Source: Rhizoclosmatium globosum
Lineage: Eukaryota; Chytridiomycota; Chytridiomycetes; Chytridiales; Chytriomycetaceae
Assembly (NCBI GenBank): GCA_002104985.1
Contig: MCGO01000045.1
Span: forward strand, 62,001 to 126,000
Reading direction: 5' to 3'
DNA length: 64,000 nucleotides
This document shows positions 1 through 64,000 of the stretch, piece by piece; within the stretch, counting starts at the first letter, position 1, and each line of letters begins with the position of its first letter. A program made the position numbers and the translations under genes. The notes under the pieces are model-generated. The model was given only the letters and a program-made list of their open reading frames with translations. It did not search any database and had not been told where the DNA came from.

Positions 1-687
1 CAACCCTTGCGTTTGATCCAAAGCAAGAAACAAAATCATGCCTCGAAATTGCTGGTGCCGATATGACTCGTGCCGCCGCTCGTAAGATTTACGCACAAGC
101 GGAATCACTCCACGCGATATCCAAGTCTGCGAGCTCCATGACTGCTTCTCTGGAAACGAACTCATTACATATGACGCGTTGGGTTTCTGTCCTCCAGGCC
201 AAGCAGTCCCATACACTCTTTCTGGAGCTACTTTTCTGCCAAAGTTTTGGAAGGGTCCAGCACCGCCGCTCAGTACAACAAGATTCCTGTAAACACTTCT
301 GGTGGCTTGATTTCAAAGGGGCATCCATTGGGTGCAACTGGGTTGGCGCAGTGTGCTGAACTTACTTGGCAACTTCGTGGCTGGTGCGATGCAAGACAGG
401 TTGCAAACGCGACTCGAGCGTTGCAGCATAACGTCGGTCTTGGTGGTGCGGTTGTGATTTCCTTGTACACCAAGGTTGCTGGTATTCAACAGTTTGGGAA
501 TGGATGGAAGGACCCCAGAGAACGATTTGGTTATAATCCAGCTGTTTCTTGTCGTGGAATCACTGAAGCCGATGTACGCAAAGTGATTAGCAAGAAGGGT
601 TCTTTGATTGGGCTTCCCGCTGGATTGCATCAGGCTGCAAAAGAAAAGTTGAAAGTCGTTCATGGGTCTGGTACTGCAAAGCTGTGA
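1..687 (+). CDS. SCPx-type peroxisomal thiolase, C-terminal part (5' end outside window)
   Basis: 3-ketoacyl-CoA thiolase of the sterol-carrier-protein-x type, expected to cleave 3-oxoacyl-CoA in peroxisomal beta-oxidation. The visible part holds the C-terminal thiolase half: an ELHDCFS-type segment near 130-155, then the strongly conserved [18 protein letters not shown] block near 295-345 and a Gly-rich LGGAVV segment. The last three residues are A-K-L, a canonical type 1 peroxisomal targeting signal. Only about 60 residues follow the thiolase core, so the SCP2 domain fused in animal SCPx is absent. The reading frame breaks twice, near 101 (G run) and 232-235 (T run); adding one base to each run rejoins conserved sequence, so these look like sequencing undercalls. 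The upstream part is not in the window. Confidence 0.88.
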
Positions 688-707
688 TCCAAACGAATAA
701 AAGCCGT

Positions 708-1940
708 TTACTTCAATGTAAATTTCCTCATGAGCCGAAGAAAGCTCTCTCTCAACTCAACATTGAACATCAAAACCACAACAGGGTTTACAACAGCATT
801 CAACACTATAAAATACACCGCCACAAAATCGTAAACGGGCGGAACAAATTCCCCAGTTATTGCTTCATACATCATTACTTTCGTGCGCTGAGTTAGAAAG
901 ATGGATGGATGATGTTCAGAGCACTTACGAATAAGATACGGCGTCCATCCTATCAAAAAGGTGAGAACTATGGAGAAACTTTGCTTAAGGAGACTCAATT
1001 GTTCATTTTCGGCTTTAAGTACGATTGACACGTTTGCACTTTCTGCCTTCGACAAAGTTCGGACAGGAGTTGGTTTGATGTCGTCACTAAAATTAGTTTC
1101 GCAGGTACAATGCAAGTCGATGACTGTTGCAGAGGATTTTCGAGGATTTGTTGACGGTGTAGGTTCTGTATATCCACGTCGTACTCTTGTGAATCATTGA
1201 AGTGTTTACCACCATCTCCTGCAAGACGGGCGATTGTGTCATTTACCCGCGTAAACGTCCCTTTTCCTCTTAAATACGGAGTACTTTCCGCAATACTTTT
1301 CTTGACTTCTGAAACCGAAGTCTTGACCTTTTCGTAGATGCGATAATAAGCAAACGCGATAAATACAAGTGGCGGCGTCAGTGTTGCGAAATTCACCAGA
1401 ATCATAATAAGGACTTGGAATCACGTTTAGTCCAGTCCGTGAAGCAATATGTCTGGCTTGGATGTTGAACATATGTATGTGGAGAATTCATGAGAAATGG
1501 CAAACCAGCAACTAATCCGAAGAAAGATACACCATCCAAACAAATGTCGGTGCAAAGTTAGGGGAGAGGTTTTCTTGGCGGACAATGACAACATATCGGA
1601 AGATTGTGAGTCCAAAGCATAATAGGAGGGAAGATGTCCCACCAAAGATTTTCATGAAGGCATGTACGTGACAGACTTGAAAGCTGCTGTCAGATATTTG
1701 TTGAAGGTCAATCATTTTCCTTAGAGACAGTGTTGTGGCGCTGATTACAAAGTCTGTGACTGCTATCAGCCCATCTGAACAGCACAACCAAAACGTGATG
1801 AACGTAGCTGGTGTCAACTTTTGCACTCTGTATATGGTGGAAACAAAAATAAGGACGTTAAACACTGACGCAAGGGCTGCAGTCACTGTAAAAATCGTTT
1901 GGTAGAGGCTATTCCTGATGCTAGTGTCAGCAGTCATCAT
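708..1940 (-). CDS. Rhodopsin-family (class A-like) GPCR, copy A
   Basis: Seven-transmembrane receptor, paralogue of the next gene. The start ATG is at 1940, with helix 1 directly after it. Visible family marks are an FGLTIFRYVVIVRQ segment at the end of helix 3 (FRY in place of D/E-R-Y), GWTPYLI in helix 6 (position of the CWxP motif) and NPVVVLMF in helix 7 (position of NPxxY). One intron with a GTAAGT donor and a CTAACTCAG acceptor lies just after helix 6 (about 890-935). Compared with copy B the frame breaks at about 1517, 1411 and 1164; each break is a one-base shortage in a short C, G or A run and the protein stays conserved around it, so sequencing error is more likely than decay. Ligand unknown. 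It would signal at the plasma or ciliary membrane. Confidence 0.75.
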
Positions 1941-1970
1941 TTGGTATTTTTCTAGACAAAGGAAAATCCT

Positions 1971-3204
1971 TTATTTACAGCGAATCAGGTGAAGAATACA
2001 TTCTCGCAGCTCAGTATTAAACAAAAAAACCACGACTGGGTTATATGCGTTTAGAACTGTAAAATAGATCGCCGCAAAGTCATAGGAAGCCGGTACAAAA
2101 GATCCCGTTATTGCTTCATAAATCATGACTTTTGTGTGCATTTTGTTAGAATAGTTACAAAGCTTTAAGCCACTTACGAATAAGGTACGGTGTCCATCCA
2201 ATCAAAAATGCTGAAACTATCGCAATACTCTGTTTCAATAGATTCATTTGTTCGTTTTCGACTCGTGTAAACGCGTTTCCGATCTCGGCTCTCGAGTCTC
2301 GACGCACATGCTTCAAAAAACCGTTTGTATTTGATTCTGAGCTGTAACTCATGTTTACGACTGTTGCAGACGATTTTCGTGGATTAAACGATGGACGTTC
2401 TGGCGCTTCATAAACCTCGTCGGCTATAATATCGGCTTCAACTGTTTGCTTGCCACCATCACCAGCTAATGGAACTTTCGTTTCCGTGAGATGTGAGAAC
2501 GTCTCGGTGTTTGGAATATAAGGAATACTCCCAACAACACTCTTCTTCACTTCAGATACAGATACCCTGACCTTTTGGTATATTTTGTAATACGCGTATC
2601 CAATGAATAAAACCGGTGGTGTCAATGTCGCAAAATTAATGGCAATCATTATCCGCGACTTGATATCGCGTTTCGTCCAATCCGTACAACAATATGATTG
2701 ACTTGGATGCAATGCAAATGTGTCTGGCGAGTTCAAGAGAAAAGGTAAACTAGCGACAACCATCGCGCACAAGTACACAGCACACACAAACTTTGGAGCA
2801 GCTCGATTTGAAAGGTTCTCTTGTCGAACAATCACCATATATCGAAAAGTCGTGAGCCCAAAACAGAGAAGTAATGAGCTTGTCCCACCAAAGATTTGCA
2901 TAAATCCATGAACATGACAGACACGAAAGTTGCCGAATATGGGTTCATGGTCTACTATCAAGTAGAGTGAGAGTGTTAGGGCGTTGATTAAAAAGTCCGC
3001 CATCACTATTAGACTGTCTGAGCAGCATAACCAAAAAGTGATGTACGTTGTTGGGCCCAACTTTCGCGTTCTACACATCGTTGACGCGATAATACACATG
3101 TTCAAGACTGAGGCTATGGCTGCCGTTGCAGCCATGATTGATTGGTACAGTACAGTGCTATCCATGTTTATGGTCATCTTTGAAAATCTTTTGAGTATAA
3201 TCAT
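1971..3204 (-). CDS. Rhodopsin-family (class A-like) GPCR, copy B
   Basis: Seven-transmembrane receptor of about 400 residues. Exon 1 runs from 3204 (other ATGs at 3177 and 3165; the last fits the paralogue best) to about 2180 and is intact. It shows helix 1 to helix 6 with a Cys at the start of helix 3 (CHVHGFMQIFGG), FRYMVIVRQ after helix 3, a Cys pair in the loop before helix 5 (YCCTDW) and GWTPYLI in helix 6. A short intron with a GTAAGT donor follows; exon 2 (down to 1971) carries helix 7 with NPVVVFLF and a short C-terminus. The long loop between helices 5 and 6 (about 100 residues) is polar and poorly conserved between copies. The acceptor used in copy A is not present here, so the intron end may differ by a few codons. 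Only 30 bp separate its stop from the start of copy A. Confidence 0.8.
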
Positions 3205-3250
3205 TTCACATCAAATCAAATTTTATTGTTTGGAAGAATACAATTATGAT

Positions 3251-4950
3251 CTATTGTAGAGGCCTTGGGATGGGATGCTCTCCTATTTCAAGTGAATGCT
3301 GTGAAGGGTGAGGTTGAGATGAAAGTGCTGGTGGTGCAAATTGAGGATATCCATTTGGTGGAGGATAATGATAGAAATGAGCAGAATGTACAGGATAAGC
3401 CGATGGGTGTGGGTTGTAATAAGAAGGATGTGGGATGGGTGGTGGAACTGGACCATATGGTGGATAAGGAGGAGGTGCTGGCATATGGTATTGTTGCATG
3501 GGATGTTGATATGCAGAGTACCCATAATGATATGCAGGAGGATAGAAATGGGGTCCAGGTGGGATATGGTGACTTTGTCGTGGAGGCTGGAATTCAGAGA
3601 TTGGTAAAGGCTGGATTCCTTTCATACGCTTCGTTTCAACTTCAAGGGATACGTCTTCTGACCCCCGCTTTACTGCTACCGAATCTCCTTGCCGTTTCTT
3701 TTCATCCAAAGCACGTCGTTCATCCCTCAACACTGGGTCATTATAACCGATGGAATCCGCCAACAAGTGCCCGTAATGAACCGTTCCATCATTCGCCAAC
3801 TTCTTCAACTGAGGATCATCTTTTGCACATCTCAACACTTCCGCCCCATCTACATCTACATCCTGGACATTATCTTTTAGGGACCGCGCTTGCCGACCCT
3901 TCATCTCCAAAATGTCTTTAGAATTGAAGTACGAGACGATTCGGTACTTTCTCCCATCCGAGCCTCGTAGCGCAATTGTACGTTTTGTTAACCCATTCTT
4001 CAATAGTCGAGTCCCCTCTTTCAAAGTTTTCTCTGAATACGAAGGCTCCAATCCAGTAATATTGGCGGCTGAACTTGAGCGCTTCACCAAGGACTTTGGC
4101 GATAAATCTGCTTGGTTGTCTACAGGTATATCTTCAATTTCTCTGTACAGAAGGAACGAGCCATATGCTCTTGAAGGAGACCAACGAGCGTTATCCTGAA
4201 ATTGACTCAGCATATAATATCCCAAATTAAACGACGCACCTTCCACCTCCTGACATGGATGCTGTTGTCGGGTACAACAATGACGGTGCCGCTTCGAATG
4301 TTGACTCTGGCCATATCAATCGAGCTTCCACTGAACGGTTTCAACACACCTCGCACACATCCTTCAATCACATGAAGAGCATCCATAGGATCTTCAATAA
4401 ACCCATAAAACCTAATTTCGCTTTTTTTTAAAAACAAAAGTTTGTGAATTAAACAATGCTTACGACTCAAAATACGGCGTTTTATCTTGTACACCCGATT
4501 CAGCCTTTTCAAGAGCTTGAGAATCTGTTGAAATTGCATCTTGGTTGTTATCTGTGCAATATGGTTGAATTAGGTTTTGCAAAAGATGGCTACCTCAAAG
4601 AAACTAACCGATTTTGTCCGTCCCCTCGTCTATTACATCCTCGGAAACCTTCTCCTTCTTATCTTTCTCAGTAAGTGTACCTGTAGTAGTCTGGTCTCTT
4701 TTTGGTTCATGATCCATTTGAATAGACGACCGGCGCAATAATTTATGATGAATCAAAGGATGTTGGCCCAGAGCCGGCTTAGATTCCGCGTTGGATGAAA
4801 CGGAGAAATATGAAGCCGATGTGTCATTGATAGGTTGCGGCAGAGGCTCTGTTACGAAGTTGGTTAAAACTTGTTCAAAAGCAGATCAAAAGCCAAAAGA
4901 GAGGATTCTGTATCCTCCATGGGATACCACGGCTGATGGAGCTCTTCGAC
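3251..4950 (-). CDS. WOPR-domain (Gti1/Pac2/Wor1 family) transcription regulator
   Basis: Fungus-specific DNA-binding regulator; family members control morphogenetic and developmental switches. The WOPR domain is split by introns. The first half (YGFIEDPMDALHVIEGC ... VRRWK) lies at about 4240-4420. It joins across a 44-nt intron (4196-4239) to the second half (DNARWSPSRAYGSFLLYRE, then LTKRTIALRGSDGRKYRIVSYF). A 43-nt intron (4421-4463) precedes an acidic, disordered N-terminal region that reads through several small exons to at least 4717 and probably 4950. The C-terminal 100 residues are rich in Pro, Tyr and His (a prion-like or activation-type tail). The frame slips once near 4866-4869 (A run on the + strand). 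The true start is not settled: ATGs at 4717 and about 4920 are both possible. Confidence 0.82.
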
Positions 4951-5129
4951 GTTCAAGGAAGCGTTCTCGAGCTCAGTCAGCAAAACCATACCCAAACGCA
5001 ACCCAAATGATCCTGACCACCGCAAGTCATGTCTGAATTTAATTCAACTGCATACTAGGGTTATACTAGCAAACGCCCACTTTGAATCACAACGATAAAG
5101 GTTGGGATGAAAAACCGCACAACATGAAC

Positions 5130-5315
5130 TCGCTTCAAATCTTTTACAAACCTTGCAATACGTCCTGATTATCCTTCATATTGCTGGCGTTTGACGAAGT
5201 ATTACTTTCATCGAGACCGAAGCTGTTGGGTGTCTCAGCCTTACGAAAGGCAACTTTCTGCTCGTTTGGTATATCGGAGCCATTTTGCCTCTCTTCTCCA
5301 CTGAAAAGAAAAGTA
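5130..5315 (-). CDS. Probable exon, polar disordered protein
   Basis: The minus strand is open here and reads a Ser/Asn-rich segment (for example AETPNSFGLDESNTSSNASN), followed by a GTTTGT donor-like site. Composition matches the disordered N-terminal exons of the WOPR gene downstream and the disordered gene upstream. It could belong to either; I cannot decide which. No domain is visible. Confidence 0.4.
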
Positions 5316-5589
5316 GAATTTCGGTCTTGACTGTTTCTGGAAGTAGAGCTGCGCGCTGTTGATTTTTAAGTTAGCTTCGAATCGCCAAATCATAGGACAA
5401 TCAAACGCTCGATCTCCTCCTCGAATACCAACGATATGATACTTAAGCCACCACACTATTCCTTTGAGCTGTTATACCATTTTGAAACACCCACCACAAA
5501 GGATGGCAGTTTCATAGACGTCTCCAAATCTGACGTTCAACTCTCGATACCGACGACACTGCAACTATCCAGTCTATAATCAATCTATG

Positions 5590-7451
5590 CATATGCCGTC
5601 TGCATATATGATCTATTCTGAAACAGGGAGGCTCTGGATATCGGATGACGTAGCTGGGAGTTTGGAAACACATACCATCTTCACCGATATCTCCTTCAGA
5701 TTCAATGTGATCAATGTGACTGACATCAGCTTTCCTTGGTTTCAGTTGTGTGTCAACAGGCAGGCCAAAGGTTCCAGAACTGAGAACTGCGGAATGTGGC
5801 TCGTGCTCTTGTACCGCACCACTGAAGCCATCAGAAGATCTCTGTGATGCTCTACAAAGCATATGCAAGTTCTTTGAATCGCTTTCTGGAGAACCCGGAT
5901 CCTCTGGAAGATTGGCCTCTGACAACATTTTTCAGTACCGATTTCAATGTTTGACAACATGGCGCTGTCAGAGATCAGCCCGAAGGCTTGAGCGACGCTC
6001 TAGGTCATGTGAGTACTCTCTTCGCTCTTATTTTGAGTCTCTGAGTGTTATTCGCTCAAACGTCAAACATAAGGTTTGAGTGAGGAACTATACCTCGCTT
6101 CAAACTTTTCGCTCATCAAACATCAATATCTTAAACTATCGCTACAGTGTTTCGAGGAGGGGAAAGAGGAGTTGTGTTGGCTCAAATATTGAGCGAAGAG
6201 ACGATTCAGTTGGTTCACTCATCTCTCGTAAGGCTACTAATGCTACAGAACTCACCAGACGACTTCATCAAAACCTGATCATGCTGGTGCTGGGCTGATT
6301 CTGCGTTTTCTGCTGGTGCGATTTCAGCATTCTCGCTCAATACGGAGGACCAGCTGTTCTTGGATTCATCGAGATTCATGTCAAACTTTGCCTGAACTAA
6401 AGACGAGGGTTTGATAAACGGCTCTATTGCTGTTTTCGCAGTGAAGAAAGGAGAATGTCAGAGGTTTTTCAGAAGGTGACGAAGAAGGACTTTGACATAA
6501 TCCACGCTGACAGTTCACTCTCATTCCAGAAATATGTCTCCGTTTTAACTCGCTAAGGTATATAAACGCATCTCGACACGAGCTTTCCCTCATCATGATG
6601 CATCCTTGAATCACTATTCGGATTCGCCATTCTGTACTGTGAAGAGGAAGAAAGAAGTTTGGGAAACAAACCAGTCAAACCGCTTTGTTGGTGCTGGTGC
6701 TCATCCATATCCAAGGAAGGAGAGATACAATTTTGAGCAGTTGCGGATTGCCGTCCTGGAAACCAAAGTTTCCGATCGGCTTTTCTCTCCCTTCTTGAAT
6801 GGAGATGCTTGCTGAAGACTGATTCCTTGAAGTTAGCTGATTCTCCATGACTTTGCGGGAGGAGGCTACTACATGTGTAGGGATATCATCAGTGTCAGGT
6901 GTAAACGGGGATCCGTCAGAGAGACAGTGTTCAGATCTCATAACACGAAGTAGGTCGCGGGAAAGGTGGTGGCGTGAAGGAAGTGAGTCGGAGAGGATGA
7001 GGAATGGTGAAAACTTGAGGTTGACAGAGTCTATCAGTTTTTCCATATTGCACGGATGTATCCGCAGGCGTAAACGACACGCTATTCTCCAGTGGGCACT
7101 ACTAGGTAATACTTTCGTTGTTGTTTATGGTCGAATGGATAGCATCAACACTCCTCTTGTGAGGAAGTAGTTTGTTGTTGTGGTGGGGAGGCGGAGAGTC
7201 AATAGGAAAGGAGGAGGGAAGAGAGGGAGGCGCTTCGCAAACAAACCTAATACAGGAGTTGCTGAAACACAGGTGGTTTGGTCGTGCAGTTGATTCTGAA
7301 AGGGGGTTTGAGTGAGTTAGAAACGGTATTGTCAGTCAACACTAGAGCCTACCTCGTCCTCGGGCTCAACCAGATCTCCACCCTCGATCAAAACTGGGTC
7401 GTCAACCTCGCTGTAGTTCGAGGGCTGGGACTCGAGTGTGAAACCAGACAT
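5590..7451 (-). CDS. Unrecognised multi-exon disordered protein
   Basis: A likely gene on the minus strand starting at ATG 7451 (MSGFTLESQPSNYSEVDDPV), with a donor GTAGGC 33 codons later. Further open exons have coding-like composition: about 7080-7300 (Pro/His/Asn-rich), 6900-7070, 6730-6900 (VMENQLTSRNQSSASIS), 6290-6480 (ending near a GTGAGT donor) and 5690-5930 (LPEDPGSPESDSKNLH). The last appears to end after a 22-nt GTATGT...CCCAG gap that is too short for a sure intron. Products are Ser/Thr/Gln/Asn-rich without a fold, membrane segment or motif I recognise. Exon joins are uncertain and two genes may be present. The stretch 6010-6240 looks non-coding. Confidence 0.35.
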
Positions 7452-7852
7452 GGATGTTGATTTTTGTGGTTTGGTTGTGAAACGTTTTTGATATACCGAA
7501 AAACGATATTGTCACTTAAACTATCCCATCTCTCTCTTCACTTGATTCCTCCGCAATCCCTACTAGATCACTCTGGGAGCATTTGGGTCCTATTGCGGGC
7601 TTTAATGGACCTAAATACAAGGGGTTTCTTGCATCTAACACACCATATTCTAACTCTCATTTTATTGTATGTATATGGATGGATATAACGCTCGATAAGT
7701 CCCTTGAAGAAGTGAAGACGGACACCTGCCTCGTTTGGAAAAATTTTCATGTATACTCTTCTATACTCTTTTTCTTATCAAAGTTTGAACAAGTAAAATG
7801 TAGTAGACAAAAGAGAGGAAAAACTGTTTATTGTCAGCATGTAGTATATTAC

Positions 7853-10013
<2,161 letters not shown>

Positions 10014-10076
10014 TTTTGATTTGATTCTTTCTCCAGCTGTCAAACCACCACTTCTTCACTTCTTCAACAAAAGTGA
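10014..10076. promoter_or_regulatory. 63-bp shared intergenic interval between divergent start codons
   Basis: The ATG of the katanin-like gene (minus, 10013) and the first ATG of the CM1 gene (plus, 10077) are separated by only 63 bp. Both 5' leaders and the core promoters must therefore overlap here or lie inside the opposing coding regions. No TATA-like element is evident. Confidence 0.5.
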
Positions 10077-13000
10077 ATGCTCGTTGGCGGAATGTTCTCG
10101 AAACAAACGACGACGCTCCTCCGCGAAGACTTCCACGATGACTCATCGTTTGTGGATTCTCCGAGTCGAAGTCGCCATCGAAGTCGCGGACGAGAAGACT
10201 CCGAATCCGCGGACGCCCAGTTCCACGACGCGAGCGACGAAGTTCTGACTGGTGCGCCGGTGGCTGTGGCTGTGACTGATGGGCTTGGAATTAAAGAGCG
10301 GGATAAGGTGTGTCCGTGTCTGGTTGATGGCGTGCTCGGAGTGGGAGGGAGGCTAAGCATCACATCAATCAACAAACAGATTCTCGACGACCTCAGAAAG
10401 GAAAACTTTAACTTGAAACTAAGAATCTTCTTTCTCGAAGAACGTTTGGAATCCTGGTGCATCGATGGCGACGGGGTGAGTGCTCAGCCAGCCCTTTCAC
10501 ATTGTGTCCAACTCACTCACTCAACCTTACACCCACAATAATACTCAGAAAAAGTCAAAAGAGAATGTCCTCCTCAAAATGCAGTCTGAAATTGAAGAGT
10601 TGGAGTTGGACCTAATGGATGAACGCGAGAATTCAAAGAGAGTCGTTGAAGAACTCAGTCTGGCACATTCACAGAATCAACAGCTGCAAACTGAAGTTGA
10701 CCAGTTGCGAAAGTAATTGAACTACAACACAAAAAGAAGCTAAAAAATAAACAGGAAATGCATTCCTTTAAGGCTGACGCGGAACAGGCGAAGGATATGG
10801 AAATCGAGCTAAATTCAATTGCAAACGCTTCTGACTCAAAAATTGATCCTAATATTCCCGTAAGCTTCAATTCTCCATCATCTATCTGCTGAGTTCACCC
10901 ATGATTTCGTTCAGAAACTCAAGGGAGTTGCTGCAGTGAAATCCAGAATTCAAGACCTTCTCAACAGCAAGAAATCTCTCGAGTCCAAAGTGTCCTTGAT
11001 ATCTGCAGAGAATGACACTTTACAGCGACAGCTTCAGAGCACGAAACAGTCTTTGGAAGTTGCAGAACTTAATTTCACTTCAGCACAACAGGTATATTCC
11101 AATGAAATATGATGTAAGCATTTAAAACGTCGACGTAGGAAAGCACAGAGGCGCGAAACAAGTTTCCAAGGCCGCTGAAGAAATTTTGGAACTGAAGGGT
11201 GCTAAATCTGGTCTGGAGAGTGCGTTGAAAGAAGTGAGTACTTGACCATGTCTAAGGTATTAATACTTTCAGAGCTCTCACGCACAAGATAGATTGCTCA
11301 CAAAGCTCGAGACAAGCGCTCGTGAGCTGGAAGGTCTGAAAATGAAGCTTAGGGTGAGTTGAGTTCGAGGGGATGGAATTTCACTTACAATACGTATCCA
11401 GTCGCAGGATAACGATGCCATGCTTCTCTCCGATCTTCAGAATGAACACAATGTCTGAAGCAAACCCTCGCGGAGAAGACAGATACCATCGAGACTCTTA
11501 ATTTAACAATACACACCCTCTCAGTTCAGCTCACAGAAACTCAAGACCGTCTTGCAAAATCTAAATCACAAAGCACAGAGCATACTGAAACGATTAAAAA
11601 CGTATTGCTTTTCATATATCCGTTACGTCATACTAACATATCTGACCACCAGCTTCAACACCAACTCCGCGAGACAAACACAGCCTAACCACCCTCCAAA
11701 CAACCCACCACCACGTCCAATCCGCCCACGAACAAGAACTAGCCGACCTCCACGACCACTTCTCCCGCCTCGCCCAAGAAAAAGCCACCCAACTCGAAGA
11801 ACTCATCCAAGCCCGTCAAAAATCAAAATCCCCCACCCTCGAACTAATGAAACTCCGCGCAGAGCATTCAACCGAAATCGAGCTCTACCGCCAACAACTC
11901 GCCGACTTTGAACGCTTAAGCGAAATCGCAGCAACCGAAATGGGGCTCCTCAAAAACGAGCTTGAACACAGACGCGGAAACTCGGGGAAATCGAGGAACG
12001 CTGGCGGGGCGAGAAGGTTGCGCGTGAGGCTGCTGTTCAACGTGAGAAGGAGGATGTCGAGCGGGTTGTACGTGAATGTGAAGACGGTGGAGAATGTTGG
12101 AGGAGGAGAGACGGTATATGAAGGATGGGGAACGGGGGTGGAGTGAGCGGTGTGACGCTTTCAATGTGAAGTGTCGGCTTTAGTACGGAGGTTGGACGGC
12201 TTCGTGGTGAACTTGAGGTTCGAGTTGTGATGCACGAAGAGGCTCAGAGAAAGTTTGGAGAGGAGAATGGGAGACTTGTTGAAGAGAAGAATGAGGTTGA
12301 GAAGGATTGGAGAGGGTTGAGCGTGATCGTGAGGAGTTGATTCAGTTGGTCCAGGGGTTGCAGGAGGCAAGGAATGAGCAGGCTAGCCAAGGAAATGATC
12401 ACGCGGAGGCTTTGAAAGATATATTGATTTGGATTAATACTGTACTGGGACTTCCTGAAGTGGTACGTTGTTTGCTTCAAGAATCCGATATCTAAAGTAC
12501 CCAAGGACTTGAGCCAAATCAACGATGTTTTCGTCATCAAGCAGCATATAAGGACCAGTCTTGAAGATTTTCAGCAAATTCGTAATTATTTTACTGAGTC
12601 ACTCAAATCCATTGAGGACGCATTCCAAATCGAAACTAGGTTAGGGCTGTGTCTCAACTTCATTTCTTTTGACACTCATATTCACAACAGCCAATATGCC
12701 CAAAAGTTTAGTCAAATTCTTACACGTCTGTCACGGTTCGAAGAAATTATAAGAAAGCTACTCTCCTTCAAAAAAAGCTCAAATCAGCTCTTGAACAGAC
12801 CAACAAGAGCTTTCCTTTGCTCAATCTCACAAGGTACTCAGATGCAGACCTTGACTCACTCCGAAATCATCTCTTTGCTGTCAAGAACGAACTATTAGTT
12901 TCCAAAACGGAAATCGAAGATATGCGGGGCGATCTTGAGAGGAAAGATACTCAAGTCCGAGAACTGAATATAGCGTTGATGGATGTAAGAAGGAAGTATA

Positions 13001-13779
13001 TTCTGTCAAGTGGACTATGAACAAGCCAGTAGACAACTTCGGATATCAAGGAAGAATTAAAGGCTGAAAAAGAGTATTCAGAGAAAGTAGAGGCTCAGTT
13101 TCAGAGGTTGGAAGAAATGGAGAAGGAATCCAGACGAGAGATCGAATCGCTTGAGCATGAACTCAGAGAGGCGGATGCTCGAGAAGCCATGCTAAAAGAA
13201 AAAGTGAGGATGGGTGAGTCACTTAATAAGGAATGCACTGGGCTGGAACATGAGATTGCCGAAATTCAAAAGCAGCGACATAACGAGCAGAAAGCCTTGG
13301 ATTCAAAAATTCGGGAGCTGGAGGAAGAGCTTAAGTAAGTAGTATTTTAACCGATTGATCTGCCATTAATGCGTATTCTTATAGTGTAACTCGTCGACAG
13401 CTGGAAATTACAGAAAAGCATGTGCAAAATCTTAAAGAGACCAAACTCACGGTAAGACGATCGAAAATTTATTGAATGGTTCTTACGGCTTCAAATAGTC
13501 TCCTCTGACACCAGGTTTTGATGATCCAGCAAGTCTAGTTTCAGCAAATGACCGGCTTCGAGCAGATTACTTCCATTCTCGACGCCTTGTGGAAGAAAAA
13601 GAGCAATCTCTTCAAGAATTGCGAAATCAGTTCACAGAAGTTATTCATAAGCTGAGAATTCACGGTTGAAACATATTTCACGTGAAGAGCGGTATCGTAA
13701 GACCATTGGCAAAGCTATTGAGCACCTTGAGAGGTTTAATTTGCAACAAGGTGGAATGGAGGTGCGTTGGATATTTTGA
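10077..13779 (+). CDS. CM1-motif coiled-coil protein (gamma-tubulin complex receptor, centrosome/basal-body type)
   Basis: Long coiled-coil protein. Near residues 95-125 it carries the CM1 (Cnn_1N) signature, DDLRKENFNLKLRIFFLEER, which binds and activates gamma-tubulin ring complexes in centrosomin, CDK5RAP2, Mto1 and Pcp1 relatives. It is preceded by an acidic, Ser/Arg-rich tail. Downstream, many short exons (10.55-13.78 kb) encode Glu/Lys/Gln heptad-rich helices, for example near 10560-10715, 11700-11960, 12900-13000 and 13110-13340. The final readable segment ends at a stop near 13777-13779. ATGs at 10077 and 10092 are both possible starts. The frame slips at about 11687 (T run), in the 11.97-kb region and at 13649 (A run), which again looks like undercalls. 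Divergent from the katanin-like gene. Confidence 0.75.
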
Positions 13780-13829
13780 AGAGAAATTGTGAAATAGAGA
13801 TACTTTTTTGACTTCTCTGAGTTGACAAT

Positions 13830-16821
13830 TCTCAACATGCCTTGGAGGCAATCACAACTCCACTATGATCTCATGATGGATTGATATTCCTGGCTGGCTT
13901 TAAAGGCTGGCTCAGTGGCGTCAACAACCAACATCACAATTGGGCTGATTGGAATCTACTGCTCCATCCCGGCCTTCGTCTGAACGGATCCCTGATCACA
14001 AACTACAACGAAACATACGATCCAAAAGTAATCGACATCAATGGAATGGCAGGCTTCACCTTCTTTTCAGAGATTGGGGCTGTTCAGGCGATCGAGAAAT
14101 CAACAACAGCGACACGATCCTACCCGGGATACACGTTAACATTAAGCGATTTACAGACTGTGGGCCGTACTATAAAAGCGCCAATACGGCTTTCGTGGGT
14201 CGACCTGCTGGTTTCCCTCTGCAGTTATGAGTCCTGATATTATTGAGAAGCATACAGACGTTATTGGCGTTGTTGCAGGAGAAATCAGTTCAACAGCAAG
14301 GTATATAATTTGTAGAGTACTTGAGATCTTAATACTGTGCTGCAGAGGTTCTGCTCAGATGCTGTCAAAGGGCAGATTCCATATTGCTCGTGGTATTCCG
14401 GCTCTCCGCGATTAGATGATCGCAATATGTTCAATTACTTTTTCAGAATGTTTCTTCGGCGAGTAAGGCTTACAAAGAAAGGGTGAAAGATTTTGATCAA
14501 CACATCAGATTACGGTCAAGCAACCTACCTCTTTCTAACGAAATTATCTGTGCGACAAGTTGGAATTATTATCAAAAGATTCTGATCTACCGTTGTTGGG
14601 AGCTATGAATGTTGTTTCGTACTGCAAGCTAAAGGAATATTGATTGCTGTGAATGTCCCTTTGAAGACATCACTAAACGACATAATCTTGATTATGCTGC
14701 AGATTCATTTCATCGCTCTACTGTAAATACATATTATTTTGGCTCTCAAGACTGGACTAGTAGTATTGTGTATGGACTTGGCAAGAGAGGATTGGTTGGG
14801 CCAAATATTTCTGGTTACTTAGCAACCCCTGTTTCGTCCACGGCGATCCATTGATAGGTAATAATTATTTCCGTAATAAATTTATACTCATGTAGCTCAG
14901 TATTCGGCCAGATTTCTTTTCTACATTGTGGCATGATAACTTTTCGGGCACCACTTGGGACTGGTTCTCAGTACAGCTCAAAATCAATAACAGTGTTAAA
15001 GAGGTTGAACCAGAGGTTTGGGTTTCTTCCTAATGACACGAGAATTTACGATGTGGAAACACCCAACGAGCATATGATTGCGTGAATATCATGCTTCTGG
15101 GTTTGGACAAGTTGATTAAGCAAGGGTATGTCCTGGTGATATTGCTTCAGATCAATACAAGCTCAAATGAATTTTACTCGCTTTAAGAGTTTTGGTAACA
15201 GTTTATTGCTTTTCCCTGTATATACGGTCTTAAAATGGTTTAGGGGAATACGAATGCCTTCGGCTCCAGCTGCAAGGAATTGACTGATACAGGCAACTTA
15301 AATCGTAAGGAACTTCTGAATTGAAAACTTGATGACGCTATACATAGAACGTATGAAGCTGCAGTCTTTACTGGACAAGGATATTCACTGTGGGAATTGG
15401 AACACAGATTGAACCTCACTTCTTTCAATTTTTATTCGGACATCTTCTGACTGCTTTATAAACGGAACAAACAAGGATGCTTCAATGGCTCTCGACATGG
15501 CCGTCGGATGGATGCGAGACGCGAAACAATTCCGAATACACCATCAGACTTGAGCGGGCGCATCATTATATCTGCCATAGTACTCGGACTACTGTTTAGT
15601 CTCTTGGCATCACTTTTTCATCATCTTTCGTAAACTCCATCAGTGAAAGCAGCCTCGCCCCAGAGACTTTAATGATAGCAACTGGATGTTCGCTAGGATA
15701 CTTGTCTTATCATTGACTTTGGCAGACGTTAACACAGTTTCTTGTCGTATCAAAACGTGGTTTATTGTCATGGGCTTTGCTTTCGTCGCAATGCTTTGAT
15801 TTTCAAAAATCGCGTGCTTACCAATATTTTCGGATTCGCTCGACGAAAAAGCAAACAGAGCTTGAGAATGTCGTATGGAAAGAAAGATATCGAGGAATAC
15901 TTTGCATCTTTGTTGAAGTGGTGGGTAGATCCGTTGTGTATCATCAGAATAACTTGAACACAGATCTGCTTCTCATCTGGACAACAAAAATCAGTTTCAA
16001 TGTGACGGATGTTATGGATTTCCGTAGCAACCTTGAATTTTCTTCATGTCAATCAGATGTGAATAATTGGTCCACAGCTTTACTTCTCGTGTTCAACGCA
16101 TGTCTGATCGTTTTGCTTTGTCACACAATTACGCATTGAAAGTAGTTAAAGTCGAGCAGTACAATGAGTCAGCGGCACTTGCTGTCATCACTGTACAATA
16201 TTGGTCATCACCGCTCTTATCTTTATTCTCGCGAGCTCTTCAACCCTGATCCATACTTTTATCCGAAACAAGACATCTGTATTTGGCTTATGTCTACTCT
16301 AGTTCTCCTATTAGTAATTGGGCCCAAAGTTTTGGAAGTCTGGCTTGATTAACAACCAATTTCATATTCCATCCATCCGAAGCAGTCAAGTACACAGTGG
16401 TTTGCATAAAAATTATGGTCAAAGTAATCATAGTAATAAGAGGAGCAGTATGATACAAAATAGTCCGTTGATAGCACGAAGTAATGAGTTGTCAAACCGC
16501 TATCCTCAGAGCTAGTGGCATTTGCATACCGATATCATCAAGGGCAAAATCATTTTTGGGATTTAAATATTGGACACCTTGGAATCGTGGAAGGGTGGAG
16601 TTTACTTCTTGAAAGACAGAGCTTGGCTAGCCTTCGTTTCAATTGATACAGTTGTTTGTTTTCGCGTTGTTGATGGAATGACAGAGTTTGAAGCGAAAGG
16701 GAACAGGGTATCGTTCACAACAACGGGGTTACCCTACCGCGTGGTAATTGAATTCGGGACAGAGGGAGCTGTTGCGGAGTTTGTCGCCAATCTCAAAAAT
16801 AGTTTACAAACTCAGGTATAA
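13830..16821 (+). CDS. Receptor with ANF/periplasmic-binding-type ectodomain and class C-like 7TM region
   Basis: The gene is heavily broken by single-base frame slips, but conserved stretches identify it. The ectodomain has an ITIGLIGIYCSIPAF start, INNSDTILPGIHVNIKRFTD, DIIEKHTDVIGVVAGEISSTA, an IPYCSWYSGSPRLDDRNMF block and YYFGSQDWTSSIVYGLGKRG. This is the pattern of type 1 periplasmic-binding (ANF receptor) folds found in metabotropic glutamate, GABA-B and natriuretic receptors. The membrane part begins about 15560 (GRIIISAIVLGLLFSLLA), continues with a Cys-containing third helix (CRIKTWFIVMGFAFV ... FKNRVLTNIF, like the class C helix 3 pattern) and further helices at 15960-16340. The final exon (16570-16821) is discussed separately. 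At least one intron (about 14301-14345) is clear. The start codon is unresolved. Confidence 0.7.
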
Positions 16822-16885
16822 GGGGGAGGGAAAGGAAAAGTAATGAAATGAATACAGTATACATCCAATATTTCATTGATAAAGA

Positions 16886-17932
16886 ATGAGTGAAGAACAG
16901 TTCGACCTCTGCCTCGATTTGATGCGGCGCCTGTCGCCGGCCAACACGACCGCCAATCTTGCGCGGCTTGTTAAGTTAGTTGGTCCTGAGCTTGAGGACG
17001 AGCTGTTCTCTGCCGTTGACCAGCCATTGACGCGGCAAAGTGCCCAGTAACAAACAAGGACTATCTTCAATGCGACTACAACAGAGACGAAAAATCATAT
17101 CGGTAATGTCGTTGTTTAATTAGTAGGCTGAATGCTGCGTGGGGGTATTAATTAATGCTACTGAAGGTCGCCATGGTCCAATGAATACGACCCACCCCTT
17201 GCTGACGGCACCCACCCATCTGCCCGTCTCCGCAAGCTTGAAGTTGCTGCCAATGATGCTTTTGAAGTCTACAGAGAACTGTATGTGGAGTGGGGTGTTG
17301 AAAGCCCCTAATTTGTTTCCTCCTTGCAACTATAATCTATTAGATACTATGAAGGCGGGATCTCATCGGTCTATTTGTGGGACACTGATGAAAAGGACGT
17401 TTTCGCGGGAGTTGTTTTGATCAAGAAGGGTGAGGAGGCATCAGCTTAAATAATGGAACCAGTCTAACCTTGGTCTCCTCCACAGTCAACAACGACAACA
17501 CTTCAGACAATGGATCATGGGACTCTATTCACGTGATTGAGGTCGAAGAGAAAGGCCGTGCAGCCCAGTACAAGCTCACTCGACTGTGATTCTCCAACTT
17601 GTGCATGGCCAACAAGCAATCGGTGAACTTAACCTGAGCGGGAATATGACGAGACAGGTACCCTCAAAATTTTGTACGTATATTCGCTGAAGCTGACTGC
17701 TGGAAAGGCTGTTCATGATCTGCCAGTTGAAGACGCATTTGCTCACGTTGGAAACATTGGACGTATTGTCGAAGATATGGAGTTGAAAATGCGAAATGCG
17801 TTGCATGAAATCTATTTTGGAAAGACGAAAGATATTGCCAATGATTTGAGAAGCGTACAGTCTCTTGCAGAGGCCAAGAAACAAGCAAGTATTCAAGCTG
17901 AGCTTGTTGGAAAGTTGTTGAACCGAAAGTGA
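16886..17932 (+). CDS. CAP2: F-actin-capping protein subunit beta
   Basis: CapZ beta subunit, which with the alpha subunit caps actin filament barbed ends. Five exons fit the family end to end: 16886-17102 ([16 protein letters not shown] ... [10 protein letters not shown]), 17167-17280 ([14 protein letters not shown] ... [10 protein letters not shown]), 17344-17429 ([13 protein letters not shown]), 17486-17657 ([14 protein letters not shown] ... [12 protein letters not shown]) and 17708-17932 ([18 protein letters not shown], then [18 protein letters not shown]). All four introns have GT...AG borders and are 50-64 nt long. Two one-base slips occur (near 17030 and 17580). The length of about 270 residues is normal for the family. 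Confidence 0.93.
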
Positions 17933-17987
17933 AAGCATAATTCCAGTATTAAAGCCAATAAAGACATTTATTCATCAATCTCTCATG

Positions 17988-20900
17988 TTAACAAGAAACA
18001 AGCGCAACACCTTGCTGAACAGCCACCTGCGCCAAACCTCCATTCTTCACCTTCAAATCCGCCACAAACAACACATCCTTTCTGTCACTGTTCAAATACA
18101 CCGGAACACCCAATTGAACAGGGTCTTTCTGGTTTCCACGACCAGGACTCTTTGGAGTTGGCGTTGTTGTACTCTTTCGTTGCCAGACAAGAGTCAACAA
18201 GTCAACTTGGGTCGAGACTTGGTGCGACAAGTTGAGCACACCATTCTTGAATTCTCCTCCTTCAATACGAACACCAGTCAATGCAAAGCCATTCGCATCC
18301 TCTCCAACAACAACCGCCAGCTTTAATTCATCCAAAGACCAATTCTCACGATGGGCAACTTCTTGCATGGTTGCAGTAACATATCCATGGGGAACAAACA
18401 GACCACCCAACCAAACAGGGGTTGATCGCAATTGAGACGGCTCCGTTTGGGCAATTTGAGTCAACTGCGCCAAACGACTCGCCAAATCTTGAATCCAGGC
18501 TTCGAGAGGCATTGACTCAGGAGATTTGTGCTTTTTCCAATGTGGAGGAACCATTCCCTTCAAAATCCAATCAACCAAAGCTCTCAAGTGATTTGTCTGC
18601 TTGATCTTTCCTGCAATAAGATCTTGTAAGGCGACAAAGTCGTTTCGCACAGTCTTAAGCAGCGAAACTCCTGTTTGATTTTCGCGTTCGAAGAATCTGT
18701 AGAGTGGGTCTTTGGTCTTTGTGCCAGTCGATGGTTTTAAACTTGTTGGAACGGACTGGAGAATTCTTTAGATCAAATACGCAATCGTAAAGATAAATAC
18801 TCACAGCTGGCAAAATCGCTAACCATTCACCCACAAGCTTATTCACGCTGCGCATCCAACTTGGTTGTACCTGAAGTTGCTGCTTATCACTTGCCTTTGA
18901 CGAGGCGACTTCATCCACAATTGTTTCATCTTCACCAGCAGAAATGTAGATTTTGCGGAGCTTTTGCAGCATTTCCTTTCCTGTGTCGACAGATTAATGC
19001 GTTTTCCACTTCGCAAAATTAAACCCACCTTTCAAAGATTTCAAGACCTTCTCAGCGTTTGCGGGGAGTCCAAGCCAAGTTGGTGGTTGTTGATCAGGTA
19101 ACTTACTGACCCAAGCCAAAACTTTATCCATCTTGGTTTCATCAGGAATCAACAGCGCTTGACCCTTTCCTCCATCCTCACCAGCAGCCGACGAGCTTAC
19201 TAAGGCAAACTTGTGGTCATAACTTGCTGGACGGAACAACGCATTCACGAAAGAATCCAACAATGCCTGGTCATGTACATTGTCGATTTTTCCACCATAT
19301 ACGGTTTCTCTCAACAGAGTCTTGACGGCATTCCAAGGAATCTTTTCCGGTGCGATGTTGGATCTGCCAGATGCAACATCATCAATCCAATTGTCGATGA
19401 TCACGAGACACATCTCAAAGTCCGAATCGTTGAATTCATACGATTTCGTCCAGCCAAGAGGTACATATCTAAGACGTTCTTGGATCACGGCATGTAGCCA
19501 TGCAGCCAAAAAGTACAATCGAGTTCTTTCTGCTGGTCCTCTGGCGAGTCTGGCTTTTGGAATTCCAGACAAAGACTCTTGAAGATTCGCTTTAATACCT
19601 GGAGGTGGTTCAAACATCAGAGTACGGGACAACCTAAGCAGGTTCACAGGAACAGATGGATTGGTCTCTGTAGTCAAGAACAAGCGGAATGTCTTGTTGG
19701 CTTTGAGAGACAAAAGCCTCTTTTCAAGCTGACTCAGCCAAGACGGTGAAAGATGAACGTTCTTGAGCAGAACCCAGCTTCCGTCACGAGTGGCAGCCGA
19801 TATAGCATTTTCAGCCAATACGAAACCTTCTTGAGATCCCATTGCAACGGAAGTCAGCTTCACGGATGATTCTTTTGCTAAGTTTTCAACACGGTTACTA
19901 GCGTCATATCCAGGTACAGAGCACAAGGCAACGGGAGTATTGAACGAAATTTCATCTTGAACTATCGTTTGGAGGTTGAGTTCTTGTTGAATGCCTGCGC
20001 CGAAAACGGCCTCAACGAGTCCAGCAGCAGTAGCAATCAGTCGATCTGGACGGAACAACTTCACAACAATCAACTTTCTCAAAACCACAACAGCTTGAGC
20101 TATTGAATACAATAAGCATTGAATTCAGGTAAAGAGAAATACTTACATTGAGATGAAGCCCAACATTCTGGAATAGCTTCCTCAGCTGTCTTGTCGTTCA
20201 TAAACGCCTTCCACTGTGCCTCATTCGCAGTTATGTGATTGATCAGTTCCTTAAATGCAGGTAACGTCGAAGCTGCGTTTTGGGCCTTCATCACAAGCTC
20301 GTCACCCAACATTTTAGCAACGGATTGAGGAACTGCGAACGATGTCTTCGCTCCTCGTTGTCCACCCAATAAGAAGAAATCATATTCATCATCATCGATT
20401 TGATCCAATGAATTCTTCACTTTGATTCTTGAAATAAGAACTCCGAAGATAACCTGATCATCATGCAAAAGAGATTTTGAAGCTCTTGAGTATGAGATAG
20501 AAAACAGGGCTTTCATAATAATCGAAAGTCTCTGGTTGTAATCAGTGACTCCTTGTAAAGCCGGATTCTTGTGCAGCACAAACTCAAATATTTGATTGAA
20601 GAAATCCAACGAAAACTGGTAGAAGTAGTGGAGTTGATTCAAGTTTTCGAGAAGGAAGAATATGTTACTGCAAGCTTGAGCCAATGGTGTATATGTCGCC
20701 GTTACTTCTTCGACCTCTTGAAGCACGATATCGGTGTCCTCAACCTTCTTTGTAATCTCGGCGGCCTCTTTTTTCAAAGTCTCTAACGTTTCCATCACTT
20801 TGTCGTCGTCAAGAATATTTCCTCGTGACTCATTCAAGGCTTGCAAAAGCAGTTTCTCCAAATGACGAAGGCGCAGCTGGAATTCTCCTCGTGCTTTAAT

Positions 20901-23900
20901 CAAATCCGTTCGCTTACGATCAGTATCAGGCCTTTCGGCCTTCAAGACTTGGTGCAAGCACTGAGCTTGCAGACTGCCCCGTGTCACAGTGAAGTTGACG
21001 AAAGTGACACGACTGCAAATATCAGGCGAGAAGTTTACGGATGGGTTTCGAGTAGAAAGGAACAGCTTGAATTGGGGACTGAAGTCAATCTCTTGACCCC
21101 CCAATTTAATCAAAACGCGCCCACCAGTACGACGAAGTTCTTTGTTAAGAACAGCATTCAAGATAGGATCAAGATTCTCCACATCTTGAACGAGAAGAAC
21201 GTTTCCAAATCTCAAGGCACTCTCCAATACCTTCAAGAAAGAATCATCCAAGAAACTCGTCACAGTAAGCTTTCGATCCTTGAAGGAGTTCTTTAAGAAG
21301 TTAATAGCTTGACCAGCAGGATCAATAATCAATGGGTATCGATTGAATCGGTTAAGCATGATTGCATTTTCAGTGCAAAGGTCGTCAGCAGGTAAGCTGC
21401 GCTCCTGCCAGAGTGCACGCTCATCAGCATTCGAAAGATACTCCGATATAGAGAGGTTTGTTTTGATTCGGACCCCAGAGTCGTTGAGATGGTGAACCCA
21501 TTTGTTAATGAGCATTTCACGGTATTGCTGATCAAAGAATCCACCATAGGCAATGAACGCCGAGGAAAGAAGAACGTCTCCAACTATAGTGCTCATTTCA
21601 GCATCAAACGATTGGCTTGACTCAGTCCAACGATCATTTTCTGACGACAAGTTTTCGAGCAATGCCAAACTACGATCGACACGAGACTTGACCTTTTCCA
21701 TTTCGCTCTTCAACGCTTGTGTTTCACTGATCAACACAGCATATTCGTCTTTGTACGCCGCAATGTTGACTTCCAGTTCGGCGATAGCAGCTTCTGTTTC
21801 AGCGGCCTTAACTTTACTCTTAGCTGATCCCTCTTCAAGCTGTTGCACTTCAGCGCGAAGAGGTCCAATACTGTCCAGGATATTGGAATATTTTACTTGA
21901 GCGATGACCCATTGAACAAGAGGACCACATGCTTTAGAAGCATGGTTGACGGTTTCATAGTTGAAGTTGGGGTTACTCATGTAATTCTTAGTTATCTCAT
22001 CGCGGATACGTTTGGTGACTTTGTCAGTGTTAAACTTGACAATGTTGGCAATAAAATCGTCCTTTTTGATCACGGCTTGCACCGATTTCCAAGAGTCTAT
22101 CTTTGTTCCAAGCAAGATGCAGACCGCTTCAAGAGCCATCTGTAAAATTATATCAGAACAAACAGCACAAAATTTAGTTTCAAGTTTCAAGACATACTTT
22201 AACAGTTTCTGGCGGATTACCCATGGATCTCATTTCTGTCAAATGCTGCTTTTTGATGCTACTGACAGATTGTTGCGCTTCCAAGACGGCAGGCTCTGCA
22301 AGGGCGAGATCGTTCTTCACAATTGTTGAACGCTCCTCAATTTGAATAGCCTGCTTTGCAATCTCTTCCTGCATTTTCAAAGCAACGGCTTTTTGCTGCT
22401 CAGCTTCTTGTTGTCCGGTAACCATTTTTTGCAACTTTTCATTTGCCATGGCATTCTTGGCTTCCAGCTCAGTCTTTTTGATTGCCAAGCTCTTTCGCAA
22501 GTCTTCCACTTTAATGACGGTGTCTTTCATTTTGTCTAAACCAACGTTGATGTGTTTTTGTTGCTCTTCAAGGTCACTACACTTTTCAGTGAATAGCTTG
22601 ACGTAGTGATTGATGAAATCCAAATAATGGCGTGGAGTGACATGGTTGTATCGGCCTTGAGTTCGTCCCAACTTCGCGTTCACTTCATAAAGTGATTTAT
22701 GAACAAAAACGAAAGCGTTCATAACAGCACTGCGGTATGTCAATGGAAGTGGAAGTTCGTGGTATACCACAGGGAATGATGATGGGGGAGAGTAGTTGAA
22801 ATCGTCAAGACTCAACGTATCCGTAAACTCTTTTCCAACCTGGTAAAACGCCTGATCAGACCAGTCACCGAACCAGTCTAAGACACAACGATTGAATAAA
22901 GCCGGAGATGTTGCCGCACGAGAAGAAAGACCACCCTCTGGTGGATTCATCGTAAAGACAATATGCAAGTTCTTCATGACTTGGAGTGTAAACCACTTGT
23001 AAAGATCATCTGCAGAATCCACCATCGCACCTTCTCGAATGGCACCTTCACGGCAAGCCGCCATCAAAGCAGTATGTTCATCTCCTTCGAAGAGACCAGG
23101 GATTTCTGCGTTGGCAAGAAGGGTATTCATTCGCTCCAAGAAACCTGCGTCGAGAACATTGCTTTCATCCATAATGAAGCAAATCTTTTCTCCCTTCGTT
23201 CCTGCCCTCCTCAAGACATTACGCAAGTCGTCGTCAAAGTCGTCAGCCGTATATTTGTTATGAACCTTGATTTGGAAAACAGAGAGGCCATTCATCCATG
23301 CAACGAAACGTGACAAGGTAGTCTAGAAATAGGAGTGAGTGATAGGTAGCAGAACTTCAAGCCTTACCTTTCCACTTCCACTGACACCGATAAGGAGCAA
23401 ATGTCCTTGCATTTGTTTGAAGACACGATCAATCCTGAGTACATGGTCCAATACATCGTTGAAAAGCACCAAAGGAACGTCCAGCTCTTCTTCATAGAAG
23501 ACTTTCAAACGAGCTTTTACAAAGTCTCGCAAAACATCACGTTCAACCATTTGATAGTTCTTCGAAATCCAGTTAGAGAAGAGAATTGGACGCTGGAGCG
23601 TCTTGGACAAGTCGACATTGGGGAAGTGCTTCGCGGCAACGTCATCAATCAATCGATCCGTCCACTCTCTTTCATCATCTTGCACCAGACGATCGCTGAA
23701 TAAACGTAATCCTTCGTGAGCCCAAATTCGCAACAGATCTTCCACTGTGACTGAGTCAGAGGCTTTCAAGGCTTTGAAGATTCCACGAATCCATCGTGTA
23801 AGTTCACGTGGAGAGTAAATATAATGAGCCTGAATGTCAGCCGTAAAGCGCTTCTGAGACTCCAAGAAAAATTCAACCATGGCACCAGTCAAAGCATCAG

Positions 23901-26900
23901 CATACCCACGCAAGTTGGGAGTTAATTTCAGCGTGGCTCGACTGAATGTGTTGTAAATTTGGTTCAAAGAGACTTCACCAGGATAATCAACCATAATAAG
24001 AGGAGCGTGCGACAAGAACCTGTGACTCAAAGGCACACGACCGGGGTCCGTTGGTGGATTACAGGCTCCGACGAACTGAATTCGCTCCAGTTTGACCCAG
24101 GTTTTATCGCTGGGTCTCCAGTAACCTCCATGCTGAACCAGTTGCCTCAAAAATGAAATCACACGCTGAGTACCGTACTTGTCTGCTGCAGGCAAGTTGA
24201 TTTCATCGCAAAATAGAACGAGCCATCGACCAACCACTTGAGGTGACAGAATAACTCCATTTGGAGTCTTTCGATATTCACAATGTTGTTCAAACGTCTT
24301 GATGATTAATTCAGGCGTAGTAGCACTTGAGAAGTTCAAGCCGACGACTTCCATGGATGGAAGTTTTCGGAGAGCAGCAAACAACGTCATCGTCTAAGAT
24401 GATACATTAGTTCGATCGTTCATCTGTCAAAAAACAATTATTACCTTTCCAGATCCAGGAGGCCCACACAACAACAATGGCTTGTGCTCAGACAACCACG
24501 AATAGAGAACTTCTTCATGACGAATAGTATCAATAGTCGGAATGACAACGTCTGCTGCAGAAACACTCTGGCTCTCAATCTCGATGACAGGCACCTTGGT
24601 GTGCCAACCAACCCAATCACCAGTGATAATATTGACGTCATAATCAATCACACCGCCTTGTGATGGCATTTCAATGGAAGAGGCAGTTCTCAAAAATTCT
24701 CCCATCTTCGCTCTCAAATCTAATTTGCAGTCTCCAGAGAAACTCCAGATAACTGCCAAGAGCAATCGCTTGGAGACATATTTTTCAAGAAGATCGACTG
24801 CAAGGGGAAAGTCCGGATGAGAGGAATTATAGTCAAGAACATTCACAGTAGTCTTGTTGATCAGTGAGAAGAGTGTGTTGAGGACACGCATTCTTGTGAA
24901 ATCCATAATATGATCCAGAGTTTCAGAATACTCCAAAGCTCGTTGAACGAGTCCGTTTTCACGGAAATGCGTATGAATAGCTTCTGCGACTTGACGCTGA
25001 GTTAGAATATTGGCTGGAACCTCCTTAACTGTGTCGTCAAACAAATGGAATGGAATTTGCTCTTCGTCTTCTTCAGTCGCGCCCATTTCTTCTCCGTCTT
25101 CCAGGCTCACGTTCTTAAGACGCTCAAAATAGTGACTGAACACCATATGGAGAGAAATGACATCCTCACTAAACCAAATCATACCACATCGTGAAACAGT
25201 TGCAAGCGTTGCATACTTGAGAGTTTCGACTTCAAACATGATTCGCACATTCTTTGGAAGAGCCAAACGTTCACCATTTGGCAAAGTCAACAGTTTGTTG
25301 TCATCCAAAACTGAATTCAAGTTCTCAATCCAAACGGGGTCTACATCACCGTCGAAGATAATCCAATGACGTTTTGTGTTCTCTCCGCGGACATTGTCAA
25401 CAATTTTTCGAAGTATGTGTGTGAAAAGCCCATCGGTCCATTCACGAGTTGTTGCATCCAAAGTACCATACAAATCTTCTTTGGAAATGGCCTTAGGATC
25501 AATGAGGTAGGACGCGCCCTCAACTCCCTCTACAATCTCCAATGCTTCAAGAAGAACTCTCCATGCAGTTGATTTTCCAGAACCTGCACTTTTTGATTTA
25601 GATGTGCAATAACGGGGGCTCAAAGAACTTACCACTTGGTCCGACCATCATCAAACCATGATGAATATTCTGAATTTGGTACAACTGAATCACTTTTTCC
25701 ATCCACATACCACCGTCCACCAATTTCTTTCTTTTGCAGACTCGCTTGATTGCGTCTTTAAGCTTGTTTAAGTCGACTGGAACATAATCAATACCGGGGA
25801 AGACATCCTTGATGAGGCTATGAAGTAGAGGAACGTCATCAGCCACCAACTTGGGTGCAACAGTTTCTCGCACACTTTGAATAATAATTTCCTGCTCGGC
25901 TTTGTCGCTTGAAATTTGGCTCAATTCTTCCTGAGCTTTCGCAACAACTCCTGCATCACCACTGGATAGAGCAACACGAAGCGCATTCAATCGGTCGCGC
26001 TTCAAATTTCCAGCCGATACCAATACACTTTTCAACGAGCGAAGACCAAAGTCATAATGAGCTTGTGCAGAAAGTTGCTCAGCACAAAGGTTGAAGAGTG
26101 GAACGGCTTTCGTCGCCAGCGCTTCAGCTGTTCTGAAACCTTGAGAGAATAACATGACTTGAGCAATCAATTCACGATCTGGATGTGTCATGGCGATACT
26201 ACGGAACAGTTTTTTCAGATTGTCGGGAAGATTGGACCTAAAAACCATCATATAAGCCGAATATTAACAGTGAATGCGAGATTACCTTCCGGCATAACCA
26301 GGATTCATAGTGATAAAGATACCAGTATTTGGATTAACTTTAACGACCTTGTTGACGACCTCAACTTCGCTGCCATCTTTAAGTCCGAGCTGAATAGTTT
26401 GGACTTGCTGAGAGACGGCAGACAAAATTCTCTCTTCCAATCTGTTGAATTCATCGAAACAACCCCATGCACCAACTTGACTGAGACCGATAAAAATACG
26501 ACCCATTGCTTGGAAGTCGAAAGTTTCATCACAGCAAAACACAAGACAGAATCGTCCCAGTTGAACAGCCAGTGCCTTCACCGACTCCGTTTTTCCAGTT
26601 CCAGCGGGGCTAACGAAAGAAGTTAAAGAAAACAAACGAACTATTGAATCTTACCCAAATGGACTTCCTCCAAGACGAGAGGCCAAGGCTTGAGTCATTG
26701 TCAAATAGCAACGGTCAGTCAATGGAGTTTGAACGAGTCTGTCTGGAATTCCCAAGTACTCAAATCCATACAAGAAGGTAGAATCAGCCATACGAATTTG
26801 CAAAGCCTCCAACGGCTTCTCGGTGTTTGCGGTCAAATAGAATCTCATGTGATACAACCAGCTGAAATCCTTCTTCCCCTTAACTCCTTTCTGCACAAGA

Positions 26901-29900
26901 TCACGCACTACATCACGTTGGTGAACGAGTTCGGTGATCAAGTGTTCGCACTTTCGTCTCCGAATCGCAGGTAAGTCAGTAAGCACCATGTCAGCAAGAA
27001 CAGCCAATGTACGGTTGACCAAACTCAAAGACCTATCCAAATCGCCACCATCAGCCATGCACTCTTCCACAGACGCGGTCCACACGATTTGAGCAGAGAG
27101 CACAATGAGCTGGGCAGGGTATTTCTCCAACCAAGCAGTGAATGAATCAGTTGAAAGTTCCGTGAGATAATAGAAGCCATTCAAAGCTCCTACAGCTTCT
27201 GTCAACCAAACTGCCAACGAAACTTTCATTTCTGACTCAAGAAGCGTAAGCCATTCATTGATTTTGGGGTTGTCCTTAATGGAAACGGCCTTCTTCAATG
27301 TAACAATTTCTCCTTCATGAGATGCGATAGCAACGATTTTGCTCTCGTCTTCAGTTAGCTGGATAGTAGAGATTCCTGGGAACATTTTCTTGAAGTGCTT
27401 CTGGATATGACCAACTTCCTTGCTGTTTCCAATGATTTCGAGCAAGTCCTCGTCACCAACAAAGTAGAAACGAGGGAAAGCGCTTCTTTGTCGCTCCAAG
27501 TACTCTCCCAACGCCTTCTGGATCTTGGTCAACTGCTCCAAAATTCTCTCCATGACTTTCAGAATGTTGTCCAGCGTCAAGACTTTCAATACAAAGTGAT
27601 CCTTCTGTACCTTCTTCATCACGGTCATAAATTCAGCGTTGATGTTTTGGAACTTCATGCTCTCAAGTGGCAGCATCTGAGCGATATCCGCGTTACCGTT
27701 AAAGATTCCCTCAAGGTACACCCATTGTCTCTGAACATCAACCCAGACATCAAACAGGACATGGATTCTGTTCAATTTGTCCTCCCACGCACTTGCCTCT
27801 TCTTCGAACGCTTTGTAATAAAGAGAGTTCTTCATGGCAGTCAATGAGTTCAAATGCTCGGAACACTTTGCAAACAACTCATCCCACCCTTGATCAAACG
27901 ACACTTGTTCTGGTAGTTGACAAGCTCCAACTCATATGAGTTCCAAACTTCGCGAACTTGCTTCATGAATTCTTCAAGCGCCATCTCTCCTTGGGCATCT
28001 ACGACGATCTCCTTCAAGGCACGTTCATGCTTCTTGATGTCTGCATCCCAAAGATGACCCACGGTCAATTCAGCCAACATCAACTTCTCCAGACCAAGAG
28101 CTTTGAGCAACAGCTTCCAGTGGCGTTCACGAAGTGCTTCAGACTTCAAGTCAGTGAGAATGGTCATGTTCTTGAGAAGACCCTTCAACATCTCTTGCAA
28201 GTAGTCGAAAGCAGCGTAAGAACGCATCTTGCTGGGAAGCTCCTTCATATCAGCCAACAATTGATCAATGCTTTGCTTGAGTTTACGTGGAGCAATCGCA
28301 GCCCATGCAGTTTCCTTAACCTCCGCATAAGACTTCCAGATTCCAGAAAGTGCAATCCAAACAGCTTTCAAATCCTTCAACTCTTCCATCACTGGAATCA
28401 AACGGTTATCAGCAAACAACTCCAAGTCCATGGATTCCTTGGCCTTGTTGAGGGTCTCAGTTTCTTCCATTAATCGAGCCACACGCCCTTCAAAGATGGA
28501 CAAAGAGTTGGTAGCAACATCGTACGGAATATCTCCTTGGATAGGTTTGCTTTTTTCCCATTCCTGGAGAATTTCGCCAACTTTTTTAGCAACTGCTTGA
28601 TCTTCGAGAACGATCTTGCTTTGGAAAGCAGCTATCACAGAGTCAGTCGACATAAAAATCAAGAACCAAAAAAGCACTCACCCATTTGTTCCTGAATAAC
28701 CAAATTCTTTCTCTTCAGGATATCATTGAACGAGTTCCATTCTCCCTCAACGTTTTCGACCCACAACCAGTCGTTAGGGAACACGAAACGCTGCTTTTCA
28801 AGAACCTTCTGACTTTGCTTGAACACCTCCACATCTTCTCCCCACTCCACCAACTTTTTCTTCAATTCCTGAACAAAGGTGATGAACCCAACAGCCTGCG
28901 CCGTACTGGTTCCTTCCACACTTTGCATTTCCAACTCAGTTCTTGCTTTCGCCAACTTTGAGTAAAAGTTCTTCATGCTGCTCGACAAGTTCAATCCGAA
29001 CTTGGTCAAGATCTCCTTCTGCCACTGGTCGTACTTTGCATTGACTTTAGATTGAACTTGGTCATAGTCAATCACAACGGAGCCGAACGCCTTCTCAGTC
29101 TCTGAGTTGTCGAAGGTTGTTCTAGCTTTTTTGATTTCAAGAACGAGTTGATGCCACTTTGCCAAGTCATCGCCAATGGCGTTGTAGATGGAGTCGGTTT
29201 GGAGATCCCAAAGACTCTGATACTGAAGCCATTTGGACACGTAGTCTTTGACGAGCGAAACCTTTTGTTCAACAGCATCGTAGACATTGGTTAAAGAAGC
29301 CTGAGGAAGCTTGGCCAACTATCACAGAATATTCAGAAATACAAGAAAATTAAGCCAATTACTCACCAAGCTCTTATACGTTTCTTCAGCGGCGTTCACC
29401 TCGGCGATGTCATAACTAATTTCATAGCTGGAGCTCTTGACACGTGGCAAATCGCAGATAATGCCTGTGAGCCGAAAGTTAAACTTAATGACACATTGCA
29501 ACCCACAAGGATATTCAACACTCACCAATCCACTCATGAAACTGGCTGTACCAATTTGCACGAGCATGTTCCAAAGGAGGATCCAAGAACATCACCTGGT
29601 TTCTCAACCGAATCTCCAACACAAATGATTTGATGGTTGGCTTCATTTCGTCCTTTTTGTCATCTTTAATAGCTGGACGCGCAACTGGTACAGCAATCAA
29701 CGTTCCACGACGGCCTCGCTGCTTACGCTGTCCATCGGTCGTGAGCGAGGACTCGTTCGCTTGGTGAGTGAACTCGTACATCCAGGCCTGATAAATTCAA
29801 AAGGTTACTAGAGTGCGTGAGGTGAAACAATCAACAAACCCGAATAGCGCCTTGCAACCGGAAAGTCAACGCTTGCTCAATTCTCAAATTCAAATCTTGA

Positions 29901-32900
29901 GTCCATAGGTCCAAATTGGAATACGCTCCCAAATTCAACGTATCCAACTGCAAAACAATCAAGTCAGTATATTATCCCACAGAGAGCTAAGGTTCTTACC
30001 GATTTCTGGATCTTCTGCAAGCATTTCATGAAAGCATCGCCGTTGAAAGGACAGTTTCGCAACTCTTCAACAGTCAAGTTGATATCTTCGTAAATCACAA
30101 TAGCGGTGTTGACTTTTTCTTGGAAGTTGGATACAATAGAGGCGAATGTGCGGACAAAGGAAACGTGTCTGTTTTCCTTGTTGGGGCTGTCGCCAGTACT
30201 CATGAATGGACGCGAATCATACTGCCAACAATTATTAGTACGACCAAATAACAATACGAGTGACTCACAGTGTTCACAAAGTAATCCCATCGCAACTGAA
30301 TTCCCTTCGCAATATGACTCTGCACCTCCTTGCGGTACCCAGCCACAAGCATCCCAATACTCTCATGCTTATCAATCTTGTTCACAGTCTGCGTGTACGT
30401 ACGAACGGTTTCATTCAAACTGACAGCAAACGGGTAAATTCGCTTCGCATCCTTTGCAACGTTGGCGACAGTGATAGGGACACGGAAATTCATCCATAAC
30501 AAGTTACGCACTTCCTTGAAGAGAGTGATGATTTGCGCGTCAAAGTTGACTTTGAGTTGAAGAGAGTTGTTGGCGGCACGGACACGAGAAATGTCGAAAA
30601 TGCGACCAGATACGGTGAGATCACGTTTGTTAATTTCAGCGACCCAGTTTTCAAACATGACCTTCGTGTCGAGTTTACGCTTGAAAGATGCACTTTCGTT
30701 GTAGAGCTTTTGGCCTTCAATGTAATGCATCCAGCTAAATGACGTCTCAGCACAAAATGCAATTCGAAACACAAAAATACTCAACTCTTTACCCAGAATG
30801 TCCTCCACTTTACTCATGTAAATCCCAGCTGGCGTTCGATTTGTCTGGCCCACTGGATGGCACCACTCACAGGTGGAATGTCTCTCACAAGACTCAAGTG
30901 ACTCGCCTCACTATTACGATACTGAACCTTGAACTTATCATGCAATCCCAAGATATCAGCCTTAACGCTCTCAATCAACTGCGTCTGATACTCCTGAATA
31001 GCACCACGGATCTTTGGGTGCACAAACAAATCATTAAACTTGGAAAAGACGCGAAACATTTCGTTGGCGTTCTTGGCAGACCCAAGGCTGTCACGAAGAC
31101 GAGAAATGATTTGGTTTTCGACTCGAGAGATCAAGTCGTTGTAATTGTTGATGGCTTCAATCCAGACGTCCTTTCCTTCAGGTGATACGTCCAATACGTC
31201 AATAGACTTTACGCAATCATATGCGAGATTCACGTCTTCAATGGCACTGCTGTCGGAAGACAGAATGGTGGCAAACTTGTCTGCTTGAGCGTTGGCATCC
31301 GCCTTGCTGGGCTTCATCACCTTGACGATAGTGTTATACAACTGCTCATGCTTGAAACGGAATGCGCGAATCAACCCGACACGTTCCTTCAAGTCCGCAT
31401 GAGCACTGTGGATACGAATAGCCATAAACTGCTCCTGCCGCTTTCGCGTCTGCTCCCTCGCCACGTTCGTGAACTCCTTCACATTATCATCCCAAACACG
31501 GAAAGCCCCTTCACATCCGAATCTGACAGCAGCGTTTTCCTTCGTGACACGTTCTTTGATGTTGGGTACATCATCTGGATCGCCCAACAAACGGATCCAC
31601 TTTTCCAGTTCAAGTTGCATGCTTCCACCTGTTTTGCCACTCATGTCCAAGAATGCTTGGATACCGTGGCCCTTCGTTGCAGCTCCAGGATCGAGGTATA
31701 GACCTCCAGTAACTTTATCAAACTCTTCGTACGGAAGGAGCATCAAGCGTCGTCCACCAATAAACTTGACAAGCTGGTCATTGAAGTCTCGACTGATTGC
31801 TTCAACGAGTTTCAAGGCACGTTCGATCGGGTATGGACTGATGCGCAGTTTCTTGTTCAAGTGTCCAAAGATGAGAGTCAGTGCATAACCAGCACGTTCA
31901 ATGTCTGTGGAGGAGAGCAATTCGTTCAACGGGAAATCCTTCATGAGTTGGTTGTACTTGTTGACTTTGTCCAATGCCTCATTGAGTCCAGTGTCAGCAC
32001 GGAAACTAGTGTGTACATGATTTAGTTTATATCAGGAGGGATTCGTGGTACGTTGTGATACTCAGTGTATGAGTTCATTCTTAATTTGTCGATTCCCTTC
32101 TATTCCTCCTTTCCAGCAGTCTCCTCCCGGTAACTCCGATCCAAAAGCTCGTCTCGCCTGCGCGAGTTGGCTCGCTTTGTTAGTGACTGTGTCGCATTAT
32201 TGTCGACTTTGTCGTCATAATACCGACATCGTCGATAGTTCGCTCTGCGAAAGATCGTTCGCTGCGCTCACATTTCTTTGCTCGCTACGCTCGCTATTTC
32301 TTTTGGGTGCACAGTCATCTTTTCATTCGTTCCCTGTTCGCCAATTCGCCCACACTACATTCCCTCACTCGTTCCTCGCTCAGTCATCTCCTCGTTCGTT
32401 AAAATACCTCACGGTAGCATGAAAACGCTTAGCATGCTTCAAAACATCCAGAGTCAAGACAACTTGCTCGCCCTTCAACTGATCCTCAATTTGAGCGAGG
32501 GCATTATCCATATTCAACCAAAAGTTAATTTCTTGACGAGCTGTACCGGAAAGAACATCTGGGTCTCTAGAGAGACGCGTAACTTTTTGAATTTCCTTGA
32601 TCCAACCATTGACATCACTTTGCAGCTTGTTCAAGAAGGTAGAGTCTTCGGTAATATCGCCGACAGCATCGACAGTGACACGGGTGGAGTTTTCTTTGCA
32701 CTTTGCGATTGCGCGTTGGATGAGCGGGTGAGCGGAGAGGTGGACTTCGGGGATTTCGACATTCTGCTGGAGATGCAAGAGAGACAGTTCGAGTTCGGCC
32801 ATCTTCTTCTTCGTCTTTGGAATAGCGGCATTGTTGTCCTTGTCCTTGTTCGACGAGTCTGACGCGTTGTTGTTGTTGTTTGAGGCAGCGACGAAGGCGT

Positions 32901-33498
32901 CGAAGAAGGGGGCGACTGCGGCGTGGACGAGGCCGTGCAGCGCTTCAAAGACCTTTGCGGCTGCTTTTGGATTTGCAGCCGAGTTTTGTTGATCCGCCGA
33001 AGAAGACAAAGACAAAGACGACGAGGCGGCGGCAAGGCCCGGGAGCGCAACAATCGACAACTGGTTTGCGAGGCCGAACGCGGACTGCGCATCGAGTGGA
33101 ACTGAGGCGCTTCGTTTGAGCACGGCGACTGAGGACGATGTTGTTGCCTCGAGAGTGAGCGTGACTGGGTCGATGTGTTGTTGTGTTTAAGCTTGAGTCT
33201 CTCAACTCTCAACCAACTCAACCAACTCACCTCCTTCATCACCAGCACCCGCTCCAAGCCCAGATTCAACACTCACGTACATTGCGAGCACAGACGGGTC
33301 AGTGCTGAATGCTGTCAGCACCGCCTCGTTCGCGGTGCTCTGCAACTCCAACTCGGTCGATGATGCCTCAACGCAGAGAAGCGCAGGAAGCAGTCGCTGT
33401 GCCAAGTGCGTGCGTAATGCTGTAACAGTGGCTCCTGCGTCAAAATCAAGAAGACTTGTCGTCGAGAGCCCTTCTGTCAAGATGGACGTGTCACCCAT
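17988..33498 (-). CDS. DYNC1H1: Cytoplasmic dynein 1 heavy chain
   Basis: Minus-end-directed microtubule motor. Start ATG 33498, stop at 17988; more than 20 exons, about 4,000 residues. The tail includes [20 protein letters not shown] and [12 protein letters not shown], characteristic of dynein 1 rather than axonemal or IFT dyneins. The linker follows at 26.7-28.7 kb. The four nucleotide-binding AAA modules all show P-loops: AAA1 [10 protein letters not shown] (about 26.6 kb, split by an intron, with Walker B CFDEFNRL), AAA2 [11 protein letters not shown] (25.6 kb, split by an intron), AAA3 GPPGSGK (24.45 kb) and AAA4 GVSGSGK (23.35 kb). The stalk coiled coil and microtubule-binding region lie at 21.5-22.6 kb, AAA5/AAA6 and the C-terminal domain at 18.0-20.1 kb. 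Frame slips occur near 27887 and 30825, and perhaps at the splice near 30795. Introns are about 45-65 nt except one of 401 nt (32006-32406). Confidence 0.95.
32006..32406 (-). other. Unusually long (401-nt) intron of the dynein gene
   Basis: Bounded by AG|GTATTT (donor) and CACTAG (acceptor), which join HATVS to FRADTG exactly as the conserved protein requires. The other introns of this gene are about 45-70 nt. The interior contains several self-complementary TCGCT/AGCGA-rich words around 32240-32310. Confidence 0.7.
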
Positions 33499-33683
33499 AT
33501 TGACAGTGAAATATAATGGGTCCAAGCTCAATCATCCTTCCACCTCCATAAAGACCTCCAATAAAATCATCGCAATTAATAGCGATTAACTAATAACTAT
33601 ACGTCCTGTCATCCTCAAAAATCAACACGTAACCGTAGTTCTTTATTTCAACAAGCAGAAAAACCAATCAAATGGCCATGAGT

Positions 33684-34574
33684 TTAGACAGTCTGACGGT
33701 CAGTGAGGACACGAACAATGCTACCAAGACCCGTAACTTCAGTAACCTATTGGCAACACAGGTCACTACGTGATAATATTGAAACAACTCAACCGCTAAT
33801 ACCTTCTCGTGCCATGTCAGCAAAACAGATGGGTTAAATGCTTCAGGATACGCCATTCCTCGGTAAACAAACTTCATGAGTGTGTCCAATTGGTATGGTG
33901 CCAACTGCTTCACAATTACTGGGATATCCGTTCCACGCGGTGCTGCAAGTGCCTCCATAACAACTTGAAGGTTTTTATCCTATTAATCGCTTAGTCTTAG
34001 TCTCCAAGTCGGCTACGTTCAATAGGTATGGTTCCATCATTCTTCATCCAGTCATGTCCACCCACGTCCAGTTCAGTACTAAAGGATAACAAATATGCAT
34101 ATTCGCATCGCGTTTCTGTCGATTCATAGGTTCAATGAAGCGCCAGTCATGTTGGGTATCCCATCAGCACGTCCAGAGTCTTCAACTTCGCCTCTATCAC
34201 TCTCAAAGGAAACGACTGGAAAGTGGCTCATACTGCGGCTATCGATTTGCTCCACTCTCGATTCATTCATAGAGCCCTTCCACTGTCCCCGTAACTCCCA
34301 CCAAAATGCCTCCGAATAGTACCTTGGCACCCTGCGCATCCCGACCAGCAGGAGGATCCTCAAGAGCCTTAGCAACAGCTTCTGCGAACCGTCCACTGAA
34401 GAAATAGAAGCGTATTAATATCATCCAATACCACACACCCCAAACACCTCACCTGGAAACAAATCCACGGACTTGGTTCGATCGGTCCTGAATGCCCGCG
34501 TTGAGCTCGTACTCAGATCGAGCAGGGATGGACGTGTCCACAAAGTCCTCGTAATCGTCGTCAAAGTCAGCCAT
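33684..34574 (-). CDS. ARPC5: Arp2/3 complex subunit 5 (p16)
   Basis: Smallest subunit of the actin-nucleating Arp2/3 complex. Exon 1 starts at ATG 34574 (MADFDDDYEDFVDTSI), an acidic N-terminus typical of ARPC5. Exon 2 (about 34330-34400) reads FAEAVAKALEDPPAG. Exon 3 (to about 33805) reads IPVIVKQLAPYQLDTLMKF and MAYPEAFNPSVLLTWHEK. The last exon reads VTEVTGLGSIVRVLTDRQTV with a stop at 33684-33686, the canonical C-terminus. The last intron is GTATTA...CAATAG. The second intron is about 350 nt, longer than most here; the open reading frames inside it show no homology I recognise. Confidence 0.92.
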
Positions 34575-34704
34575 GTTCTGAAGAGAGTTTTTCGATCCAC
34601 TCCTTCCCCTCTCTCATAATCATCATATTCAAACAACACATCCTATATTCAATAAATAATTCAAGATAATTCAGGCAACACAGAGTGATAGGTGTACACA
34701 GCCT

Positions 34705-35416
34705 TCATGAGTCCTCATCATCCCCACCCTTAACCCTCTTGCTCGCATGTTCATCTTCGTCCTCCTCTTCCTCTGCTCCCTCTGCATCATCCCCTCCATC
34801 CAAATCATCATTCGAATCCGCACGTGAAACAGTCTGCTGCTTCGTAGCCTGCAACGCAGCCTTCTTCAGCGCCCGCGCGTTCTTGGTCTGCGCGCTCCGC
34901 TTCTCCCTCTCATTCTGCTGAAACGCTGAAGCAAAATAGAACAAGGATTAGCCAGCACGAAACGTCAAGACTCAACTACAACATACCAGTTGTATCCGCC
35001 TTAATCGCCTCCACAAAGTCCTGAAACTCACTCACAGACAACGCCTCATACACATCATTCGCCGTGATAGTTTTCCTGTTTGTCTTGCGAGCAACGTCTG
35101 CAGCCCTGCAACACCATCAACCAGTCAACAACCCCAAACCACACCCCCGAGACACACGGCGCAAAGGGAGACTCAACTGCATTGATATGTATGAGATGAA
35201 TACAGTCACGGATTTGACGAACGCTTCTCGAGCTTCTTTTTGCATTGGGATCTGTCCGGCCTTTTGTGCAACATTCAGTATGGGACGAACAGGGCTAGCG
35301 ATATTACGGTATACTCACAGGTACATTCTTAAGTATACGCGTGACGATAGCTTTTGGGATCGAAAGGTCTTCAATGCCGTTTGCTGTGCTGTCGATGAAC
35401 TTGTTGCACGAGTCAT
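34705..35416 (-). CDS. DPB4: DNA polymerase epsilon subunit 3 / histone-fold protein (Dpb4, POLE3, CHRAC17-like)
   Basis: Small H2B-like histone-fold protein that pairs with Dpb3/POLE4 in DNA polymerase epsilon and in CHRAC-type remodellers. From ATG 35416, exon 1 contains GIEDLSIPKAIVTRILKNVP (alpha 1). Exon 2 reads IPMQKEAREAFVKSVTVFIS (alpha 2). Exon 3 reads AADVARKTNRKTITANDVYE and ALSVSEFQDFVEAI. The C-terminus is a Lys/Arg then strongly acidic tail ending KGGDDEDS. The order and the acidic tail match Dpb4/POLE3. One base appears to be missing in the first exon (T run on the + strand at 35380-35382), where the frame moves between the start and the histone fold. Confidence 0.85.
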
Positions 35417-35444
35417 TTTGAAGAAGAAAGATATGAAATAATGA

Positions 35445-36120
35445 CGAATTTATACAGTTCAACATTTAAGATGTATGGAGGAATTACCCATTCTCCTGTT
35501 CCAAACAACTATTAATAGTCTGTCTTTCCTTCCTTTTGTGACTCTCTCCTTCTACATATTATGACAAAAACTCAATCGGAGTTCACGTTGGAAGATCACT
35601 TATGGGACGCGATGGGTTGAGCGACGATTTATGAAAATCAGGCGAGGAAGTGGTTTACTATTAAGATGGCCGACATTTTCAGGATTGCTCCTATTCTGAC
35701 CATCCTTGGAAATATGTACCTATTCTGCATTAAGACTCTTTAAATAGCGACTCTTAGTCCTTGAAATCTTACGCCTCCAAACAACGAGTCAAAAGCCAAT
35801 AAGCATGCACTACAGCGAAAGAGATGAAGGTGAACTTAAATATTTTTGAAGACTCCTTCTGTCAGAATCTGGCTATGCCCTTCGGTTTTGTTCAATAATA
35901 TATTGCTGAATAACGCGACAATTGTGCATTGTCCTGCACCGCCCTCCCCTGAACCTCATAAGCCGTCGTTCAGCCTTTCTATACTCGATAAGCCCGACTT
36001 ACTGCTACCGCACTGAGTTATTCTGAACCTTCTCGCAGTTACACTCTCAACATTGACTGTCGATGGTGGGGTTCGAACATCAAACCTTTAAGTAGGTTAC
36101 TGAAATCAAAATATTTGGAA
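35445..36120. other. Intergenic, nothing recognised
   Basis: AT-rich stretch of about 680 bp between the Dpb4-like gene and tRNA-Leu. No long open frame, repeat array or RNA gene could be supported. A tRNA-like T-arm near 36065 was considered and rejected. Confidence 0.5.
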
Positions 36121-36201
36121 GGGCAGATGACCGAGCGGTCCAAGGTGCCACGTTAAGGCCGTGGTCTCTCCGGAGGCGTGGGTTCGATCCCACTCTGCTC
36201 A
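36121..36201 (+). tRNA. tRNA-Leu (anticodon AAG)
   Basis: Cloverleaf seen directly. Acceptor stem GGGCAGA pairs with TCTGCTC (one G-T). The D arm is standard. The anticodon stem CCACG/CGTGG (36148-36152 with 36160-36164) encloses the loop TTAAGGC, anticodon AAG at 36155-36157. There is a long class II variable arm, a T arm GTGGG-TTCGATC-CCAC, and discriminator A at 36201. A run of eight or more T directly downstream fits a Pol III terminator. No intron. Confidence 0.95.
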
Positions 36202-36399
36202 CTTCTTTTTTTTCTTTCGTCTCTGTTTTGTCTTTGTTTGGAAGAAAAGGACACGAAGCTTCAACATTATCCTGGAGGTGAGTTGGTTGGCTGAAATGGC
36301 GTCCGTTGTGCCGTTCTCGAAATCACACTTATACTATTTAAGAAGGATAATTGCATTATAGTACTTGATTCGTTTAAACCTTCAATGTGTGAAGATATT

Positions 36400-37421
36400 T
36401 TATTGATACATGTGAATATCCGCGAACTCTGCTTTCATCAAAGCGGAATATTTCTCACTTCCTTTCTTTACAACGTTCTCATTCCATTTTACATTGTACC
36501 CCAATTGATAAAAGAGTTCCAAGTAAGCTTCTGCTTCACCTTGCTCTTTGAAATGCTTCGAAACAAATTCCGAGAAAATATGCGAAGGCGGATTCTCTTT
36601 GAAAAACGTTGATGCAGGGCTTAATGCCTTGTACTCGTACCCTTCCACATCAATCTTGACAAGGTATGGTTTAATCTGATGCTCGAGAAGATAATCATCA
36701 AGTCTTCGGACTTCAACAGTATTCTCGGCAGTGCAGTTTTCAGTTCCACTTCCCTGAATAACCGAACCTCCATGATTTGTTGGATTAGATACTATGCAAG
36801 TTTTGGCTGCGACATCACTGAGTCCAAAGTTGTTCAGAACAACGTTCTTCGCAAGTTGAGGATTGGACATCTGCAAAGTATGCATGAAAACTCACAGCTA
36901 AACCTTTCAAAAATTTACTCACCACAGTGCACTTCAATAAATCAAAGTTACCCTTAAAGGGCTCAAACACATGCACCTTATACCCAGCATTCGCCAAAAA
37001 GACAGTATGCAACCCAATATTCCCACCAATATCCAAAACAACTGCGTCTGGGTCGCCATTCTCAGCAAGAATTCGTAGCATCTCTTTCCGAAGCTTTGAT
37101 TCATATATAGAATCAGAGGAATCAGCGGTGACTTTCTGGTCTTTACCCCCGGCTGCGTATACGAAGTCTGCAACATAGTCACCCCGTGGATGCAGGCACA
37201 TTGAGAAGGGCGGTGCTTCAGATGGAAAGACACAGTGTTATTTGCAGAGCAGCAATGTTGAATATGGAAATTGGTATGGCAGGTTGAGCAATCAGGTGGT
37301 TCAAGATCCCTCGTCTTGAATTGACTTGCAGAGCGACGAGGGATACACCAACAAGGGCGAACAGCAGTACAGTGGCGTAAGTCGCACGATGACCTTTGAC
37401 GAGATACAGGGAATACAACAT
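36400..37421 (-). CDS. FkbM-family methyltransferase with N-terminal membrane anchor
   Basis: SAM-dependent methyltransferase. From ATG 37421 a short basic N-terminus is followed by one hydrophobic helix (about residues 15-35, YATVLLFALVGVSLVAL), suggesting a type II membrane or secretory-pathway protein. The catalytic domain shows motif I VVLDIGGNIGLHTVFLA, then VHVFEPFKGNFDLLKC. After an intron with a GTGAGT donor (about 36870-36925) come NVVLNNFGLSDVA, RRLDDYL and the typical FkbM segment YLVKIDVEGYEYKAL. The frame needs a shift near 37230 between the stem region and the domain. The substrate cannot be told; family members methylate sugars or other small hydroxyl compounds. Confidence 0.82.
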
Positions 37422-37596
37422 ATCTGCTGATGCTATTTCTTTTCAAGTGAATCAAGGCTTAAATCGGAATCATCCAACCGACCCGCCAAAGTATGCTGCC
37501 CGCCCACGACAAACATAAAAACGTATTTTTTTTTAATTGATTTATTCCAAAATCAATAGAGCCTTCATCAAAAACTAGAATCTAGCCCCCCAATCC

Positions 37597-40500
37597 TTAA
37601 AACAATTCAGCCTTAGCCCTGTTATCAGAGAACAGATAGTTACAAATAACCTCCACAACCCAAGCACCTCCAAAGTCAAACGCCATTGTGGCCATCAACT
37701 TGTATCGGAAGTCATCTGGGAAAGGAACCAACTGCATAGTGGAGTTGAGTTCAGGGGAAATCTCGGACGCAGCGAGAACAGCAATTCCAGTAACAATCAG
37801 CAAACTGTTGTACAAAGACTTATTCTTGAAGAGAGACTCTCTGAATGGTTCACCCTGGTAGTTGATGGCGAAAGTAGAAATTTGCATAATGAGGGAGACA
37901 AGGTACACTGCACTGTTCAAGAGGTTTGGCTGGAATTCGGCATCCAATCTAATTTCATCGCTAATGAAGAAAATAGTGTTGAGCATAATCTCGAAACAGC
38001 CAACTTGTGCACTTACAGCTCTTCAGAGTACTCAATCGCCTGAGCACGAATGTAAATTAAAGACGCAACGTGGCAAGCAACTTGGCCCAAGACAGAATAA
38101 TGATGTAGTGGTTAAATACGTTGCTTGAGGTCTCTTTTTCGACAATCGCTCGACCGCAGATGACTTTGCGATACCGAAGAAACACATTGTGATCAACATA
38201 CCGGCAATAGTTGCTTGCCTACAAACAAAGTCGTCAGGAACTGTAACACCTGAAACTCAAACTTACCAATCTCCCGTCTTAATTCCGGCCAAATACATGA
38301 CTGACATAGAGTAGGCAGAAATCAAACAGTTCAATGCCAAAATTTTGTACATTTGAACCATAGCCACAGAGTGGCACGACCTTGACGAATAATGTTCACC
38401 ACAGACATAACAGTTCCCAACTTGGACGTGAAAGGAGCAGCAACAGACGCATCACCAAACTTGATAGTTGGAGCTTCCATGTCTTCCATTTCACCTAGCA
38501 TATTGTTCAACATCTGTAAAACGTGCCAATGTTAACATCAAAAAAACAACTTCAGGCCAGTTACGAACCTCCATCTGCTTTTCAAATTCAGCCTTTGGAT
38601 CCTTCTTGATTTCTTCAGCAGTAGCGCCAGTCAAACTCTTTTGTCCAGGAGCGACGGCAGGGCTCCATCCCAGTTTCTCGCGTGCTTCGTTCTGCTTCTT
38701 TTGGAACTCAATCTTTCTGCGCTCCATCTGAAGCTTATTGTACTTTTCGATTTCCTCCTGGTTTCCGTCCAACAACGCATTCCAACATGTGCCTGCTTGA
38801 GGCACCAACATCATTGGTTCCATCTCCACACATCAACGTGTGGTATCCAGCATTCTTCAAAGCGTTCAAGATATCCTCCTTTTGGCTTGGAGAAACACGA
38901 GCATATACCCAGATACGTGGCAAGAGGGCAGCAAACAAGGCTTATGGAAAATAGCAGCAAGACCACGACCAGTAACACAGAGCTCAAATTTGGCCAAACG
39001 AGGGTCTTTGATCTTGTTTTCGACATCAATTTCAAGAGTAACCGTTTCGTCTGCAGATTGCCATGACAGCCATCATCGTTTCTGACATCCAAAATCAAAA
39101 CAGGCTTGGAAACGATTCCGACCTCCTTTGCAACGTGGCAAGCAGTCAAAGCGTTGTCTCCGGTAATCATAACACACTATTAAATATCTTAGTACGTCTT
39201 CTCGTGGAACGACAACAAGCTTACTCTGTGGGAGGAGTTGTTCAGCATCTGAATCGCGTCGGCAGAATCTGGCTTCAATGGACAGAAGAAAATCAAGAAT
39301 CCGGCAAACACCAAGTTGCTTTCAACAGCATCACGACTAACTTCACGGATCTGGCTAGCTTTCATTTCAGTGGCAACTCTGTATCCTAAGGCAAGGACAC
39401 GGCTTCCACGACGAGCCCAGTATTTGTACACATCATCATAATCAGCGGGAAGGTCTTTGTACATGGATCGAAGTGTTTCTGGGGCCCCTTAACTGCAATG
39501 AAAACCTGAGGCTTGCCGTTGTCGTTAAGCAGTGAGAGAGTGGACATTCTCTTCAACGCAGAGCTGAATGGGAATCTACGCATAATCTTCAACTCGACCG
39601 AGTCAGCCTTTTTGGGACGAACAAATTCATCCTTGCCCAAACTCCACTGGATAGATTCCAAAGTGTTCTTTTCCATTGGGTCACCAATAATGCCGTCATC
39701 AAGCTGTACGAGGGCATGAGCTGCGGCCAGAACCAAGGATGTCTGTTTTGGGGCATCAAGAGGCTTAATGAGCTCCTTTGTGTCTTTTCCCAATCCAGAA
39801 ACTCCATCAACAATGAGGTTTTCTTCAGTCCTGAATATTGACTCAGCAAGTAAACGGAAGACAAATACCAAATTACTCACAAAGTTCCAGTCTTGTCGAA
39901 ACAAGCAACATCAACCTTTCCAGCAAAAGGAATTCGGAATGGTTCTGTACAGAAAATGTAATGCTTCACCAATGCCATCAGAGAGTTGTTTACGGCAAGC
40001 GACAATCCATGGGCAACTCTGGAGGAACCACAGACGTAATGATAAGGATACAATCCAAGAGGATCTTTTCTTTCTTTCTCTCCTCGTTCTTGATTCCCTC
40101 AGTCCAAACGTAGTAAGATGCCATGATAGCGAAAATAAGCAAGAACACAATGAAGAAGAGTGACTCTCGGTTATTGGCAGTGATTCTTTCGGTACTGTAG
40201 ATGATAGTTCGAACGAGTTTTCCTTGCTGAGTTGAGAAACCAGTTTTCAGACGTAGGCGATACATCCGTTGTCAGGTGCGGCGATAGGAGAGCCAGCTGC
40301 TGGTGGAGTCACCTGAAGAATCTTGGTTCCTCCAAACAAGACCTGGTTTTGTCGGTTTCCATATCAAAAACATCGGTAGCGTCGCGAACTGAGATAGACT
40401 CCTTCAACTGGGGAGTCGATTCTCCAGAAGCATGGCTTCGTTTGCAATACAAGATCCATCAGAACAACCATATCAGCAGGAACAGGCAGTCATCGACTGA

Positions 40501-41517
40501 TCTCAAAATGGAGCACACGTCTCCAGGAAGAAGTTCATCAGTTTGAATCTGCATCCATTGCTTCTTTCTGTAAACAAAGATTGGGTACGGCTGAATGGAC
40601 ATTGCGCGGAACTCTTGGAGGTTTTTAAGTCTCTGCAGTTCGAACAGGTTAGTTTGAGGTCTCTGAGTTATTCGATGCAAACCTGAAGAACGACAGTGGA
40701 CTCAAAGACAATCAACATGAACAAAGTGAACAGAGAGTAGTACCACATATCATCCAAGAACCAAAGAGCAACACAGAAAAGCTGGAACACAAAGAACGGA
40801 GCAACGGCATGCTCTTTAAACAACTCGATGAATGTTGGAATAGGCACATCGAACTTGTTCAAGCCATACAAGTCCAAAGCACGATTTGCTTCAGCTTCAT
40901 TGATCAGTCCACGGCAAGCGTTCAGTTCGGCAACAGTCTTTCCATCATCGGAAGGGAAACGCAAGTTTTCGAAGATCTTCTTATCGGCGTTGTAGACATA
41001 CTTCTTCTTCTGGAAGAAAAAGTACTGGACAGTCTGCGAAACAGGAACAGGGGTCAATATAACTTGAGTTGACACTTTAGGCTATTTCACCTGTCCATCA
41101 ATCTTCATTTCCTCAATGGGGCAAAGCGCTCCAGCTCCTTGATGAGCAGCAGGGATGATTTTGATGATTTTGGCAGTTTTAGGGTCCTTCTCCTGTTGGA
41201 TCGGTCAGTTAAAGGACTGGTGTCGGATGAACTTGACGAACCTCTTTGCAGGTCAACCACGCCTTCGCGTTGACACTCCACTGGCAAACAAGAAGTGCCA
41301 GAACATTCGCAGCCAAAGCCAGAATGAGCGTGAGCATTGAAAACTCTTTCGATCCCAAGAGCTCTTCATATTGGAAGAAGTACACGTAGGCCCAGGCAAC
41401 GTAAACAACACTGAATGGCAGCGAATACGCATGCTGAATAACAGGAAGTGGGCTGTGCAGCGTGGCAACCTCAATGACCTTGGATGCAACGAGATGATTG
41501 GCCTTTGTCTTCACCAT
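37597..41517 (-). CDS. SPF1: P5A-type P-type ATPase (Spf1/ATP13A1)
   Basis: Endoplasmic reticulum P5A ATPase; family members dislocate mis-inserted transmembrane helices. ATG 41517. N-terminal membrane region ([19 protein letters not shown]), then [39 protein letters not shown] and [20 protein letters not shown]. The actuator domain reads [12 protein letters not shown], with [12 protein letters not shown] recoverable across slips. The phosphorylation motif CFDKTGTL is split by an intron at about 39895. The P domain follows ([29 protein letters not shown]), and a C-terminal membrane block ends at 37597. At least four one-base undercalls lie within 40250-40456, in the otherwise best-conserved part. 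About ten short introns. Confidence 0.9.
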
Positions 41518-41676
41518 TTTTTGCAAACCTTTGACGTGTCAAACTGAGAAACAGATGATTGATAACAATACTATATTTCAGTCAAATGTATTCATTTTCC
41601 ACAAGCTCCGTCAGTGCGTCTCTGCATCGTACTTACACGTTTTGTTCCTAAGTCTGCTTCGGTTGAGTTAGAAGCA

Positions 41677-42700
41677 TTAGAAAGCGATGAATCGTTCTTT
41701 TCTCGAACTCGTTTCCCTGTATTCCTGGTTAATGCTACTATGGTTACAAGTCAAAGTACACGTACAAAACATCTCTAAGTTCATCAAGATGAACACTACA
41801 ACATCAACGCTCATATACACAATGTACAGAACGGACAGATCAACTGGATTCAAGTTGATCCAAATCAAAACACCATTAGCAGCCAAAATCACAACAGACC
41901 GAAGCACTGACCCAAAGAGTTTTAAAAAGAAGGTTCGTGTGCTTTAAAACCTTCTTACAATTTTCTTTCAGAAGGTGATGGAAAAGAGACTTGATCGGCA
42001 GATTATAAGCCTCCTTCCTCAGGAAAATATAAATCGCACCGAGAGTTGCGATAATATCAATAATAATGTCAGCGACAGCATTCTGAAGACCTGAAAGCGG
42101 ATTTTGATTGAACGAGCAGCTCTGCGTCTCAATGTCCCATATTCCCCTACAGAATTATATAAGCCAAACGTCTCGGATAGTATTGGTGTTACCCTGACCA
42201 ACGCAAATCGCAACCAGTCCAAAATAACCGATTCAGAAAGGCGGTATTGCTAAAGCGAGAAAAACTTTGCTGTTTGTTGCATAATATGACTTTATGAGAA
42301 CAAAACAGTCTGAAAGGTAATATCTGGGTTAATGCGAATAAAGTTGAGTAAATGAACAAACCAAAGACCACAAGAAATCCATGATAAGTTACATTTTGTA
42401 TAAAATTGAGTGAGAAGCATGATTCAAGGGAAAGTGGTACAGCAACGAGGTACACTGTGAAGATCATGTTGACCGCCCCTGATATGTTGAAAATGACCAA
42501 ATTATATTAAACAGCTTTGGTTTGGTCGGATTATATAGAGTCTTTTCCACGAGTTCTGGGACGACTTTGAGCAGCGCTTGAAAACATATGGTGAAGCCAA
42601 CACCAGAAGGAAATAGTTAATTGGGATCCCAAGAAGGTCAATCAGAGAGGGCGTTCCAGATGGATCTGCCAGTGGCCATAGTTTTAGAACAATCAAGATT
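41677..42700 (-). CDS. Unrecognised polytopic membrane protein
   Basis: Reading on the minus strand, hydrophobic segments follow one another: INYFLLVLASPYVF (42610), VNMIFTVYLVAVPLSL (42460), YHGFLVVFGLFIYSTLFAL (42370), LQNAVADIIIDIIATLGAIY (42060) and SVVILAANGVLIWINL ... VDVVVFILMNLEMF (41800). This suggests five to seven helices. A cytosolic stretch VPELVEKTLYNPTKPKLF is readable near 42530. Frames change at about 42480 (C run on the + strand) and near the 5' end, where ATG 42679 is a candidate start. I do not recognise the family. It lies in tandem just downstream of the exportin gene. Confidence 0.45.
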
Positions 42701-42737
42701 TACCGAATGTATTATGCATCATTATATAAGCTATTTT

Positions 42738-45700
42738 TTAGAATAAGCCTTCCAAGACTGCAACATTCTCGTCGTTAGCGTCCAAAACGTCGCGATTCCT
42801 CGTGTTTCGGACTAACTGCGGTTTCGGTTTTGTTTTGGTGTCAAACTGTTTGAATGCCTCGCTCACACTAGTCTTTTCACAAAAGTCAGACGAAAGGACA
42901 TGTAAATGTAAACACTCAACTCCTTTGATTCCCTTTAAAAATTCCCTAAAATCACGTTTCGTTCTTTTTTCGATTTCTCGGCCACTGTGAATTTGACATC
43001 GAATGTCTTTGCCAAGTTACAGAAAATTCCAAATATCAAAAAAGGTTTTACCTGCAACGCGGTAGAATTCATCGCAGGAAGAGCTGACAAAGTCTGGTAT
43101 GCAGCAGTATTACCAGCTCCGCGCAGTGCTAAGTAGATCTCTCCCATCAATGAGATGGCTTCATTGTGGACCTCTTGAAAATACCCATCATGAAATACCT
43201 ACCTTAAATAATCAAACTTTTGGTCAATCAATCGAAATGACAAACCTCCAAACTTGACATCATGACTGAATCCCCAAGAAATGAAAACACGGCAGCATTT
43301 TGCGTCTTCATTAAAATAGGTACTGCTTTGATGATAGTTACAATAGCTTTTCGGCAAGAAATCGTATCTTTTAAACGCATGATGTGGAGCAAGCCTCCAA
43401 ACACGTTTGAAACACAATCTGTATCATACATCAATAATGATTAAATAAAAGACAATGCACAAACCATGTTCGTCATAACGTATGAAAATACGCTCCCTTC
43501 TACTACGACTAACTCTTGTCCTTTGGATGTATGTGGTTTACCCTCGTCTGGAGACGCAATGACGACTAACAAATCAGCGTAAGACCTTGTCAATTCCCGC
43601 AACAGTTTTTCCGCAATAATTTCTCCCCAACTTCGTCATCATCGCCTGGCTGCTGCTGAAAACAAGAGGTCACAAATAATAGTAAAAACCGTGTCAACTC
43701 ACGTGCGCCTTGCTTGCTTACTTCTAACATCTTCCATTCCGAATCGAGTCGTGCCTGAATAAATTCCGAAAAGGGAGGAATTATGTTGGCCAGAACTTCA
43801 TTATGGGCAGTGGAGGGGCAGTTCATCAACACAGGGCGAATTACTGTTGAAAGCAGACTTTTCCAATGCTTATTATCCAGAAAATTTGTGCTGCTCAGGA
43901 CATTGTTTGATATTATGGACGAGACGTTTGGAATTGAGTAAAACTTCTGCCCAAAACCAGTCATGAGTCCAACTAGGCCATAACAAGTTTCACGTATGGT
44001 TGCAATCCAGTTTGATGTTTTTTCAAGGAAATTCGCAGAGTCGCTAAGAAGATCGAGTTTCGATGATGATTTCTCTGTGAAGAGTTGTTGGTGAACTGGA
44101 CGCAACAAGCATAACTTACTCAATATTGCCTCTTTCTCATTTTCTGAAACACTGATATTGACTCGAAACTGAGAAGGTATCGCACTCCAAGCTGCAGGGT
44201 CGCCAAGTGAATGGATGGCACTACAAATATTCAATACGAGTCAAAACTGAAGAGTCATTACCGTATAAGTAGCAAGATTTTCGGTAGAATGCGGAATAAA
44301 TACTCAGGCCATAGACTGGGCTGGAACAAAACAGTCAGGAAATCTTCAAGTTTGATTGTTCCAAACCTGTCCGCTCGTTCTCTTCATCCACATCATCCAG
44401 CTTCGAACGTTGTAATTAAGCTATACAAGTTGTTTAATAATTTCGGACGGTCAAATTTAGCATGATTCACCTTCCGTCGCCAATCTTCCACACTTTTTAT
44501 ATCCTCTGACGACAATGTACCTTAATTATTAGACATAAAATTTAATAAACATGACTCAGTGATCAGTAAGTCACCTTGATTTGCATATTTAAATATCCCA
44601 AGTGCATCCAAGAACGAATTGGATGACACGAAAGGCGACTCGTCCATTTTCTCCCACTCACATACATACGGCTCAACAATCGATGAAAATACGCGAGACT
44701 TCTCAGAAAAGCCTTTGCTCGAGTAGTGACTGTTTTTCATTCAGTTTATGTGAAGAAAACATATTCCCAAAGACTTACATCAAAGCAAAAAGGAACTCAA
44801 TCAGCTTGATTCTCTCAAATTGGAGAAGCATATTGCTTTGCACGTAGGACTGGATAATTTCAAGAAACTTGTCGAACAGTGTCTGCCACATTGAAATGAG
44901 AACAAGGTCAAGTTTGAAAACCTCCAAACCATCAAAATGTCTGGAAGTGAGACAGCCAACTTCACTAATGAAGATGCCGCTTTCATTCTAATCTGTTTTG
45001 TTTCTTCACGCAAAGATAAACCGCGTTGCTTAAAGTCTGTTTCATCAGGAAGGACGAAAGTCACATATTTGAAAATCTAGGTCAACTCGATTAGTTGAAG
45101 TTTCATGCGGGAGCCAAAATAAAAGAAAACCTTCTCAATACAGTTGTATAACGAAGTCGGATCTCGACGGACTCGGCAATACAGACGATCACCGACAGGA
45201 CACATCGAACTACCAATGGATCCTAAACGATTCTTAATTTGAGTTAAAGTATGTCTATCTAGGCGTACTTTCGCGTCCAAGCTGATAGCGTCTCGAAGAG
45301 TCCAGAAACACCCGCCAACAAACGACGATCCTTCAACTGAACACTATGCTTTAGCACCACATCAATACATCACACTTTCTCACATCAGGATCAAGAACAT
45401 TTGGAATATACTTGATCGTATGCTCAATTAGTGTCGACGCTTGCTCGAATTGTATTGCGATGAGACCACTGGATTTCAAAAACCCAAACTCTATACCAAC
45501 TATTAAATTTGACAGTCCATTATGAATGTAGTTATCACCATTTCGATTGCTTGGCTCGTGAGATCCGAATATCAAAGCTCGAATATGCGCGTCAACAACT
45601 GAGAAGACTTCAAAAGGCTACATTCTGTTTAAGATTAAATCCACCAGAACGCTGAAAATACCTGAATAGCCGCAAAGTACTTCAAGATATCCAAATATCG

Positions 45701-47403
45701 AACACGATTCGAGTCAATACAGGCTTTTTTGTCGTGCTCGTTGTCAAATTCCATACTATCGTACTGTTTGGCCATTGGTGTGATGAAGGAGAATCTCCTT
45801 CCGAGATTCGCGCAATACAGTAATTTACAATCCGTGTTGAATACGCATTCACTTCCGTAGCCTGTCACGGTCGTAAGAGAAGTTCATCAATGAATATTAT
45901 GGACATACGTTTGAAAATGTTCATGACTCGCCAGGTCATTCCATACAGGAGATACGATGGACGAAACCATTCGCGAGGGGTGAACAGAAAAGAAGTACAT
46001 CAGTTCAATATAGCTGTTTTTCAGTAGCTAAGTTTACGGTCGAGTATAAGCAAGACAGCGATAGATACCTCTCAAATCTGACAGGTTTCTGAACCATTTG
46101 TTTGTAAAACAGTTGTCGCTCTCCAAACACAGCCAAAGCATCCGCGATCCGTTTCAAATACTCATATCCGTCCTCATCAAGCACTCTACTTTCCAATGCG
46201 ACATAAATTTGATTCCAATCGTTACACTGATATAACTTCAGGATAGATGCAAAAACAGCTGACAGTAAATACGATGTATCAAACAACGGCGTCACAACAA
46301 CCGGCCAATACTTTTCCTCCCCCACCAAACTACTTCTCGAAAACAAAGACGCAAGACATTCCGTTGCTGCAATACGTTCTTCGTGTACTGGTGAACCCAG
46401 AAGCTCAAACACCAGCGGCAACACATTCGTAGATTCAACGCCTTCAAGAATAATCCACTGAAGCACAGTTGAGATAATATCCAGAGACAGAAGCTTCAAT
46501 TTCTCCATATTTCCTTCTTGCTGCTTCAACGCGACAAAATTCTTGATAATTCGATGCAACCATCCCTCATTCTGAAGCGCATCGGCGCGAATCAAGTTCA
46601 TAGCTGTATCACATCGAGCTGGTGATTAGGAAGCGCACTGGCTTCTCGGTCCGAGCGAATCACGGTATTGAGAACAACAGAATCAACTGTAATAGCCATC
46701 AACGACACAGATAAATCCTTCTTTCGCAATTCGGCGATTGAATTTTCGTAACAGAATGTATCTCCATGAGAGTTTTGTAAATGAGCAGAGCGCAGTATTG
46801 TGATTCGGCCTGTTTGTTGCAAAGTTAAAAACTTGAATCTGCGGATATCAACTGTCCGCATACATTACGCAGAAACGTGTCCCTAAGGAACTGATCAAAT
46901 TCAGGCCAATTCAGCGGCCACATCCGTTCCGCGACTTGAGCAACAAGGGTACACGTCTTTTCAGTGATGTACGTTGACTGCTGCCCAGCGAGAGACAGAG
47001 GTGAAACGATGCAACGATATCCTTTCCGAAAACACATTAAATCAAAGAATGCGAAATGCATCGCAACGCACCGATTTCAGAGAATGTGCTTGGTCCAACG
47101 ACAACTGGTCCCAGGCCAACCTCAACACATATTCAATCAACGAGAGGCCAAAGAAACGAACGGATAGATCGCTGTTTCCAGTTGACAGTTGTAGCCCGAG
47201 CCGCGCAAGGTCGAATGCGGCAAGAGATGTCTTGAGCGAGTCAATGTGCTTTGGGATGTTCACAGTAAGTTAATCAAGAAGGATCCTTGGACATTCACCT
47301 GTTGAGCTGCAGCACGTATTGCGTTATCCGTCAAAGGGTTGTGAATCGCTGAAAGCGCTGCCGTGAGTTGTTGAAGAGCAGAAGAGTCCAACGCGATAGT
47401 CAT
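42738..47403 (-). CDS. MSN5: Exportin-5 / Msn5-type karyopherin
   Basis: HEAT-repeat nuclear export receptor. Start ATG 47403 (MTIALDSSALQQLTAALSAI). The N-terminal part contains LSLIEYVLRLAWD and, after an intron, ITEKTCTLVAQVAERMWPLN with WPEFDQFLRD, the segment typical of exportin-5/Msn5. Helical repeats continue through many exons (46.6, 45.8, 45.5, 45.2, 44.9, 44.7 and 44.0 kb). Near the C-terminus LMNCPSTAHNEVLANIIPPF matches the exportin-5 pattern, followed by EAISLMGEIYLALRGAG. The last exon reads an acidic and basic tail ending in ENVAVLEGLF with a stop at 42738-42740; the frame slips near 42970 (A/T run). Cargo cannot be inferred: Msn5 exports phosphoproteins and exportin-5 exports RNAs. 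Confidence 0.8.
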
Positions 47404-47551
47404 GATTTCTCACAGAATTAATCCTTTATTGATATGAAATATTAATAAATTCTTTCTATTTCCAGACAATGGTGTCCAAGAACAATGGCCAAAAAACAAT
47501 GAAGACAACAGAGTCGCCAGAGCTCCTGAACCTCGCTCGCCAGATTTCAAA

Positions 47552-48447
47552 ATGGTACACATTATTCTTACAATCATATCCGCCGCGTTATGCATCTGGT
47601 TCATATGGTTCATCATGTACATTGACATGCCCTCTCGAAATCAGTCTCGCACCTTAAAAAACATATTCACAATCACAAACGCGTTCCTCTTCGGAATGGG
47701 TCTCGTAGGACCCATCTATTTAGTCTCTGGCGTCCTCAAACCACACTTAACGCCAATCGCGTGGGCAGTGCTGACATCTCTTTCCTTCGGATTCCTGGAG
47801 ATTTGTTACATTTGGTTCTCGTTTCTCGAAGCCGCGACATTCTCCGTCGATGCTCATCACCAAGAATGTTCAAGTCATTTCAACTGATTGTTCTGCTTTC
47901 CCCGCTGCTTTACTTGACACCGCTTGTTTTCGTCACGTTGCCAAAATTTCACACGTTTGCCTATTTGGGAGGCGGGTTCCTCACGTGTATACTTGACGGT
48001 TATTTCGCGTATTCGTTTGTAAAGTATATATTCTACTTACGCGCGGAACTCACGGATCATGAAGTTGAAATCGACAAGGCGTATCTTATAATTGCTCGAT
48101 ATGGCCTCATCGCGTCCGGTCTCACCATTCTAGCCACAGCATTGTTTGTTGTTTCGATAATTTGCGACGTTGTGAGTCCAGACGGATGGGGACATATCGC
48201 AAAGATACTTTTATCCTGCGTCAAGTTGATTACGTTGGTGTGCGTTGGATTCAGTTTGACTGGCATGAAAATTGCGCTTTGGAGGGAGCACGTTCGGCAA
48301 GTGAGCGTTGCTGAAGCGATTTCAATGAATGGTACGAATGGCGGAGCGACTGATCATTGCGAAGGAACTAAAGGCAGCACTACACATTTAAGTACTAAAC
48401 TATTGCGCACTCAACCAATTAGTGGAAGCCCAGACGTCGACAATTAA
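47552..48447 (+). CDS. Lineage-specific 7TM protein, divergent member of the cluster
   Basis: Seven hydrophobic segments can be counted: IILTIISAALCIWFIWFIMY, NIFTITNAFLFGMGLVGPIY, WAVLTSLSFGFLEICYIWFS, IVLLSPLLYLTPLVFVTL, YLGGGFLTCILDGYFAYSF, YGLIASGLTILATALFVVSI and ILLSCVKLITLVCVGFSL. A segment before helix 6 (EIDKAYLIIARYGLIASG) parallels EISLDGRLKIIAQFGAMTSL in the minus-strand paralogues, so it is a distant member of the same family. A one-base slip lies near 47870. The N-terminus may extend upstream from ATG 47469 in another frame. The C-tail (about 45 residues) is Ser/Thr-rich. Function unknown. Confidence 0.65.
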
Positions 48448-48474
48448 GAAAGTTGGTAATAAATTTTATTGTCC

Positions 48475-49899
48475 CTACCCTTTTTCCTCAGTATTTGACT
48501 TGGGCCGAATTTCAAGAAAAAGGCGAGAAGCAAGCAGTCTTGGTGATTTGACAACCGTTTTCTCTGTTGCCTCTATAATTCCCAGAGGTATTGGTTTAGA
48601 TTTTTCAACAAGGAGGATACCTTTCATAACAATCAAAAGACACACCACCAAGTCGATACAAAATAATGCCGTATAGGAGAGAATAATGTGCTCCTCAGTT
48701 TCTGGCGGAAACTGGACATAAGAAACATCAAAAATAAAAGTAATAATTGCCAGAATACTTGTCAAAGTCCCAAATTGTGCAATTATTTTCAAACGCCTTT
48801 CGATTTTCATGTCTCCATCTGTTTTGAGCTGCTTGAGGTATTTGACAAACGCAATCAACATAACCAAATCAAAAACGACAGCTATCAGACCCGAAAGTCC
48901 GGCAACAATAGTGTCAACAATGTATATACATCGGTATATCTTTGTTATCAGGCGTTTTCTCTGCTCAAACCAGACTGTTGCAACATCAGCCACTATTGTA
49001 CTCCATACTATTAATACAAGTGAGTTACAACAGGGTTTATAGATAGCTTTGGAGATAAGACACAAAGGGGCGATGATAAGGCTCTGGTGTTGTTGAGTTA
49101 GCTGTACTATCGTCAGCTTGGGGGCTTACTGCAGGTGCTGCTGCCGATTAATTGAACACTATTAACTCTTTTATTTACCCTTATCACCAATCTGGCAGTT
49201 AATTGGTCTGCGTGGTTAATGTAGAAACCAAAGAACACAAGTCAAAACAATAGTCACAGTCATTAACCTCTCCTTTGGATCTCGCGGTTAAGGTCTAAAT
49301 CCCAAGCCTATTGCTAGAAGAACCCTATGCAGGCAAGCAAGACCATTTACGAGTGGGACATGTAACATGTTTCATTCAATTTTCGATTTCTGATGTCGAA
49401 CGTGAACACTGAACAAGTGGAATCAGAAAAGTTTCATTTGGAATTTTTGATTTACTTCGAATTTTTGATACACATTTTGACCCATCCGCCGCCCATAATA
49501 AATTACAGGACATATTCGCATAATTCCTTGAAAGTATGGTATGAGTCTTGGAGAAATCTTGCGAAGTACTTCCCATCCTCGTAACCAGGAGTAAAGAATG
49601 TACGTTAGCACAATTCCATAGATGGACACATCTTCCACCACATATCTCGCAAATTCAGAAATAGCACAATCAGTCCAACACTTGAACGCGACACTTGAGT
49701 GCAAACATAGTTGAAGAAGGGATATAGTGACGAGAAGAAGATTGAAAGGGTTTGCAACTTGTTTCCAGGAAAGATGTTTGTTAACCTTTTCCAGAGCGAT
49801 TAGTACGACAAGAAATCCAAGACCCAAGAAAGAGACTGCCATCATAGCATACTGAAAGTTGACCAACACTTCTATTGTGCCGGCTGACAGATGTGTCAT
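48475..49899 (-). CDS. 7TM family copy 1, interrupted by a 430-450 bp non-coding stretch
   Basis: Two halves of one 7TM protein, by comparison with the intact paralogue at 51963-52991. The N-terminal half (ATG 49899) has helices 1-3 (MTHLSAGTIEVLVNFQYAMM; VVEDVSIYGIVLTYILYSW; LRGWEVLRKISP) and stops being family-like after FQGIMRICPVIYY near 49485. The C-terminal half starts near 49030 (SLVLIVWSTIVADVATV) and continues through helices 5-7 to 48475 (ERRLKIIAQFGTLTSILA). The sequence between (about 49035-49480) has no similarity to the family and contains stops. It could be an insertion or an unusually long intron; no clear splice sites or terminal repeats are visible. The start is 35 bp from the divergent gene at 49935. 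Confidence 0.6.
49035..49480. other. Unexplained insert within 7TM copy 1
   Basis: About 445 bp with no coding similarity. It contains an inverted TTAACC...GGTTAA pair at 49264-49292. A weak resemblance to Pol III A-box (TGGTCTGCGTGG, near 49206) and B-box (GGTCTAAATCC, near 49290) elements, about 80 bp apart, is possible but degenerate. No target-site duplication longer than an imperfect 15-bp similarity could be found. Confidence 0.35.
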
Positions 49900-49934
49900 T
49901 GTTTTCTTCAAATCCAAAAACCAGCCAACAACCA

Positions 49935-50561
49935 ATGTCGTTTTCGCTTCTTCCGCGGCCGCCCACGCAAATCGCACTTTCAATCTCCGACGCCAACGCC
50001 TTTGTTTCTGACTCGATTCGCGACGCCGACGCCGACGACTCGGACGCGGATTCGAACGTGGACGACTTTGGCGACGGCTTTTTGTTTGGCGCTTCTTCGA
50101 CGACGACGACGACGTTGAAGTCGAACTTGAATTCGAACTTGGAAGAAAAGAAGGCGCGGTGGCGGCGGCAAAGACGAAACGGGCGCTGTCGACGAGTGGT
50201 TTGTGTACTCTCTTTCACTCTTTAAACTATATACTGCTTCCATTAATGCTCTTCCATATACATAGCCTCTCCTGAGTCACGCAAGCGGTCACACCTCTTT
50301 CAACAAACTGAATCAGACTCAGATGTCCTCCTGCCATCCGCATTCCACCCAGTCAATCCATTCCGTGTCGGTGTCGCCGAACCTGTTCGAGGAATGGAAG
50401 GACTGGATGCCGCAACGCGTGCGCGAGAGGCCTTATCGAGGGACCAGAGAATCGGTGTTGCTTCTTCCTCTTCATCAGCATCTGCAACAGCCACAAGAAC
50501 AACTGGAACGAGGGAAACTGGTACATCACGGGTCACACGATCACATGCTAGCAGAATGTAA
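49935..50561 (+). CDS. Small acidic/basic disordered protein, two exons
   Basis: Start ATG 49935 (MSFSLLPRPPTQIALSISDA), with an Asp-rich segment (RDADADDSDADSNVDDFGDG) and then a basic RWRRQRRNGRCRR stretch. A GTTTGT donor near 50200 and a CACGCAAG acceptor near 50291 lead to exon 2, which reads TESDSDVLLPSAFHPVNPF, then DAATRAREALSRDQRIGVAS and a Ser/Thr/Arg-rich end stopping at 50559-50561. This frame has better codon-level composition than the overlapping open frame starting with ATG 50323. No domain recognised; possibly nuclear by charge pattern. Confidence 0.5.
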
Positions 50562-50655
50562 TCTTGCCTCTCTGTTGAATGTAAATAAAATCATCATCCT
50601 TCTTTTTTTGTAATCAATCTGCACCCTTTCCACGATTGCAAAACCAATCCTGAAT

Positions 50656-51841
50656 ATGCCCACAGACATGAAACGAATCATATCATCTTTGGTTCAAGTC
50701 GTCGCTGGGATTTCCCGGCATGATAATGCTGCGGACTTGGTTACCTCAAAGCCACCCATCGAAAACGCTGATGCCGATGTCATCCTACAAATCTTTGGCT
50801 GGATTCATCCGTCACAAGTGTTTAAATACCGCCGTCTGAACAGGCGAATCAATCAGTTACTCCTCACTGATCACTTTGCCGTCGTCAATCTTCAACACTT
50901 GAATTCTCTGTGACACGAAAACCAACCGGTTACTGGGCTGGCTGCTTGATGTCGGAAATGGAGGTTGTCTTTTACTTGGCCCCTCCTCTTTCCAGTCTGT
51001 GTACGCAGCCAGAGTCCTTGCCAACGATGAGGCACTGGAATGGTCAGTCGCGAACAGGTGCACTAAAGTACAAATCCCACCTGCGATTTGGGAATTGAGC
51101 AAACTCGAACGATTGCAGTTGACGCAAGCTTCTTTCTCCATACTTCCTGATATTATCAAATTAGTGAACCTCAAACATTTGGATTTGACCCGTGGATACT
51201 ATGCCGGAACGACTATTCCGGCTGAGATTTGGCAACTGAGCAGTTTGGAAACGCTGTATTTAACATCCTGTTCTTTCAATGGCGAGTTGTCGAAAGACGT
51301 TGCAAAATTAGTGAATTTGGAAGTTCTTAGTCTTGCAGGGAACAGGAATCTTGGAGGGTCAATTCCTTGCGAAATCGGCGCCATGACTCAGTTGACTGTT
51401 TTGGACCTTGCCAGCTGTAACTTCTCTGGAATGATTCCAAATGAAATCGGAGCACTGCTGAACTTGAAAACGCTGGACTTGTCTGACAATATGTTAAGCG
51501 AGGAAGTGTCTTCTGAGATATTATGTCATTTAGTTAACTTGGAGGAATTGTTATTGAATAACAACAAGCTATCTGGGGTTTTTCCACAAGAATACCGCAA
51601 CTTGAAGAAGATTCGGTCTTGTAAATTGCAGAAGAATCCAGATTTGGTATATGACCTGAATGAGTTGTGGAATTTCTTAATCAGTCACGCTGAGGAAAAA
51701 GGCCGAAGATTTGTAGTGGGCCAAAATTATTATTTTTCCGTCTTCCCTTTATTTCTTCTCTTGAGTACGCATAAAGTCTTAAATTGTCAGCAGCATGGTT
51801 TCAGTATTTATCATTCGCAATTTTTACCAAGTTTGGGGTAA
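50656..51841 (+). CDS. Leucine-rich-repeat protein with F-box-like N-terminus
   Basis: ATG 50656. Residues about 35-75 read ADVILQIFGWIHPSQVFKYR followed by RLNRRINQLLLTD, like an F-box. The body is a run of LRRs with plant-type spacing (for example SIPCEIGAMTQLTVLDLASC and MIPNEIGALLNLKTLDLSDN), at least seven units between 51090 and 51650. The two parts lie in different frames with a slip near 50910. The C-terminus after FLISHAEEKG loses repeat character. No membrane helix or kinase domain is visible. Likely a protein-interaction (possibly SCF substrate-adaptor) protein; this is inference. Confidence 0.6.
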
Positions 51842-51962
51842 ATGAGAATATTCGTTTTGTCAGATGCGTTTCTTGAAGCTGGCAAATACACGAAATTTAT
51901 TAAAAATATCTTGAAGCGGCGATAAATAAAAGAAGATAATGTTTTAAGGTACAAGGATTATT

Positions 51963-52991
51963 TCAAGCCGTTTTTGTCAAGACAGTGCTCATGACTGCCA
52001 TGCTCCGAGTCTTTTGTGTTGATTTTCCCAAATTGACACTTGGTGTTACCATATCAAAAACCATCGACACCAAATATCTAAAGAGCCCCATCGGTACAAT
52101 GCCATCATCATCTTTGCCTATATTGTTCAGACTCGAAATAGATACATTTGAGTTGAGCTTTCCCTTGTCGCTTACCAAACAGAACTTCAGGACCATCAAA
52201 AGCAACACAACAAGGTCCAAACAAAGCATAGCAACATGATACAATAATATGTGAGTCAAGGTACCGACTGGAAATAACGTGTAAAGCACATCGAACACAA
52301 AGGCAATCATTCCAAGCAAACTTGTCATTGCTCCAAACTGTGCGATTATCTTAAGACGTCCGTCAAGAGAAATTTCAGCATCAGTACTAAGCCTTTTGAG
52401 ATAATAAATAAACGACACAAAAACAGTTGTATCAAAAGTCACAGCCATTAATCCTGCCACTATTATCATTCCAATATCAATCTGATTCAAGAGCGCATAA
52501 TGTTGAGACAACTGGTTCTGTTTCAAATTAAGACTCACAACCAACGAATCAATAGCGACCGTTCCAACAAATACAACCGGTGACAAGCGAACAACCCATT
52601 GAAAATAACCCATAAACTTTGGAAATATCTTTTTAAGCACCTCACTCCCTCTCATCCACGCAAACATCATATAACACTGTACAACGCCATATATTGCCAC
52701 ATCTTCAGTAACAAACGCGGCGATTTCGTAGCCCCCAAATGTACAATCGTCCCAGCATTTAATTGAAAGACTTATGTGCCAGATTATTTGAAACAATGAA
52801 ATAGCCATAAGCAATCCGTTGAATGGATTCGCAACTTCCGTCCAGGCCATGTTCCCACTCACCTTTTCGCGCCAAATTAGAATCATGAGCGCGATAAATA
52901 ATAGCGACGATGCGGTTATCATAAAATATTGGAGCTTGATCAAGACTGAGATGGCGTCAGGTGAAATGGCATCGGCTATTGCTGTGGTCAT
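51963..52991 (-). CDS. 7TM family copy 2 (intact, intronless)
   Basis: The best reference copy of the family: 342 residues, single exon, ATG 52991. Seven helices: LQYFMITASSLLFIALMILI, NGLLMAISLFQIIWHISLSI, FVTEDVAIYGVVQCYMMFAW, VVRLSPVVFVGTVAIDSLVV, IDIGMIIVAGLMAVTFDTTV, FGAMTSLLGMIAFVFDVLY and LYHVAMLCLDLVVLLLMVL. Conserved family marks are WTEVANPFN before helix 2, a Cys pair in the next loop (KCWDDC), EDVAIYG in helix 3, W-x-RG-x-EVL after helix 3 and RLKIIAQFG before helix 6. The polar C-tail has about 75 residues. It does not carry DRY or NPxxY motifs and is not related to the class A receptors at 0.7-3.2 kb. Function unknown; presumably a chytrid-specific receptor family. Confidence 0.75.
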   Translation of the reverse strand: MTTAIADAISPDAISVLIKLQYFMITASSLLFIALMILIWREKVSGNMAWTEVANPFNGLLMAISLFQIIWHISLSIKCWDDCTFGGYEIAAFVTEDVAIYGVVQCYMMFAWMRGSEVLKKIFPKFMGYFQWVVRLSPVVFVGTVAIDSLVVSLNLKQNQLSQHYALLNQIDIGMIIVAGLMAVTFDTTVFVSFIYYLKRLSTDAEISLDGRLKIIAQFGAMTSLLGMIAFVFDVLYTLFPVGTLTHILLYHVAMLCLDLVVLLLMVLKFCLVSDKGKLNSNVSISSLNNIGKDDDGIVPMGLFRYLVSMVFDMVTPSVNLGKSTQKTRSMAVMSTVLTKTA

Positions 52992-53109
52992 TGTTTCGTA
53001 AACAATGGGGGAAAGGTATTCTAAATTTTAAGCTCAAAACTCGGGCATAGGTGTGTGATGAATGATGGCGATGGGGTGGAATGTATCGAATTTATTAGAT
53101 GGTTGGCAT

Positions 53110-54078
53110 TCAAGATGCCTCCACTCCATTATTTGATCCAAATTTTGACGTTGTGGTTGTGCGCGAAAGTACCCTACTCTCAGGTTTCCTTGTTGATGTG
53201 CGAATGGTTGAGTCCTTTCGCGATGATCTGATCCCAAATATTCGCGATACAAGATACCGCCAAAGTCCCATTTCTGAATCACTCTCTTGCTCTTCTTTAC
53301 TCGCAGATTTATCAGGGCTTCCTGATAAGATGATGTTGGAGGTTTGTTTCTCCTTTTCAGTTATGAGATGATGTTTCATCACGACGAGAAGTAATACAAC
53401 AATATCCAAGAATAACATTGCAACGTGGTAGAGTATAATGTGAGGTATCGTATGTAGTGGAAATAGAACTCCTAGAACATTGAAAACAAAAATGACCATC
53501 CCCAATAAACTCGTCACAGCCCCAAACTGGGCAATAATCTTCAATCTTTTGTCAAGAGAAATGTCGGCATCGGCACTGATCTTACGTAAATAGTACACAA
53601 AGGCAAAGAACACAGTCGTGTCAAATATCACAGCCGTCCACCCAGAAAGAGCCGTCAAAACAATATCAATGACGTTTAAGTACATATACACAGTTGAGAA
53701 AGTGTTTCCTTCTAAATTCATGGATATGACAACCGCGTCAACAATAACTGTCAGCACAAAGACGACAGGCGAAAGTCGCACAAACCATTGAAAATAATTG
53801 ATATACTTTGGAAACATCTTGCGAAGAACTTCGTATCCTCTCATCCACGCGAACTGCATGTAGCATTGAACAATGACGTAAATTGCAATGTCTTCAACAA
53901 GAAACGTGACAACTCCGTACACGACCGAATGGCAAGATTCCCAACATTTCAAAACGATACTCATGTGTAGGATGATTTGAAAGAGACAGATGACGGCAAG
54001 CAAGGTATTGATGGGGTTTATGATTTGTCTCCAGGACAGCTTTCCAATCGTTTTTTCCCGCCAAATCAGTCCTAAAAG
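53110..54078 (-). pseudogene. 7TM family copy 3, 3' part (disrupted by KDZ insertion)
   Basis: Reads from inside helix 1 (LLGLIWREKTIGKLSWRQ) to the C-terminus ending GSNNGVEAS at 53110, covering helices 2-7 without a break (EDIAIYVIVQCYMQFAWMRG, RLKIIAQFGAVTSLLG). The 5' end meets the left target-site duplication (54071-54078) and then the transposon. Its missing N-terminus lies at 60508-60632, on the other side of the element. Confidence 0.85.
54071..54078. repeat. Target-site duplication, left copy (CCTAAAAG)
   Basis: Eight bases immediately outside the left inverted repeat, identical and in the same orientation to 60508-60515. Eight-bp duplications are the known size for Zisupton/KDZ elements. 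Confidence 0.95.
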
Positions 54079-54186
54079 CACCACGTCTTTTTGGGGATGT
54101 AGAAAACACAACCGATTAAAATTTTGGCCTCCCGCACCATTCATCCCCCCCAAAAAGAGACGCACCGAGCGACAAGACTGAAACTT
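54079..54186 (+). repeat. Left terminal inverted repeat of the KDZ element (108 bp)
   Basis: Inverted match to 60400-60507; mismatches only at the 56th base (G versus T) and the 103rd base (A versus G), counted from the outer end. Contains a C7 run. Confidence 0.95.
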
Positions 54187-54263
54187 GGACAAGAACTTCA
54201 CCTCGTCTTGAAAGCAACGTCGAAACAAAGTTTCCCACAAACACATTGTCCACACCATCTACT

Positions 54264-57168
54264 ATGAGTAACAGACGAACCTGGAATCCACAAGATCATC
54301 GAAGCCAATTCCAGGATGTAGATGGAAACAATCAAAGTGTGTTCACAGATGCCACACCAGGCAATCCAAACCAAGAGCTCTATGACCAGCTCGCAGCAAT
54401 GGCAGATGAAGGCGACTACAGCGACGAGGACTATATTCATATGGATGCTGAAGGGCATGAAAGTGTCAGCGGGGTTTCAGGTTTGTTCGCACTCCTCTTT
54501 ATTGGCTGATTGTTAACCCTTGCCAGACACTGCTGATAATGGAAACAGATCGAATGAGGATGAACCTTTTGCTGTTGAAGATGGTTTGTGTTTCGTTGCT
54601 ACGATAGATTTCGTTAACGTGTTCTATGTAGAAACTCCTGCAGGCGGGCAGGATGTGGAGGAAGATGATGCGGATGTAGAGGAAGAGGAGGATGAAATGG
54701 ATGAGTTACTGCGATCTCACTTCAATGACATCTTTCCTGGCACTTCAGGTCCGAAGACTTCCTATTCAGAGCGACGCAGTTTCTGGCTACGGGCCTTCGA
54801 TTTGGCTCGGTTTCTTCTTGTTACTGCTTTTGCATGTTTCTTGTCCAGCGACTTGAATGGCCGGGTGTGCCAGCTGCAAGGCTGCGCCAACAAGGCAAGA
54901 TTCAAGTGTCACACGTGCTTTGCAGTTAGTTCCGAACTTCCGTGTTTCTTTTGCGAGCATGATGCCATCCTTCATGAGTGGAACTGCCTCTGTCATCGAG
55001 TTCGAAACGAAAACAATGCACCTCCGCCCCACGGACCACAGCTGGCGGTCATGTACGGAGGAGAGAGATTTGTTGTTGTGAACAAGCTCGGTCTGGAAAG
55101 CTGGTTCACTTTCATTCATTGACATCATCTCAAATCGTACGTGTATTGTGGTGTACAGAGCACCAGGACGGAACCCACCTTTGCTCAAGATTGATCAAAG
55201 ACTTTGGATTCTTTCCAGCTCGTATCAAAGACCTTAGTGAGTGTGCTTTATTCCAACCATCTGATTCTGACTTACACTAGATCACGCATTTTCAATACAA
55301 ATGATGGAGCTTGGTTTGAAGATGCGCTGCAAGTCAGTATCATATCAGAGCATTGCAGAGATATTCCTGGGAACAGAACACAAGGATGTGAGACGACTGC
55401 GATTGTATGAGCCCTTCATGGATGCATTGCGTCAGTTTGCGATTGTACATAACTTCTACCACCATGGAATCGTATCAGAGGCTATTCAAGCTCGGCACGG
55501 GTGTGGGAAAACAGAGTGTCCAGCTTGCATCGGAACGTCTCGAACCAAAAGCCCCATTGCTGTGGTAAATATGTCTTTTTATCTTATTGAAATCTAACTT
55601 TACTTTGTAGACTATGGATGGCTTCGAGTCAGCAAGCAAGAAATCTGTTGCAGCTGGTGGCGGTGGCAATCACGGATTCTATGCAATGGCAAAGGCATGG
55701 TTTTTCACTCCAACTGTGCCTGATGTTGTTCGTGAAGGGAAATCACAGGACGCTCCACGTCTGGGCTGTGAAGCTCAGCACAAAGCGGGCAGTGAAAGAG
55801 TTCCAACGTCTAATGGGAAAGACATTGATCGTATTATTCATGTAGATTGTGCGGCTCACTCCATTGTCCTTCGCATTTATGGTTTGTATTGAATTCTCGA
55901 CTTTGATATATATTAATGTTTTGGCAGATGCAAAAGGAGAGCGACTTCATTACGCTGACGACGTTCTGAGTTGGCTTGCTTCTTCGTTTGGTCACCGAGC
56001 TATCATCTTTGGATATGACGTTGCTTGTAAATTCTTGTCTCATTTGTTACATTATGGAATCTACAAAGTCGTGGCTGGACTTCTGATCTTGTTTATTCCT
56101 GCAATGCATGTGTATGCGCATGGAAAAGACTGCCAATGCTTGTTTGGTCCTCGAATTCTTTTTGGGTTAGGTCTCACTATGGACGGAGAAGGTCATGAGC
56201 GATTCAATTCTTGGCTTGCTCGAAGCATTGGGCTGACTCTGTGGGAAACAACAGAAAACCGGCAATTGGATATTGTGCTTGTCTCGGAAGACTATAATCG
56301 AGTGAAAATTCGAGGCTTGGTGGAATGGACACTGGGGAAACTCTTGCAGACATTTGCGTCACTCAAGAGTATTCGCGATGCTTTATCGAACTCTATTGAC
56401 CGTCTACGCAATTCAAAATACTCAGATGTTGTAGCTTCAATCACACGCCAGAGGCAAAGTTTGGCGAAGAAGGTGTCTGTTGACGTGCCATCGAACAAGG
56501 ACACACTGCGGGAGACCATCAACCATTATGCGCGAACAATTTTGTCTGTCCGAAAGTATATGAAAAAGAACCCAGGAACTAAATTGGCTGCACGTCTGAA
56601 AACGGCGCTGTCGGCTAACTTCACTGCTATGTACGCCAAGATTTCTGAATTCAATAGTAAGTCCATTACTATCTTGTGTTTACTTTTCTTAACATATGTG
56701 TCAACAGATCTAGAGCCAAAGCATGATCCTCCCTTGAATTTTGCTCAAGTTGAGAAAGACTTGGTTGTAGAATCGTCGATGCTAACCTCTGAGAACACTG
56801 AAACCCTGGTCACTCTCTATTGGCGATATTGTGAAGACCTGTATCACCATCGAAACCATTTGAGGAACCTCCGTGATTACTACTTGGACAAGAAGGCTAA
56901 TTTTTGGGAAGGGGCTTTGAAAGCAGAGGCCTTGGCAATGGAAGATGAAAGAGTTCGAGATGCTTGTATACAGTTGTTGGAACGTCGAATGTCAGTTGAA
57001 GCCGTTTATTGTGAGGACGCAGCAGCAGCACTTGAGCTGTTTGATAGTGGAGAAAACAGTGTTCTGTTTTTGGAAGAACATTTGAATCAAATCAATCATG
57101 AGTTCTGCTCGGAACAGTCAGTGTTAGCGGATCAGAACGTACGAGATGGTATTGCAACAGGAAAGTGA
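54264..57168 (+). CDS. KDZ transposase with cysteine-cluster N-terminus
   Basis: Multi-exon transposase. ATG 54264 (MSNRRTWNPQDHRSQFQDVD), followed by acidic exons (about 54.5-54.7 kb). A Cys/His cluster near 54860-54990 (CQLQGC, KCHTC, LPCFFCEHD, LHEW) resembles the CxC zinc clusters tied to KDZ transposases. RLIKDFGFFPARIKDL (55190) and CGKTECPACIG (55500) are also family-like. The catalytic core follows: TMDGFESASKK (55612), IHVDCAAHSIV (55840), FGYDVACKFL (56020), IPAMHVYAHGKDCQCLFGP (56100) and DGEGHERFNSWLARSIG (56185), supplying the expected Asp/Asp/Glu set. The C-terminal part is helical. Introns include about 55571-55609, 55880-55927 and 56657-56707. Stop at 57166-57168. No disabling change is evident, so the enzyme may be functional. 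Confidence 0.88.
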
Positions 57169-57169
57169 T

Positions 57170-58465
57170 ACACCATAATAAACAGTATCAAAACAACGCT
57201 ATAAAAATGGAAATTTATTCTTTTGATACGGAATACTCAGTTTGTGTTGTGTCAGTGACGGTGCAACTGAATGTACCCTATTCCAACGAGTGAAGTGTTT
57301 AGAAGCCGAAGAATACATATTTTGCGTTGGCCAACGTTTATATCTTCACAGCAAGTGAAAGCAATACGGCTTGCTTCAAAGCAAGGCATAGTTTGTCTGC
57401 CTTTCGTCAGTTATACATACATGTGCTTCATGCTTCTTTCGGCACTGCTCATTCAGAACTTTTGAAAGAGCCAGTGACATGCAACGTTTTCGGGTAGACT
57501 GCTTCAAGATTCGTTATTGCGCTGCATACTAGAATTCGAAAACGCGTCTTAATACAGTAATAATATATGAAATCATATTCATGCAAAACGTGTCCGTAAT
57601 CCATTGTTTGAGTTCCAAAAGCATGTCAAACAATAGCAAAACATCGGTTTGCTTATTATCTAGTTTAAGGGAGGGCTGCTCTTGTTGCAGAGCCTAACAT
57701 TAGCATTCAGATTTTAACCCTAACCCTTAGGGTTATAACCCTATCGAGACTTTCGCACACTTCTAATACCATATATGACCTTAATCAACGAGATTTATTC
57801 AACTTACGTCGTTTTGTGTCCGTGCCGGCCCCTAATTCGCAATGCGTACACTGGGGATAGGAATGCGGGGAATAGCCAGATGAGCGGCTCCTTTGGCTCA
57901 TCACTGGCCACTTCATTGATGGAACAAAAAGGATACAATCTCTGGGTAATGAATACTCACTCAAAGTCGTCTTACATGAAGCGATAACCAGACATCATAA
58001 ACATATTTATTTTGATTTGCAGTGGAATAGACGTGGGGTTTGTATCACTGTTTGCGACGTCTTTATCTTGTTTTCCATTTTGATTTCTCCTGGTACCACA
58101 GTACAGTCAAGTTTCAGGAGCGATTGCTCTAAATTGACTGATAACGCTCACTCGGATCATCCAGCAATCCAACTTCCGATCAATCAATCATAGTTCACCT
58201 GAGTTTGGAATAAGTACAATGTAGCAGACCAAATACTGCTAACCGCGAATCATAATACACTGCGGCCTTGACAACGACACGCGAGGGTTTGATTTCATCT
58301 ACCAAAAATGAGCCGTACGGCGATAGAGCAAAGGAATTCGTTAATAAAAAAGGATACAGTTTAAATGGTTGCTTACTGCAATAAGAATAACGATGAGTTT
58401 TAATTGCAACGAGCCCGAGCCAAAATTGAACCGAAACATAAGTGCTGAGGTTGAAACAATACGGA
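57170..58465. other. Non-coding middle of the KDZ element
   Basis: About 1.3 kb between the convergent transposase and cargo genes. No credible gene. Short telomere-like units (CCCTAACCC, then TTAGGGTTA, then TAACCC) occur at about 57716-57744. The open frame near 57775-57987 has no coding-like features. Confidence 0.5.
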
Positions 58466-58467
58466 AC

Positions 58468-60430
58468 TCATTCCCCATTTTCTTTGTTGAAATTACCCGA
58501 GCCGACTCCATCAATTTCATCAGCCTCGACATCGCTATGCTCGATTTCATTGAGTGTTTTATCACTCTCCCATATTTCATTGTCCTCATCTGCGACTTCG
58601 TCATTTTCTTGAACATCTTCACCAGTCTCGCCAGTCTCACCAGATTCACTGCATGATTCTTCAACATCATCATCTGCATCAACAACAGCTCCAGCCAACA
58701 ACTCGAATTTTATACTCTTTGCTTTCTTGAGAATCATGCTGCACTCCTATCACCGTAGAATACTTGTTAATTTGCAGTCGGGAGGAAAAGAGAGTGGAAC
58801 AATCAAGGAATCCAACTTCATGATAATACATCAATACAGCAACACAGTTTAAAACAAGATAAATGGGCCGGACGCTAACTCTACCTCAAGTGTCAACTGC
58901 TTGTAGTTGTTGGTGTCAGGAAAAGGGTAGTTTTTCATCACCAAACCCTTGAAGCCCGTTGGAGATAAGAGTCGCTTAAGATGAAGCTTTCGAGGCTCGG
59001 GAAGTCCGCATGTTTTGCAGGCTTCTTTGTATTGCTTGAAGAGGGTGGCCGCAACCAGACGTCGCTTGTTTCGGAGACCAGGATTAGCAGTGGCAGATAG
59101 AACCTCCGATTTAGTAATTGCTCGTTTTGTGAATTCGTGTTTGGCTTGTAGAAATAGCAATGGAGGTCGCACATTCGAGGAATACAGCATTTCACTGACA
59201 CGACGGCCAAATTTTCCGGTGCTGCAGTCTTTCACGACACTTGTGTTATCATCAAACGTAAAATATAATCCGTCGACTCCATAATTTGATTCTGTGGTGA
59301 TTCAGCAGTGATAGTCAACACCATCAATAAACATACCAAGTTTTGCGTGACACTTTCTAATAAGATTAAGAAGATCCGATTTCTCTTTCTGCAGCGTTTT
59401 TTCCGAGATAACAGCAGGCTTTCCAGCAGTGTTTAATTCCCTTGCTTTAGCCTCCCAGACAGCGTATAGAGCTGCATCCTCTGTTGTTTCTCGCTTCTCC
59501 ACGTGCTTGAAGAATGTTTTCGTACCATATTTAGCGTGATTTAACGCTTCCCAATCATCCATTTTGAGGGGAACGTAATTTGCATTTGTTTTGAATCCTT
59601 CCTCGTTCAGAGCTGCAATCCACGATCAGTCCATTAATGATGCTAACTCGACTTACCTTTGACTTTGGGACCAGCATACGTTGATAGATACACTTGATAA
59701 GTGCTGGTTTTAGGTGCTTCCCTTTCAATTATAGGCCGATCAATCAATTTTGTCTTCGTGACTGTGGGTTGAGGGATTTGCAAAGAGTCTAAAGGGTTTG
59801 ATTGAGCCGCTTGAAGGACTTGAAGTAACTGAGGGACTGTTAGGTTTCCGACGGCTGTTGTCCGAAACTGTATGTCAGAACATGGAGAACAAGCACATAA
59901 CCACCTTACTTTCCGAGGTTCCAATGTTCAAATCCATCCCCCGCACGGCACTACGGCTTTCATTTGCTCCTATGTTTAGAGATGGCACAGTCTTCAGGAC
60001 TTGATCAGCAGGTACGGCAGGCCCCACCCCTCCATTCTCTTGCAGTCCACATGTTGGATTTTTCTTCAAGGTATCTTTAATAAAGTCCTAGTGAGTAGGC
60101 AGTTAATCACTGGATAAAGACCACACGACAACCAACATCTATCACCACGCGATCCGTTTGAAACACTTGCGCCAAGTAGTTCCTAAACGGTTCAAACGGC
60201 TTATTGGCTTTGATTCCTCCGAAGATGACGAAATCGCTGATCAAGGCTTGCGTCTCGGCTGAAAGTCCTGTCTGTTGGGATCGGTTCTTCTTTGGCGGCT
60301 ATGTTATGTGCAATATTAGCAATAAGCTCTATTACTGAGGTTCTAACCATTTGGTAAACGTTTTTTGGGTGGTCTAATTGGCAGGAGTTCAGTGGGTTGA
60401 AGTTCCAGTCTTGTCGCTCGGTGCGTCTCT
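58468..60430 (-). CDS. Second (cargo) gene of the KDZ element, unknown function
   Basis: On the minus strand several exons read a consistent protein: near 60390 ELQPTELLPIRPPKKR; then TGLSAETQALISDFVIFGG and FEPFRNYLAQVFQTDR (60190-60270); after an intron, DFIKDTLKKNPTCGLQE (60070); VPQLLQVLQAAQSNPLDSLQ (59820); STYQVYLSTYAGPKVKG (59660-59700); MDDWEALNHAKYGTKTFFKH (59560); FTKRAITKSEVLSATANPG (59120). A final exon after an intron of about 140 nt ends in a strongly acidic tail (stop at 58468). The frame has an in-frame TGA at 59302-59304 between LGMFIDGVDYHC and ITTESNYGVDG. No domain is recognised; charge pattern (basic middle, acidic tail) would suit a DNA- or chromatin-associated protein. 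The start codon is unresolved and may lie close to the right inverted repeat. Confidence 0.6.
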
Positions 60431-60507
60431 TTTTGGGGGGGATGAATGGTGAGGGAGGCCAAAATTTTAATCGGTTGTGTTTTCTACATCCCCAAAAAGA
60501 CGTGGTG
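60400..60507 (-). repeat. Right terminal inverted repeat of the KDZ element (108 bp)
   Basis: Inverted copy of 54079-54186 with two mismatches. The outer end reads GACGTGGTG directly before the right target-site duplication. Confidence 0.95.
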
Positions 60508-60515
60508 CCTAAAAG
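60508..60515. repeat. Target-site duplication, right copy (CCTAAAAG)
   Basis: Identical to 54071-54078. On the coding (minus) strand it reads CTTTTAGG and encodes the L-L-G of helix 1. Confidence 0.95.
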
Positions 60516-60632
60516 CGCCAGAAAAATAGCTGAGGATATAGCAATCATCAAGTATTGCAACTTGAACATGACCAACACAAAATCAGGTGATATGGCATTG
60601 GCATTTGAATCTGCTGTCTCACTCTCCTCCAT
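60508..60632 (-). pseudogene. 7TM family copy 3, 5' part (disrupted by KDZ insertion)
   Basis: ATG 60632 starts MEESETADSNANAISPDFVL and runs into helix 1 (KLQYLMIAISSAIFLALLG), matching ISPDAISVLIKLQYFMITAS of the intact copy at 52991. The coding sequence ends exactly in the right target-site duplication (60508-60515) and continues in frame with 54078 if one duplication copy is counted. Beyond it the frame runs into the transposon repeat. Confidence 0.88.
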
Positions 60633-60731
60633 TGTTGAAGGAGTTTGGAAGCGACTTGGAAGAACAATCAATCCATTTTAACATTCACTTGAATTATTTA
60701 AGACAAACAATAGAAATGGGAAGAAAGAAAG

Positions 60732-61844
60732 ATGCCACAAACCCACGAGCACGATTCATCAGACACTCGCTACATCAAGCTCAACAACACCTTCTCCTCT
60801 CCATCATCTTCCTCCTCCCCACCCTCCTCTCCCTACACAGCACCCATTCACCCACAAGGCCCCAAGTACTCAACAGTCCGCCGCTCCTTCCCAGACCTCT
60901 CCCCCGCCGCCCTCCCTCACCTCGTCACAGACCCATGGTACAAATTCAAACTATTTGTCGTAAAGACCAAGATTCTCGAATCGGGTGTGGGAGTCGTGAT
61001 TGGACGCGCGTTTCAGGATTGTATCAAGAGTTTTGTGAATGATTTGCTTGTGCCTCCTATATTGGCGTTTATTCCGAATCGAAGTGGGATGCGGGTATGT
61101 ACTGTTGCTTTCATGTTTCTGGTGCGCGTGGGGCGGAGGTTTCATTGACTGTATTAGTGTTGAGGTCGTCGTGTTGGGATAACAGATTTGGGTTGATGCA
61201 GACACACATGGAATTCAGTCAATAACCTAAATATGGATCTCGATCTTTGATGGAGTATTAAGACTGGGAGCTAAATGGATCCCGTTGGAAGACGTTTCTC
61301 AGAACTGACTTTTTGAGAGGATTTCATCATTCGTCCAAAAGCTAACGTTCACATCAGTTTATCGTTCTAAAACAAGGACGCACCAAGAAACGGTACAAGA
61401 CAATTGAGGAAGCTGTATTCGACGGTATATACTTTCTCCTCCTCTCTCAGCCAAATTAAAATGGAATTAAAGGTGCGATAACAATCAACTACGGTCGCTT
61501 CACACACAACTGCGTTAATTTCTTTGTCGTCGGAGTATCAGTATACTACCTCCTCAAAGCTGTGAAAGCATTCTTTGAAAACAACTTGAAACACCTCCGA
61601 AAGTGTCCTTACTGTGTCAGCGAGATTCCAATTGGTTAGCACTTTCACTTCCAGACTCAAGGTTGCTAATTCCATACTTTGTTCTGCAGAAGCGACTCGT
61701 TGCTCGTTTTGCACTTCACATTTAGAACCGCCTAAATCACCGAAACCAGATCTAAGTGACGATGATTTTTCGCCGGAGCGGAGGAAACGGCTTGAGGATC
61801 GGACCGGAGATTGGTTTGACACAAAGGATATGGTCATCAGTTGA
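60732..61844 (+). CDS. mscL: Large-conductance mechanosensitive channel (MscL family)
   Basis: Stretch-activated channel that opens under hypo-osmotic shock; well known in bacteria and patchy in fungi. ATG 60732. A disordered Ser/Pro-rich N-terminal extension (about 75 residues) precedes VVKTKILESGVGVVIGRAFQ (helix 1, the AVGVVIG-type pore segment) and SFVNDLLVPPILAFIP. After a 264-nt intron (61094-61357) come FIVLKQGRTKKRYKTIEEA, then ITINYGRFTHNCVNFFVVGV (helix 2) and VYYLLKAVKAFFENN. The C-terminus has a four-Cys zinc-ribbon-like segment, CPYCVSEIPIEATRCSFC, the same tail seen on many bacterial MscL proteins, split by an intron (about 61636-61687). Ends at 61844. The N-terminal extension and introns show it is a resident nuclear gene. 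Confidence 0.87.
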
Positions 61845-62055
61845 TTTATGAATAAAGTTATGAAGGATGAAGGATGATAATTGCGGAATCAAATAAATGT
61901 TTATTAATTTGATATAATCATATGCTTAAGGATCGTAGGTACAGATGGCAAATATGCCGATTTGTTGGTTGTTGAACCGACTCAATTTAGTGAACCGCCA
62001 TAAAACGGTTTGGACTGAGGACTCTGAGAGATTGAATGAATGTTGTAAAGATCGT

Positions 62056-62289
62056 TTACAGGTGCTTCATTGATTCAAACGCTGGTGCTCCGGTGAGGAA
62101 AAGCGAGGAAGTACTTGCAGTAGACTTTGTACTTGATGTGGTGGACACAGCTCCAACGGACTTAGTCGTAGTCTTGATCGATTCAGTGGAAGTAGAGCTC
62201 TTGAGAGATGCAGCTTTCTTGTCTTCACGTGCAAACTTGAGTTGGAGAAACATGTCGTGTCCGGCGAAGGAGTCGAGTTGGCCTGGCAT
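62056..62289 (-). CDS. Small Ser/Thr-rich protein, paralogue of 62593-62850
   Basis: 77 residues from ATG 62289: MPGQLDSFAGHDMFLQLKFA, a Lys-rich EDKKAASLK segment, a Ser/Thr-rich middle and the end FLTGAPAFESMKHL. It aligns over its whole length with the divergent neighbour. An upstream in-frame extension exists, but the paralogue supports this start. No known domain; the conserved 25-residue N-terminus and the 14-residue C-terminus are the likely functional parts. Confidence 0.65.
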   Translation of the reverse strand: MPGQLDSFAGHDMFLQLKFAREDKKAASLKSSTSTESIKTTTKSVGAVSTTSSTKSTASTSSLFLTGAPAFESMKHL

Positions 62290-62592
62290 TTTTGCTTTTG
62301 TTTGTTGGTTGTTTTTGGTGAAGGGAATTCGGATCAGAAGGGCCGGTTTATATGGTACAGGCTTCGTGGGGAAACCCTTGTTTTTGGATGCGGAAATTGG
62401 GTGGTTGGAAAACTCTGCCACAGAATCCACGAAAATTTGAGAAATCCACGAATATCGGAATCAAAGCCGCTGCCACGTTTCCGCTCCGATGGAATGAAAG
62501 ACCCTAACCCATGACTTCTGCGATCATAAAAGACGAAGGCCTCAAAGCTGTTCCCACCAAACAAACCAAATACCCATATCCCCAAAAACAAT
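62290..62592. promoter_or_regulatory. Intergenic interval shared by two divergent small genes
   Basis: 303 bp separate the two start codons. Both genes must be driven from here. No TATA-like or repeated operator-like motif stood out. Confidence 0.4.
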
Positions 62593-62850
62593 ATGCCAAG
62601 CCAAATCGAATCCTTTGCGGCTCACGATATGTTTCTTCGAGTCAAGTTCGCCAAGGAAGATAAGAAGTCAGCAACATCTCTGAAGTCTGCGTCATCGTCT
62701 GAGTCAATGGCTTCAACCATTAGCACTGTTTCAACCGCCTCAAGCTCAACATCTTCAGCGGCAACATCGACATCAAGCTCGATTTCTTCTTTATCCTCAA
62801 GCATGTTCCTTTCAGGCACACCTTCTTTGGAGGCAACGAAGCATATTTGA
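62593..62850 (+). CDS. Small Ser/Thr-rich protein, paralogue of 62056-62289
   Basis: 85 residues: MPSQIESFAAHDMFLRVKFA, EDKKSATSLK, a long Ser/Thr run, and the end FLSGTPSLEATKHI. Start ATG 62593, stop 62848-62850, single exon. The N- and C-terminal blocks are shared with the divergent neighbour while the Ser/Thr middle differs in length, as expected for a disordered linker. Function unknown. Confidence 0.68.
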   Translation: MPSQIESFAAHDMFLRVKFAKEDKKSATSLKSASSSESMASTISTVSTASSSTSSAATSTSSSISSLSSSMFLSGTPSLEATKHI

Positions 62851-62854
62851 TGTT

Positions 62855-63585
62855 AATACCGATGCGAACAACATTTAAACTCAACTGGACCGACCATCAC
62901 AAAGCCAGAGCACATTGCATATAATATACCTACTTTATTTTACTTACCCCAATAAAACAATCAATTTCATGAAACTGGGAATATTCATTTGTTGGATATT
63001 ATGGTTCTATCCATTCTTCTGAGTTCAATAAAGGCAATTGTATATGGAATACTTTATTCGAATATCACTCTGAAGACATATGGCAATGGTACGAAGGAAA
63101 CCAGGCTTATGGCTTTGGAAGTGGTGTGTGTGTTCTTTGGTGCGGACTTAGAGTAGATTCACCTACACAATAAAGCAAATTAGTAATTCCATATTTGGCA
63201 GCAAATGACGCAATCGGTGGCGTCAGCGCGTGCTGAAAAGGCATTGGGTGAGTTGGTGGTAATTAACAGAATTTACGTGCCAAACCTGCGACACAATCCC
63301 AAAAAACATCATTTCCCCTCCAAAGTGGCTGACGCAATCATATGTGACAGTTCTTGAAATTGAAAGTATATCCTAAACTTTGATTCTGCATGGCTCGACA
63401 TGAATTGGCATGGTAATTACTTCTGTTCGAAATCGTCATTGTGGAAGTCAGGCAAAAGCGACACGCACATCCGAAACAACTAAGAAAAGATGTACATGCC
63501 AGGTAAAAAAAAAAAAAGGAAGCGTGTCGTTATTCTTGTGTACAAATCTGGTTTATACTGCGTAGAGATTGCTAATAGTTACAGC
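62855..63585. other. Intergenic, nothing recognised
   Basis: About 730 bp upstream of tRNA-Pro. No long open frame. A 12-base A run occurs near 63506. No gene could be supported. Confidence 0.5.
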
Positions 63586-63657
63586 GGCCTTATGGTCTAG
63601 TAGTATGATTCTCGCTTTGGGTGCGAGAGGTCCGGGGTTCAATTCCCCGTGAGGCCC
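63586..63657 (+). tRNA. tRNA-Pro (anticodon TGG)
   Basis: Cloverleaf seen directly. The acceptor GGCCTTA pairs with TGAGGCC (one T-G). The anticodon stem CTCGC/GCGAG encloses the loop TTTGGGT, with the anticodon TGG at 63618-63620. The T arm is CGGGG-TTCAATT-CCCCG and the discriminator is C at 63657. A GTTTTTA tract follows as a likely Pol III terminator. No intron. Confidence 0.95.
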
Positions 63658-63659
63658 GT

Positions 63660-64000
63660 TTTTAACCGTACAAGTGTTGTTGAGGGGAGGATTGTCGGTG
63701 GTTGGTTGGTTGTTTGCCGTTGTTTTGGAATTGTAGTGATTTCATCCGTCCGTCACCAGCCCCTGTTGCTGGTGGAACTTTCGTTCTTTTGATATTATTA
63801 TGTGGAACGGGTGGAATGTATTCGCTTATGGGCGTCAGTGATTAACCTAGTTATGCTCCTGTCACACCTCTCAAACTTACGAGTTGGCTGCCTTCTTACG
63901 GCAACCTCATCATTTTTTTCCATCAACAACTAGTGGATATTCTTCTTCCAAGGTATGATTTGCTGGCTAAAACCATTAGAACTTTCAATTTAACTTTATT
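63660..64000. other. Window end, nothing recognised
   Basis: About 340 bp after tRNA-Pro with no open frame of note and no repeat. Confidence 0.4.

What the first reader, a model, noticed from the sequence alone, without database searches (positions are those of the whole stretch)
54071..60515. Complete, recent KDZ transposon with both ends and target-site duplication resolved
Seen: 108-bp inverted repeats with two mismatches, flanked by identical CCTAAAAG octamers, enclosing a KDZ transposase without evident lesions. Known: Zisupton/KDZ elements make 8-bp duplications, and fungal KDZ copies are often degenerate or of unclear boundary. A full-length chytrid copy with exact ends is therefore a valuable reference and may be active.
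Basis: partly seen in the sequence, partly recalled or inferred. Interest (0 to 1): 0.88.

Follow-up and report, generated by a model that had tools for sequence, protein, structure and literature searches.

The report
Two-gene KDZ transposon in a chytrid
This is a real, complete "jumping gene" of the KDZ family in the chytrid fungus Rhizoclosmatium globosum, but its transposase gene looks broken in this copy, and its more interesting feature is an unnamed second gene that it shares with several related jumping genes in the same genome.

Summary
The boundaries are right: element 54079-60507 (6,429 bp), 108-bp inverted ends with two mismatches, 8-bp duplication CCTAAAAG. A second copy, about 99.6% identical by substitutions, has the same ends and another octamer. 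The joined flanks give an open host frame that aligns gap-free to its tandem paralogue. Of the copies whose two ends I read, 13 of 13 have perfect 8-bp duplications, all different. The protein matches Pfam KDZ.

Two parts of the reading fail. The transposase is not lesion-free: near 55026 the window copy is one base shorter than its sister and leaves the frame that five related families keep. The sister is broken elsewhere. And fungal KDZ elements with resolved ends and observed jumping are published.

It is present in 6 of 6 families with resolved ends, one only by weak similarity, and under purifying selection in the five tested. I infer an accessory transposition or anti-silencing protein; untested.

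The parts
54071..54078 (.). left target-site duplication CCTAAAAG
54079..54186 (+). left terminal inverted repeat, 108 bp, begins CACCACGTCTTTTTGGGG
54264..57168 (+). KDZ transposase gene, at least 5 exons (about 54264-54480, 54527-55236, 55281-55564, 55611-55881, 55928-57168; borders from my own splice model, compared with relatives). The frame is lost near 55026 as assembled. Presumed catalytic D, D, E codons at 55617, 56017, 56188 (assignment from recall and conservation).
55026..55026 (+). C-run length difference from the C224 copy; here the window copy leaves the frame kept by C224 and by families C1, C404, C401/C113, C35 and C400
57169..58467 (.). stretch between the two converging genes with no gene model; no match to the third reading frame found in other families
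58468..60350 (-). second gene, 500 aa, 7 exons (60350-60348, 60298-60137, 60087-59910, 59854-59657, 59612-59337, 59291-58885, 58746-58468), all introns GT..AG, open throughout, no Pfam match
   Evidence: for the C404 homologue the same splice model reproduces the annotated protein P0001
60400..60507 (-). right terminal inverted repeat, 108 bp
60508..60515 (.). right target-site duplication CCTAAAAG
60508..60632 (-). 5' part of the interrupted host gene (MEESETADSN...AIFLALLG; multi-pass membrane protein by eye)
53110..54078 (-). 3' part of the interrupted host gene (LIWREKTIG...)

Best explanation
A cut-and-paste DNA transposon of the KDZ (Kyakuja-Dileera-Zisupton) superfamily, inserted in a coding exon of a membrane-protein gene in Rhizoclosmatium globosum. 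It has two converging genes: a KDZ transposase and a lineage-specific second protein. Shown: exact ends, 8-bp duplications, a second insertion of the same family, an open second gene whose relatives sit at the same place in all six families with resolved ends, and a lost transposase frame in this copy as assembled. Inferred: the transposase cuts at the CACC ends and joins to 8-bp staggered target cuts. The second protein helps this, by binding ends, building the complex, or countering host silencing. This copy could now move only if supplied with transposase in trans.
For: Ends and duplications: 13 of 13 copies with both ends read have a perfect 8-bp duplication, all different (9 computed; C401 and C113 computed, C157 and C90 read by eye). 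Family: PF18758. Empty site: the joined flanks give a continuous frame that aligns gap-free (59% over 281 aa) to the neighbouring paralogue at 52131-52982. Second gene: relatives at the same place and strand in 6 of 6 families with resolved ends; the sixth (C290/C400) by weak similarity only (21%, E 6.8e-5 against C404). Selection: pN below pS in 10 of 10 pairs among five families, dN 0.24 / dS 1.7 for C35 versus C401. Action in trans: two 4.3-kb copies that share a deletion of the transposase core (99.1% alike) sit at sites with different octamers.
Against: No expression, excision or binding data. The lost frame rests on one homopolymer base and could be an assembly error. The second gene was found at 13 of 23 KDZ places; a diverged KDZ lineage (C2) showed none in 6.5 kb, so the second gene is not shown to be general to KDZ. 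The C290/C400 version is only weakly similar and gave no hit with the window protein. The dN/dS columns were filtered for local identity, which favours low values; synonymous sites are saturated in 9 of the 10 pairs, and C400 was not in that test.
Confidence: 0.87

Rival explanations
1. The window copy is intact and possibly active; the lost frame is a base-calling error in a C run, or is bypassed by splicing.
For: A one-base homopolymer difference is the commonest long-read assembly error (recall). The second gene is fully open. An automatic gene model can splice round the spot.
Against: Five related families and the sister copy keep this stretch as one exon, with a conserved CC...AR segment (followed by HSLT in most) that the window copy loses. 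The sister copy is itself broken elsewhere, so decay in this family is plausible.
Confidence: 0.3
2. The second gene is passenger cargo, not part of the transposition machinery.
For: KDZ elements in fungi frequently carry accessory genes (stated in PMC12477816, passage), and TET/JBP genes are such cargo (PMC12730594, passages). The second protein diverges faster than the transposase.
Against: It sits at the same place and strand in 6 of 6 resolved families, with purifying selection in the five tested. A third reading frame is open in C404 and in part of C1, but carries stops in C35/C90 and C401/C113, with no match in the window family, so dispensable cargo does decay here.
Confidence: 0.35
3. 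The two near-identical copies are a segmental duplication or allelic contigs, not two insertions.
For: The assembly seems to contain near-identical contig groups elsewhere (similar hit sets on C404/C166/C10 and C20/C168).
Against: The flanks differ and the octamers differ.
Confidence: 0.02

Closest known systems
Zisupton / Dileera-type KDZ DNA transposons (8-bp duplications)
   Same: PF18758 transposase, terminal inverted repeats, 8-bp duplications; the literature side is from passages of PMC12730594
   Different: Which of the three KDZ branches it belongs to was not tested. It carries an unnamed converging second gene, and no TET/JBP gene was seen in the pieces scanned.
Cryptococcus neoformans KDZ1, KDZ2, KDZ3
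   Same: Fungal KDZ elements with long inverted repeats (241, 139, 169 bp) and duplications of 8 bp (KDZ1) or 4-8 bp (KDZ2 and KDZ3) (PMC12810828, passages)
   Different: They are about 9-11 kb, have a CxC1 domain and were observed jumping. The full-length chytrid elements are 6.1-6.5 kb (one 15.1-kb copy apart) and movement is inferred from sequence.
Kyakuja (two Laccaria families as described)
   Same: KDZ superfamily; termini begin with CA
   Different: Kyakuja-1_LB and -2_LB have 7-bp duplications and no inverted repeats (PMC12730594, passage); here there are 8 bp and 108-bp repeats.
Two-component elements such as PIF/Harbinger (transposase plus Myb-like protein)
   Same: Two genes, the second a candidate DNA-binding helper; Nuwa-type Harbinger elements encode two proteins (PMC12730594, passage)
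   Different: No Myb/SANT or other Pfam domain in the second protein. Similarity is of arrangement only.

Membership tests
KDZ superfamily | PF18758 transposase domain | tested here: met
   E 1.7e-13, above cut-off; relatives P0004 E 3.4e-20, C400 E 9.3e-19
KDZ superfamily | cysteine cluster of the CxC kind before the catalytic domain | tested here: inconclusive
   Cysteines are conserved across the five families aligned and a UniRef name of P0004 says CxC2-like, but no CxC model matched P0004 or C400 at E <= 1
KDZ superfamily | D, D, E catalytic residues | tested here: inconclusive
Zisupton/Dileera type | 8-bp target-site duplication with terminal inverted repeats | tested here: met
   8 bp in 13 of 13 copies with both ends read
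Kyakuja | 7-bp duplication, no inverted repeats | tested here: not met
   8 bp and 108-bp repeats
Zisupton versus Dileera | placement in a transposase tree with named references | not tested
   no named reference sequences were at hand
Autonomous, active copy | unbroken transposase frame | tested here: not met
   frame lost near 55026 as assembled
TET/JBP-carrying KDZ | TET/JBP dioxygenase gene inside the element | tested here: not met
   only KDZ matched at or above cut-off in the nine reading-frame pieces given, nothing in the spliced second protein; not every frame of the element was scanned

The most novel reading that the evidence does not exclude
Chytrid KDZ elements of this CACC-ended lineage are a two-component transposon system: a conserved second protein, with no relative found outside the genus Rhizoclosmatium in a capped protein search, is required with the KDZ transposase for mobility (end binding, complex assembly or escape from silencing).
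Probability: 0.4. Interest if true: 0.65.

Novelty: new variant of a known kind. Interest (0 to 1): 0.45.

Why it matters
KDZ transposons are little understood. A single chytrid genome with at least 13 copies whose ends and duplications are read, from six families and including a mobilised non-autonomous pair, gives a clean set for working out end recognition. A conserved second gene would make KDZ mobility a two-protein problem in this lineage. The public gene model BCR33DRAFT_720863 at this locus is a fusion of host exon, transposon end and second gene, and should not be used as a host gene.

Tried and rejected
I first took the window's own frame after 55026 (...GPQLAVMYGGERFVVVNKLGL...) as the true one; the relatives showed the opposite, so it was rejected. 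An automatic splice model that skips the spot in the window copy was rejected because the relatives keep one exon there.

A first protein search with acidic tails on the query filled the candidate list and returned one hit; tails were cut for (3 hits, two of them R. globosum itself). Both searches scored only the 8,000 candidates sharing most words. PDB sequence search gave only weak hits, best E 0.16.

A small inverted repeat inside the inverted repeats was tested in 7 element ends. Shuffles reached it in 0 of 2000 for the window family, a fraction 0.001 for C401 and 0.0385 for its relative C388, but 0.24-0.85 for C35, C404, C400 and C1, so I do not claim it as a general binding-site design.

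Literature: searches covered only the open-licence PMC library. In their listings I saw no account of a KDZ element in a chytrid or of this second gene; listings were cut (40 of 65, 15 of 3,851 and 15 of 92 papers shown). The 2014 paper naming KDZ is not held, so I cannot say this was not in print. Of the papers cited, I saw only the passages returned.

Full report
WHAT WAS CHECKED. The window holds inverted repeats of 108 bp at 54079-54186 and 60400-60507 with two mismatches, flanked by CCTAAAAG on both sides. The coordinates in the finding (54071-60515) are those of the element plus both duplications. The element is 6,429 bp. Its G+C content (0.438) equals that of the rest of the window (0.437).

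WHERE IT IS. The window is part of a 56.9-Mb genome in 420 contigs. Five contigs have exactly the lengths of contigs that carry Rhizoclosmatium globosum proteins: C361 341,175; C224 471,403; C1 1,023,498; C113 616,842; C90 625,778. The organism is therefore R. globosum, order Chytridiales.

THE ENDS ARE RIGHT. A second copy on contig C224 is 6,432 bp, begins and ends at the same bases, and has a different octamer (GTTATCCC) and different flanks. It differs by 25 substitutions plus indels in the alignment. A search for the 18-base terminus with up to 2 mismatches found six places: the four ends of these two copies and two 2-mismatch hits on C68 and C79; the reversed control pattern found none. 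In the host, the element interrupts a minus-strand coding exon. Joining the flanks with a single octamer gives one open frame, which aligns without a gap (59% over 281 residues) to the tandem paralogue at 52131-52982. That independently fixes both the ends and the 8-bp length.

NOT ALONE. PF18758 matches at 26 rows, 23 places, in this genome; the tool calls such counts lower bounds. For 13 copies I could read both ends; all 13 have a perfect 8-bp duplication and no two are alike. They are window, C224, C1, C404, C35, C290, C400, C388, C279 (computed), C401 and C113 (computed), and C157 and C90 (read by eye from the output). They share the terminus CACC followed by TAGT, TGGT or ACGT and then a T-rich run. 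The C290 and C400 copies are identical over 6,139 bp at sites with different octamers. C388 and C279 are 4.3-kb copies, 99.1% alike, that lack the catalytic core of the transposase. They share that deletion but sit at different sites with different octamers, so the deleted form itself has moved, which I read as transposase acting in trans. Copies and fragments without both ends read (C69, C24, C418, C2, C377, C151, C101 and the unfetched places) were left out of the count of 13.

THE TRANSPOSASE IS NOT LESION-FREE. In families C1, C404 and C401/C113 one exon runs through the segment with the CC...AR...HSLT pattern, and the spliced C35 and C400 proteins run through it too. The C224 copy keeps that frame. 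The window copy is one base shorter in a C run near 55026 and falls out of it. The C224 transposase has an in-frame TGA at the position matching 56956, leaving 69 codons behind it. Its second gene has a one-base frameshift matching 59738. So neither copy, as assembled, has both genes open. The one-base differences are in short homopolymers and may be assembly errors; the TGA is a substitution and is less likely to be one.

THE SECOND GENE. On the minus strand, converging on the transposase gene, seven exons with GT..AG introns give 500 aa without a stop. No Pfam model matches at E <= 1. A relative sits at the same place and strand in 6 of 6 families with resolved ends: window/C224, C1, C404, C35/C90/C157, C401/C113 and C290/C400. 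The first five are clearly related to one another; the C290/C400 version matches only weakly (21% identity, E 6.8e-5 against C404; no hit with the window protein). The gene was found at 13 of the 23 KDZ places. At C2, 6.5 kb were read and nothing matched at E <= 0.01. The other nine were covered only by genome-wide searches with the window and C404 proteins, which also miss the C290/C400 version. For C404 my spliced model matches an annotated protein of Rhizoclosmatium hyalinum, HDU99_003632, with two differences by eye over the model's 499 residues, so the splicing is supported by an independent annotation. Among about 5.8 billion proteins the tail-free profile found three proteins: that R. 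hyalinum one and the R. globosum annotations of the window and C224 copies themselves. Only the 8,000 best candidates by shared words were scored, so distant relatives may be missed. The search with two KDZ transposases (cut-off set at E 1e-20) found 11 proteins in Rhizoclosmatium, Obelidium and Chytriomyces, R. globosum's own included.

SELECTION AND CONTROLS. For C35 versus C401 the second gene has dN 0.24 and dS 1.7 over 420 codons. The other nine pairs among five families have saturated synonymous sites, with pN 0.33-0.45 against pS 0.79-0.84; C400 was not included. Columns of low local identity were dropped, which favours this result. A useful contrast is a third reading frame with a C..C..H..H motif on the same strand. 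It is open in C404 (174 aa) and in part of C1, carries stops in C35/C90 and C401/C113, and has no match in the window family. The second gene stayed open in families where this third frame decayed.

HOW IT MOST LIKELY WORKS. By analogy with other DDE transposons (established knowledge), the KDZ transposase binds the inverted ends, cuts the element out and joins it to target strands cut 8 bp apart. The second protein has a basic first 70 residues in 5 of 6 families (pI 9.3-11.3; C404 5.2) and an acidic last 90 residues in 5 of 6 (pI 4.1-4.4; C400 6.1), with the ends of some models chosen by me. That would suit a DNA- or chromatin-binding helper, but this is inference only.

KNOWN OR NEW. KDZ elements with inverted repeats and 8-bp duplications are known in fungi, including jumping ones in Cryptococcus (PMC12810828, passages) and a Dileera element of Puccinia graminis with 8-bp duplications (PMC12730594, passages). 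Accessory genes in fungal KDZ elements are known in general (PMC12477816, passage). The element is therefore a new member of a known kind. The conserved second gene makes the group a new variant, with the caution that the 2014 founding paper could not be read.

Noticed in passing
window 58885-60632, minus strand: The public gene model BCR33DRAFT_720863 (P0002, 513 aa) is a chimera: host exon, inverted repeat read as protein, then the transposon's second gene.
   Followed up: yes
L044 5466-5987 (minus) and L040 5971-6213 (minus): A third reading frame with a C2H2-like motif in two other KDZ families, with stops in two more and no match in the window family; no Pfam match above cut-off.
   Followed up: partly
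L054, L055 (C388, C279): Non-autonomous 4.3-kb KDZ pair that shares a deletion and sits at two sites with different octamers.
   Followed up: partly
L052, L053 (C290, C400): Two KDZ copies identical over 6,139 bp at different sites with different octamers, the most alike pair of those compared.
   Followed up: partly
C90:184941-200082: A KDZ copy of the C35 family spans 15.1 kb between its ends but keeps a perfect 8-bp duplication, so it probably holds a nested insertion.
   Followed up: no
window 54086-54158: The inverted repeat holds an inner inverted copy of TCTTTTTGGGG, reached by 0 of 2000 shuffles, but such a repeat is not general to other families.
   Followed up: partly
window 57718-57741: A short telomere-like palindrome (CCCTAACCCTTAGGGTTATAACCC) inside the element, between its two genes.
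   Followed up: no
window 52131-52982 and 53110-54078: The interrupted host gene belongs to a large family (120 matches in the genome) with no Pfam match; multi-pass membrane protein by eye.
   Followed up: partly
P0001 versus C404: The second protein of the C404 family and its R. hyalinum counterpart differ at only two residues (by eye) over the 499-residue model, which may reflect close kinship or recent transfer.
   Followed up: no
window 36121-36201 and 63586-63657: Two tRNA genes.
   Followed up: no
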